Source: Zingiber officinale (taxonomy: Eukaryota > Streptophyta > Magnoliopsida > Zingiberales > Zingiberaceae). Taken from it: a DNA stretch of 64,000 bases. Under the pieces are notes generated by a model. It did no database searches, was not told the origin of the DNA, and saw only the letters and a program-made list of their open reading frames with translations. Position numbers and translations under genes: made by a program. Positions 1 to 64,000 of the stretch are shown in pieces (position 1 is the first letter of the stretch; every line of letters begins with the position of its first letter). The DNA is taken from contig NC_055996.1 of NCBI RefSeq assembly GCF_018446385.1, positions 18,525,317 through 18,589,316 of the forward strand, written 5' to 3'.

Positions 1-48
1 AATAGTATAATAATGAACAAAATTGAAATAATAAAGCTATAAAGTGGT

Positions 49-510
49 TGATCATGTTCGCGCGCTGAGTCGATGGATGTTGGGGGCGTGGTGCTCTCCG
101 CTGTCTTCGACTGGTGATGTGGACCTCCGGCGAACCTGCAAAGAAGCCGAGCCGGGAGGGGTTTCCCGGTGACGACCCTCCGACGCTCAAGTCAGGCAAC
201 GAAGAAGGACAACAAGGCAACGTTATTGTGGCTACAGTGATGAGGATTGCATGTCTTCGTCGAAGTCTGGGGGTCCTTATATAGGACCCCGAGAAGGCGC
301 GGGCATGCTTCTCGATGTGTGTACGCTTCCCCAAACATACCTCAGTAGGTTGTGTCAGAAAAGCATGTCTGACATCATTCCGTAATCGTCCGAGCATATC
401 CCGGATGTGACGGTGGAAGCTTCCACCGTGTTCCACCGTACGATACTCTGTCCGCTCCGGTCGCCGACCATGCTGTTTGTCTGCGGCAGGTGTCTCGAGG
501 ACGAAGTTAC
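49..510 (-). repeat. 3' LTR of element 1, outer part
   Basis: This matches the 5' LTR at 21179-21630 closely, including the stretch with GGTCCTTATATAGGACCCC (a palindrome around a TATATA core). The LTR is split by the Copia-like element at 511; it resumes at 11251. GTTAC at 506-510 belongs to the original LTR and was duplicated on insertion. Confidence 0.9.
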
Positions 511-1503
511 TGTAGGACCGTTAGATTCGATAGAGGGGGGTGAATATCGATTCGAAAAAGACGAGTATAAACGCAGCGGAAAAGATAAAGTAGACACAGA
601 TATTTTTACTTCGTTCGGAGCCTGTGACGACTCCTACTCGAAGGCCCGTGGTCCTTGACCACTTTCGTTGGGCAATCACTAGCAAGTCAAAATATGATTA
701 CAGAAAAAGTACAGGAGATGCTAGTAATAATAAAGCAATACCGACAAAGAGAAAATTAAGCAAAAACCGGAAGAGCACTTTTGTCGGAGCGTTGTTGACG
801 TTGCACTTGAACGTCGAGCAGCAAGATCAGCAGAAGAGTTCTCAGTCAAAGTTAATTCTGAAGCTCCTGTCTGGGGCTTCTTTTATATGCTGTTCCGGGC
901 GCCTGGATCCCTTCCGGGCGCCCGGACCACCTTGTTCCAGAAAGACTCCTTTTTCCTGCAAAACAAGGTTAGTCCGAGGCAAATATATATCCTGTTAAAC
1001 AAATGGTTAGCACAGTTAAAGTTCAACAGATAGATAAAGAGAGTATGACTTAGATTCCGTCTTTCCGAGACCGGAATCTAGTCACGATCTCGACTTAGAC
1101 ATCCGAAATGGATCTAAGCCGAATCGACGCCTAATGTCCCCTTCCCGGGAACGCGTCCTCACAGTCACTCCCCTCCAGTGACTTACCTCACTTACCTGCC
1201 AGACGTCCGGTCAGTCCGTCGACCCGTCTGGACTTCTCGCCAAACGTCCGGTCAGCCCGTCGACCCGCTTGGACTTCTCGCCAGCTATCCGGTCAGCCCG
1301 TCGACCTAGCTGGACTTCTTGCCAAGCGTCCGGTCAGCCCGTCGACCCGCTTGGACTTCTCGCCAGCTACCCGGTCAGCCCGTCGACCTAGCTGGACTTT
1401 TCCTGCACACTTGATCAAAGTGTCAGACAACAACACAACTAACTTAACCTATTTGTCATTCATCAAAACCTGGGTTAGACCGTTAGTGCTACCCGCACCA
1501 ACA
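511..1503 (-). repeat. 3' LTR of element A
   Basis: 993 bp, TG...CA ends on the minus strand. Nearly identical to 10197-11245 but lacks about 60 bases present there (around 10613-10675), so the two LTRs differ by one indel plus point changes. It holds a five-unit hairpin array (see 1199-1395). Confidence 0.93.
1199..1395 (-). repeat. Five-unit covarying hairpin array in element A 3' LTR
   Basis: Five ~41-bp units. On the plus strand the outer arms are CCAGACG/CGTCTGG (1199-1205, 1225-1231), CCAAACG/CGCTTGG (1240-1246, 1266-1272), CCAGCTA/TAGCTGG (1281-1287, 1307-1313), CCAAGCG/CGCTTGG (1322-1328, 1348-1354) and CCAGCTA/TAGCTGG (1363-1369, 1389-1395). On the sense (minus) strand each unit reads 7-base arm, GGTC, 8-base loop, GACC, GGA bulge, 7-base arm. 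Four of five outer stems pair perfectly although their sequence differs; the second has one G-to-A change that the other LTR lacks. Confidence 0.9.
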
Positions 1504-1520
1504 ATCTCTCCCTTTTTGAT
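1504..1520 (-). promoter_or_regulatory. Polypurine tract of element A
   Basis: On the minus strand a purine run (AAAAAGGGAGAGAT) ends immediately at the TGTTGG start of the 3' LTR. This is the usual position of the plus-strand DNA primer in LTR elements. Confidence 0.8.
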
Positions 1521-2732
1521 GGAATGACAACCTGGTTAAGTTAGTGAAAGCATATGTACGAAACAACATGCATTTGTGTGGTTTTAAAGTTAGTTTGTGT
1601 TTTCAAATTGGTTTATGTATGGTTTTAAAGTTAGTTTGTGTTTTCAAATTGGTTTAGCTAACTTAACCACCTAACCCTCCTCCCCCTTTGGCATTCATCA
1701 AAAAAAACAAGGGAAACAATCATAGTGTAGAGTTACTGAAAACAATAACACTTAATGTTAAAAAAAATAACTGAGTTTGGTTCAGAATTCAAGGAAAAAA
1801 GTACAATTTTTAAATCCAAGAAAAGATCAAGTTGACTTGGGGGAGTATAAAGTTTTGAAAACTTGTATAAAGCATTAGCTTTTAGAAAAATTGCTAAGTT
1901 TTAATTTTCAAACATAAGTGTATAAGGTCTAAATTTCAAGATTAAATATTCAAAACAAGTTTCAACTTTGAAACGCTTTTCAAACATAAGTTTTCAAAAC
2001 CAAAATTCCAAGACTAAGTTTGAAAAAATCTATTTTTCAAAACTAATTGAAATTTATTTTACAACACTAAGTTTGTAAAAGATTCAATTTTCAAAATCAA
2101 GGAAAATGAGTTTGAGAAGCTTAGTTTGTAAACTAATTTTTTTTTTTTTTGTAAATTTAACCTTCAAATCAAAATGTCAAAATTAAGTAAAATTAAATTT
2201 TAAGAACTAGATTTAGGACAATTTTCAAAGTAAAGTTAAATTAAATTTAAATCTTTACTTTTAGTTTTCAAAAGAGTTTGGTAAAAGTAAGATTATATTT
2301 TTAGAATGTTTTTGTAAAATTTGTTTTTCAAAAATCAAATTTTCAAAGTTTAAAAGTATTAGATTCAAAACCTTTCAAACTTTCAAATTTTTGTAAAAAA
2401 TTTCACAATTTTAAACAAGTTGTTTTTAAACTTTGATTTTCAAAATTAAGTTTAAAATTCAATTTGGACAACTAAAGTAGTTTTATTTCTCCCCCTGAAT
2501 TTGATACTTAACTTTAACCAGTTGTCTAACCAATTAGGTACTAACTAACTATCAAAAGATAGTAGCTTTCACTTGGTTAGTCAGATTAAGTTAATTATAA
2601 TCAGTCAGTGTTTGACTTGACTGATGAACTTTAATCTGATTAATATCTGAATTGTATTTAACGTCCAGACTTATGCTGATGCACTGAAATAAGCATCTTA
2701 AGTCCAGACAGTTGGCCTATGCATCTCACCCC
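1521..2732. other. AT-rich non-coding interior of element A
   Basis: Low-complexity sequence rich in TTTTCAAA, AAGTTT and similar words. I see no conserved ORF or RNA gene. A pair of near-identical 40-base segments lies at about 1578-1660. Confidence 0.6.
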
Positions 2733-5152
2733 TGTTGGTTGCTACTCGGAAAACCTATAGGTTCCACTGTACAAAAATTTTGTACAAAGGTCTGAACCTT
2801 TTCCTAGCTATCATGTGTTCTTTTAAATTAAATTTTGGATCGCCTGCGGAACTTAACTCGTTTGATCCAAAACTTAATCTATTTGTTCTTTTAGGTTTTG
2901 ACTTGGATCTCCTGCGGAACTTAACACGTTCGACCCAAGTCTCCTTAAGTTATTAATTCCATTAAATATTAATTTCCATAAAAGGTTCCCAGTACTGACG
3001 TGGCGAGGCACATGACCTTCTTGGATATGGGAGCAACCACCACCGACTAGACAAAACCTTTAATAGAAAGCTAATATTTAATTTTCTAAAATAACTTTAG
3101 GTTAACCAAAGAGAACAATCAAATCACAAGGAAAAGAAAGAAACAAAAGAACACAACTTCGAAAAAACATATTCGAAATTCTAGAACGTAAGCCTCTTGT
3201 ATTTGGTATTATTTCCATAAATAACTAGCATGATGCGGAAATAAAATTTACTAGTTATACCTTGTAGAAAAACCTCTTGATCTTCTACCGTATTCCTCTT
3301 CTAACCTCGGACGTTGTGTGGGCAACGATCTTCCGAGATGAGAAACCACCAAGCACCTTCTTCTTCTCCTAGCTAGGTTCGGCCAATCACAAAGAAGCTT
3401 CACCAAGGACGAAGAACAAAACATCAACCAAACTCCAAGGGATACAAGCTTTCTCTCCTTCTTCTTCTTCTTCTCCAAGTAGTATCCGGCCACCACAAGA
3501 ACTCCAAGCAAGAGATAAGTTTCGGCCACCACAAAAGAGGAAGAAAGGTAGAGGATGGCCGGCACCACACCAAGGAAAAGAGGAGGAAAAATAATAGAGG
3601 TTGTTCCCATGAAGGCACCCTCACCTCTTCTTTTATATTCCTTGGCCTAGGCAAATTAGGAAATTTAATTACAAAATTTCCTTAATTCTTTTGCCATGTA
3701 AAGAAAAATTATTTTAATTAAAACAATTTTCTTCTTTTAAATACAATGGCCGCCACTTTAAAAAACAAAACAAGGAGAGTTTTAATTAATTAAAACTTCC
3801 TAATTTGTCTCCAGAAATTTTATAAAAAATTTCTTCAATAATTTTTATCCCTTTTATGATTGGTTTATAAAAAGAAATTTCTATAATTTTAATTTTTCAA
3901 CATGTGAATAATTTATAAAGAAGAGAAATAAAATATCCTTTCTAATCTACAAATAAGGAAAGAGATTTAATCTCTTTCTTTAATCTTTTGTAGAGACTTA
4001 TAAAAGAGATATTTTAATTTTTAATCTCTTCAATAAATTATATCTTTCACATAAGAAAATTTTAAAATTAAAATTCTTTTTAAATTAAATAGGGCCGGCC
4101 ACCTAAGCTTGGGTTCAAGCTAGGGCCGGCCACCCATGAACCAATGGTTTGGCCGGCCCTAGCTTGATCCTCAAGCTAGCTTGGCCGACCCCTATAACAT
4201 GGGTATGAAGGTGGGTATAGGTGGGTATAGTACTCTATAAATAAGAGGCTACGATAGGGACCGAGAGGAGGAATTGGTTTTGGTCTCCCGATAAAATTAA
4301 GCATCCCGTGTTCGCCCCGAACACACAACTTAATTTTATCAATAATAATTCATTCCACTAGAGAACTATTATTGAACTACCGCACCAATCCCAAATTATA
4401 TTTTTGGGCTCCTTCTTATTATGAGCGTGTTAGTCTCCCTATGTTTAAGATATCGAATGTCCACTAATTAAGTGAGTTACTGACAACTCATTTAATTAAT
4501 ATCTAAGTCCAAGAGTAGTACCACTCATCCTTATTATCATGTCGGACTAAGTCCACCTGCAGGGTTTAACATGACAATCTTTATGAGCTCCTCTTGAGGA
4601 CATTATCAACCTAGTATCTCTAGGACACAGTTTCCTTCTATAATCAACAACACACACTATAAGTGATATCATTTCCCAACTTATCGGGCTTATTGATTTA
4701 TCGAACTAAATCTCACCCATTGATAAATTAAAGAAATAAATATCAAATATATGTGCTTGTTATTATATTAGGATTAAGAGTACACACTTCCATAATAACC
4801 GAGGTCTTTGTTTCTTTATAAAGCCAGTATAAAAGAAACGACCTCAAATGGTCATACTCAATACACTCTAAGTGTACTAGTGTAATTATATAGTTAAGAT
4901 AAATTAATACCTAATTACACTACGACCTTCCAATGGTTTGTTCCTTTCCATTATGGTCGTGAGTTACTGTTTATAATTTATAAGGTACTGATAACATGAT
5001 CCTCTGTGTGTGACACCACACACCATGTTATCTACAATATAAATTAATTGAACAACTACATTTATCATAAATGTAGATATTTGACCAATGTGATTCTTAT
5101 TTCTAGATAAATGTTTATACCAAAAGCTAGGCTTTTAGTATACACTCTAACA
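2733..5152 (+). mobile_element. Solo LTR, 2.42 kb, inside element A
   Basis: Begins TGTTGG and ends CTAACA, with a perfect five-base TSD ACCCC (2728-2732 and 5153-5157). A TATA-like CTCTATAAATAAGAG near 4233 followed by unique leader-like sequence suggests a plus-strand promoter. No primer site, polypurine tract or protein domain was found inside, so a solo LTR left by recombination fits best. The short ORFs near 3251-3654 are in low-complexity sequence and look meaningless. The length fits the long LTRs of some Copia (SIRE/Maximus-type) families, but I cannot assign the family. Confidence 0.82.
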
Positions 5153-5157
5153 ACCCC

Positions 5158-5520
5158 TTTCTATGTTTATCAAACACAAGCAAGGTAAACCTAAGGTGTT
5201 GGTGAGATGCTCAAAAACTAGTCCTATGGGTACATGCTTTCTAAGGATGTAAAACTAGTCTAAGGCCAAAACTGTTTTCGAAAGTCTAAAAATGGAAAGT
5301 TTGAAAACAAACAAGTTTAACCTATAAGTTGGTGAAATCAATTTTGAAAGTATTTTTGAAAGATCCTAGTCTATTAAGATAGAACATATTCAGTGTAAGG
5401 TTGAAATGCTACTAGATAAATCCACAATATTTTACAAGTAGTGTAGCTACAGAAGTAGGTCATCACTAAAGCTACTGAGATGATGAAGGGGGTGGTCTAG
5501 ATCCCAAGGATCGAAGAAGT
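5158..5520. other. Non-coding interior of element A
   Basis: Sequence between the solo LTR and the ORF at 5525-6636. It contains AT-rich words like those at 1521-2732, and no recognisable gene. Confidence 0.5.
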
Positions 5521-5524
5521 GCCA

Positions 5525-6636
5525 TCAGCTCCGTGTCGCTCGTAACTCGGCAACCTCTCGCCGTATGTCCCGATGAAAATCAGAGTTCTCCTGCTGGAGA
5601 CTCGCCATAGCTCTCTCTAGTCCGGTCATACGGTCGGCTAGAGTGCGGGGACCGTGTCGTGGTGCTCGAGCTGGGGGTGGTGGTGGAGCCGGTGCGGCTT
5701 CCTCCGGAAATAGTGCGAGCATGAACTCGTCCACCTGTGCTGGTGCTGTGCCCCCCTCCGCCAAGACATAGTCCCGTCATTTCTATCTATCTGGATGCCG
5801 GCTAGGGAAAAGTTCCGAGAGGATATAACATCGAACTCGGTCATATGGGCAACGTCTCCTCTAGTGACATCAATGTGCAACGAGGACATATAGGCTGTCA
5901 GAATGTGACCAAATGGCATATGGACTCGACTGTCAGTCACGAATCCGGCTGAGTAGATGATGGTGGAGAAGATATGTAGGCTGATGTCAATTTCTAACCT
6001 ATGAATCAGGGCATAAAGTAAGAACGAATGGAATGGGCGCATCACAGCGATGTCCCGAGTAGTCAGTGGTAAAATGCAAAGAACTACAACCCTATAAAGA
6101 GCGTAGTCCTGGACTCGAAGTTCTACTGACCTAAACTGTGTCACAGTGGGATCTCTCTCTCCCTCAAAAAAATACGAATGCATCGTATCGAGAGTAATAT
6201 GTGAGTAGGGATCTTCGAACGGTAGATCCCTCGGAGGATAGCACAAAAAGGAGCAAGTAGATGGACGCAACTCTAAAAACTCTTGGATAGTCGTAGGGGA
6301 AAATACGATATCAGTGCCTGCTGCCCTAGTGGTATAGGTGAAATCGTTTACTTTTACTAGGTTATTGCAAAATTCGGCACACAGACTTATGTTTATTGGA
6401 CTGGTACATTCGACAAGGTTCCTTAAATTATAGTGGCCTATAACCTCTAAAGCAGAGGGACATGACCTTAGGAAGAACGATCTATCTATGCAGGTAGTCC
6501 TAATGGCCTTATAAATGGTGGACTCAAATTTAACCCTAAGTTCGTCTGTGGGAAACCTAGGGTCTGTACTAGCATTGGAGGGCCCAGCACCAGTATTTGT
6601 TCGTTTCCTACTGTATATAAATAAAAGAATATTCAA
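5525..6636 (-). pseudogene. Transposon-associated ORF of element A with frameshifted coiled-coil tail
   Basis: An uninterrupted reading of about 290 residues (from 6636) resembles the poorly understood 'putative plant transposon protein' domain that appears beside retroelement sequence in many plant genomes; the key stretch is around KVNDFTYTT and FSPTTIQEFL. Near 5765-5790 the likely frame changes by one base: the tail then reads a Pro-rich segment (APAPPPPPAR) followed by a short coiled coil ending near 5525. Whether the product has any role in the element's life cycle is unknown. It stands where pol would normally be. The call rests on general resemblance, so the function is open. Confidence 0.55.
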
Positions 6637-6659
6637 AAAAATTGAGAAGACAAAAAATA

Positions 6660-7765
6660 CAATTTTAGAGAGGGGAAGAATTTTTTTTTTTTAATGTTTA
6701 AAATTTTGAAAAAAAATTTAAGTTTAAAATTTTGAAATTAATTTAAGTTTTAAAATTAAAATTTTGAAATTAATTTAAGTTTTAAAATTAAAATTTTGAA
6801 GTTAACTTTTTTAAGTTTAAAATTGAATTTAAGTTTTAAAATTAAAATTTTGAAGTTAAAATTTTTTTTTTAAGTTTAAAATTAGATTTTGAAATTAATT
6901 TAAGTTTTAAAAATTAAAATGTTGAAATTAATTTAAGTTTTAACAATTAAAATTTTGAAGTTAAGTTTAAAGTTAAATTTTGAAATTAATTTAAGTTTTA
7001 AAATTAAAATGTTGAAATTAATTTAAGTTTTAACAATTAAAATTTTGAAGTTAAGTTTAAAATTAAATTTTTAAAATTAATTTTTTAAGTTTAAAATTAA
7101 ATTTTGAAATTAATTTAAGTTTTAAAATTAAAATTTTGAAATTAAAAATTTGAAGTTAATTTTTTAAGTTTAAAATTAAATTTTGAAATTAATTTAAGTT
7201 TTAAAATTAAAATATTGAAATTAATTTAAGTTTTAAAAATTAAAATTTTGAAGTTAATTTTTTAAGTTTAAAATTAAATTTTGAAATTAATTTAAGTTTT
7301 AAAATTAAAATTTTGAAGTTAATTTTTTAAGTTTAAAATTAAATTTTAAAATTAATTTTTTAAGTTTAAAATTAAATTTTGAAATTAATTTAAGTTTTAA
7401 AATTAAAATTTTGAAGTTAAATTTTTTTAAGTTTAAAATTAAATTTTGAGATTAATTTAAGTTTTAAAATTAAAATTTTGAAATTAATTAAAAAAATTTG
7501 AAAATAATTTTTTAAGTTTAAAATTAAAATTTTAAAATTAATTTTTAAGTTTAAAATTAAATTTTGAAATTAATTTAAGTTTTAAAAATTAAAATTTTGA
7601 AGTTAATTTTTTAAGTTTAAAATTAAATTTTAAAATTAATTTTTTAAGTTTAAAATTAAATTTTGAGATTAATTTAAGTTTTAAAATTAAAATTTTGAAA
7701 TTAATTAAAAAAATTGAAAATAATTTTTTAAGTTTAAAATTAAAATTTTAAAATTAATTTTTAAG
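6660..7765. repeat. AT-rich tandem array in element A
   Basis: About 1.1 kb of nearly pure A/T built from words such as TTAAGTTTAAAATTAAATTT and TTTTGAAATTAATTTAAG, repeating at roughly 55-65 bases with many small length changes. It has no coding potential and separates the downstream ORF from gag. Confidence 0.9.
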
Positions 7766-8295
7766 CCTTATTCATCTCACCCGATCTATATTATCAATCA
7801 GGGAATCCTATGGTTTTGTGAGATGAAATTGGTTTGATTACATAGTTTTGGTTTAACTAGTGTTAGATTCAGACTTAGCTTTGGTTTCCACAAATAGGCA
7901 TTCTTCGAATAAACTTCTAAGCTTGGTGAGTCACAAGGACATCATTAGAAGTAACCAACCTTTCGAGGTTTTCCGAACAGTCCTATCCACGGAACTTAGT
8001 ACTAAATCTTGGTCTAACTGGTTAGGATTCGTTTAAGGGTAGCTTCGGTCAGTTCCACTTGGCCAAATGCACCAGATCGAAACCATATCTTTCTAGACAT
8101 GCGATGCCCAAGTTTCCCTAACGTACTATCATCCAAAAATTTCACCAATACCATGATTCAAGTTAAACTTGGTCTCTTTTTAACTAATCCTAATTACCCT
8201 GCCGGGTTGGTAAATTTTGGGTTACCCTATCGGGTAAGTTAGTTTTGGAGGTGCCAGCTATTCTGGAGCCTCCCCCTGAATTATTGGCCATTAAT
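7766..8295. other. Non-coding interior of element A between array and gag
   Basis: Base composition returns to normal here. No ORF over 60 codons and no family motif was recognised. The sequence TACCCTGCCGGGTTGG followed by TACCCTATCGGGTAAG near 8196-8240 is a short imperfect repeat. Confidence 0.5.
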
Positions 8296-9973
8296 TTAAG
8301 TTTTGATTTTAGGCTTGTGTCGATTCTTTTTATAGTTATAGTTAACTTGGTGATAATTTTGTTGTTTTTTAAACTGTTTAGATTTTGAATTTGATTTAGG
8401 TTTGTATTTTGTATTTTGGTTTGGTTTATTTGATTTTATATAATGTATTTTTTCTTTAGGTATATAATATTGATTAAGTCCTACTTGCGTGGTCAGACAC
8501 GCTTTCGGAACCCAAGCTAGATTGGTTGACTTGTATTGGGTTATTAATGATTTGAAGGTTTTATTTGAATTCGACTTATATCCTAGTCCGGTTTTATTAT
8601 AACATGCTTTTTGATTATTTAGGATTAAGTCTAAATTTTTTGATCTTGTTGTGAATTTTTCTAACATCTCTTTTAAATTGTTTATTTCATTTTTTAATGA
8701 TAAATTCTCCTCCTCAAGTGTTAGATCTTGAGTTGGATTTGAATTCTTTAATTGTTCCTTGAGGTTTTGATTTTCCTCAAGAAGTGATTTGTTTTCATTT
8801 TCTAATTTAGTTAATTTACTATTTAGACAGGAAATAATTCTAAAAATTTTTTTGTTTAAATTAAAGTATACCTCATTCGGGCCTTCGGAAACGAGTACGG
8901 ACTCGTGGCTTGTTTCGGGTTCAGACCCGTCGTCATCTTCCGACTCGTTATCTGTTTCGGCTTCGCAGTGCGAGGTGGCTTTGATGTTTCTGCTCTTCTT
9001 CCTCCGATTCGTCCGAGGAGTCGTCCCACGTTGCTTTGAGTGCCTTCTTTTTGGTTGGCTTTGGTTTGTCGAACTTTAGTTTTGGACATTCGTTCTTGTA
9101 ATGTCCCTTTTTGTTGCAGCCGTAGCAAGTCACGTTCTTTTGTTCTGAGGGAGACCTGATCTTTTGAAGATCCTTTTTGCTGAAGCTCCTCTTTTTCCTG
9201 GTGAACATTTTTCTTACCAAGTTCACCAAGTGTTCTTCGTCTTCGGAGTCTTGGTCGGAGTCTTCTTCAAGTTCAAGCTTGCCTTTCTTTTCTTTGGAGG
9301 AACCTGCAAATAGTGCTATACCTTTCTCGGCTCCGGCATTAGTTTGTTCGTGTAATTCTAATTCACAAAACAACTCGTCTAATTTTAAGTTAGAAAGATT
9401 CTTAGAAATTTTGTAGGCATCCACTATTGATGCCCACAAACTATTACGTGGAAAAGCGTTTAAAGCGTACCTTATTAGGTCTCTGTTCTCCATTTGGTGG
9501 CCTATTGCATGAAGCCCGTTGAGGATGTCCTTGATCCTCGCGTGTAGTTGATTCGCTGTTTCTCCTTCCTGCATTTTTATATTAAAGATTTTGTTTAGAA
9601 GCAGGTCTCGTTTTGTTACCTTAGCGTCGCTCGTTCCCTCGTGCAGTTCGATCAGCTTGTCCCATAGCTCTTTAGCGTTTTTGTGTGGACCGACTCTGTT
9701 CAGTTCTTCTCTTGTCAATCCACACTGTAGAGTGTTGATCGCTTTATTTTCTGTTGATGCTTTTTTCTTGAGATCTGCTGTCCAGTCTTCAGGATCCACT
9801 AGATTCCCGGCGTTGTCCACTGGAATTTTGTAAGGTTTCGTAATACTCATCCACTGGTCGAAGTCTGTTTTGAGGTAGACCTCCATGCGCTTCTTCCAGT
9901 AAGGGAAGTCGTCCCCGTTGAAGAGTGGAGGTCGCACTGTGCTGAATCCTTCTTGTTGGGACATTCTGTGCAC
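8296..9973 (-). pseudogene. Copia-type Gag with coiled-coil extension (one frameshift)
   Basis: The main ORF (9973-8948, 341 residues) begins with the usual Copia Gag opening (PPLFNGDDFPYWKKRM near residues 15-30), continues through the UBN2/retrotran-gag region and ends with a CCHC zinc knuckle (CYGCNKKGHYKNEC, about residue 283) and an acidic tail. A one-base shift near 8975-8990 moves the reading into a frame that stays open to 8296. That extension has acidic sequence, a leucine-rich coiled coil (about 8600-8830) and a stretch with LAWVPKACL, similar to the segment at the Gag-Pol boundary in Copia elements. No protease or other Pol domain follows. Gag should form the virus-like particle in the cytoplasm. 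Confidence 0.85.
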
Positions 9974-10179
9974 AGGTAAATAACCAAAAAATATCCCAAG
10001 ACTTGGTCTTGGATTAGTAGTGCGGGAAGAAAAAGATAGAAAAAGAAATCTAAATTCGTGTTGAACTAATTTAAATTGATTAGTGAAATATTAAGTTAAC
10101 GAAACACCAGTTTTTAAAATTAATTAAAAAAACAATTCACCCCCTGTCTGATTGGTGGTTGCACCAAATCAGAGCGGTA

Positions 10180-10196
10180 CCTGCTCTGATACCACT
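10180..10196 (-). promoter_or_regulatory. Primer binding site of element A (tRNA-iMet type)
   Basis: The minus strand reads TGGTATCAGAGCAGG two bases after the end of the 5' LTR. TGGTATCAGAGC is the common plant Copia primer site complementary to the 3' end of initiator tRNA-Met. Confidence 0.9.
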
Positions 10197-11245
10197 TGTA
10201 GGACCGTTAGATTCGATAGAGGGGGGGATATCGATTCGAAAAAGACGAGTATAAACGCAGCCGAAAATGATAAAGTAGACACAAATATTTTTACTTCGTT
10301 CGGAGCCTGTGACGACTCCTACTCAAAGGCCCGTGGTCCTTGACCACTTTCGTTGGGCAATCACTAGCAAGTCGAAATATGATTACAGAAAAAGTACAGG
10401 AGATGCTAGTAATAATAAAGCAATACCGACAAAGAGAAAATTAAACAAAAACCGGAAGAGCACTTTTGTCGGAGCGTTGTTGACGTCGCACTTGAACGTC
10501 GAGCAGCAAGATCAGCAGAAGAGTTCTCAGTCAAAGTTGATTCTGAAGCTCCTGTCTGGGGCTTCTTTTATATGCTGTTCCGGGCGCCTGGATCCCTTCC
10601 GGGCGCCTGGAGTGTGACGTAACTGCTCAAATCAAGATGCTCCACGTAGCGACGAGTTGTCTGGATAAAATCCTTGTTCCAGAAAGACTCCTTTTTCCTG
10701 CAAAACAAGGTTAGTCCGAGGCAAATATATATCCTGTAAAACAAATGGTTAGCACAGTTAAAGTTCAACAGATAGATAAAGAGAGTATGACTTAGATTCC
10801 GTCTTTCCGAGACCGGAATCTAGTCACGATCTCGACTTAGACATCCGAAATGGATCTAAGCCGGATCGACGCCTAATGTCCCCTTCCCGGGAACGCGTCC
10901 TCACAGTCACTCCCCTCCAGTGACTTACCTCACTTACCTGCCAGACGTCCGGTCAGCCCGTCGACCCGTCTGGACTTCTCGCCAAGCGTCCGGTCAGCCC
11001 GTCGACCCGCTTGGACTTCTCGCCAGCTATCCGGTCAGCCCGTCGACCTAGCTGGACTTCTTGCCAAGCGTCCGGTCAGCCCGTCGACCCGCTTGGACTT
11101 CTCGCCAGCTATCCAGTCAGCCCGTCGACCTAGCTGGACTTTTCCTGCACACTTGATCAAAGTGTCAGACAACAACACAACTAACTTAACCTATTTGTCA
11201 TTCATCAAAACCTGGGTTAGACCGTTAGTGCTACCCGCACCAACA
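10197..11245 (-). repeat. 5' LTR of element A
   Basis: 1049 bp with TG...CA ends on the minus strand. On that strand a GCATATAAAAG box near 10575 could be the TATA element. It holds the same five-hairpin array as the other LTR (10941-11137) and a 60-base segment missing from the left copy. Confidence 0.93.
10941..11137 (-). repeat. Five-unit covarying hairpin array in element A 5' LTR
   Basis: Outer arms: CCAGACG/CGTCTGG (10941-10947, 10967-10973), CCAAGCG/CGCTTGG (10982-10988, 11008-11014), CCAGCTA/TAGCTGG (11023-11029, 11049-11055), CCAAGCG/CGCTTGG (11064-11070, 11090-11096), CCAGCTA/TAGCTGG (11105-11111, 11131-11137). All five outer stems are perfect 7-base pairs. Confidence 0.92.
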
Positions 11246-11250
11246 GTTAC

Positions 11251-11609
11251 CAGTTGTCCTTTTTGTCTCCTAGCGCTATTACTTGTTCCCAGGCCGAGCG
11301 GACCAGCCGCTCGGCGCTCATGGCCTCCGAAAAGCCCTGCTCATGTGCTAGGATGGAATTGCGCCTTACTATTCTGCGGCTCGGCCGAGCGGCCTGTCCG
11401 CCCGGCCCATAGACCCTTTTACCTTGAGCATCGGAAACCCGACCCATGGTCAGGCTGTCTTTCGTCCGGTCCGGGAGACCCTTGGCCAGATGTCCGGTCG
11501 GCCGGATGCTCGGTCGGCACGACCTTGGGATTGACCCTCTTGACCATTGACCTCCACATGTCGTTGACCTCTCGCCAACGAGTGATCCCCCGTCCTTATC
11601 ACCGGATCA
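11251..11609 (-). repeat. 3' LTR of element 1, inner part
   Basis: Continues the LTR interrupted at 510; aligned with 21631-22016. It lacks about 25-30 bases that the 5' LTR has near 21897-21935. It ends (plus strand) with GGATCA at 11609. Confidence 0.88.
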
Positions 11610-11626
11610 CATGTCTCCCCCTCAAG
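11610..11626 (-). promoter_or_regulatory. Polypurine tract of element 1
   Basis: On the minus strand a G-rich purine run (GAGGGGGAGA) lies directly before the TGATCC start of the 3' LTR. Confidence 0.75.
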
Positions 11627-11869
11627 TCTAGTCGAAGGAGGCGCTAAGTCCGACTAACTAGACTATGAGTTTGGCCAAGCGACAGCCGACCCGGCATTCC
11701 CGAAAGTGTACCTCCGCTCGGCCCGTATGGGGTCGAATAGAGCCGGTCGGCTAATTGCCTAAGGTTGTCCCAAGGGCCTGTGATGATGTCTTCGGGATCT
11801 TCTCGGAATGCGTACAAATATCCGCCATTATGGTTGAGCACGCGGGTTCTGCCTCGTGATGGGTCTCAT

Positions 11870-12316
11870 TAAATGCCTTCCTGTGACCGAGTGCCAAGTG
11901 GCATTGTCGACGTTATCATACGGCCGCCGCCTTACGCCCGATGCGACGTCCGTCGGTTTGAAATGGACGGTTGGATGCGGGCCTCGAGTTATGTGACCTG
12001 CATCCGACGGCTTGGGCGGATCGAGTCCACCCTTATAAGGCTTTCGCCGCCTTCCACCACCGCATCTTTGCCTTCGTGTGCTCAGAAGCCTCTCCTTGCG
12101 CTCCTCACTCCGGTGATCGTGTTCCCCGGCATTCCGGTGACCCCTCGCCCTCTTCCTTAGATTATCTTTTTCTGTAAGGTTCTTCTGCCTTTCTCTCGTT
12201 GGTTCCCGTGTTTTCGTTCTTGGTCGCGTTCTTGTCTTTCGGGTACTGTCTCACTTATCTTCTCGCTCGCGCCTTTGCTTTTCCTTTCGACTTCTGCCTC
12301 CTCCGTTGTTCCGGCG
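11870..12316 (+). promoter_or_regulatory. Probable promoter and leader of the antisense ORF
   Basis: GC-rich sequence with a TATA-like CCTTATAAGGC near 12031 on the plus strand, 280 bases before the first ATG of the antisense ORF. Position only; no start site can be proved. Confidence 0.35.
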
Positions 12317-14553
12317 ATGGCAAGCTCTTCTCAGCCTGCGGACCCCGCTCTCGCCCCATGGTATACCACCATGGAGTCGCGGTTCGATCGGCGCGATGCC
12401 GAGAGCCTGCTAAACGCTTTTGATATCCCTTCATATTTCGAACTGATTTTACCTCCACCTTCCGCTCGCCCGCACAAACCTCCGCGCGGCGCCTTTTGCC
12501 TTTTCCGCGACCAATTCGTAGCCAGTCTGCGGTTTCCCCTCCACCCCTTCATCGTTGAAGGTTGCAACTTCTTTGGCATTCCACTCGCCCAATTAGTTCC
12601 CAACACTTTTCGCCTTCTGTGCGGAGTTGTGGTCTTATTTAAGATACACAACATTCCCCTCCGCTCGGAAGTTTTCTATTATTTCTATTATCCCAAGCAG
12701 TCCGAGCCGGGCACTTATCTGTTTCAGGCTCAGCCTGGTTTGGTCTTTTTTGATAAACTGCCCTCTTCCAACAAACATTGGAAAGAGAACTACTTTTTTC
12801 TTCGTATCCCCGGTTAGCTTCCTTTCCGAACCAAATGGCAGGTCGGACCGCCCACCTCCCCCCGAGCAAAAGAAGTTTAAGACCCGACCGGACTATCTTC
12901 AAGCAGCGAATCTGCTAGCCGGTATGAAGCTCGACATCAACAAGCTCCTACCTGAAGGAGTGATGTATATATTCGGTTTGAGTCCAAGCCGGACTCCGCT
13001 CCCGAGCAGCTTTGGTAAGAACTTCACTTGTACATTTGCCTTGAGTTCTAACTGATTTCCTTCTCCTTTCCTTGCAGCGAACATCGTAATGGAGTCTGTG
13101 CTGTTTGGGATTTTGAAGAAAAAAGCGGTCGCGCTCGAGGCGGCAGCGACCAAGGAAATGGAGCAGTTGGGCATTGCTCCGGTCGGCTCTCACGAGGGTG
13201 AGAGCGAAGCAAATGCAGGGGAGTCGGCCGCTCAGGCTTCACCCGCGAAGGCGACTGGTGGTGCAACTTCCAACAAATAACCGACCGTTCGGGAGGAAGA
13301 CTCCGATCCGGAGGACGAGCTCCCGCTCGACAGGAAAAGACGCCGTGTTGAGGTGCCTCTCCGTTCGGCCACTTCCACAGTGCAAATGTCCGAGCGGACG
13401 GCCATCGCCTCTCAACGCGGCAAAGCACCATCGGTCGAGGCGCTCTCCTCCGACCGGACCCCCTCCCAACTGGATCCGCCTGTGAACCCCCTCGAAGCGG
13501 TGTTGGTTAGCTCTTTTCTCCTGTACCCTGCCGAGTTCACCGCTCGGGCATTCTATCCACAATGTCCAGCCCGGCCTCCGATCCCTCGGCGTCAGCTCAC
13601 ACGACTCCGGGCCGGCGTCTCACTATTAGGGCCACCCTGCACCTCCCCACTGAGGCGTTTATGGACGAGTCCGATCAGCCGACGGCTCCTGAACACATGA
13701 TCACTATCAAGGGGCCCCTTGCTGAGATATGGGCGGACGCCCGGGCCCGTGTTGCCTTGATACCGCTCAACAAACTGGCTGACAGTCACATACAGCAGTC
13801 CACAGGGGTAAGCTTCACTCCTGTTCTTTTATGTAGTCTTCTTGGTCGGCATTTTAACACCCCTGCGTACATCAGAGATGGGTGGAAGAGATTGTTGTCG
13901 CCAACCGCTTGGCTTTGGTGGAGGAGGAGCTGAAGAGGCTGAAAAGTCCGGATGACCCGTCTTCTTCTCAAGGCCCTTCCTATGCCGAGCTGCAGAAGGA
14001 GCTCGCAATGACCAAAGACTTGCTGGAGGCCGAGCGGAAGAAGACGGCCGACCAGGCATACATGCTGGACCAGCTTGACAAGCAGGTCAAAACTTATGAC
14101 CGCAAGATTGAGCTCGCCACCTCTCGGAAGAACACTGCTATCGCTGATCTGGATAAAAAGAATGTGGAAGCCCGAGTTCTGGAGCAGCGTGTGAAAGAGC
14201 TGGCCGAGCTGCTGGAAGGAGAGCAGAAAGGCCGCTCGGAGGAGGTGACTAAACTCAAGAACGATTTGAAGGCCTTGCAGGAGGCTCTTAATGCTTCCCG
14301 TGCCGCCTTCAAGGAGTACCAAGAGGCGAAGCCAGACCGCGTCGCCACCTTGAGGCAAAATTACATCCGCTCGACGAAATTTGTGGAGAAGGTTTGCGAC
14401 CGGCTGGTCATCGCCTTCGAGTTGGCCATCACCGCCACGGCGGACTATCTGAAGTCCAAGGGTCAGCTTCCTGAGTCCGTGGTCATCCCTGCTACAGAGC
14501 ATGTGGCGCTTCTCACCACCATTCCGAAGCATGTTTTCGATTACCTTGAATGA
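12317..14553 (+). pseudogene. Spliced antisense ORF (aORF) of the Tat element
   Basis: This coding region runs opposite to gag-pol. A first exon from the ATG at 12317 to about 12817 encodes a domain like the Pfam 'putative gypsy type transposon' family (PWYTTMESRF, FDIPSYFEL). Reading then needs a frame change near 12815-12830 and continues (RPDYLQAANLLAGM) to a donor at 13015; an intron 13016-13078 (GTAAGA...TTGCAG) follows. The next exon starts CGAACATC and its frame ends near 13279. A later exon (13562-13809) encodes EIWADARARVALIPL and splices (GTAAGC at 13810, CATCAG acceptor at 13876-13881) into a last exon of about 223 codons. That exon is one long coiled coil rich in E, K and L. Antisense ORFs in this position are known in Tat elements; their function is not. 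Frame breaks suggest this copy is inactive. Confidence 0.75.
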
Positions 14554-14819
14554 TGTATTTTCTGTAATTCTCCCGATCAGCTAACCTTAATTTTAATGAA
14601 TTACATCTGTAACTTTGCCCCCGATCGGCGAACTTTTAAATATAACTTTTAATTTAAGTGCCTTTCTTGACTGCGCCGCTCGGTCTAACGATCTTCATTC
14701 CGCATGGAACTTCCGTTAGTTTTTCGTTGATCAGCGCTGGTAAGCGCACGCCATTGTTTTCTCCATGTCCTTAGGATCAAGGCTTACTGATCATCGGCCC
14801 TAGATGCTGGGCCTTAGTC

Positions 14820-15295
14820 TATATGCGCAACGCTGTCCCGTTCGGGGGGTTTATAGTCGCCGGTCCGATTCAAGAGTTTAACGTCGCCGCTCGATTGTCT
14901 TCAAATCGGGGGGTTTATAGTCGCCGGTCTGACTCTAGAGTTTAACGTCGTCGCTCGACGGTCTTCCGACCGGGGGGTTTTATAGTCGCCGGTTTGACTC
15001 TAGAGTTTAACGTCGCCGCTCGACGGTCTTCAAGCCGGGGGGTTTATAGTCGCCGGTCCAACTCTAGAGTTTAACGTCGTAGCTCGACGGTCTTCCGACC
15101 GGGGGGTTTTATAGTCGCCGGTTTGACTCTAGAGTTTAACGTCGCCGCTCGACGGTCTTCAAGCCGGGGGGTTTATAGTCGCCGGTCCGACTCTAGAGTT
15201 TAACGTCGCCGCTCGACGGTCTTCAAGCCGGGGGGTTTATAGTCGCCGGTCCGACTCTAGAGTTTAACGTCGCCGCTCGACGATCTTCAAGTAGG
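14820..15295. repeat. Tandem array (seven ~64-bp units) in element 1
   Basis: Seven copies of a unit with GGGGGGTTTATAGTCGCCGG, then a GACTCTAGAGTTTAACGTCG segment and a CGCTCGACGGTCTTC segment. Copies start near 14844, 14908, 14972, 15037, 15102, 15166 and 15230, so the period is close to 64-65. Units alternate between two subtypes (CTTCAAGCC and CTTCCGACC). It lies between the antisense ORF and integrase, a place where Tat elements often carry tandem repeats. Confidence 0.93.
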
Positions 15296-15533
15296 TTTCC
15301 GTTCGGCAAATAACGCTTAAACTCTTTACAATTTTTCTTATCTTTAATCCTGCAGCCAAAGGATACAGACGAATGGAACATACATGAAATGAATTACACT
15401 GGTGCACCTTTTATCCAACACAGTACAGCTGGAGGTGGTTTGCGCTCCATGGTTGATCTAGTCGTCGTCCGTCCTCATCTTCCAGGTAGTATGCATTCGA
15501 TCGGAGCTTCTCGACGACTCTGAAGGGGCCCAC

Positions 15534-16690
15534 CTAGGGAGCTTCCATCTTACTCACATCGTCGACCGGCTTCACCTTCTTCCACACAAGATCGCCGACC
15601 TGGAAGGCTCTGGGAATTACACACCTGTTGTAATTCTGCTTCATTCTCTGCCTGTACGCCATCAGCCGGACGACTGCTTTAGCTCTTGCTTCGTCAACTA
15701 GGTCCAACTCCAGCTGCCTCCGCTCGGCGTTGACCCCATCGTAGTTTTGGATCCGATCGGACTCTACTCCGACCTCGACTGGGACGACCGCCTCGCCTCC
15801 GTACACCAAGTGGAACGGAGTTACCCCCGTTCCCTCCTTTCGGGTTGTGCGAATGCCCATAGTACGCCCGGCAACTCGTCTACCCAGCTTCCTCCCACGT
15901 GGTCGAGCCGAACCCGAAGTATCCGCAGGATCTCCCGATTGGCCACTTCGGCTTGACCATTGCTTTGAGGATACGTTACGGAGGTGAAGTGTTGTTCGAT
16001 GTCATACCCCTTGCACCATTCTCCGAGCTGCTGATCGACGAACTGCCGGCCATTATCCGAAATGTGTCGACGAGGGATGCCGAACCGACAAATTATATGC
16101 TACCAAATGAACTTCTTAACCATCTGCGCGGTTATCTTGGCTAGTGGTTCGGCTTCGACCCATTTGGAGAAGTAGTCGACTGCCACCAGTAGAAACCTCC
16201 ATTGACCGGTCGCCATGGGGAAAGGCCCTACGATATCCATGCCTCATTGGTCAAACGGGCAGGATACTGTGGATGCCTTCATTTCCTTCGTAGGCTTATG
16301 GGAGAAGTTGTGGTACCTCTGACAAGAAAGGCAGGTAGCGACGGTCCGAGCGGCATCTTCCTGTAGAGTTGGCCAGAAGTATCCGGCCAGCAGGATCTTC
16401 TTAGCCAAAGAACGGCCGCCCTGATGACCTCCGCAAGATCCTTGGTACACCTCTTGGAGAATGTACTCTGCATCCTCCGAGCTGACGCACTTTAGCAGCG
16501 GCCGGGAGAACGCCTTCTTGTAAAGTTGATCCCCGATGAGCGTGAACCGGCCGGCTCTCCTCCTCAACAGCTGGGCTTCCTCCCGATCGGACGGCGTGGC
16601 CTCCGATCGCAAAAATTCTATAATGGATGTCCTCCAATCACTCGGGAATGTGAGGCTTTCCATCCGATCGATGTGCGCCACCAGGGACAC
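15534..16690 (-). pseudogene. Integrase of element 1 (broken)
   Basis: Joins newly made element DNA into the genome. The N-terminal part (16690-16244) has the HHCC zinc-binding pattern, seen as H...H (GGHQGGRSLAK) and CLSCQ. The frame then meets a TGA at the start of the catalytic core, where the sequence after the stop still reads GMDIVGPFP; other breaks follow through 15990-15860. The C-terminal part (15860-15534) has the FQVGDLVW motif typical of gypsy integrases. I saw no clear chromodomain, which fits Tat rather than the chromovirus group. Confidence 0.85.
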
Positions 16691-16944
16691 TTGCTCGATT
16701 GGTTGTTGGATGATGACCGACGATATCGAACTGGCGAGCTTGGCTAGCTCGTCCGCAGATTGGTTCTCGGCTCGGGGGATCTTCTGTATGACAACTTCGA
16801 CGAAGTTGGTCTTCAGTTTTTCAAAGGCCTCCGCTAGAACCTGAGCCTCGCGTTGTTTATCTCGAAGGACCCTGAGAGCTGCTGAGCAGCCAACTGGGAG
16901 TCTAAAAATAGTATCACCCGACTGGCTCCCACGTGCCTTGCGGC

Positions 16945-17727
16945 CTATAGGCCGGCTACGAGAGCCTCATACTTCGCTTCATTATTGGTTGCTCGGTAGT
17001 CCAGCCGGACGGACAGGTGCATCCACTCCTCTTGAAGGGAAAGTAACAGGATACTAATTCCGCTTCCGAGCCGAGTGGACGATCCGTCCACAAATACTTT
17101 CCACATAGCTTCGGACTTAGGATTTTGCACCTCGGTCACAAAATCTGCCAAGGACTGCGCCTTAATCGCCGAGCAGGGTTGATACTGAATGTCGAATTCA
17201 CTCAGCTCTGTTGTCCACTTGATGAGCCGCCCGGTCGCTTCTGGATTCAGGAGCACCCTTCCCAGCGGGCTCTTCGTCATCACGATAATTGTATGCGCCA
17301 AAAAATAAGGGCGCAATCTCCGCGCTGCGAGGATCAAGGCAAAAGCCAATTTCTCGAGACCAGTGTAGCGAGATTCAGCATCCTTTAGAATGTGACTTAA
17401 GAAGTACACGGGTTGCTCTTCGTTGTTTGGCCTCACTAATGTCGAGCCGACAGCATGCTCGGTCGAAGACAAGTAAATATAGAGCGGCTCTCTTACAGTC
17501 GGTTTAGCCAGCACGGGCAGAGAATTGAGATAAGTCTTCAGCTCCTTGAATGCCCGATCGCATTCCTTGTCCCATTGAAATTTGGTATCTTTGCACAGAA
17601 TTTTGAAGAAAGGGAGGCTTCGGTCGGTCGTTAGGGAGATGAATCGTGATAGCGCCGTTATCCGACCGGTGAGGCGCTGTACTTCTCGAAGATTTCTGGG
17701 AGGCGGCATATCTTGCAATGCTTTCAC
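16945..17727 (-). pseudogene. RT connection, RNase H and second RNase H-like domain of element 1
   Basis: 260 uninterrupted codons. The first half is the gypsy RT thumb and original RNase H (LPFFKILCK, YFLSHIL, YTGLEKLAFALILAARRLRPYF). After a linker (SLADFVTEV) a second RNase H begins with VFVDGSSTRLGSGISILL and NNEAKYEALVAGL, matching the extra RNase H acquired by Tat elements. Reading stops near 16945; RNase H motifs continue weakly toward the integrase. Confidence 0.85.
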
Positions 17728-18513
17728 CTTGCTGGGATTCGCCTCTATGCCTCACTCGGTCACAATATAGCCCAAGAAACGCCCGCCTTTTGCTCCGAAC
17801 AAGCACTTCTGGGGGTCAGCTTAACCCCGTATCTCCTCAGTGTCGGGAAAGTTTCTTCCAAATCCGCATAAAGGTCCGCCGCTCGGAAGGATTTGATAAG
17901 TATATCATCTATATATACTTCCAATTTGCGCCCGATTTGCTTCCAGAATACCTTGTCCATCAGTCGCTGGTAGGTAGCTCTTGCGTTCTTCAGCCCGAAC
18001 GGCATTACGTTGTAATAGTAAGTGTCGTCTACAGTGACAAAACTGACCTTTTCTTGGTCTCCTCGGGCGAGCGACACTTGATGGTAACCCTGATAAGCAT
18101 CCGACATGCATATCAGCTCGCACCCGGTTGTGGAGTCTACTAGTTGATCGATCCGGGGCAGAGGGTAAAAATCCTTCTGGCAGACCTTGTTCAGATCCCA
18201 GAAGTCAATGCAAACTCTCCATTTGTTGTTTAGTTTGGAGACCAGCACCACGTTTGCGAGCCAGCTCGGGAACTGTACCTCCCTTATGTGGTCGACCTCC
18301 AAGAGCTTCTACACCTCCGCTCGGATGATGATATTCTGTTCAGCACTGAAGTCCCTCTTCCTTTGCTTTACCGGGCGAGCATCCGGTCGAACGTGAAGCT
18401 CGTGCTGCGCTATGCTCGGCGAGACTCCTGGCAACTCGTGGTTCGACCAAGCGAAAACGTCGCAATTTTCCTGGAGGCATCTGACCAGCTTCTCTTTCTG
18501 GCTTGCTTCCAGG
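17728..18513 (-). pseudogene. Reverse transcriptase of element 1, C-terminal and middle parts
   Basis: Copies element RNA to DNA. The reading 18302-17760 holds the RT core (NVVLVSK, WRVCIDF, YPLPRIDQLVD), the palm motif YIDDIL and MPFGLKNA. A frame break near 17800 (after the 'YGVKLTP' segment) separates it from the RNase H frame. The upstream part to 18513 shows the conserved RT entry sequence in other frames. A MITE (18514-19011) cuts the pol reading frame just upstream. Confidence 0.85.
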
Positions 18514-19011
18514 TCGGGGTGTAATCGAGCCGAGCCGAGCCGAACTCTTGGATGTTTGAGTTTGGCTCGTTTATAATCGAGCCGAGCTCGAGCTTTATTT
18601 AACGAATATATTCATGGCTCACGAGCTTATTCGAACTTTTATCGAGCCTAAACGAGCTTAATAAATATAAATTTAAATATTCATTAAAAATTAAGTTATA
18701 TATTTTTAAAAAATTATAATATTATTGTTAAAATTTATAATTTTATTCTAATAAATAAATTTAATATATTTGTCTATGTTTTTCATAAGTAGAGTATAAA
18801 ATCTATAAATTCAATATCAAAACTATTATTTTTTTATTTAAAAGTTGATTTATGAGCTTAACGAACATGTTCACGAGCTAACGAGCCGAATATTGTGAAG
18901 TTTGAGCTTGGTTTGCTTATCTTAACGAGCCTCATTAAACGAGCTCAAACGAGCTTTTATCGAATCGAGCTTCGAATAACTCACGAGCGGCTTGACTCAT
19001 TTACACCCCTA
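18514..19011. mobile_element. hAT-type MITE with GAGC-rich ends (copy 1)
   Basis: 498 bp between 8-base target copies CTTCCAGG (18506-18513 and 19012-19019). Ends read TCGGGGTGTAA and, on the other strand, TAGGGGTGTAA. Both subterminal regions are dense in GAGC/GCTC words; the centre is AT-rich and has no ORF. The 8-base TSD and the end type fit the hAT superfamily. Copy 2 is at 46385-46856. Confidence 0.9.
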
Positions 19012-19019
19012 CTTCCAGG

Positions 19020-20072
19020 TCGGATGCTATGAAAGTCGTGGCCTCCGGTCGGGCAGGGTGGATCTGTACCTCCTCCTTTTCTTCATAAACTAGAGAAGGT
19101 GGGCTTTCAGTTATAGTGTTTACCTCGACTCGTGGCACTTTCCGAGCGGATTTAGCCTTGGCTCGGACCATCTCTACATAGCATCGCCGAGCGGCAAGCT
19201 GATCTCCTCGGACCTCCCCAACTTAGTCTTCCACAGGGAATTTGATCTTCTGGGAGAAGGTGGAGACGACCGCTCGAAACTCGTTGAGAGCCGGTCGCCC
19301 CAGGATAACATTGTATGCGGAGGGAGCGTCGACCACGATGAAGTTGGCAACCCGCGTTCTTCTGAGTGGCTCCTCCCCCAGCGAGATAGCCAGTCTGACC
19401 TGCCCGACTGGCAGAACTTCGTTACCGGTGAACCCGTAGGGGGGTGGTCATCGGCAGCAACTTGGCTCGGTCAATTTGCAATTGGTCGAAGGCCTTCCGG
19501 AAGATTATGTTGACCGATCTGCCTGTATCAATAAAGATGCGATGAATAGTGTAGTTAGCTATTACCGCTCGGATGATAAGGGCGTCATCATGCGGGACTT
19601 CAACTCCTTCGAGGTCCCTAGGCCCAAAGCTGATCTTGGGCCCGTTCGCCTGCTCCTGGCTGCAGCCAACCGCATGGATTGTCAGCTGCATGGCGTGCGC
19701 CTTCCTTGCCCTGTTGGAGTCGCCTCCGGTCGGCCCTCCGGCGATGATGTTGATTTCACCCCTCGACGCATTGCCTCTATTCTCCTCCTCCCGAGCGGAT
19801 GATCGGGGTCGTTCATGCGATGCCCGAGGAATGACCCAGTGTTGCTGGTTATGTTGCCGCTTGGGAGATCTCCTTTCTATATGCCGGGCGGGACTTTGGT
19901 GTTGATGTCGTCGATTTGGCGAAGGTGATCGACGGCGATAGCTTCTCAGCGTAGGATGAACGATCGGGGGGAGACTCCGACAGTCGCGGGTGTTGTGAGT
20001 TGCTGACTGATGGAGCGAACAAAACATGGGAGTCCATACCTTCTGCTTGGGCTTGGGCCGATCGGCTGCCAC
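19020..20072 (-). pseudogene. Gag tail, aspartic protease and protease-RT linker of element 1
   Basis: The frame 20072-19422 starts in the basic end of Gag (WTPMFCSLHQSATHNTRDC, a variant zinc-knuckle-like segment) and runs through an arginine-rich linker to the protease. The protease active site reads FIDTGRSVNIIF: the DTG triad is present, but the usual second serine is arginine. After the frame ends, 19420-19240 still encodes the linker (VILGRPAL-type motif) on the minus strand. Protease would cut Gag-Pol in the particle. Confidence 0.85.
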
Positions 20073-20141
20073 CTGCTGGACGACATGCGACCTTGTGTGC
20101 TGATGAGGATGGGCTGCTTCTGCCCGTGGTCCCCTCGGTGG

Positions 20142-21133
20142 TTAATGAGTAGTGGGTGGTTTTCGCTCGGCTGAGGATGGTGGCTCGGAGGGTATTTCTT
20201 TTTTCCTTGCCATCTGAGCTTCCTCCACATTGATGTACTCGTTGGCTTTGTTCAGCATGTGGTCGTAGCTGCGAGACGGCTTTCGGATAAGCGATCGGAA
20301 GAACTCACCATCCACAAGCCCCTGTGTGAACGCGTTCATCATAGTTTTTGAGGTGACCGTCAGGATGTCCATGGCCACCTGGTTGAAGCATTGGATGTAA
20401 GCTCGGAGCGACTCCCTCGATCCTTGCTTGATGGCGAATAGACTTACGCTGGTTTTCTGATAGCGTCTGCTGCTTGCGAAGTGGTGGAGAAAGGCCGTGC
20501 GGAACTCTTTGAAGCTTGTTTTGATCCGTTCGGCATCCTCCGGAACCATCGTTGCACCGACCCAAAAAGGGTGGTGAGGAACACTCGGCACTTCACCTCA
20601 TCTGTATATTGATGTAAAGTGGCGGTGTTGTCGAATTTACCCAGATGGTCGTCCGGGTCAGTGGTCTCATTGTATTCCCCGATCGCCGGGGGCGCGTAAT
20701 GCCTTGGTAGTGGATCGCGCAGAATGACCTCGGAGAACTGTCTATTGATCCACTCGGGGGACGAGTCTATTCGTGGAGCCTTACCTTTTCTATTGTCCCG
20801 CGCGAGGGCTTCGTCTGACGAAGATCCTCGGTCGAGGTTGGCCTGAGCGACTTCTAACGGCGTTTGGAATAAAGCCCGATGGAACAGTATCGGAGCGGGC
20901 GGAGCTTCCACCTGAGTGCCGGTCGGACCTTTGTTTTGACCCCATATTGAGAGCTGCTCCGGCCGGTCGTCTGGTGTCACCCGACCGCCTGATGCCGACG
21001 TTGCCTATTGCGCTAACCGATCGGCTTGAGCCTTTTGCTGCTGCTCGACTATTTTGGCTGCCCGCGCTTAGATGAGCGCGTCTAATTCTTCGGGAGAGAG
21101 CGTCACCATGAGTTGGCGTCCAGCTTCTTCCAT
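20142..21133 (-). pseudogene. Gag of element 1 (frameshifted)
   Basis: Starts at the ATG 21133-21131 (MEEAGRQLMV), 46 bases after the LTR, with early stops. The frame 20980-20444 encodes the Gag capsid start (DPDDHLGKFDNTATLHQY, CRVFLTTL, RWFRRMPNGS). A one-base shift near 20540 moves to the frame 20591-20142 (FLHHFASSRRYQKTS, LRAYIQCFNQVAMDI). The same protein is intact over this region in element 2 (40869-42122), which confirms the frame change. Confidence 0.88.
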
Positions 21134-21159
21134 CGTCTCTGCTCAGATTAAGGTGCGTT

Positions 21160-21178
21160 CCCACATACGGCGCCAATT
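21160..21178 (-). promoter_or_regulatory. Primer binding site of element 1
   Basis: The minus strand reads TTGGCGCCGTATGTGGGAA right after the end of the 5' LTR. TGGCGCC at this place is the common gypsy primer-site start; element 2 has the near-identical TGGCGCCGTCTGTGGG. Confidence 0.85.
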
Positions 21179-22016
21179 TGATCCTGTCCGCGCGCTGAGT
21201 CGATGGACGTTGGAGACGTGGTGCTCTCTGCTGTCTTTGATTGGTGATGTGGACCTCCGGAAAACCTGCAAAGAAGCCGAGCCGGGAGGGGTTTCCCGGC
21301 GACGACCCTCCGACGCCCAAGTAAGGCAGCGAAGAAGAAGAACATGACAACGTTACTGTGGCTATAGTGATGAGGATCGCATACCTCTGTCGAAGTTTGG
21401 GGGTCCTTATATAGGACCCCGGGGAGGCGGGAGCACGCTTCTCGATGCGTGCACACTTCCCCAAACATACCTCAGTAGGTTGTGTCAGAAAAGCATGTCT
21501 GACGTCATTCCGTAATCGTCCGAGCATATCCAGGATGTGACGGTGGAAGATTCCACCGTACGTTACTCTGTCCGCTCCGGCCGCCGACCATGTTGTTTGT
21601 CGGCGGCGGGTGTCTCAAGGACGAAATTACCAGTTGACATTTTTGTCTCCTAGTGCTATTACCTGTTCCCGGGCCGAGCGGACCAGCCGCTCGGCGCTCA
21701 TGGCCTTCGGGAAGCCTTGCTCATGTGCTCTGATGGAATTGCGCCTTACTATCCTGCGGCTCGGCCGAGCGGCCTGTTCGCCCGGCCCATAGACCCTTTT
21801 ATCTTGAGCATCAGAAACCTGACCCCTGGTCGGACTATCTTTCGTCCGGTCCGGGAGACCCTTGGCCAGATGTCCAGTCGGCCGGATGCTCGGTCGACCC
21901 GCCACTCCGCTCGGCACGACCTCTGGCCGTTCGGGGATTGACCCTCTTGACCATTGACCTCCACGTGTCGTTGACCTCCCGCCAACAAGTGATCCCCCGT
22001 CCTTACCACCGGATCA
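21179..22016 (-). repeat. 5' LTR of element 1
   Basis: 838 bp with TGATCC start (minus strand, at 22016) and GGATCA end (21179). It contains the palindromic GGTCCTTATATAGGACCCC (21403-21421), a good candidate for the TATA region. Confidence 0.92.
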
Positions 22017-22039
22017 GTGGCTATACATTTTAATTGAAT

Positions 22040-23170
22040 TGTTTCGAGGTGCATACATGTATCAACTCATGATGAAACAAACCGCTCTTTGTAAGGGTGT
22101 AACTATGTCTCCCAAAGGTAATTTAGAACACCATCGAAACATTGATACTACTCACACATGGCATCCCACTTCTGCTGGTAAGACCATCGTGTCAATAAAT
22201 TAATAAGTGTCATGATGCATAAAAATATTGTCACTCCAGACCAAGCATAAGGGTGCATTTCTGATCAATTTGCAATGGTTTATGTGTCAAATACGAAGGA
22301 TGTGACGTGCAATGAGAAAACATATTTCAATGACATTAATAAGTGTCAAATCCCGATCTGAAACAAACATCAATGGCAACGATGTCTCATTTTCAACCAT
22401 TCACTTGTTTAAGGTACGTAATGCCCATGTTAGTTGATCTGTCCTCTCATTACTAAGATATACAAATATAATTGAGTAAGTTCGTATTATGGATGTGATA
22501 CCCACAACCTCCAATAGTGGTATCCAATACTCATTGGTATTGTATGTGATAACAATAATCAACACAGACAAAAAGTTAACAGACAATTCTAGACTTTTGG
22601 GATGAACCCAAAGAATATCTATGATTTCATTAGTGTCTGGGTTTGTATGGTAATTATGAAGGTATTTTTTCTTGATTAATTGCTCCAAGACATACTGAAT
22701 AGAATTTAGGTCGCCCCGTTTAGCGGATTTATTTGTGAAAATGGTATTATAAATGTTTTTTATCCCCGTAGTGTTTGGCAGGTCTCTTTTCTTCAAAATA
22801 CTAAGATTTTTATGAGGTGTGGTGCTATTAGCATGTCGAGCACAAATTTTTTTTTTATTGGTTTTAACCTATACAGGTACTCATGACGATCAATATATTC
22901 TGCTGATTGATGATTATAAAAACCACAGGCAACCCTTAAATCCTATATCACACCATTTGGAGGTATTGATATACCTTGCAGTTCAAATGCGCATTCACTT
23001 TTTTTAGTCCAATTTTTTTTTTAAGGATTGCCCATCAACTAGACATTGTGGTGGTTTGTACTTTTCACCTCTTTCACACATAAGATGACACTTTGACAAC
23101 TTGTCGTCTTTTAAATTAGCAGAATTTTTAATAACCACTACAATATTATTCTTCAGACCAACTGTCTTCA
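22040..23170 (-). pseudogene. Mutator-like (MULE/FAR1-type) transposase remains
   Basis: The reading 22796-22401 resembles the MULE transposase core: WVHPKSLELS, then a decayed 'YNTNEYWIPLLEVVGITS' and YLSNERTDQLTWALRTL, as in FAR1-related MULE proteins. Further upstream on the same strand (23170-22990) other frames read NWVKTVGLK and LMCERGEKYKPP, typical of the FAR1-like zinc-finger region. Several stops separate the parts, and terminal inverted repeats were not found. It is a remnant next to element 1. Confidence 0.7.
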
Positions 23171-23499
23171 CCCAATTTATCATATTTTTTCTATTTTTAA
23201 ATATTTATATAAAAAAATATAGCAAAGATGTATAAGTATGACATTATCCAATCTTAACATAATTTCTCTACTTATAAAATAAATAACGAATATATATAAA
23301 ATAACGATAATAACTAACTTGATTTGTGGTAAATTTGGCTGCATAATCACGATTGTTGTTGAAAATACTCTCTCTACTAGGAACATCATTCTCAATTGAC
23401 CAACTATATGAAAATAAACTCAAATAGTCATCTATAATTTTCTTCTTCTAGGAAGAGAAAAGGAGAGGCTGAGAGGGAGATAACAGTGGTGGGAGATGT

Positions 23500-24480
23500 G
23501 ACTGAAGAGTGATTGAAAATGAAGTATGAGAGGAGGATTTAAAGGGGGAGGTTCTGACACGTGTCAAGAGTTGAAGGGTTGATAATTTAAGGGAAGGAGA
23601 TGTTCTGACAAGAGTGAGAAGTTTTAACATGTGTCAAGGGTTAGAAGGGGTAATTTAAAAGGAAGAGAGATTTTGACAAGTGTCAATAGTTGAAAGGGGG
23701 GTAATTTAAAGGAATGAGAGGTTCTGACACGTGTCAAGGATTGAATGGTGGATAATTTAAAGAGAGTGAGAAGTTCTAACATGTGTCAAACGTTGAAAGG
23801 GGGTAATTTAAAGGGAAGAGAGATTTTGACATGTGTCAAGAGTTAGAAGGGGGTAATTTAAAAGGAGGAGAGGTTTTGACATGTGTCAAGGGTTAGAGGA
23901 GGTAGTTTTAAGGGAGAGGGGTGTTTTGACATGTGTCAAGTGTTGGAGGATGAGTAATTTAAAGGGAGGAGAGATTCTGACATATGTCAAGGGTTTGATG
24001 AGGGTAATTTAAAGGAATGGATATTTTAACATGTGTTGAGGGTTGGAAAGAGGGTAATTCAAAAGAAGTGAGAGATTCTGACATGCGTCATATATTAAAG
24101 GTTGGAGGGTGGGTAATTTAAAAAAAAGAGAGATTTTGACACGTGTAAAGGGTTATATAGGGTAATTTAAAGGGAGGGAAAGGTTAGGGGTAATTTAAAG
24201 AGAGAGAGAAAAGTTTAGATATATGTCAAGAGTTGTCAAGGGTTTGAGGAGAGATAATTTAAAATGAACGGGAGGTTTTGACATGTGCCAAAAATTAAAT
24301 AAAATATAAAAAATAGATGGGAAAAATAACAAATAAAACTTATTAAAAAACTAATAAAAATAAAAGAAAATAAAAATTAAATAAAACTGAAAAAAATACA
24401 CAAATATATATATAAAAAGTAAAGTGTCGAATTAGGAAGGTAATTTAAAGGAATGAGAGATTCTGATATATGTTAAAAAT
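23500..24480. repeat. Minisatellite with GACAYRTGTC palindromes
   Basis: About 14 to 15 diverged units, each with a palindrome such as GACACGTGTC or GACATGTGTC followed by AAGGGTT and GGTAATTTAAAGGGA. Palindromes near 23829, 23879, 23929, 23979, 24030 and 24080 are almost exactly 50 bases apart; other spacings are 49 to 80. Later units are more decayed. Confidence 0.88.
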
Positions 24481-25437
24481 TATATAAAATAAAAAAATAA
24501 TTGATGAAAAAATAATAAACAAAATTGATTAAAAAATTAAACTAAATAAAAATTAAATAAACTTAAAAATACAAGTAATTAAAATAAAGAGGGGTATAAA
24601 GGTCATTTAAAATGGAATGCAAGAGGGGTGATGTCGGGTGGGGGAATCAATTTGCCTAACTTAATAACGCTAATCTCTGGTAATGTTTTTCGACATGCCA
24701 TGAAAAAATTGATATATGAATGAAAGAGAATATAAAGGGATTAACATTATCCAATATTCAATCTGAATATTCTATATATATATATCCATTGATTATTTTT
24801 TGGATATTGTAGTACGCTAGATATTTACTCTTTTTTAAATTATATTAGTTATCACGCACACACATTGCATATGTAATATAATGCATAAATACGCGTGACT
24901 TAATGTCTCAGACTCATAAATTGAATTTGATAAGGGTGTGTTAGACCCATATAGTAGTGCAACGTAAGGACGATGCTTAAGAACCCCCAGCAGCAAGTTG
25001 TTATAACGGACTCTCCCTATATATATATATATATATATATGAACGATAGTCGAATGGGAAAAAAAAATATTAGTATACAAGATATCTTATTTTTTAATGA
25101 ATATAAAGATGATATCCAATCCTGAATGACTATAAGGATAGAGGACATATAATCTAATTCAAATTAAATCCATTGTCATCCCTAATCTCTAGCATATACT
25201 TTGCTTAATAGTGTTAATATCTATCATGTGACGAAGTGATCTACCAGGTGTGTGGATACATACATATAATACATTCTATTAACATATTTTTAAAACTAAC
25301 TAGTGATCATACACACATGTTTCGTGTATAATATAATACATGAATACATGTAAATTTTATAAAATAAATATTTTTTTGTCAAGTAATTAAACAACATTAT
25401 TCAATTATGATTTATTCTCAAGTGTCGCCTTTACGTT
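24481..25437. other. AT-rich intergenic sequence
   Basis: No gene seen. Contains a short (TA)n run at about 25018-25040. GTTATAACGGACTCTCCCTAT at 24999-25019 resembles GCTATAATGGACTCCCTCTTAT at 25764-25785, so part of it may be a copy of the later sequence. Confidence 0.5.
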
Positions 25438-25611
25438 CAGGGGCGGATCCAGAGGGGGGGGGGGGGCGGCATCGGCGGTCGCCCCCCACCCCTCTCCTTT
25501 TCCGGGAGTGGAACCCTAGTATTATAGGATTCCACTAGTAGAGAAAGAGGATACCGTCCCTTATTCCGCGTAAATCGCCCCTCTATATTTGAATTTCTGG
25601 ATCCGCCACTG
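25438..25611. mobile_element. Small hAT-type MITE (174 bp)
   Basis: Perfect 8-base TSD TTTACGTT (25430-25437 and 25612-25619). Ends read CAGGGGCGGATCCAGA and, on the other strand, CAGTGGCGGATCCAGA. It contains a run of 14 G (25455-25468, uncertain length) and no ORF. Confidence 0.92.
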
Positions 25612-25624
25612 TTTACGTTTATAA

Positions 25625-25925
25625 GGGATTCTAATTAATAAAAAAATAATTTAATTCTTTATATCATATATTAAACTACTAAGAACAAATACTATACTTA
25701 AGTTTAGTCTAAAGGCCGCCCATAAATTGGGTAACCCCTAGATCAATGCAATAGTGCAATGCTGCTATAATGGACTCCCTCTTATAAAAAAATAATTTAA
25801 TATCATCTTAGCAAAAAAAACCTAGAAAAGTATGTTTTTTAACTTTGCCGACCCAAAGTATTTATAGAAATTTCTCCGCGCGCAGTGTTATCAATCTTAA
25901 GTTGTAGGACTAAAGAGAACGAGAA
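25625..25925 (-). pseudogene. Decayed U2 snRNA-like copy
   Basis: On the minus strand 25740-25640 reads a damaged U2 body (AGTATAGTATTTGTTCTTAG, then AGTTTAATATATGATATAA). A promoter-like part (TCCTACAACTTAAG near 25910) lies at about the usual distance, but an extra stretch separates it from the body. It aligns with the better copy at 32755-32952. Too damaged to be active. Confidence 0.6.
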
Positions 25926-26379
25926 CAAATTACTGATGAGAAAAATTCTCAATAATATACTGTAGTTAAGTTTTGAACTTTAGATTCCTGATTAATTAAT
26001 GAAAAAAATTAATAATACATTATAGTTGAGTTTCAAACTCTAAACCCTGATTGATTAATGAGAAATTTTTTCAATACCACAACTCTATATGCCTCATTAA
26101 TTAATAAGAAAATTTTCTAATAATATACCATAATTAAATCTTAGAATTCTAAATTCCTAATTGATGTGTCTATAAAAGTTATTAATAAATTTTAAAATTT
26201 TTTCACTCATCAATCCCTAATTGATGTATTTATAAAAATCATTAATAAATTTAGAAATTATTTTCAGAATGAAAAAAAAGGAAAAAATAAAAGATATTAA
26301 TATAATTTAATTTTAAACCTCACTAAATTAATTGAGAGTATTCTTAATAAAATAATAAAATAATAATAAGGATAAATCT

Positions 26380-26654
26380 TCTGCCAAAATCAAAGTTACA
26401 TGCAATAAACATCATCGCCAAACAACCACCTGATTCAAAAGATGTTCAAATCAAATGCACTGAACAGATAAACTAAAAGGGTAATCCGTCACATGCACAG
26501 CCATTTCAGTTAAATGAAACATCTCTGGATGGAACAAAACATGAATCGAGCATTTTGACAATTTGAGAAGAATAAATAAAGCACATTCTCATCCATTACT
26601 GCCATTTCAAGAACAGAAAAGTCTCGTATAGCATCTGAATTATTTTTGACTTGA
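26380..26654 (-). other. 3' untranslated region of RPN3 (probable)
   Basis: Directly follows the TAA stop of the gene on the minus strand. An AATAAA-like word occurs on the minus strand near 26430. The exact end of the transcript cannot be fixed. Confidence 0.4.
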
Positions 26655-29600
26655 TTAGAAATCATCATCATCTTCCTCCGCTATGTGCTTAGCAAGCTCC
26701 TGCTCTTGCTGCTGTCTCTCCCGTCTCTTCTCTTCACTTTCCATCTCCTTGTTGGAGTTCAGCGGGAACCTAAGGGCTCTCACAGCTTCATTGTGCATGT
26801 TGAGGCAGAAGGCAATCCTGGAATTGAATGCAATCTGGGGTTCAATGGTGGAGTAGACATCTCCAGTTTCCTTGGATACCATCCATCCATCAGCATGATC
26901 TATGGTTGCATCTATTGCCCCATCTCTAATAGCTTTGGCAACAATGCTCTCGGCATCAGCCACAGGATTAGCAGAGTCCAATCTCAGCTTTCTAGCTACA
27001 TCAGCAAGGGAGATCCTAGAGTATGAAATGCTAATATTGCGTAATCCAGTCCGTATAACATTGTGGCGTAATCTGACAATTAGATTGTGAGTCTTGTCTG
27101 AACTGAAAGTCCCAGAAAATTTCTCAGCGACTGTTCTAAATAACTCCAGATCTCCAATCCTGACAGCCTGAAACTCATAGTTGTTAATATATGATTGGAA
27201 TATAGCTATGTTCTTCAGTGATCAAATAACTCACATTAGTAAGCTCAAAATATGGAGACAATGCCTTTCTCATGCCTTTCTGCATAAAAACAGTTCTATC
27301 AGGGATCTCACCAAGCAGTAATCGGACAATAATAGCCCACTTGCTGCACTGGATTCGAAAACCACGAGCAGAGACTGGAGCTTTCCGAGCAGCTTGCAGG
27401 AGGCTCTCTTTAGCATCTGTATACTCCAACTGAATTGTTCGTATTTTTCCAAGGTAGAACAGATAACGACAGAACTGCAGAATAGAGAAAAGAAAGTAGA
27501 CAAATTACTCTTCTGCTCCTAGACCATTTATCTTGTGACACAACAAAACCAGCCATCTGGATGCCTTCTGATAATTAGAAAAGAAAAAAAAATACAAAGC
27601 CAAAAAATGTAATTTCACCACTTCCAATTACAGGATAAGTTTAATAGATTTAGAGTTTTGCCTGTTGATTTGAGTGTGCCTCAAAACGTGGTGCTTTTGA
27701 CCTCAACTTCTCTGCCTGGTCGTACAAATTGTTATGGAGATAATTGCGAAGTAGAAGATTCAGAAGGGTTTCCTGCACCCGGCCATAATGATTACCTAGC
27801 TTTCATAAAGAGTTAATGAAAAAGCCTTTCTATTTGAGAACCAACAAACCTGACCCAGCTCATCTCGTCGCAAGGTTGTCATTCTATGCAAGGCAAGAAG
27901 GGTCCTGATGGGATGAACAATGTTATATTAACCATATGCTACAAGTTCCAACAATATTGTGAAGCAACGTGACATTGGTTCTGACAGGTTTGTATTAACC
28001 ATCAGCAAGAGACATTAGTTCTGACAAGAAAGAAAACAACATGACATTGTTGCTCTGTAAGATCATATAAGTTGGTTCACACACCCACGAATTTCAGCAA
28101 GGCTATTGGTGAGCTCATAAGTGAATGAGTAATAGAGGTACAGGCGTGAAGCTAAAACATCCACAGTTCTTCGATTCATGTTCCTTAGTTGAGCAATGCT
28201 GGCAGAAGAACATGCTTTAGCCTAGTGTACAAGGGATGTTAAAAAATAAGACAATTTAAGATCAGGTTTAACAAGCAAATGAACAAGAACACGTATATGA
28301 TAAACATGCCTCATCATATCTCTTTTGGTCAATAAGAAATAAGAGAACTAGCAAGTAACAGTAAATTTCTATCTCTGGTATAGAATGCTTGGCAGAAGTT
28401 TGGATTGATGAAGCTGTTGTGTCCACCTCCATGTCACTCTCATTTTCCTGTAAGCGAGAAAGAAAAACCTAAATTAGTCAACTAATATATTCAAAAATAC
28501 ATTAGCAACCACCTTCTGCACTTCAGGACTTGGAGGTAGATTTCATACAAAAGCACATTTATCTAAAAAAGAGCTTCTACAAGAGAGAGAGAGATCACTG
28601 ACCCATAACCCAGTTTCGTCATATCAATGTTGTAAGCAAACACAAGTTTATCTAATGTAAACCTTCATTTCTTCAAAGTTGGAATAACTAAAGTAGTAAA
28701 CTGCAACTTGGAGGTGGTTAATCCTAAACCTATTTATCTAATGCAAACCTTCATTTCTTCAAAGTTGAATCAATTAAAGTAGTTCACTGCAACTTGAAGG
28801 TGGTTAATACTAAGCCTATTTAGGTGACCATCAATAACATAAAAACACAGGAATTCAATGACGACATCCGTGTTGAGGAGGCAGCGTCTGATGTGCAAAC
28901 AATGCCATTCTAGAGGAAGTGGAGTGACAATTCTGTAGAATGACGAAGGTAGGCATTGGGTCCTAGGATCGTGTCAAGGTAATCCAAATGAACAAAAGCA
29001 AATCAATTGTCAATGTCACAACATTGTGGAAAGTAGAAAATGCAACATTGATTGTGCATAGTCATAAGGAACACCGTTGTTATTGACATCGCTTGTGGAT
29101 CTGTTGTTACTACTGAATCATTGACATACAATCAAGAAACTCAATGCTCAATTATGAGTGACAAAGGGTTGCAGCGGACTCAATGCTCAATTATGAGTGG
29201 CAAAGGGTTGCAGCAGACAATCTCCCTAACTTGCTAGGTAGTTATATCCAGCATAGTTGATCTTAGATCTGTGCTTCAATAAAGTGATAACTTTGTCTCA
29301 TTAGTGAGGCAGCAGACCCAAGGATGTTTTTAGCATCACTAACATATGGAGAATACTAGCCTTATAATTGTACAACAATGATTTTTGGAAGATGTTAAAC
29401 TTTTCTTCTCCCTGTTTCATTTCTAGTCTATAAATACAAGTTATAGATCAAGACCCATGATTCCTGTAACTAAACAATATTCAATACCAGCAACTAAAAA
29501 TTCATACTGATATTACATGGGCTGAATTTGGCACATGCCGCACTATCAATAGTGATTAGAAATTTAAGCAACTTGTGCTAGACATGGGTTTGGCCCATAT

Positions 29601-31025
29601 CACAGACTAACTATCCTCATATATAACATCCTGATTGCATCAGATCCTGGTTACGTTAGACTCTAATAACTAGCAAAACAGTCACAATTCCTTGCATAAA
29701 TCTTAGAGATGGCTTTTCATAAACTCACCAAGGGGATGAATCCATGTGGACAACCCTCAAGTAGTTGGAATATATTGCCAGTTGTCATTTTTCATACAAT
29801 GCATCATTATCACCTCTAGTAAGCCAAAGAGAAACACTTAATCTTTGAATAGCAAGACAACGATGGACGACTAATTATATAAACATTTTACATCAGTCTT
29901 TACATGAACATTCAAACACCATGGCAAGCTGGACCATCAATTGAGATTGAGAGGCAAGGTATAATTAGAAAATAGGGAGGGTGTGAAAGTTTGTTTCATA
30001 ACCTATTTAACAAGTATCTAATGCCTATAAATATTAAACTCTTACAGCTGGAAAAGTGTTTAATGTATGTGAAACAAGATAAATGTGAAGTCAGTGACAG
30101 TTACGTAGAAATGGAAGCTGTTTAACTTTAGTATGTCAAATAGAACTTAAAAACTATTTTTATTCAATCAACAAATGCTGTATGCCAAAGGTGTTGTTGA
30201 TAAACAAGGCGCATATGCTTGCCTGTGATGTCATGCAGCGGTTCTGAAAAGACAAAAGCGGCTACTCATCGTACTATAAAATAAGCAAGCTATCTAGTAT
30301 ATCACTATTATTAAATCTTTGGAGTTAAATAGAGAGTAAAAAAAAAGGAAGAAAAGAAAAGAAGTCAGTTCTACATCTAATTCGAAATTAGCATAAACAA
30401 AGCCGAAGAAAACAAAAAAAGATATTTGGTTTTTCAAAACAAATGCAAATCAATGGATAGTACAGATTTCCGCACCCAATGCATCTTTACAGCAGCAGTA
30501 TTTAAACTAAACGAAATACATACATACTACACCTGAACTGACTTTTTTCAACTAATCAATAGCACAAGAATCATTAGTCATTGCAAAATCCTAACCTAAC
30601 GACAGAAACAAAGGAAAGGACCATGCTACAATTCTTACCTTCAGGAGAAACGATGAGAGCTTAGCAAAAGCTTCTGACCCCGGGGTAAGGACATGACCAA
30701 GAAAAGCAGAAACAACCGGCGCCTTCAGCTTCCGGCGTAGCATCATCGTAAGCCGTACCGCCCGCACGACGCGCAGCGCCTCTTTGGCCTGCGCGCCTGT
30801 CTCAATTAGCGCAGCGATCTCCTTCAAATCTGAATCCATAGAGCACAAGCAAATCATACCACATTCCGACAAATCGAGAAAAGAATAATAAACTTCAGAG
30901 ATCCAAATAAAAATTTCTGCTTTGCAGAGGTTAGCATTCGCACGTTGAAGAGTGGAGGGAACGGCGGCGGATGCAACAGAGTTAGACGGCGTCTGGACCT
31001 CCTTCATCTCGACATCCGCAGTCAT
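26655..31025 (-). CDS. RPN3: 26S proteasome non-ATPase regulatory subunit RPN3 (PSMD3), complete, 8 exons
   Basis: A lid subunit of the 19S regulatory particle, which recognises and unfolds ubiquitin-tagged proteins in cytosol and nucleus. Exons: 31025-30944, 30829-30639, 28447-28310, 28221-28085, 27904-27850, 27772-27662, 27474-27235, 27167-26655. They sum to 1467 bases, 488 residues plus stop, equal to my recollection of Arabidopsis RPN3. The start has [13 protein letters not shown]; then [40 protein letters not shown] and [14 protein letters not shown] in the PCI domain; the tail ends EEDDDDF. Reading phase is kept across every junction and no stop interrupts it, so the gene looks intact. 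Introns after exons 3 and 6 appear to begin GC instead of GT. Exon limits are read from phase and splice words, without transcript data. Confidence 0.95.
28648..28822. repeat. Two-copy tandem duplication in RPN3 intron 2
   Basis: Two ~87-base copies sharing CTAATG(T/C)AAACCTTCATTTC, GTAGT..ACTGCAACTTG and GGTGGTTAAT. They lie in the 2.2-kb second intron. Confidence 0.8.
29125..29220. repeat. Two-copy 39-bp tandem repeat in RPN3 intron 2
   Basis: Copies of ACTCAATGCTCAATTATGAG followed by TG(A/G)CAAAGGGTTGCAGC sit head to tail. One base differs between them inside this block. The surrounding intron (28448-30638) otherwise shows no recognised feature. Confidence 0.85.
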
Positions 31026-31300
31026 CTTTCCTTCTACTTGCCCCCAAAAAAAACGAAATCAGGAAGGAAAAAAAGAACAGATCAGAGATTAGCGAGGGTA
31101 AAGAAAGGACAGTCGGAGAAAAGAGATGCAGAATAGATCAAAAACTCACCGAGAAAAGGAGGATGAGGCGGAGAAGACAACGTTTAGGTTAGCCTGAGCC
31201 TTTGCTTTCTTCCCAGGTGACTCTCCCCGCCGGCTGCAACCCCTCTCTGCCCATATTTACGATCTTCCAATGTGCGACGTCCTGAGGAAGAGTGAACCGG
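31026..31300 (-). promoter_or_regulatory. RPN3 5' leader with probable leader intron, and proximal promoter
   Basis: A strong donor, CTCG|GTGAGT at 31150/31149, precedes the ATG by about 120 bases, and an acceptor (GGCAAG) lies near 31035-31040. This suggests an intron in the 5' leader, common in plant housekeeping genes. The promoter would lie beyond about 31200. Confidence 0.5.
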
Positions 31301-31699
31301 GAAGCGGTCGAGTGTGACTCCGTTCTGGTCTGATCGGATTTGACAATAACCCGCCAGCCGAGCGATCCCTAATCAATATAGTTTGGAAAGATCATAGATT
31401 TCATAGAAATTACATGGAATACCCAATTATAATCTAAATCATTTTATAATTAACATATTATTATATCAGCAAATTGCCTGAAATCACTGTTTGCAAATTC
31501 AACTCTCCTTATTCCCTAGTTAGGAAAAAAAAATTCCAAGACGCAGTAGACAAAAATGACAACACGGGAAGGGAAGGGAGTCAGTGGCTCGATATATCTG
31601 AGAGACGAAAAGTTACGGAAGAATATATCGATGGATAAGAAGGGTGCCACGATGTTCGAGATACGAGAAATCGGGGAAAAAGTCTACTTGAGAAGAAGG
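31300..31699. other. Intergenic sequence upstream of RPN3
   Basis: No gene or known repeat seen. It holds unique-looking sequence next to the promoter of RPN3. Confidence 0.4.
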
Positions 31700-32321
31700 T
31701 TGGAGTTGAGTTCGGTTGAATTTAACTCCGGATGATTGAAACATCACCCAAGCAAACGTGATCGAAAAAGATCAACTCAACAGTTGATCTTGAAGACCCG
31801 AGGGACCTCCCTTGTGATTGAGGGTACCTCAGATGTAGCTGAGGGCACCTCTGGTGCTGTAGAAGGTGACTCAAATAAAAAGACACGAAGGTGTCTCGAG
31901 TAAGCTCGTAGGCGCCTCCGGCAGAGGTGTGAAGGCGCCTCAAGCAGAGGTGCGAAGGCGACTCCAATGGCACTTAAGGTGCCTCCAACTAGTCAATAAC
32001 GATTAAATTACTGTTGGAGTTTGGATAAAGTTCTATCCTCATTGGAAGTGCTCTAGACCCTCTTGGAGGCGCCTCCAGCAAACAATAACATTTCTCCAGA
32101 GGCTATATAAAACCCATGGAATTAAGAATTCAACAACTTCTGTAATAGTTATAACCAAACAATCTCTTGTATATTTTTATTTATTTCTTTAAATTGTTAT
32201 TTCTTTTAATGCTAATTGTTTATGCATAACTAATATCTTTGTTAAGTTCAAGCAAAAGGAAATTCTAATTTTGGTTTCAGGGCTATTCACCCTCCTCACC
32301 GGTCTAACATGCACCAACATA
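31700..32321 (+). repeat. Degraded LTR remnant
   Basis: Contains GGCGCCTC words (31913-31975, 32064-32080), a TATA-like GGCTATATAAAACCC at 32101, a leader-like AT-rich stretch and a terminal GGCTATTCACCCTCC followed by GCACCAACA at 32321. The same terminal layout ends the LTRs of elements A, C and the solo LTRs. The left end and TSD are not clear. Confidence 0.5.
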
Positions 32322-32754
32322 TAATTACTCCTAAATTCAGTATCATTTAATTAGAATCTAATATATTTTCTATCAATTTGATAGCTTCGATCAATAGGAA
32401 ATTGATCGGTAATCGATTGGTTTATCATGAGAGAACAAAGCCCTCATTATTATATTATAGGTACAAAAAATTCAAAATGAAGTATAATTCTTCATAAATT
32501 TAACACCATTTAACTAAATTGGGTATATTTTCTATCCATTTGAACACAACTCTTTTTCCACCAACCAATCAGTTGGGAGTTTTACTAATTGATTGACTTA
32601 GGTTGAATCGATTGGGAGCCTAAGTCAATGGATTGGTATGAGCTTCCAAGGAGTATGTATTAGGAAGTTAAAGAAAAGAAAAGTTTACATACACAAGAAA
32701 AGTTTACATACACGAGAATATATTTGTCCCCTTATGTTATATATATATAAGTGC

Positions 32755-32952
32755 ATGTAAGCGACACTTGAGAATGTAACGAACTCATCATTATAAAAAA
32801 TTAATTTAATTTTTATATCAGATATTAAACTAATAAGAACGGATATTATACTTGATCTTAGCCAAAAGGCCGAAAAAGATATACTTTCTAACGTCACCAA
32901 CCCGAGGTATGTATACTTTGCTCTCGGTGTTGTTAATACTAAGATGTGGGAC
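32755..32952 (-). ncRNA. U2 snRNA-like gene, body shortened
   Basis: U2 pairs with the branch site of introns. On the minus strand the body starts ATATCTTTTTCGGCC near 32882 and continues TTTTGGCTAAGATCAAGTA, TATCCGTTCTTATTAG and AGTTTAATATCTGATAT, close to plant U2 including the branch-site-recognition region. Upstream it keeps a plant USE (TCCCACATCTT, 32951-32941; consensus RTCCCACATCG) and a TATA-like element (AGTATACATA, near 32917). Immediately after TCTGATAT, at the place of the next stem loop (after about nucleotide 65), the sequence jumps to an Sm-site-like AATTAATTTTTTAT. The later stem-loops III and IV are not recognised. It may therefore be a pseudogene or a divergent variant; I give a moderate score. 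Confidence 0.65.
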
Positions 32953-33049
32953 TAAAGAGAATTATGATAGTGTATATATTTTTTTTATATAAAAAAGATA
33001 TCAACATAATTTCACTTTAGACTTCACTAAAATTAGTTAATAGATTCTT

Positions 33050-33085
33050 TTATATATGTGTGTGCGCGCGCGCGCGCGCGCCCAA
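33050..33085. repeat. (GT)n(GC)n microsatellite
   Basis: ATATGTGTGTGTGCGCGCGC-type run, followed by more GC repeats. Confidence 0.9.
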
Positions 33086-33089
33086 TAAT

Positions 33090-33745
33090 CAAGAGATGTA
33101 AGTTTTGATGTCCAATTCAGATTCTTATCAGTTGTGGTGCACGAAGATTTCCCCTCTAGTAAAAAGTTGATATATCATAATGGTCGATGGAAAACTTTTA
33201 TAAAGCCAGGTCGATCATCGAAAGATTAATTGGTTTGAAAGTTGAATATTTGATGTCAACTTAAAAAATAAAATATAATTAAAAATATATATTTTTCCAA
33301 ACCTACTAACACAATTGGTATTTACATATGATGTTACTGAAATAAGTAATATGATTTTGATATATGCGAAATATATTATGGATCATCTGACCTTATACAA
33401 AAGACTATCGTGTTAGATGAAGGATGATTTACTTCCCTTTCAAATTGAATGTGATAATTTGGAAGGAGTCTCGAGGTGAGAATTATCACGTGTACGGTAA
33501 TAAAAGGGTGTATTTTTTAAAAAATAAATGAATAGAGAACATATGGGATTTTATCATTTTTTTTTAAATATAATTTTTCCCTTTTCTTTGACCATAAATG
33601 GAGAGTGTTTTGTTAGAACATGGAAACTGAAAAGTTGATGAAATTGATCTTAACTTTTTGGTACATAGGAAATAAGTATTTCGAAAGAAGAAATTTACAC
33701 GGTGAAGAATATTTTTTTACATCAAATATATCATTATTTGAATGT
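33090..33745. other. AT-rich intergenic sequence
   Basis: No gene seen. The short open stretch 33620-33871 overlaps the start of the SINE cluster and has no known motif. Confidence 0.5.
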
Positions 33746-33749
33746 TATT

Positions 33750-36490
33750 GTAGTAATTATAATAGAGTCGCAAAAGACAATCGTCCTCAATGCCTTTATC
33801 TTGGGATGATCGGTCTAGTTTTACGGAAAATTTTCATTAGTCACCTTAGTAAATTGAGGAAGTGCACATGAAGATTTGACTCCTATATCATATGGTGGTA
33901 ATACCATTATGCGCTAGCCAATTGTCCATCCCAAAGGGGCTATAGTAATTATAATATAAAAAAAAAATTAATCAATGTCAGGTAACGTCGTACTTAGGAT
34001 GATCGACCCAGCCCCACAGAAGTTTTCCACCAACCACCTGGATAAATCAGGGAAGTGCATATGGAAGCCCATCCTAATAGCCAATATTCTCAAGTCCACT
34101 ACCCATTAAGGAGAAAAAAATACAATAGAACTTTATATATCTGATTTATCATTGTAAGGTCTGACCATGACACTCTGCCTCTAGGGCTATAGTAATTATA
34201 ATATATGGTAGTAAAAGGTGGAATCTGTTATCCTAGCGTCCCCATACGGTTGACCCCATGACCATCTGCGAGTAGGTAAATTAGAAAGTCGTAGTTCGCC
34301 AGTGTGGGGAAGAGCTTTTTTTTCCTCGACTTTTCCAAGATTCAAACCTGCACTAGCCAGTCCTATAGTAGTAACTCTACCCCACACTAACAAATTCAAC
34401 CTTGCCCCTGGCGACTATAGTAATTATAATATAGTTGGCAAAAACGACTGTGCTCACCCAACACCTCATACACTGGCCACTAGATCATCCCGAGGGGAAT
34501 GTAGTAATTATAATATATATATAAAATAATTAACTAGGTTGAGTAACGTTGAGCCTAGGGTGACTGGCTCAGCCCCATGGAAGTTTCTACCAGCCACTAA
34601 GGTAAATCAGAAAGCATTAGCGGCGGGTGGTCCAGAAGCCCAACATCCTTAGTTGCAAGTCTTATTTAGAAGAAAAGTCCTTGTAAATACGTCATAGCTA
34701 GAAATCGAACTGTAGATGACTGGAGACAATTGAGTACCCTTATTGCTGCATCATAGCCTCGAGGTCTATAGTAATTATAATATATGTGGCAAAAGACGAT
34801 TCACTAGCCCTCAGCGGCCCTGTCAATCCGTCCCTAGGTCAACACGGAGGAGATAAATCACGGGTAGCTACTATCCATTAATGCAGGTGGCCAAGGCATG
34901 GGGAAGTCATGCTCGAATGTGTCAAGTTTCAACCCCAATACCTCATATGACAATACCCCATGACTCAAGCATCACCCCGCCCGAGGGGACTATAGTAATT
35001 ATAATATAAAAAAAAATTGTAAACCCAATTAGCCTTATTGATTAGCCCTAGGGATGACCGACCTGGCCTCACAAAATTTTCCCACCAGCCACTAGGGTAA
35101 ATTGGAAAACACTCACGACAAGCGGCCAAGAAGCCCAGCATCCTTTGGTTGCATGCCCTATTTGGAGGAAAAATTTCTACAAATTTGTCATAACTGGGGA
35201 TCGAACCTCAGGTGTATGGGTGACAACCTAAATGTCCTACCACAAAATGATAAATCCAGTTAGTCTCATTGACTAGTATTGGGGGTGATTGGCCCGGTTC
35301 CACAAAAATTTCCTATACGCCATCATGGTAAATAGGGAAACGCGCGCGGTGGACAGTCAACCCAACATCCTTTAGTTACGCTCCCTATTTGGAGGAAAAA
35401 TTCTTACAAATACACCATCGCTGGGGATCAAACCGCGGGTGACAACGTGGATGTCTTATTGCGACACCATAACCCCGGGGACAATAGTAATTATAATATA
35501 AAAAATAATAAACTCAGTTAGTCTCATTGACTATCTCTGGGGTGACTGGTCTGGTCCCACGGAGGTTTTCCACCAGCCACCAGGGTAAATCCGGAAGCGC
35601 GCAGCGGCAGCCAACCTAGAAGTCCAACATCCTTTGGTTGCACGCCCCATTTGGAGAAAAAATTTCTACAAATACGACATAACTGGGATCTAACTGCAGA
35701 TACCTAGGTGACAACTTGGATGTCTTACCGCGACATCATAGCCCTGGGGACCAATAGTAATTATAATATATATAAAAAAAATGATAAACCTAGTTAGCCT
35801 CATTGACTAGCTTTAGGATGATAAGCTCAGCCCCATGAAATTTTCCACTGGCCATTAGAATATATGGCAAAAGGTGAATATGCTCACCCCCAGCGCACTC
35901 GTCAGTCTGCCCTAGGACCAACATGGAAGAGGTAAATTATGATGACTGAGCAGGTAAGTGGTAAGGGGGCAAAACATACACGGGGTGCAGGGATTTACGC
36001 TCAGCCAACCCCGAGAATCGACCCCAAGACCTCTTAAGGTAATTAACCTGCCACTTACCAACTCAACTATGCTTGCCAAAGTAAATAATAATTATAATAT
36101 ATATTAAAAATAATAATCTCAGTTAACCTTATTGACTATTACTAGGGGTGACCGACCGGGCCCCATAAAATTTTTTCACTGGCCATTAGGATAAATCAGG
36201 AAGTGCACGTGATGATCAACCTAGAAGGCCAACATCCTTTGGTTGCACCCCCCATTTAGAGCAAAAATTCTTACAAATACGACATAGTTGAGGATCAAAC
36301 CGTGGGTGTTTAGGTGACAAGCTGGATGTCCTACCACGACACCATAGCCCCAGGGGCATGGATGTAGAGTTATAGTCTTTATAATATAAGAAAAATGACA
36401 ATTCCAATTAGTCTCATTAACTATCCCTGGGTGACCAGCCCGGTCTCATGAAAATTTTCGACCGACCACCAGGGTAAATCTAATATTTAT
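33750..36490. repeat. Cluster of tRNA-derived SINE-like units with a recurring junction motif
   Basis: Units of roughly 190 to 490 bases are joined by copies of a junction word close to CTATAGTAATTATAATATA (near 33751, 33941, 34188, 34416, 34500, 34767, 34991, 35484, 35754, 36086, 36371 and 36484, partly decayed). On the minus strand many units hold B-box-like GGTTCGATCCC and an A-box-like TGGTGTCGCGGTAAGACAT before it, as in tRNA-derived SINEs. At least three unit types occur: the main one; one with GTTTCAACCCC near 34920-34980; and one with GGTAAGTGG and GGGTCGATTCTCGG on the minus strand near 35950-36070. They may be repeated insertions at one spot, or local duplication. Confidence 0.75.
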
Positions 36491-37582
36491 AATATAAATA
36501 CTATAACATGTGGTTAATTATGTAGTATTTCAAATATATATAATTTGATTCCCAACTATAACTTATTATAGGATATTTTTTCATGTGTAATGATAAATTT
36601 GGGATGTGGAATTGTAGGGTCATCCATTATAAACACTTTTAAAGGTATTATGATGGCAGATGGAAAATTTTTATAGGATCAGATTGATCATCTCTAACCC
36701 TCTGTTTGAGAGCAGGTGAGGGAAGGGGAGGGAAGGGAAATAAGGTGAAGACATTTTTTTTTGACTTTATGGTTGGGAGGGGGTGAACCAAATAAAGGAA
36801 AGGTAAAGAAGGGTAAGCTTTAACCTTCCTTACCTATGAAATAGAAGATTTGCTTACACCCCAAATTAGGGTGTAAGGAAGGGTAAGAGAAATTAAGAAA
36901 ACTTTTATTTCAATTTTATCCTTGTTCATAATATTAATTCCCAAGTGCTATTTTAGGTTTATTTAATTCCTCTTATTACACCATTGCTTCATCTTCCTCG
37001 TGCCACCGCCCAACTAGGCGACTACACAACTTCTCGCACTCCACAGCATCGGTGTCGCCGCCGGCCCTACGACATATCTATCCAAAGACAGGTAACCCTA
37101 ATCTTTTCTTCTTCTTATACTTCTATTCTCTACTGTGTAGTACCTTTTTCTTTTATGATTCTTCTTCTTATATTTTCACTGATGGTCAATGTTTGATTAT
37201 ATAAGTTTACATTGTTATCATGTCATATAGTCATGTAATTTGCTTACAAATTATTCATACAGAAACTTCAACATGAAAAAGTTTATCAATTTTATTTTGA
37301 TGTTAATGTATCAAATCTAATCCAAAAAGTCAAATTTTAAGAGATTTATATTTATGAAGGTATAATAGTCATGCTTAACTTCAGCAAAGAGCAAAGAGTA
37401 AAGAGGAACGTCAGAAATGTTGGTGCAATATCCCTTAGGTCAAGGTTGACTGAGTTGACCAGGCTTGAGTCTTAGTCATAGTTTCGATGTTTGACAATAC
37501 ATGTAGACACATGGACAATGCAGGTGCAGTTGTTCATATGGGGAGATTCTGATCAGGGACTGATCAGTATGAATGAAGAAGA

Positions 37583-38160
37583 GTCAAGTAGGTCAAAAGT
37601 GACCGGATACTTGACTGGAAAGTCCTAGTGAGTGAAGCTAGGCAGATGGAAAGTCCTAGTGAGTGAAGCTAGGCAGAAGGAAATCCTGGTGAGTGAAGAC
37701 TGGTGAAAGTCCTAGTGAGTGAAGCTAGGCAGATGGAAAGTCCTAGTGAGTGAAGCTAGGCAGAAGGAAATCCTGGTGAGTGAAGCCAGGTGAAAGTCCT
37801 AGTGAGTAAAGCTAGGGAGATGGAAAGTCCTAGTGAGTGAAGCTATGCAGAAGGAAAACTTGGTGAGTGAAGCCAGGTGAAAGTCCTAGTGAGTGAAGCT
37901 AGGCAGAATGGAAGTCCTGGTGAGTGAAGCCAGGCAAGGGAAAATCCAGATGGATCAAGGATAATCGGACATTTGGTGTTGGGAAGTCCAAGTAGGTCAA
38001 GGGAGTGACCGGATACTTGGCACGAAGAGAAAAGTCCAAGTGGGTCAAAGGGATTGACCGGACACTTGGTGGGAAGTCCTAGCAGGTCAAAGGAGTGACC
38101 AGATGTTAGGTATGATGTACCAACAGGTCAAGGTTGACCGGATGGTGGTTTGAGAGGCTT
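37583..38160 (+). repeat. LTR hairpin module in the Harbinger-nested solo LTR
   Basis: Outer arms: CCAAGTA/TACTTGG (37988-37994, 38014-38020), CCAAGTG/CACTTGG (38036-38042, 38063-38069) and CCTAGCA/TGTTAGG (38078-38084, 38104-38110, with G-T pairing). Inner parts read GGTC, loop of 8 or 9, GACC, then GGA (AGA in the third). A related unit with CAAGTA and TACTTG stands at about 37585-37613, before the stem-loop array. The layout equals that of element A. Confidence 0.88.
37618..37940 (+). repeat. Eleven stem-loops with a constant nine-base loop
   Basis: Tandem units of about 23-31 bases each hold a 5-base stem around TGAGTGAAG. About six units pair CCTAG with CTAGG. At least two (near 37771 and 37915) pair CCTGG with CCAGG, so both sides changed together. 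Others show decay: CCTGG with ACTGG near 37685, and loop change TGAGTAAAG near 37803. Confidence 0.9.
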
Positions 38161-38946
38161 GAGACTTAGTTTTGGGTAAAAACCAAGAGCTGGATCGATC
38201 AGTGGATCGATCCAGGCCTTTCCTAGCGAACAGAGAGCCTCTGAATCAATCAGTGGATCGATCCAGAGGTCCCAATCGATCAACCGATCGATTGGGACGC
38301 TGCTGCTTCGCGCGATAAGCGCTGGATCGATCCGTGGATCGATCCAGGCATTTTTCCAGAGCACAGAGGCGCTCTGGATCGATCCGTGAATCGATCCAAA
38401 GCCTCCCCGATCGATTGGGAGTTTTCGAATCGATCGGGATCCGACCGTTGCGTCGTATTTAAGCTGCAGGCGGGCGTCTCCTTCAGCAACTCTTCACCGA
38501 TTCATTTCAGACTTTCACTAGCTTCTCCACAGCTCTTCTCAAGCTCGAGATCGCCAGTTCTTGAAGGCTCTTGGAGGTTCTTCCAAGTCAAGAGGCGGAT
38601 CAAAGTAAGAAGAAGAAACTAGGGTTAGGGGTTTTGCTCTCATTGTAAGCTTGTAAGCTTGTATTTCATTACCTTTCCCTTTCTTCTTGTATTGAGTCTT
38701 GTAGGGCTTCTCCGCCCTTGGTAGTTACCATAAAGGAGAGTTTTATTAGTGGAGAGTATGTGTGTAGGTGTGGATCCTTGGACTAGTCATCTCTTGTGAG
38801 GTGGATACCAAGTAAACCAACCTTGTTAGCGTTGTGTGATTTGTTTCTGTATTTTCCGCTGCACATCTTGAAGAAACAAGCAACGACGAGCATCTAGCAC
38901 GCGACGAGCTATTCACCCCCCCTCTAGCTACTTTTCGGTCCCAACA

Positions 38947-39693
38947 AGAAACACATTATAAATTTAGAAGTAATTTGAATCTTTTAGAGATAGTGGACCT
39001 ACCTCTAAAATCTTAATCAAATAAGAAGAAGATGCATAGATTTGATATACAATATAGTTTAACGAGGGATCTTAACATACAAATATAACAAAGTAGTAGA
39101 GAGGGGGGGGGGGGGTAACAGGAGGTAGTAATAAAGATCAAAATAGGCAACAAAATATGAAATAAGGAATAGTGAGAACCCCACATTAATAGAACATAGT
39201 ATGTTCAAAAAAATATCTGGTCTATCTAAAGCCTGATTCTAGTAACACAACCAATAATGAGTTCATCATGTGGACTCCCATGAAAATTACAGTAAAACTT
39301 GAGACACAGCCTTAAACCTGTTGGGTTTGCTCTTCCACAAACCTCAAGATGCCATCTTCCCTTCAAAATAGATCTTCAAATTTTTATCTTGGCTTAAGTA
39401 TGAGTGATTATTGAATCTTTGCACACTAAACTTAATACCACATTAGTAAATACAAATTCTTTATCTTTAAATTTTAAATGTTAAACTGAGTTATGAAGCT
39501 CTTGATTCAAGAGTAAAATAAAGGTAGTATGTGTGCTTATTTTATCTATTTTATATGTGTGCTTATATTGATGTGTTTTTGAGGCAAGACTAGAGTTGTC
39601 ATGGTTTAAAGCATAGATATTACCTGTTTATAATTTATTTATTTTTTTCATTTATTTGATTATAGATGGGTGATGAAAACAGTAAATGTAATG
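38947..39693. other. Harbinger interior between the solo LTR and element 2
   Basis: AT-rich, with a G run near 39102-39114. No ORF of note; probably non-coding or intronic part of the transposon. Confidence 0.5.
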
Positions 39694-40484
39694 TGATCCG
39701 GTTGTAGGAACAGGGGCCCCCGTCCGGAGGAGTCAACGCCACGTGGAAGTCAAAGTAGCAGATGGCCGGATGGATAGGGGCAGGTTCGACCGACCGGGCG
39801 GCCCGGCGGTGTCTAGTTGAGGGTTGAAGGTGTCTCGTCGAAAGTCAGGGTTCCGGCGCTCAGCGGACAAGATCGCGGGGCCGATCGGATTGCACGCTCG
39901 GCCAAAGCCATCAGGTAGCACTGCTAACAGTCTCCACAAAGCATGTGAGTAAGAATCTCCCCAAGTAAACCACCGTATGCGTCTGATCGGATGTCGTGGA
40001 AGCCGGCCGGCCGGACTCTCTCCGGGGAGTAAGGGCAAAAGGACAAGTGACATCTTTTTCTGACAGCGGGTATGCTTCACGTGTAGACCATACTTCAAAT
40101 CTTATGACAGGGGGTTCCGCTGTCCCATCGAGGACACGCTTGGACTGTAGCAGTATGAGTCAGGTAAGCTCACTGACAAGCCCTTACTGGGGTATGGGCC
40201 GTGGACACGTGTACACCTCGGTATGTGTACACTCGCTTCTCCGCTGCCCTATATAAAGGCCCTCATCCTTCGCCGGAGGTATGCGTTCAACACCTTTGGA
40301 GCCACTCTTTTTTGCTGCTTGCTTGCCTGACTTGAGCGTCGGAGGGTTGTCGCCGGGAACCCCTTCCCGGCCCGACTTCTGTGCAGGTTCGCCGGAGGTT
40401 CGTGCAACCAGTCGAAGATCCACGTCAGCAGCCGGGGAGAGCCACATGCCCAGCGTCCGTTGATTCAGCCTTCGGACAGGATCA
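39694..40484 (+). repeat. 5' LTR of element 2
   Basis: 791 bp. A CCTATATAAAGGCC box near 40249 could be the TATA element. It ends CAGGATCA just before the primer site. Confidence 0.92.
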
Positions 40485-40486
40485 AT

Positions 40487-40503
40487 TTGGCGCCGTCTGT
40501 GGG
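40487..40503 (+). promoter_or_regulatory. Primer binding site of element 2
   Basis: TTGGCGCCGTCTGTGGG two bases after the LTR, as in element 1. Confidence 0.85.
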
Positions 40504-40529
40504 AAAGCTCCTGTATCCGAGCGGAAGCA

Positions 40530-42122
40530 ATGGACGAGACTGGACGACAACACACGGTGACGCTTTCCACGGAGGAACTCGACGCTCTGGTCGAGTTGAG
40601 GGCCGCCAAGCTTGTGGAGCAAAAATAGAAAGCAGCAGCCGAGCGGCCGGAGCAGCAAGCAACGTCTGCGTCTGGTGGCCGAGCGGAAGCACCGCAGGCC
40701 ACCGTTGCATTTCATCGGGCCCTATTCTGCACCCCCGAAGTTGCAACAACCCATAGAGATCGGGGATTTTCTTCTGATGAACGGCCGAGACGAGAAGACA
40801 GAAAAGGGAAAGCCCCCCGAGCAGAGGCATCACCCGAGCGGATTAATCGCCAATTCTCAGAAGTCATCTTGAAGGATCCTCTGCCAAAGCACTACGTGCC
40901 CCCGACTATCGGCGAATATAATGGGACCACCGATCCGGATGATCATCTGGGTAAATTCGACAACACTGCTACCCTTCACCAATATACGGATGGGGTGAAG
41001 TGTCGAGTCTTTCTAACCACCCTCTCTGGATCGGCTCAACGATGGTTTCGGAGGTTGCCGGATGGGTCCATCACAAACTTCAAGGACTTCCGAACGACCT
41101 TCCTCCATCATTTTGCAAGTAGTCGGCGTTATCAGAAGACGAGTGTCAGCTTGTTCGCAATCAAGCAAGAGCCAAGAGAGCCGCTCAGAGCTTATATCCA
41201 ACGGTTCAACCAAGTGGTCATGGATATTCCAACGGCCACCTCGGAAACCATGATGAATGCCTTCACACAAGGCCTAGTGGATGGGGATTTCTTCCGATCA
41301 CTCATTCGGAAGCCGCCTCGAGACTACGACCAAATGCTATACCGGGCCAACGAATATATCAACGTGGAGGAAGCCCAAGCAGCCCGGAAAAAAGAAGCTC
41401 CAACCGAGCGGGTTCCTCCTGTTGAGCGGAAGCCGCACGCCGCTCATCCACCCAGAGGACCAAGGGCTGAAGCAATCCGCTCCCCCCATGCCAGGTCCCA
41501 CGTGCAAGAGGTAGCTGCCGCCCGACCCAAGCCAAAGAAGAAATGGACCCCGATGTTCTGCTCCTTCCACCGAACGGATACACACAACACAAGGGATTGT
41601 CGAAGTCTTCCCTTGATTGCTCATCCCGTTCCCCGAAATGGTGGTCGACGATCTCCCTCATCCGATAGGCGACAGAGAACTCATGAAGTCGATCGGACTC
41701 AAAGTGACAGGCGAAAACAACCAACTCCCGATCGGCATCGCTCTCCCAGGCGTGAGAATCGCCGAATGTCTAGAAAACGGTCTCGACCGTCCGCTCGAGA
41801 AGAAGAAAATAGAAGTAATACTTCCCGAGGCGAGATCAACATCATAGCTGGTGGTCCGACCGGAGGAGATTCCAATCGAGCAAGGAAAGCAAGCGTCTGG
41901 CAGCTCCATATCCATGCGGTTGGCTGCAGCCAGGAACGGGCGAGCGGACCAGAAATTAGTTTCGGACCCCGGGACTTGGAAGGAGTGGAAGTCCCCCATG
42001 ACAACGCCCTTCTCATCAAAGTGGTAATAGCCAACTACACTATTCACCGCGTTTTTATTGACACAGGGAGCTCGGTCAATATCATATTCAAAAAAGCATT
42101 CGATCAATTGCAAATTGATTGA
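40530..42122 (+). pseudogene. Gag-protease of element 2
   Basis: The Gag start is the ATG at 40530 (MDETGRQHTV), interrupted by a TAG near 40627 and a frame change. From 40869 a long open frame covers the Gag capsid region (FLHHFASSRRYQKTS), a zinc-finger-like CSFHRTDTHNTRDC, a basic linker and the protease active site FIDTGSSVNIIF (near 42055-42090). The frame ends in TGA at 42120-42122. Element 1 has CGA at the same place, so this stop is a C-to-T change. Confidence 0.9.
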
Positions 42123-43577
42123 GCCGAGCTGCTGCCCATGACAACCCCCCTTTACGGGTTTACGGGTAATGAAGTTCAGCCGGTCGGACAGATTCGTCTG
42201 GCCATATCGCTGGGAGAGGAGCCGCTCAGGAGGATGCGGACAGCAAACTTCGTGGTGGTCGACTCGCCATCGTCATATAACGTCATTTTGGGACGACCGG
42301 CGCTCAGCGAGTTCCGAGCGGCCGTTTCCACCTTCCACCAGAAGATCAAGTTCCCCGTCGAGGACAAAGTGGGAGAAGTACGAGGGGATCAACTGGCAGC
42401 TCGGCGATGCTACATCGAGATGATCCTAGTAGAAGCCAATTCCGCTCGGAAGACGCCCCAGATCGAGGTAAACGCCATCACTGAAAAGCCTCCCTCTTTA
42501 GTTTACGAAGAAAAAGAGGAAGTGCAGATACACCCGACCCGATCGGAGGCCATGACCTTCATCGCGTCCGATCTGAAGGCGAATCAGAAAGAGGAGGTGA
42601 TCCAATGTCTCCGAGGAAACCATGATGTCTTCGTCTGGTCGACACATGAACTACCCGGAATTTCACCAAGTATAGCACAGCATGAGCTCCACGTCCGACC
42701 GGACGCTCGACCCGTGAAGCAAAGAAAAAGGGACTTCAGCGCCGAGCAGAATGTCATCATCCGGGCGGAAGTTGAGAAGCTTCTGGAGGCCGGCCATATA
42801 CGCGAGGTGCAGTCCCCGAGCTGGTTGGCTAACGTAGTATTAGTCTCCAAGCCAGGCAACAAGTGGAGAGTGTGCATAGATTTTCGGGATCTCAACAAGC
42901 TTGCCCAAAAGATTTTTATCCGCTGCCCCGGATAGATCAGTTGGTGGACTCTACGGCCGGCTGCGAATTAATATGTATGCTTGACGCTTACCAAGGCTAT
43001 CATCAAGTGCCGCTCGCTCAGGAAGATCAAGAAAATGTTAGCTTCGTTACAGCCGACGACACCTATTGCTATAAGGTGATGCCGTTCGGATTGAAGAATG
43101 CGGGAGCCACTTACCAACGCCTGATGAACAAAGTATTCAAGGAGCAGATCGGGCGAAATCTGGAAATATACGTGGACGGCATTCTCATCAAGTCCGTCCG
43201 AGCGGCCGATCTCTTGGAAGATATGCAGGAGACTTTCCGAACGCTAAGAAGGTATGACGTTAAACTAAATCCCCATAAGTGTCTATTCGGAGCAAAAGGA
43301 GGACGCTTCTTAGGTTACATAGTGATCGAGCGGGGTATTGAAGTAAATCCCAGCAAGGTGAAAGCTCTACAAGACATGCCGCCTCCAAAAAATCTGAGGG
43401 AAGTGCAGCGTTTGATCGGTCGAATAACTGCCCTGTCTAGGTTCATCTCCAAAACCGCCGACCGGAGCCTGCCTTTTTTCAAAATCTTGCGCAAAGCCAC
43501 CAAGTTTCAATGGGACGAAGAATGTGATCGGGCGTTCGAAGATCTGAAGACATATTTGAATTCTCTTCTGGTACTAG
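42123..43577 (+). pseudogene. Reverse transcriptase and start of RNase H of element 2
   Basis: From 42138 to about 42900 the frame has the protease-RT linker (VILGRPALSEF) and RT start (NVVLVSKPGNKWRVCIDFRDLN). One base is missing or added near 42895, and the frame 42863-43577 continues: YPLPRIDQLVDS, MPFGLKNAGATYQRLM and the palm motif YVDGIL. The second catalytic aspartate of the usual YVDD is glycine here. Coding ends near 43577 at a junction with LTR sequence. Confidence 0.9.
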
Positions 43578-43982
43578 CCAAGCCCTTACTGGGGTATGGG
43601 CCACGGACACGCTTGGCCCTTCCCATCGAGGACACGCTTGGACTGTAGCAGTATGAGTCAGGTAAGCTCACTGACAAGCCCTTACTGGGGTATGGGCCGC
43701 GGACACGTGTACACTTCGGTATGTGTACACTCGCTTCTCCGCTGCCCTATATAAAGGCCATCATCCTTCGCCGGAGGTATGCGTTCAACACCTTTGGAGT
43801 CACTCTTTTTTGCTGCTTGCTTGCCTGACTTGAGCGTCGCAGGGTCGCCGTCGGGAACCCCTTCCCGGCCCGACTTCTGTGCAGGTTCGCCGGAGGTTCG
43901 TGCAACCAGTCGAAGATCCACGTCAGCAGCCGGGGAGAGCCACGTGCCCAACGTCCGTTGATTCAGCCTTCGGACAGGATCA
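43578..43982 (+). repeat. Partial, rearranged 3' LTR of element 2
   Basis: From about 43622 to 43982 it matches the last half of the 5' LTR. A 40-base piece (AAGCCCTTACTGGGGTATGG at 43580) precedes it out of order and is repeated at 43676. The junction to RNase H has short homology (AAGCCC). Confidence 0.88.
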
Positions 43983-44109
43983 TAATGATTTCATTAAGTT
44001 GCATTGTATGCATCAACTCGCATCAGCATAAGTTGTTTGTTTAGTTGCAGCTTGATATGTATAAAATAGGCACAAACAAAATAGTCAAATTCCTCGTGTT
44101 ATACAGTTA

Positions 44110-45303
44110 GAAGGAGAACGTGTACGAAATGAATTAATGACAAAAGTGCTAATTAATGATCAATGTCATAATATAATTAGAATGCGTCCTTCTGCATTTA
44201 TGGAATTATGTAATCTTTTAGTCAAAGAAGGTGTTTTACAACCTACAACAAGAATTACTGTGGAAGAACAAGTGGCAAAATCACTCTATTTGCCAAGTCA
44301 TAATGTTATAAATCATGCACTTGACTTCTTTTTCTATTAATCGAGAGAAATAGTGAGTCGTCGTTTTCATAATATTTTAAGAGCTATAATGGAATTAGAA
44401 GATAAATTTCTCAATCAACCGGATGGGTCACAAGTTCCTTTAGAAATCTTCAATAACAGTAGTATTCATTTTTTAAGGTAAAAATATTTTTCTTATCTTT
44501 TGACTAGTATAACTACATATCTATATATTCAAAATTATTAATAATTTAGATATGGTATATTAGGATTATGTTAGAGCAATAGATGAAACACGTATTCGCG
44601 TTAAAGTTTCTCCCATTGATGCCCCAAAATTTAGTGGTCGGAAAGATTTTCCAACTCAAAATGTTTTAGCAGCATGCACATTTAATTTGAAATTAACTTA
44701 TGTTTTAGATGGGTGGGAAGGGACAACATCTGATTCGAGAATGATAAAGAATGCATTAACCAGACAAGATTACCTTAAAATTTTAGAAGGTAAATTAAAT
44801 GACATATATTGTCATTAGACTTTCCTTACTTTTACAATTTAATAACACATAATTTTTTTGTTAGGAAAATACAATCTTGTTGATGCTGGATTCATGTTAA
44901 AAAGCGGTCTTATTACACCATATCAAGGGGAATGTTATCATTTGAAAGAATATAGCCGTAATCCACTACAAAAATGCTTAGGAGTAGTTATTTAATCTTC
45001 GACATTTTTCTTTGCGCAATGTAATTGAAAGAGCTTTTGGAGTCGTTAAGAAAATATTTGCTATTATAAGAAGTTCAACAGAGCCACATTATGGAATTGA
45101 ACACAAAAATAAATTATTCTCTATTGTTGTATTTTACACAATTACTTGATTAATGTTGATCCAAATGAGGGTTTGCTTGTCGAGGTTGATGTTGAACTTA
45201 ATAATAATAGTGAACATCAAGAGGAAAATCATAGTAATAGAGATGACAGTGACGATGCAAGAAGGGGTGAATTGCTTAGGGATTTCATAGTTGTGACTAT
45301 GTG
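44110..45303 (+). pseudogene. PIF/Harbinger transposase (DDE_Tnp_4 type), broken
   Basis: Would cut and join the transposon ends. Frames encode the N-terminal RMRPSAFMELCNLLVKEG and ITVEEQVAKSLY, then, after stops, GWEGTTSDSRMIKNALTR and FPTQNVLAACTF. The first catalytic Asp region reads RAIDETRIRVKV instead of the usual GAIDGTHI; later parts keep GWEGTTSDSR, LVDAGF and NVIERAFGVVKK, which hold the remaining DDE-type positions. Breaks occur near 44340, 44480-44570 (probably an intron) and 44990. Confidence 0.85.
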
Positions 45304-45479
45304 ATTAAATTATAATATGTGATATTTATGTTTACTTATTTATCTAGTGATTTTGGACAAATTCTCTTTTAATTGGATGACTATGAATGTTGACATTTTA
45401 ACTTATTATGATAATTGAATTTTATATCATATGACTATTTGTGTGATTGTGTGTTTGATTATTAATATATTTTTATTTT

Positions 45480-47020
45480 TAAGGATGCGAAAAAAAGGAC
45501 TTGCAAAATGCTAATGCAAGCAAGGCGAATAATTAGTGTGTCTGGACTAAAGTAATGGATGATGCTCTTGATGCATATTTGTATCAACATAATATAGGCA
45601 ATAGGGTTGGTAGAACCTTTACCACACATGCATTTGAAAATATTGTGAGTGAATTGAAAGCAAAATTTTCTGACAAACTTATCAATAAGGACATGATTCA
45701 AAATCGCATGAAACATATTAAAAGATGTTGGTTTATATGTTATGATATATTCAAGAATGATATGAGTGGTTTTGGATGGGATCCCATCACAGAATTCTTC
45801 ATTGTTGAACTTGAAGTTTGGTAACAACTAGTTAATGTGTGTTTCATAATATGCATTTGAAAACTATATTTAATTTTCTTCTGTGATACTATCTATAAAT
45901 GAATATTTAATGTAATTATATTGTAACTTGTAGATAAAACCAGTAGCTGCCGAATGGAAAACCAAACCTATTCGAAATTATGAGAAGTTAGTTCAATTAT
46001 ATGGAAAAAATAGGGCTATAGGACAATATGCTGAAACTGCATTAGAAATGCAAAAAAGAAGAGCTAGCATAGAAGTAGAGAATAATGTCGGTGGACATAA
46101 TTTTGAAACCATTGATAAAGTTGAATTTATGATTTCTCAATAGAAAATTCATTTGGATAATTCAGATGCAGTTAATAAGGATGCCCAAATTCTAACTCAA
46201 CCATCTAAATCTTAAGCTGACTATTTTGTTGAATCATCATCAAAGAACAAAAGTGCAAAGAAAGGTAAAGTTGACGATGAGAATATAAGCAATGCAATTG
46301 ATCATGTAACTCAAGCCATTATGAGTTCAACACATGAAATGGTTAAGTCAAATGAACTTTCTATTCCTGAGCATGAAGTGTAGATAGGGATGTAAACGAG
46401 TCGAACCGAGCCGAATAGTATTAGGCTCGAGCTCGGCTCATTTAAGTTATATTCGGGCTCGATCGAGCTTTTATCACAAGGCTCGAACTCGGCTCGTTTT
46501 AGAATTATCAAACTCGCGAACAGTTCGAGCTCGACTCGTTATTAGCTCGATTATCAAAGTTAACGAGCCTAACTCGTTAAGCAAGCTCGAGCTCGTTTTT
46601 GGCTCGTTTTAGAGCTAGTTTTTTTGCTCATTTTAAAGCTCATTTTAAGGCTCGTTTTAGAGCTCATTTTTTGGCTCGATTTAAGGCTCGTTTTTTTGGC
46701 TCGCGAGCCTATAAACGAACATGTTCGCGAGCTCACGAGTCGAATATCCTTAAGCTCGAGCTCGGCTCGATAAGATAAACGAACGAACTCGAACGAGTTT
46801 TTTACCGAATCGAGCTCCGAACAGCTCGCGAACCGTTTGGTTTATTTACATCCCTAAGTGTAGAGTTTGTTGAATCAATTAGGCATCGAGCAACATATAA
46901 TTTCTACATGCTATTTTTTTCTTGTTCAACGCCAGAATATGTTAAGAGTTTTACTTGGATGTCCTTTTGAATATCGCAAAGACTTGTTACTTCAAATGTT
47001 GGATGGAGAAAATCTATGAC
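45480..47020 (+). pseudogene. Myb/SANT-like partner gene of the Harbinger element, broken by a MITE
   Basis: Binds DNA together with the transposase in this superfamily. The reading 45541-45824 shows WTKVMDDALDAYLYQHN, THAFENIVSEL, NRMKHIKRCW and GFGWDPITEFF, the Myb/SANT-like type of plant Harbinger ORFs. After an intron-like gap it continues with AAEWKTKPIRNYEKL and so on to 46380. A hAT MITE (46385-46856) then splits the tail (LNQLGIEQH after the MITE). In-frame stops near 46142 and 46215 confirm loss of function. Confidence 0.82.
46385..46856. mobile_element. hAT-type MITE with GAGC-rich ends (copy 2)
   Basis: 472 bp with a perfect 8-base TSD AGTGTAGA (46377-46384 and 46857-46864). Ends read TAGGGATGTAAAC and, on the other strand, TAGGGATGTAAAT. 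It is dense in GAGC and CTCG words and is the same family as 18514-19011. Confidence 0.93.
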
Positions 47021-47674
47021 ATGATTAGTTTTTTTGCTTGTTATGTGAGATATAAATTTGGATGCTATGTATTATGCATTTGGATGCTATATACTTGGGA
47101 GATTTTGAATGTTTGTTGGATTATTATTATGTAATGTAAGACTTGTTATTTGATTTTGGATGATTTATTTATACTTTGTGCCTTTTGTGTTTTTTTGATG
47201 CTCTGTACTTTGTGTTTTTGGATGATTTATTTGTTGTCAATCAATTATAGATGATACAGATGCAAGCAATCTCAAATATAGGAAAATGAATATAATGTCA
47301 ACATGTTCTTGAAATTTAAATTTGATTGCCCAAATATGTCACTTTTGCAGTCCAACAAAGTTACTACTAGTGCGTCAATACAACAAATTTTAAACTGTCA
47401 CGGGTTTAATAATATTGGATGATTTAAAAAATTATAAAATGACTTTTATAGTTTAAATGATATTTTAAAAAGTGAGGGTAATTTAGTAATTTTATATATT
47501 TAACCTTCGTTACCCTCTCTTTCCTCCCAAACACGGTAACATATGTTATGTTAATGAACTTTCCATCCCTTTTAAACAAGGAGAATATAAATATTTTACT
47601 TCCCCTTTCTTTTTCTCCCTTTCCTTCCCCTTCCGTTAATGAATCTTCACTCACCCCATCTAAATAGAGGGTAA

Positions 47675-48930
47675 GATTAATGATTCGAAGAGTTAGATTT
47701 CGGACCATGTAATTGATATCAATTAAAAAAAATCTAAAATATGTAAAATAAATAAATAAATAAATTTAATTATGTTAAAAAAGAATTACATAAAAAACAC
47801 TTATATTAAACCATCTTTATCAACTCATTAAATCATTTAAACTTATGAAAATCATTAACTATAATTAATTTTATCATAAAATAATACTTCAATTAATTGA
47901 CTGTTTTAATACCGTAGCAATCACTAAGTTGATTGTTACAATAATATACCAATCAATACCATAGCTTCCGGAGCTAGGATTCAATTGTAGGTAAGAAGTA
48001 TTCAAATGAGTATATTATATTTAGAGAGTTTAAAAAAAAAAAAAATTCCATTAAGATCTATATGTACTTTTCAATTTTATTCCGATAATGGATGAAATTT
48101 TTTTATCCGACTTGATTAATCACTTTCAGAATTAATTAGATTTTAAAATGAAATAATTCAATTATAGAAAAATATCTGTTATATATCGGATGAATTTGAT
48201 CATATTAAAATTATTTTAATGAAGATTAAATAATTTTACTGAAATTAATTAAAAATATATATAAAAATGTTCTTATATAATTTTTTTATTAAATTAAACT
48301 AATTTTTTATTTGTAGTGTTGTTTTGATTTTTTATTTTTTTAAACAAAACACCTTAAACTATTCGTAATGTCCTTTTAATGTTTGGCCAATCATCAAATA
48401 TCTGTACATTTATAAATGGGTCATAAAAAGATTGACCCATTTATAGTTCAATTCACTTATTTATTGGTTTTGAACCGATCAACTTATTTATGATCCAAAT
48501 TTGTTTCATTCAAACTCAAATAATGAAATGGTGTTGCTAACGTTCCTAAAAAAGTCCTACGCTAGCCCCCCACTGGGTCAGTTTCGTAACCATCCATAGT
48601 ATGGGAGTAAATGAATCAAAGGTTCGTGAGTTTTTTTTTTAGTCGGTTAAAAAAATATTCAATTTATATTGAAAATTATCGTATTGAACTCTAACCTATT
48701 TAATAATTTTTCTGAGTCAAATTCAAATCCATCATATTTTATTCAAATATTCATGAGCCACACGTAAATCAAACTCGAATTAAAATTTAATTATGTTTAT
48801 ATAATTTTAATTTAAATATATTTAAATTTAAATAATTTAGACCGAATTCAAATTTAAGACATTTCATTTGAATAATTCAAATTAAATTTATGCTCGAATT
48901 TTATTTGGAATGAAATATTTTGAAATTTTA
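47675..48930. other. AT-rich intergenic sequence
   Basis: No gene or clear repeat seen. Confidence 0.5.
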
Positions 48931-48933
48931 AAT

Positions 48934-48943
48934 ATCTCTCTCT

Positions 48944-49018
<75 letters not shown>
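48934..49018. repeat. (CT)n(CA)n(TA)n microsatellite
   Basis: A CTCTCTCTCACACACACACA run followed by about 30 TA units. Confidence 0.95.
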
Positions 49019-49020
<2 letters not shown>

Positions 49021-49456
49021 GAACAAAAATATTAATATTTTTATATTATTTAATTTGAATGCACCCTAATCGATTATATTATTCAATTTGAATGCACCCT
49101 AATCAAGGTACATTAAAAAATCGAATAAATCACATAAAATTAGGATTCGTTGGATCAACTCGGTAATACTTGGGGCGATGATGCTGCTAACAAACGTGGC
49201 AAAAGACGTGGTAGGTGACAGGGTTGTTATGTTACCAATTCAGTGCATAGGGCCTAATTGGCGATGACACTGCTTTTTAAAGCCATTTTCAATTAATAAA
49301 ATTTAGTAAATAGACTTCCTAAGAAATGAAACGCGCATATTAATTAGTTGATTTCGAATCGATTCAAATTCAAAAACAGCTGTCAGCGACCCAATGGCTC
49401 GACGACAAACTGCCGCGTCACGGACTTCGAATGAACTTTCTTTCTCTGCGGCCTCG
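49019..49456. other. 3' flank of the CC1-like gene
   Basis: Mainly AT-rich. The part next to 49457 probably holds the 3' untranslated region of the gene on the minus strand. A short direct repeat, AATTTGAATGCACCCTAATC, occurs at about 49051 and 49085. Confidence 0.45.
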
Positions 49457-50794
49457 TTAATCGCGGTAGTCGCAGCCGTTGGAGAGGCCCAGCGGCTTCC
49501 CGAGCCGGTCCTCGCGGAACCGCAGCGTGCACCGGACGCGGCGGTAGAACTTGGACTTCACCAGATGGCCCAGCACGTACGCCCGCGCCCGCAGCGTGAA
49601 CGACAGCTCGAATGTCACCGTCGCCGGTGGCCCTCCGTCCTCGGTGCGGCTCCTCAGACCCGCGCCGCCGCCGTAGAGCGGAACCTGCCGGCTCCCCAGC
49701 GCCACCGTCACCACCCGCCCGCTCTTCCGCGACTGGTAGAACTCCTTCATCTGTTCAAATTTCGGCAGTACCACCATTCTCGATTAAAAAGAAAACTCGA
49801 AATAAGAACGACAATTATTCTTCTTCTTCGTTTTGTTTTTTTTTTTACGACTATGTTTCTTTAAACTGGTTAGGTACCAAACACTGTCAGAACTTTAAAG
49901 ACTTTGTCCTCCTTCCTTTCCCACTGTTCGACGTCGGAGAACCTGCTCACATCCAGCATTACGATGCTCGGACTACGTGGAAAATTGCTATTGGGGGAAC
50001 TCCGAAATGGGGAATGGAAAAGGAAAGTCCAAGAGGAAGGAAGGGGGTGATGGTGCTTACTAATCCGGTGGCGATCTTCAGGTCGGAGAAGTAGAGTTGG
50101 AAGGGCGTGGAGGAGACATGGACGCCGAAGAAGGTGGCTGGGTTGCGGAACGCGATCCTCACCGTCGAGTTTATGGAGAGCATCTTGGTGGGCACGCCCG
50201 TCATGTCGGTTCCGGCGTGGATGTCGTAGCTCTGGAACGCCACGCTCTGCGAGAAACGAGTCGACTCGGGTTACCGAGCGGAGTTAGGGAAACGGGCTAA
50301 ACGAGTTGACTCGGGTTACTGACCTTGACGAAGACGTCGGGCTTGTAGGACTTGCTGGCGCCCCAGAGGATGAGGGAGAAGAGGGTGAAGAGGAGGACGA
50401 AGCCGAGGACGAACCAGGCAACGTAGCATCGGACAGGGATGGGGGCTTCGTCTTCTTCGTCGTCGTCGGAGCAGGCAGAGGAGGTGGCGTTGCCTGGCCG
50501 GTGGTGAGGATGGGGCTGGAGCTTGCGCCAGGAGGCATAGGTGTTATACTTGAGGGAGGCGGAGAGGCGGGTGGCGGACGACTCGCGGGAGTGGTGAATG
50601 GGGGAACTGGAGTAGCGGTGGTGGTGGGGATGGAGCGGGGAGGCACCAGGGGTGGAACCGCCGAAGGAGGCGCGGTCAGGGTCGGGGTGGGAGTGGGCAG
50701 GGCTCATGACGTAGTAGATGGGGCGCCGCGGCGGGGAGTGGGGCGGCGAGGAAGCCGCCAGGCTGGTGACCTCGGAGTCCGTCTTGGCGTGCAT
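49457..50794 (-). CDS. CC1-like (companion of cellulose synthase) LEA_2 membrane protein, 3 exons
   Basis: Exons 50794-50324, 50246-50061 and 49750-49457 give 316 residues with phase kept (all phase 0). The N-terminus MHAKTDSEVTSLAASSP followed by PPRRPIYYV and SP/H-rich repeats, a basic stretch, one membrane helix (about 132-150: YVAWFVLGFVLLFTLFSLIL) and a C-terminal LEA_2 region (IHAGTDMTGVP, STVRIAFRNPATFFGVHVSS, FYQSRKSGRVV, RAYVLGHLVKSKFYRRV) match the plant CC family. In Arabidopsis these proteins accompany cellulose synthase at the plasma membrane and Golgi and bind microtubules through the N-terminus. The proline-rich spacer common in the outer domain is short here. The start shares an upstream region with the gene at 51500. 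Intact. Confidence 0.9.
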
Positions 50795-51499
50795 GGTCTT
50801 GTTGCCGCTTCAGGTTGGTCTCGCGGAGGAAGGGAAAGAGAGGAGGACCGTGGGAAGGGGGCGACGAGCGACGAGCGACGAGCGACGAGCGTGGAAGAGC
50901 ACGGGGATCGATGCGGCGAGAGCGCAAAGCGAAGAAACAGAGGTGCGCCGTTCTTATGACTGCTAGTGCGCTGTTGCCTGTTAGGCGAAGGCCACGAGGG
51001 GTGTGAATAACATTATCAAAAATTATTTCAATTGATCTCCCATTAATTTGTTTCCAAAAATGATCAAATTGAATCGATCCTTTAATATAATTCTAAAATT
51101 AGAACTCACCAACAAGTCCATCGGTATCATCTCGACGGGATCATGTGCGGTGTGACCTCCATATAAATTCCCAGAAGAGATCGCGTCCATCCGCTGATCC
51201 CGAGACGCCTCATCGTGATCTTACACGCGTGATCACTTCGGCTGACATCTTATTTGTTCGTGGGCCCCACACCCATCTGCCTGTTCTCACGCCTTTCGAG
51301 GATCAACTACTCGTCTTCGAGTATGTTACACATTTTACACCATTCCGTACTTGACACGTGGACAGCGTGCTACGCTATTCCCTACGAAACACACACCCAC
51401 ACAACCGAACCCTTTCCTCCGTTTCCTTCCCGGTCCATCATCGCTGGTGTTCTTCTCGGCCCCCCCGAAGAGGTGGATCTTGGATCGATCGAGAGACCG
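50795..51499. promoter_or_regulatory. Shared divergent intergenic region (CC1-like and PAT10-like genes)
   Basis: About 700 bases separate the two ATGs. It holds the leaders of both genes. A GACGAGC repeat (about 50867-50892) lies in the leader of the minus-strand gene. TATA and start positions are not certain. CACGTG-like sequence (GACACGTGGACAGC, 51353) sits near the plus-strand gene. Confidence 0.6.
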
Positions 51500-54400
51500 A
51501 TGGCGGCTGCCGGCGTCTCATCCACCGGTTGTGAGAAGCTCTCCGACCGCTGCTCCCTGATCTGTCCCGACCTCTACGACCGTGGTAGGATATCTTCCTC
51601 GCCCGAAGAATTCAAGATTTTTTTTATTATTATTAATTTTTATGATCGATGCACTCGCTGTCTGGGTAATTTCGGGCGTTTGAGCAGCGACTAGATTATC
51701 ATGGGGATTGAAGTTGTCGATGGTGCTTCTTCATGTGATTTTCGTGGGAGTGGTTTTCGTCTTCGATGTCTCATTGATACGCAGGACCAGAGAGGAGCCT
51801 TGGTAGCCTTCAAAACCCTTGCCTTGTTTCTCTCTACTGTTTCCTAATTATGGCCATTAAATTTTTTTTTTTTGTATCTATGATTGGTGGAGATCAGAAA
51901 AAAAAGAAGATCGCGCACACCAGCAGTGGTCTCGGTTTTTGTTCAATAAACAGCAAGATTATAATTATAGCTATTCGTTGTCCACTACTTCGTCACTGAA
52001 ACACTTATTTTAGGGGAAGATATCATTCTTTTCACGTGGTGTTATCTTGACTTGATTTTCTGGATCATCCCGGACTAGGTGGTAGGGAGAGTGATTGTGT
52101 CTTGAAGTTGTAATTAAATTATATGCTTCAATATAAGGGCTCCCTCGTGCTTTACAGATTTGTTGACTGTCTAACTTCAGGTTAAAAACACTGTATGTAA
52201 ACTACAAAATAAAAGTTAGTGCCCAAGGATGTCGGAGGAACTAGCTTTTATTGGCCTTTGCTAAAATGTCAAGCGGTGACATGCCTTAACATCTATGATT
52301 GATTAACATCTGCTTCCATTTGAGACCTTCAATTAGAAAAGTAGCTTGACTTTCTGGTGAGCGTTGTAGGATTTTTTTTTTTAGTTTCTACTTAGTCAAT
52401 GTACTTTTGGATCAGTTTTGATATTGGAAAGGAAGTGATAATGTTTGTCCTACATTTGTGTGCGTTTTGCAAGCTCCCACCTATATTTCTGTTTCCTAAT
52501 TATATGTCAAATATACCTTGATAAAAGAGTCTCCTGAAATCTCTCTTATGTTGTTTCCAATAGCATACATGAATCCTTATGCTAGACACATGGTATCGTG
52601 TTATCTACCTGTGTTTTCCCCTCTTTTTACCCATCCCTGTTACATGGACTACAAAGAAAATAGATGCAAATTGGTTCTTATTCACCATAAATTTAAGTTA
52701 TAAGTTTTTAGATATTATGTTTTTTGCTAATTCCTCAAGTATGGTGATTCTTTGACTATAATATTTATTCTTTCCAAAGACATGTTGGGATAGTTGTAGT
52801 GTTCTCACTTTTTGTTATTTTCTTCTATTAATTTGAATTGTCTACACTCCTTTGAGATTTAGTTTTTCCCTGTTTAACAGTTATTATTCTCCACCTTGAA
52901 TGCCCAATTTTAGGTATACTGCAGCATACTTGGTGGTTTTTTCAGCTACATTATTTCAATATTTCTTCACTTCTTGCTCATCGCCAGGGTACCAACATAT
53001 TATCTTTTCATACTTCTCATCCTTATGACCACTCCTTTTGGTTGGAACATTAATTTTCCACTAATGTCTTTTCTGTATTCTCATTTGTTAGGTATGTAAT
53101 TGATGCAATGAGGGCAGCAAATGGAACTTCAACCACTTTTAACAATCTGTCTTCAATTTTGAAGTAGGACCATAGGTCAAGCCACAATTATGTTAATGCA
53201 ATTCAAACATGAAATCTTTACTTCTTTGTGTTTTCCTTTTCAATGATCAAGCAAAGGCAGTCCAATTCAAGAGATGGGTATATAATTTGTTCCATGAATA
53301 ACCACCATCTTGAAGCACAGACTACCCACTTTAATTCATCGTCATGGTTGAAGCTTGTTATGGACCTGTATCCTCCTGGATCAGCCATCAGGTACTGCTG
53401 CAAGCATGCTAGATTATGCACGGAACTTATTACTTGATTGTGTTTTATGGATGTTTAACATTAAGTGCATTTTAGTTCATATCATAGTAAAAAATTGGAT
53501 AAAATGGACAACAAGAGAGTGATGATAATACAATGGGGAAATATGGGACACAGAAAGATAACATGAGTCTAATGGGAGCCATATATTCATGTGTTTTATT
53601 GTGCTATGGTGGTTGTTTCGATGGCTACAACATATTATTAGAAATTCAAATTTAATTTTTCATTATTGTGTAGCGTCTTGCTTGGGCTGGCATGGTTATA
53701 ACTTGTAGCTTGGTTCCTACTGTGAGAGAATGGGTAAAAAAACTACTATTGTTAGAGAGGAATATGCCCACCTATGCCCATTGGTTTACCTAGTATTTAC
53801 ATCTAGACATGACCTATCTTCTCTTGAGTCTTGAGATTGTTTTCCTCAGATTGATCATGATGGCTATAAACAAAACCTAGCCAAGTGAATATGTTGTTCT
53901 ATGGCTGTGATGAAATAAATTGGTAATTATCAGCTTGTGATCTCTTTCATACATGATCCTCCATCTAAAAGCTTAAACACACACCCAGTCTATCAGTAAT
54001 GGACTGAACTGATGGCAATTGATGATATGAAGTTAGTCATCACTCATAAGGAGTAAGTACATTTACAAGTATTTCATTAATGTAAAACTAATGTAATTAA
54101 GTATTTCAAACTGGTCAATTTTCTTATTGACAAAAGGGTGAAAGAAAATCAGTCTTTAAGCATCGTTTTCTCTATACATTGTTTCACAAATGATCACAAT
54201 CAAATTTCTCATGTGAAAGAGGTTATCTATAATGTTAAATATTGTAAGGAAATAAGAAATCAATGGATTTTCCAAAAGAGATGCTTTGTATGGAAACTTG
54301 CTGAGTGGTAACATCCAAATCCAGAGAAATTCTTGTAATTTAAACGGCAATCCTGAGCCAAATCCAAATTGAGACTTAATGGATGTTGTTCTGATATATG

Positions 54401-56160
54401 AAGTTGGCTACATTTTGTTAGTTGTTGAATTCCCTCTATCAAAAATTACAGAAAAGATGTTTTTGTCTATGAATGCATATGTATACATAGGGGTGTCTAT
54501 TATTTGGTTCAACCTGAAAAGCTAAATTTAATTTTTTTTTTATTATCATTTCTGTTTGGTTTGGCTTGATAAATTTGATTATATAATTTGGTTCAGTTTC
54601 TTTTCAAAAAATCATTTTGAATTGGAAACCAAAATATAATTTTTATTGTTTTCATATTTCCATTAATATATAGTATTATTCTTAAAATTCTAACCAAAAA
54701 GTATACTCCTAGTTTCTCTATTACCATATGTTATAAAGAGCTTCAATTATATACCAACTATTCTCCATTATCATTGTTGATTTTTTAAAATAATTTTGTA
54801 TTTAAAACTTAAATTGCAGATATTAATTTATAACCTTATTCAGTTTTGTTTGGTTCAAAAAACTTGATAAAAATGAATCGGTTTATCTTTATTCCAGTTT
54901 AGTTCAAACTGAACAGACTCCCCTACATATACATATTGAAATATCCAATTTGACCAAATAATCATGACTCTAATCCATTATATTATATGGATAATTATGA
55001 TATGATAAATTCAGAATGAAATATTGTGAATTCATTCCAACGGAGATTGAAGGAAGAATTAAATAATGAATTAAATTATTAAATTCTTCATTACAGAGTT
55101 TGATAGATCTTATGAAAATCCAATTAATTGGATGTGAATAAAGGGGGAGTCCCATTCTGCATGTCATTCCAGAGTTCATATTTTTTGTCTGCCAAGTTAC
55201 TTCTACATGTTCTAGGATTTTGGCATTTGCATGACCATTTGTTTTGTCTGTTAACCTAGTAGGTATTATCTATATAGAGTGACATCGAAGAATGATTATG
55301 TTTGCAGATTTTGTTTTACTAGTTAACCTTTTTTTTGTTGTTTGGACAGAAATTGGACTTGCACTTACTGCAATATTGTTCAGGTATTCATTCAGCACCT
55401 TTTTTAATCATACCTCCCTAGAAAACTTCTGTTCATTAATGATTAGAAATACTGTTTTAGACTGTTTCTTATTTTCAAACACCTAAAGATTTTTATGATA
55501 GAATGTCTGTTTTTATTCACTATGTGCATGCCAAAGTTGCTGTTACTAGGTTGTAACAATTTCTTTACATAATGCCTTTCAAAATGCTTATCTTTCCATT
55601 AAACATATGTAATTAGTTATATTGTTCTGAATAGCACCGTTTCAAGGTTCTTTTTGATGTTTTGCTTTTTGATTTAAGCCCCAAACTCATGCCTATTGTC
55701 TCGTAATCTTTACTGTCATTCTTTTTTGTTTTGCTGTTATATTTATTTTCGATTTATTTTTAGGCTAATAGCTAAATTGAACTGATTTAACTTTGTTTTG
55801 TTCAATCTGTTTCTTTGAAACTGATTATATTAGTTTTGGATATAACTGAAGCTTTTAGATGGAAAAGCACTATCAAACCTTTTGTTGCATGAAATAATTG
55901 TCACTCGTCATTTTTGCTAATGTGAATTTGTTTATGTTTCAATCTGATTCGTATGATCAAAGCTGTTATCAATTTATTCACTTTCTTTCCATGTGTTTTT
56001 AGTTTCTAGCACCTTAATAAAATTTTCCAACGTTTGTTGTGTATTTGCAGCCTCCACGAGCAAAGCACTGCCATGATTGTGACAAATGCATCCTTCAATT
56101 TGATCATCACTGTGTATGGTTAGGTACTTGTGTCGGGCAAGGAAATCATTGCCGATTTTG
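51500..56160 (+). CDS. PAT10-like DHHC protein S-acyltransferase, first 7 exons (C-terminal part beyond the window)
   Basis: Palmitoylates cysteines of membrane proteins; Arabidopsis PAT10 acts at Golgi and tonoplast. Exons 51500-51584, 51688-51802, 52914-52988, 53092-53163, 53257-53391, 55350-55383, 56051-56160 join in frame to about 208 residues. The start is MAAAGVSSTGCEKLSDRC; TM1 (LHVIFVGVVFVFDV) is in exon 2; TM2 (YLVVFSATLFQYFFTS) with CSSPGYVIDAM spans exons 3-4; LKLVMDLYPPGSAIR ends exon 5. The zinc region in exons 6-7 holds CTYCN, HCHDCDKC, DHHC and GNHCRFW. The DHHC core is complete; the exons for the third and fourth membrane helices and C-terminus are not found. An element C insertion lies in the next intron, so the rest should be past 64000, if it exists. 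Confidence 0.88.
54488..54925. mobile_element. Probable hAT-type MITE in intron 5
   Basis: Ends read TAGGGGTGTCTATTATTTGG and, on the other strand, TAGGGGAGTCTGTTCAGTTTG. Flanks TGTATACA and CATATACA share six of eight bases, so the TSD is imperfect. The centre is AT-rich with repeated GGTT words. Intron 5 (53392-55349) otherwise has no recognised feature. Confidence 0.6.
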
Positions 56161-56274
56161 GTGAGTCCACCAGTATCATGTTGGAGCATTGACCAACCCT
56201 ATTTATGATATCCAAAATAAAAGCAATGGAATGTGTTGCCTAAAATCTAATTTGTCTTTGTGAACAATTACATC

Positions 56275-57672
56275 TTCTAGGACACGTATGAGCTAGGGGA
56301 GTGACTAGCTCGCTTCGCTTCTTCAAACTTGATGTTGCAGTGGAAAATTTGAAGCGACGACTCCACAATGTTAATACTTGGATTTTACTTGGTATTCACC
56401 TCTTTGAGGTGACTGATCCAAAGGTTCACTCCTCACAATCACAGCTCCATTATGAATACCTCATTCTCGGGAACTATTCGGAGGCGGAAAAGCCTCGTAC
56501 AACCTTGTGTTCAAGGATATAACAAGAAAAGCAAAAGCAAATACAAAGGAAATCGAACACAACTTTACAATGAGGAAATCTTGCTTAGCTTGTTATCTTG
56601 TTGCTTGGAAATATCTTTTGATCGGTTGGAAATGCAGCAACACTTCACTTCTAACTTCTCAAAAACTGCTACAAATAAACTCAACAAAACCCTCTTTTCT
56701 AGGGTTTCTTTTGTGCTGGAAAACTCCTAATCGATTGACCTCATTCCCAATCAATTACCACGTTAGCTTGACCGTTCATAACCAGAACAACTCTTTTTCG
56801 TTCGACCAATTGATTGGTGAGCCATACCAATCGATTGGTTAACCTCTAATCGATTGCCCCAATCGATTTCGAGGCTTTCTGTTCTCTTGCAAAAATGTCT
56901 CCAATCTTGTCTCTAATCAATTAGCCCACTCGATTGGTGAAACTTGAATCGATTGTCTTAATCGATTCAAAGACTTTTTGTTCTCTTGCGAAAAGGCTCC
57001 CAATCGATTGATTGCCTAACCCTAAACCCAGAATTTTGGGTTTAGGATTTATCAATCGATTGGTTCTTAATTCATCCTTTTCAAATTAAATTCGTATCTT
57101 GTCTAGTATCTGATTGTTCTCGACTTACCAGGACTTTATTTGCCCAACATTCAGTCATCCATTACTTCTTGCGACTTCCCCTAGCATCCGGTCAACCTTG
57201 ACCCGCGAGGCTTTTTCACCAAGTGTCCAATTAACCTTTGATCTACTTGGATTTTTCTCTTGTGCCAAGTGTCCGGTCCTCTATGATCCACTTGGATTTA
57301 CCGTCTCGTGCCAAGTGTCTGGTTCTTCGCGACCCACTTGGACTTTTCCCTTGCCTAGCCTCACTAAGACTTCCCTTGCCTAGTTCCCAATTAGGTCTTC
57401 CACTCTCTAGCCCTGCTAGGACTTTCATTGCCTAGTTCCCAACTAGATCTTTCATTGTCTAACCTTGCTAGGACTTCTATTGTCTTTCTTAACCTCCAGT
57501 TAGGACTTTTCGTTGTCTAACCTTCTGTTAGAATTTTCCCTGTCAAATATCCGGTTCTTCCTTGATCTACTTAACTTTTCTCTTACATATTGTTAACATT
57601 TAAACTCAAGCTCAAACCAACTTGAGCTTAATCAAACTGGTCAACCTTGACCTGAGGAGGATTGTACCAACA
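56275..57672 (-). repeat. 3' LTR of element C
   Basis: About 1.4 kb. It carries AATCGATT words (56726-57062) and the LTR hairpin module: CCAAGTG/CACTTGG at 57265-57271/57289-57295 and 57311-57317/57335-57341. Confidence 0.85.
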
Positions 57673-58992
57673 ATCTCCTCCTTTTATGTTTGACAATATG
57701 ATTAAGTTAGACTAACTCATGTTAGCCCAACTTCCTTCTTCATCTCATGCCAAATTATAAATGAGGGTCTCTTAACTTAAACTCTACATTCTCCTCCTTT
57801 GACACACATAAAAAATCTTCTCCCAAGATTCATTCCTCTTATCACAATGAAGGTTCCCAACCTTTCATTATTTTCAATGCTCAACTTTGAGCATACATCC
57901 ATCTATAAATCTCCTTTCATATCCAAATCATGCCTTTAAGGGTTATCTTCCTTTAAAGCATGCTCTAACTTCTATCATTGCACCAATAATGATTTGAAGT
58001 TCCTAAACCTTTAGGAAATCCCAAAATTGAAGTTATGAGGTTAAAAATTCAATCTTGAATCTAAACCTCCTCCTTAACTCCATTAGTTCCATTTAACCAT
58101 TTCTTTCTCATTTTCATCCAGAAAATTGCCCTTAAATACTTGTCCAACCATTTCATGGGGTTAGGTATAATTAAAATACCTAAATGCGGTTTAATACATT
58201 GAAATAAACTCATTTTAGCAAAAACAGTGGCTATGATTTTGACCCATGTTAATCAATTGGCGTGAGCTGCCAATCGATTGACAACAACGCCTAATTGATT
58301 GGTGAGTTTGAAATTTTAATTCAATTTCAGATGAAATTCAAAAACTCATAAATAATTCTATGATATTCGAAAAATCATGAAATTTTACATAGACATTACT
58401 TATGTTACATACTATCATGGAAAAATAATTTTATATGAAAATACATCTTATTTTCAAAGAACGATAAAAAATTAGAAATAATGAAAACTTCAATGTTTCA
58501 CTTTAACTTTGTATCTAACTAATCAATGGTGATTCCTATTAACAAATAGACTTTACCAAGATTTTCCAAAGCAATTTTGAAATCATTTTCAAAATAAATT
58601 TTTAACCATGATCTTTGGGTTAAATGCACATGATTTGCACATTTGCTTTCCCCATAATTGGACTTCACATAATCCATGTGTTTTGATGAAATTAAAACTC
58701 AAATAGATGAACTAAATCAATATTTTGACTTTTGCTCATTCTCCTTGCATTTCACTTGTATCTAATGTGTCTCAAGACACATGCAAGTCAACCTATCATC
58801 TTGTGAGATATAAAGTTAGGTTTTCCCTAAACTAAGGGATCATGCATCTCTAATTAGACATTTTAATTTTGATTATGCTACCTAGAATGCCAATTAATGT
58901 TATTGTCCTTAATTATAAGGAATTAAAAGTAATGTATGACAATGAACATACATCATAATGCATACTTTCAAAAGAAAGATCATCATAAATAA

Positions 58993-59048
<56 letters not shown>

Positions 59049-59809
59049 TGACATATAATATTTTTCAAAATAATATGAATGTATGATATGATTTTATAGC
59101 ATGTGATAGGACACATAAAACATAGCAATTATAGCTCAAAGAAAATACCTAACATTTCATTTAAGTTCAATCCTTTAACCATTATGCAAAGAGAAACATA
59201 AGTTGCCCCATCTCCCTAGAAAATATAAAAAATTCCAACTTGACATTCCTTAACTTCTAATTGATTAATCTCAATACATTAAATTTTTATTGGCAACTAT
59301 TTAAACTCTTTAAAAGTAAAAATCACTTTCTAATTTTTAAGGTATCACAATGCCTTGAAAATGCCCTAAAATATCAACTTCACTATGGTTGGGTTAACTA
59401 CCCTACCAAATAGAGTTGATGCACTCTAAACCCATTTAGTGCGAAGAGATCATACTCTTAGGAACCCAATACCTATTGGTGCTCCTTGGGTGTACTAGGT
59501 ACTCACTAGGATAACTTTCCTAGAAATCTTCCTAATGGCTTTCCTAGACTTCTTAGTAGCCCTTGGTCATGCTAATCTACTCAAGGTCAATACTAGGGAT
59601 AACATCCCTTGTAACTTTACTTGACTCCTAGACCTAAGGTTAGTTTCATAGCTATATGAAACTCTATGATATGATGTCACATTCTTCTTAGTTTTAGATT
59701 TGTATCTCAAACCTTTCTTGCTCATAGATGGCTCTTGTCTTCCTAAACCTAGGTTTTGCTTCCTTGGCTCTTTGACATTATTTGTTATTTTCTCTAGGGT
59801 CTTCTCTAA
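57673..59809. other. AT-rich interior of element C
   Basis: No ORF of note. A (TA)n run is at about 58994-59045. Confidence 0.6.
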
Positions 59810-60425
59810 TTATCCAAGTCTTGATCTCAAAACTTGGTTTTCAATCCTTAAATCCTCAAACTTAGAATTTCCATGATTTCCTTGAACAATTTTCCTTTTA
59901 GGCACATATCTATATTTCTTAGGATTCTTGTCTAAATCATTTTCTACCTTACTATTCTTAGGTAAGGTTGTTCTAGCATGATATGACTTGTAATTTTCCT
60001 TAGGATTGTCGTGCTTTCTATTTTCATGATAAATAACTCTAAAATGATAACATTTATTTCTAACATGCCTTTTATCTTGAAATAAGGAAATACCATTAAC
60101 TAATGATACCTTAGTTTTGCTCTTACAAGCTCCCCCTTGATTTGAGCTTCTTCCTTTGCTTTTAATGTCCTTTTTGATTGTACAAGAAGCACACAATGTG
60201 CTCTTTAGCCTTTCATATCAAGGAACTACCTTCTCTTGCTCTCTCCTTTGTCTTAGGTGCCACCTTAGTTTTCTTCCTGACTAATTTTGGACATTTGCTC
60301 CTGTAGTGTCCATTCTCCCTACACTCAAAGCATATTATATAATTTTTATTTTTAACAATCGAAATTGTTATACATTCTTTACTTGTAGGGGTGACACATG
60401 ATTCTTCTGTTGGTGCAGGTTGCAC
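59810..60425 (-). pseudogene. Gag fragment with zinc knuckle (element C)
   Basis: On the minus strand 60425-60213 reads CFECRENGHYRSKCPK, a CCHC zinc knuckle like that of Copia Gag. A solo LTR begins at 60408 and cuts the upstream part. The reading 60196-59810 continues as a basic Gag-like tail in another frame. Confidence 0.7.
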
Positions 60426-61466
60426 TAATGGTCTAACTCAGGTTTTGATGAATACCAAAGTAAGTTAAGTTAGGTTTAATATGATCTAACAATTTAACTA
60501 AGTGTGCAGGAGAAGTCCAGATGGGTCGACGGGATGACCGGATATCTGACAAGAAATCCAACTAGGTCGACGGGCCGACCGGATAGCTGGTACGAAGTCC
60601 AGATAGGTCGAGGAGCTGATCGGATTTCTGACACGAAGTCCAGTTTGGTCAACGGGCTGACTGAATAGCTGGCATGAAGTCTAGACAGGTCGATGGGCTG
60701 ACCGGATGTCCGACAAAGCCGTAAGTTAAGGTAAGCCACTGAAGGAGAGTGACTTGGTGAGGACGCGTTCTCTGTTTGAGAGAACAGTAAACGTCGATCC
60801 AACTTAGATCCATTTGGAAAATCTAAGTTGAGATCTTGACTAGATTCTGGTCTCGAGGAGACAGAATCTAATTACTACTTTTGACTATAATTGTGCTAAC
60901 ACTTGTTTTGCAGGGTAATATAAGTTTTATTGTTTCAGACTAACTTTATTTTGCAGGAAATAAAGGCAGCTGAAAAGTTGGTCCGGGCGCCCGGAATGTC
61001 AAAAGTTATCTTGTCGCTAGCTTGGAGCGCGTTCATTGGATAAGTTGACGTCACGATCCAGGCACCCGGAAGGGATCCAGGCGCCTGGAACTGTCTATAT
61101 AAGTAGTCTTCCACCAGGAGCAAAGAACAACAACTTTCTTCCAATTGCCTTCTTGCGCCTACTCCAAAGACGCTCCTACGACGCTAAAAAGCTTATCCGA
61201 CAACCTGAGACTATGATTTTTATTTCCCTTGTTGTCGGTAATTTTATATTATAGTTCTTGTACTTATCGTGTAACCCTTTTTGTGAACTATTAGTGGATT
61301 GCCCAACGAAAGCACTTGGAGTAGGAGTCGACAAAGGTTCCGAACCAAGTAAAACTTGGTTTGTTAGCGTTATTCTTATTTTTCTCTTCTGCTGGGTACT
61401 CGATTTAATTATCAATTTTCGACGATTGCTATTCACCTCCTCTCTAGCGTTCTTTCCGATCCAACA
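60408..61466 (+). mobile_element. Solo LTR related to element A, inside element C
   Basis: 1059 bp with a perfect TSD TCTTC (60403-60407 and 61467-61471). It begins TGTTGGTGCAGGTTGCACTA, close to the minus-strand start of element A LTRs, and ends CCGATCCAACA. It keeps five decayed hairpin units at 60517-60720 and a CCAGGCGCCTGG-like region near 61076-61089. Confidence 0.93.
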
Positions 61467-61567
61467 TCTTCTTCATTGACTCTGGATATAGAGACTTCTT
61501 ATTTCGGTGTCAATAAGCTCTCCCTCTCAATCTTGAGGTGGATGCTTCCTTAATTTTTTCCTCGGAC

Positions 61568-61843
61568 TCAAACCTCCGAATTTTCATGTTCTTTAATCAA
61601 AGAGTCTTCCTTTTTGAATTTATCTTCATTTGGCATTGAGGTTGGATTTTCATGGAGTTTGGGCAACTTACTCCATGACTTTTTGGCATCTTTATATTCA
61701 CCTACCTTACACAAAATATTATTAGGCAAAATATTAACTAATAATCTAGTTACCTTATCATGAGTCGCGAATGTTTTGAACTTACTCTTTGGTTTATTTC
61801 TTTTTCTTAAGGAGTTTTTCTTTGCTATCCGTTGGAACTTCAA
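61568..61843 (-). pseudogene. Gag UBN2-like fragment (element C)
   Basis: The minus-strand reading HDKVTRLLVNILPNN and AKKSWSKLPKLHE resembles the UBN2 part of Copia Gag. Stops surround it. Confidence 0.65.
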
Positions 61844-62122
61844 ATCCCTCCATTAGAACAAACCATTGCTCTATGTCTATCATCAAGAAGTTCTCCCTCC
61901 TTCATTTTCAAAGATGAAGCTTCCCATGCTGAATGATGGAGCACTCGGATATCAAATCCGAATCTATCTCGGGGATCCATTTGCACACTTGAGCACCTTT
62001 GAAGATTAGTCCAATGACTTGTTGGTATTGAAGGACTTTAAGAATATAGCTTCTTCTTCCTCTAGCTCTTTGCTCTCATCGGCGATTAGTCCAATGAAGA
62101 ACAACCTTACTCTGATACTACT

Positions 62123-63652
62123 TGTTAGGACACGTATAATCTAGAGAGGGGGTGAATAGCTCGCTTCACTTCTTCAAACTTGATGTTGCAATGGAAAACT
62201 TGAAGCGACGACTCCACAATGCGAACAATTAGATTTTAGTTGATATCCATCTCTTGAAGTGACTAATCTAAGGGTTCACTCTTCACACTCACAACTCCAC
62301 TATGAATGCCTCCTTGGAAATTTTTCGGAGGCGGGAAGTCTTGTACAACCTCGTGTACAAATGATACAACAATAAAAGCAAAAGCAAAAGCAAATACAAA
62401 GGAAATTGAGCATGACTTTACAATGATGAAATCTTGCTTAGCTTGCTATCTTATTGCTTGGAAATGCTTCATGATCGGTTGGAAGCAACACTTCGCTTCT
62501 AACTTCTCTAGAACTGCTACAAAAAAACTCCACGAAGCCCCCTTTTCTAGAGTTTCTTTAAGGCAGCAAAACACCTCTTAATCGATTGACCTTATGCCTA
62601 ATTGATTGTCACGTCAGCTCGATCGTTCAAAACTTGCAGAACGACTCTTTTTTCGTCTAACCAACGATTGGTGAGTCGTACCAATCGGTTGGTTAGCCTC
62701 TGATCGATTGCCCCAATCGATTTTGAGGCTTTGTTCTCTCACAAAAATGCCTCCAATCGATTAGCCTAAGTGATTGGTAAAGCTTGAATCAATTGCCTTA
62801 ATCGATTCCAAGACTTTCTATTCTCTTGCAAAAAGCCTCCAATCGATTGGTGAATCTTAAATCAATTGCCTCAATCGATTCCAAGACTTTCTGTTCTCTC
62901 GTGAAAATGTTCTCAATCGATTGCCCAACTCTAAACCCGGAATTTTGTGTTTAGGGTTTACCAATTGATTGGTTCCTTTCACCAATCGATTGATAACCCT
63001 GAATTCAGCTTTTCTAAGCTGAATTCTTATCTTGCATGGTATTCAGTTGATCTCAACCTACCAGGACTTCCTTTGTCCAACATTCAGTCATTTGTGATCT
63101 GTTAGGACATCCCATTTCCTAGCATACGATCAACCTTGACCTGTAGGGCTTTTTCACCAAGTGTCCGATCAACCTTTGATCCACTTGGATTTTCCTCTTG
63201 TGCCAAGTGTCCGGTCCTCCATAACCCACTTGAATTTTACCATCTCGTGCCAAGTGTCCGATCCTCCATGATCCACTTGGACTTTTCTTTTGCCTAGCCT
63301 TGCTAGGACTTCCATTGACTAGTTCCTAACTAGGTCACCTACTGCCTAGCCCCGTTAGGACTTTCATTGTCTAGTTCTCAATTAGGTCTTCCATTGCTTA
63401 GCCCCACTAGGACTTTCATTGTCTAGTTCCCAACTAGGTCTTCCACTGCTTAGCTCCGCTAGGACTTCCATTGCGTTGCCTAACCTTCAGTTAGGGGTTT
63501 CTGTTGCCTAACCTTCAGTTATGAATTTCCTAGTCAACTATCCGGTCCTCTCTTGACCTACTTGACTTTTCTCTTATATATTGTTAAACATCGAAACTCA
63601 AGCTCGAACCAACCAACTGGTCAACCTTGATCCGAAGACAATTGCACCAACA
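62123..63652 (-). repeat. 5' LTR of element C
   Basis: 1530 bp. CAATCGATT words fill 62577-62995. Hairpin modules lie at 63157-63188 and 63250-63280 (arms CCAAGTG/CACTTGG), plus a decayed one at 63203-63233. Confidence 0.88.
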
Positions 63653-64000
63653 AAATCTTAATTTATTAGATTTTATTAGGGAGCTACACTATAGTGAAGC
63701 CTACAACTCTATGCTCATGAAATTGTTCGGCATTGTTTGAGATTGCCGATATTGTGCTATTGAATATTGAGACTCTTTGTAGTTGTTCATGATAGAGTTG
63801 GGAGATTTAAGTCCTCTAGTTAACTTCCACTTACAAAATATTGATATGGTATTACCTTCTGATCTTAACAATACTTTCCTTGCTGAAGTCTAATATTTGC
63901 AAAAGGAGATCCAGATACCTATTTTTCTATATTCGATATTCAGCAAAATTAGACAAGATGCCTTAGCAATGAATGCATTCATAGTCGCCTCTTCCCCCTC
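63653..64000. other. Edge sequence after element C
   Basis: Probably continues the acyltransferase intron or an older repeat. A plus-strand reading near 63935-63985 gives RQDALAMNAF, a weak resemblance to the RNase H tail of plant non-LTR retroelements. No acyltransferase exon was recognised. Confidence 0.35.

Follow-up and report, generated by a model that had tools for sequence, protein, structure and literature searches.

Palindromic repeats of Sirevirus LTRs, the RM boxes, were described by Bousios et al. 2010 (PMC2829016) as lying upstream of the TATA box around a CGG-CCG core, with types that include CGGTC/GACCG (Osr8, Osr10, Vitis) and ACAATCGATTGT, built on an ATCGAT core, in Tnd-1. 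Copies of these boxes define CpG islands. For Sireviruses the same paper describes additional polypurine octamers, together with an inverted repeat flanking the boundary of the polypurine tract and the 3' LTR. In maize, clustered Sirevirus palindromes fold into hairpins to which small RNAs are attracted (Bousios et al. 2016, as described in PMC10760457), and structured regions are concentrated in Copia LTRs (Martin et al. 2023, PMC10760457). U3 palindromes of the Sirevirus type are already known; what appears to be new at the locus described here is a bulged hairpin whose arms covary and differ from unit to unit. Among the literature matches listed, which consist of titles and the starts of abstracts with most subscription journals outside the coverage, none was seen to deal with covarying stems in Sirevirus palindromes, and the main text of PMC10760457 contains neither "compensatory" nor "covari".

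The unit was defined in element A, a Sirevirus-like Copia retrotransposon at 511-11245 on the minus strand, bounded by a 5-bp target-site duplication, GTTAC, at 506-510 and 11246-11250. LTR alignment and the terminal letters delimit a 3' LTR at 511-1503 (minus strand), whose sense strand opens TGTTGGTGCGG and closes CCTACA, and a 5' LTR at 10197-11245 (minus strand). Adjoining the 5' LTR on its inward (sense) side is TGGTATCAGAGC, which we take to be a primer site of the tRNA-Met type. The gag frame (8948-10090, minus strand) matches PF14223 and contains a CCHC motif at 9086-9127; for the downstream coiled coil of a Sirevirus gag, the one candidate is a PF17078 match, below its cut-off, in the next frame. 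The DNA is of plant origin: of 64 proteins related to this gag, the best named plant entries come from Curcuma longa, and a single one is from Zingiber officinale. Two gag fragments filed as Salmonella enterica, P0001 and P0006, are 68% and 60% identical to element A, respectively, and are carried on contigs of 1.1 and 1.3 kb; they are probably plant contamination of those assemblies. The interior of the element (1504-10196) is overlapped by 19 stop-to-stop frames with a length of 70 aa or more, none of them longer than 380 aa, and a domain scan of the three longest detected no pol domain in them. Since no frame exceeds 380 aa, element A appears non-autonomous or badly decayed. A frame at 5638-6690 (minus strand) matches PF20167 at 44 bits, just under the cut-off of 45, and a long AT-rich tandem array with periods of about 33, 65 and 98 extends over 6690-7757. 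Elsewhere in the window, by which we mean the whole 64-kb stretch of DNA analysed, seven 64-bp tandem units matching at about 90% lie at 14843-15291.

Element A displays two Sirevirus traits, linker octamer copies near the 3' LTR and, where polypurine tract and 3' LTR meet, a flanking inverted repeat. The terminal polypurine tract AGGGAGAG (1506-1513, minus strand), followed by AT-TG at the 3' LTR, agrees with the Sirevirus octamer AGGGGGAG at seven of eight letters and is placed as expected, with its AT-TG. Additional copies of AGGGGGAG are found at 1680-1687 (minus strand), 184 bp off the 3' LTR, at 2489-2496, 993 bp from it, and a third at 6774 bp. The left arm of the inverted repeat lies at 1514-1545 and the right arm, within U3, at 1438-1468 (both minus strand), the resulting long stem enclosing the polypurine tract. 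In the described Sireviruses this inverted repeat is a single long stem reaching from the internal region into U3 (PMC2829016, PMC3601003); element A has such a repeat, its right arm just before the hairpin array on the sense strand, whereas the array lies entirely within U3.

The array of the 3' LTR comprises five hairpin units at 1199-1395 (minus strand; hairpins at 1199-1231, 1240-1272, 1281-1313, 1322-1354 and 1363-1395), with a second array of five at 10941-11137 (minus strand) in the 5' LTR. Each 41-bp unit reads AAGT-CCAN4-GGTC-loop(8)-GACC-GGA-N4'TGG on the sense strand, and the array spans sense LTR positions 109-305. A TATA-box-like CATATAAAAG lies downstream at 880-889 (minus strand; sense LTR position 615 in the 3' LTR and 672 in the 5' LTR), and the array is therefore within U3. 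An earlier note on this DNA had proposed this layout for the units of the two LTRs, with three arm forms (AGACG, AAGCG and AGCTA) and perfect Watson-Crick pairing in nine of the ten outer stems, and all of this was confirmed. All five outer stems of the 5' LTR are perfect, one inner stem there having a G·U. The tenth outer stem, at 1240-1272, had been called broken; it is not fully Watson-Crick, but the sense strand shows G·U at that position. Although the ten stems read as described, they do not amount to ten observations, because the two LTRs copy each other and two of the forms recur in each array, leaving three independent arm forms. Likewise, the GGTC/GACC inner stem said to be constant is nearly so in element A, where the 5' LTR has a single GACT, but GATC/GATC also occurs elsewhere.

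Comparison with the RM boxes shows likeness in position and cores, repeated palindromes occupying the upper LTR half, before the TATA box, in both cases, and with GGTC/GACC and ATCGAT cores both present in this window. The differences lie in architecture. RM boxes are 10-20 bp long with a short spacer or none (Table 3 of PMC2829016), whereas the present unit is a 33-nt bulged hairpin with a loop of 8 in element A; as to the CGG-CCG core from which RM boxes derive their symmetry, the unit has GGTC/GACC and an adjacent CCGG, the bulge replacing the outer C-G of CGGTC/GACCG. RM boxes follow one consensus per element, and a single consensus (CACCGGACNNNGTCCGGTG) is likewise given for the palindromes of maize Sireviruses, which resemble the present ones in being clustered in LTRs and strong in predicted structure, whereas here the arms differ between units of one array and their partners match. 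At least eight RM boxes, the linker included, are present per element and they mostly start 200-400 bp into the LTR; the 3' LTR of element A has five units, beginning about 107 bp into the LTR, and there is no unit at up to three mismatches in the internal region of this element. Beyond element A, a solo LTR also carries five units and another LTR, F, carries more hairpins, of two kinds. Tnt1 and retroviral U3 regions similarly contain tandem repeats upstream of the promoter, but covarying stems are not described in the section of PMC3601003 dealing with them.

The pattern extends beyond element A. A scan of both strands of the window using the fixed letters only, with the five variable arm letters left free and up to three mismatches allowed, recovered 25 units, spread over six LTR copies as ten in A, five in C, four in F and six in D and E together. 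In every one of these units at least three of the five variable arm positions are Watson-Crick, and in total 114 of 125 arm cells are Watson-Crick, with 5 G·T and 2 A·C. The stem pattern noted in element A is thus real and wider than that element. Shuffling partners among the 25 units gave a mean of 64.1 (sd 6.2, largest 88), and none of 20,000 shuffles reached 114. Reducing the data to the 14 distinct arm pairs left 59 of 70 cells Watson-Crick against 32.4 in shuffles (0 of 20,000), and shuffling within elements, each distinct arm pair being entered once and a G·U variant from A omitted, gave 60 of 70 against 42.6, a value reached in 1 of 20,000. Taken singly the groups are weak, with 0.04 for F (four units), 0.04 for C (five units) and 0.16 for D/E (six units); group A is strong in the shuffles but contains duplicates.

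Relaxing the scan to five mismatches returned 55 matches, 34 of which were used. Those dropped were 13 outside the arrays, which are chance-like, six in blocks of short hairpins in F, D and E, and two that read a place already counted. The 34 in-register units (30 distinct when loops are disregarded), all within this one 64-kb window, include nine in F, D and E that were added to the 25 by their array position, a choice that was not arm-blind. Solo LTR C (60408-61466, plus strand; aligned with A; target-site duplication TCTTC at 60403-60407 and 61467-61471) carries five decayed units at 60517-60713 (plus strand), whose arm letters are unlike those of A at all five homologous units, and is presumably an old dead copy. 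LTR F, which begins at 37418, carries bulged units at 37584-38149 (plus strand), arranged as one unit, a short-hairpin block and then five units, with six different arms. Decayed units are also present in LTR D (six, 57102-57345, minus strand) and LTR E (seven, six together and one apart, 63035-63569, minus strand). Neighbouring units never share an arm in A or C but do so in D and E. Outside the window, 12 single pattern matches were detected when the four inner letters of the arms were free to vary (one viral-contig and 11 genome-contig loci); since none of the 12 has complementary arms, these are chance matches. A protein query made by translating the array yielded 83 candidates, none at E 0.01. 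Rfam, applied to the whole window at gathering score, matched nothing in the array and returned U2 only, a U2 snRNA match at 32723-32882 (minus strand) of 71.2 bits, above the gathering score.

Pairing was compared with a null that keeps the tree and redistributes the substitutions (500 simulations). Among the 34 units, 284 of 330 stem cells are Watson-Crick compared with 199 under this null (sd 17.8, largest of the 500 being 251), the tree itself being poor as it is built on 29 columns. When all 406 column pairs are ranked by covariation, the top five are arm positions 3-7, with E values of 0.006, 0.18, 0.43, 1.2 and 2.3. Of these five, only the first is below 0.05 singly. The weaker pairs have E values of 9.2 (arm pair 1) and 18 or more (inner pairs); both sides of inner pair 2 likewise vary (21 GC, 4 AU, 3 GU, 2 other). 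An independent count gave 91.8% paired cells against 78.5% after shuffling (0 of 500; slid structures 17-39%) and a covariation score of 0.517 against 0.256 (0 of 500), shuffle comparisons that relatedness alone can exceed; pairs changed on both sides number 9 against 6.9, a figure reached in 30 of 500. For the units of this one window, covariation in excess of the shared-ancestry expectation is supported. It is very unlikely that a few ancient palindromic units were merely spread by recombination or unequal crossing-over, with matching inherited and no present constraint: the tandem arrays have a higher-order period of 82 bp and identical arm forms recur within them, as such spreading would give, but recombination accounts for spread and not for the origin of six different perfectly paired 7-mers among 34 units, and the ancestry-keeping null, with its 29-column tree, falls short of the observed pairing.

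Structure is not confined to the bulged units. Further U3 hairpins in element A are formed by CGGCTTAGA/TCTAAGTCG at 1090-1122 (minus strand) and TAGATTCCG/CGGAATCTA at 1051-1080 (minus strand), the corresponding arms in solo LTR C being CAACTTAGA/TCTAAGTTG and TAGATTCTG/CAGAATCTA, respectively. Over the 170 nt past the array, one fold is common to A and C, which are 74% identical, with an alifold value of -48.95, compared with a mean of -20.3 (sd 3.5, lowest -30.3) in 200 column shuffles. Nine of the 45 pairs in this fold differ between A and C and none is broken, in a structure selected on these two sequences; three double changes between A and C in this stretch are matched by 78 of the 200 shuffles and are not in excess. 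In number of helices, each of the six U3 stretches exceeds all 20 of its mononucleotide shuffles, for example 11 against a mean of 2.05 in the 5' LTR of A and 16 against 4.75 in E. Over the whole window, the first flank is symmetric at 0.69 of 42 ATCGAT sites and 0.40 of 15 GGCGCC sites, compared with 0.00-0.32 for ten other 6-bp palindrome cores; at the fourth flank of ATCGAT there is no excess symmetry (0.21).

Several palindromes of other kinds occur in these LTRs. In F, at 37618-37940 (plus strand), between the first and the remaining bulged units, lies a block of short hairpins in which 5-bp arms, CCTAG/CTAGG and CCTGG/CCAGG, flank TGAGTGAAG, the arms co-changing in most copies. Palindromes with an ATCGAT core, whose flanks change yet are often symmetric, are found at 38190-38440 (plus strand), 56828-57060 and 62660-62990, in LTRs F, D and E, respectively. 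GGCGCC palindromes are located by the TATA-like box of A and in C, at 898-928, 10583-10613 and 60986-61085, with CCGGGCGCCCGG at one site and CCAGGCGCCTGG at another.

The matching of arms could be of mutational origin. A DNA polymerase or reverse transcriptase switching template within the hairpin would copy one arm from the other, making or repairing palindromes with no selection on the fold, and the earlier note had named such a copy process as an alternative. The mechanism is published, PMC8794818 proposing that hairpins are created and maintained in this way, with compensatory changes of several bases, in passages where its authors term the short-stem evidence circumstantial. Five steps connect the six perfectly paired arm forms, two of them altering two bases, and the LTRs are rich in other palindromes, as seen in the flank symmetry of ATCGAT and GGCGCC and the helix excess of the six U3 stretches, all of which favours copying. 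We nevertheless regard it as unlikely, as copying should lengthen stems and remove a one-sided bulge. Stems stop abruptly, 32 of the 34 units being unpaired one position beyond 7 bp, and the 3-nt bulge persists, its constancy being partly by construction since GGA was included in the search motif. Copying also leaves unexplained why the letters of the core are kept and those of the arm are not. Finally, each of the five units of C has lost at least one outer pair, a loss which argues against copying.

Mismatches and folds bear on which molecule the units act in. Transition mismatches show no strand bias, with 23 G·T against 16 A·C in the U3 helices (p = 0.34) and 19 against 17 in the unit stems; the 6:1 ratio of G·T to A·C in element A alone is not independent, as it is drawn from two copies of one LTR. 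This absence of bias is what would be expected of regulatory sites in duplex DNA, that is, dyad-symmetric factor sites in U3 resembling the enhancer repeats of retroviruses and Tnt1, in which arms vary with the factors or half-sites. Perfect loopless palindromes are also present in these LTRs, and the palindromic boxes of Sireviruses have been proposed to be regulatory and match stress-related factor sites (PMC2829016). A factor site should hold its letters, however, whereas here the arm letters vary and the symmetry stays, and with arms 19 nt apart in A and a one-sided bulge the duplex site would not be symmetric about a single axis. Duplex sites therefore seem a distinctly improbable explanation of the bulged units.

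Folding did not single out the sense strand. The U3 sense strand folds at -211.0 kcal/mol in A (z -3.7) and -199.6 in C (z -4.5), and the antisense strand at -177.6 and -174.6, respectively, with z -6.9 in each (60 shuffles). In LTR stretches of about 400-880 nt, the mean outer-stem probability of the 34 units is higher on the antisense than on the sense strand with both RNA parameters (0.40 and 0.26) and DNA parameters (0.49 and 0.36), with 12 against 8 and 18 against 10 of the 34 units, respectively, exceeding 0.5. In LTR E the two strands are about equal, sense being slightly ahead in unit-stem probability. Sense array RNA favours pairings other than the unit stems, and the antisense lean is, judging from the letters, likely to be caused by pairing of GTCC in the sense linker with GGA and the next base. 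At the polypurine-tract junction the sense strand folds at -61.3 compared with -51.1 kcal/mol for antisense in A, and at -61.3 compared with -47.0 in D; past the array, the alifold value of A and C on the antisense strand is -46.35, against the sense value given above. The selection on a folded RNA, a cruciform DNA or a protein site that the earlier note suggested is partly supported, in that covariation in this window exceeds what shared ancestry gives; sense RNA is not singled out among these.

Selection on pairing is the best reading of these observations and we rank it first, short of proof. It is supported by the differing arms of A and C at all five homologous units and by the loss of outer pairs in every unit of C, presumably a dead copy. 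The anatomy, the location and the covariation are established; from them it appears somewhat more probable than not that, in this palindrome-rich stretch of a Sirevirus-like Copia U3, built here from bulged hairpins, pairing is selected, the unit folding as a single strand and serving as a docking site. Two constraints would then operate on each unit. The core, consisting of the AAGTCC linker, the GGTC/GACC inner stem and the one-sided GGA bulge, would be held nearly as sequence, a conservation such as a binding protein would need, whereas the outer seven-pair stem would be held mainly as pairing, its letters drifting in matched steps. In an element RNA that begins in R, U3 would be present at the 3' end only. 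The folded single strand would most likely be U3 RNA, at the 3' terminus of the genomic RNA, or else the cDNA formed from it in reverse transcription, and several copies of the docking site would be presented beside the polypurine-tract stem-loop, the array of A adjoining an inverted repeat of the Sirevirus kind at that tract. Position and precedent give no more than a lean toward sense RNA as the acting molecule, and the predicted folds of the array lean the opposite way.

A more specific version of selection on pairing, which we hold tentatively and consider rather doubtful, is that some Sirevirus U3 regions carry addressed hairpins. A Gag-like or host protein would read the fixed core and bulge, and the stems would be free in their letters yet differ between neighbours, the array serving as a multivalent element for packaging, dimerisation or reverse transcription, either in the cDNA or at the 3' terminus of the genomic RNA. 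Neighbour-specific stems could allow each unit to fold on itself within a tandem array. If this version is true, the known Sirevirus boxes would act primarily as hairpins and only secondarily as DNA sites.

Sirevirus LTR palindromes have been in print since 2010, and whether sequence or folding matters is left undecided in the papers covered here. Matched stem changes within one LTR separate the two, since letters change and symmetry is kept. If general across genomes, they would define a structured U3 element in an abundant genus of plant retrotransposons, and would provide a reason for Sireviruses retaining structures that may attract small RNAs.
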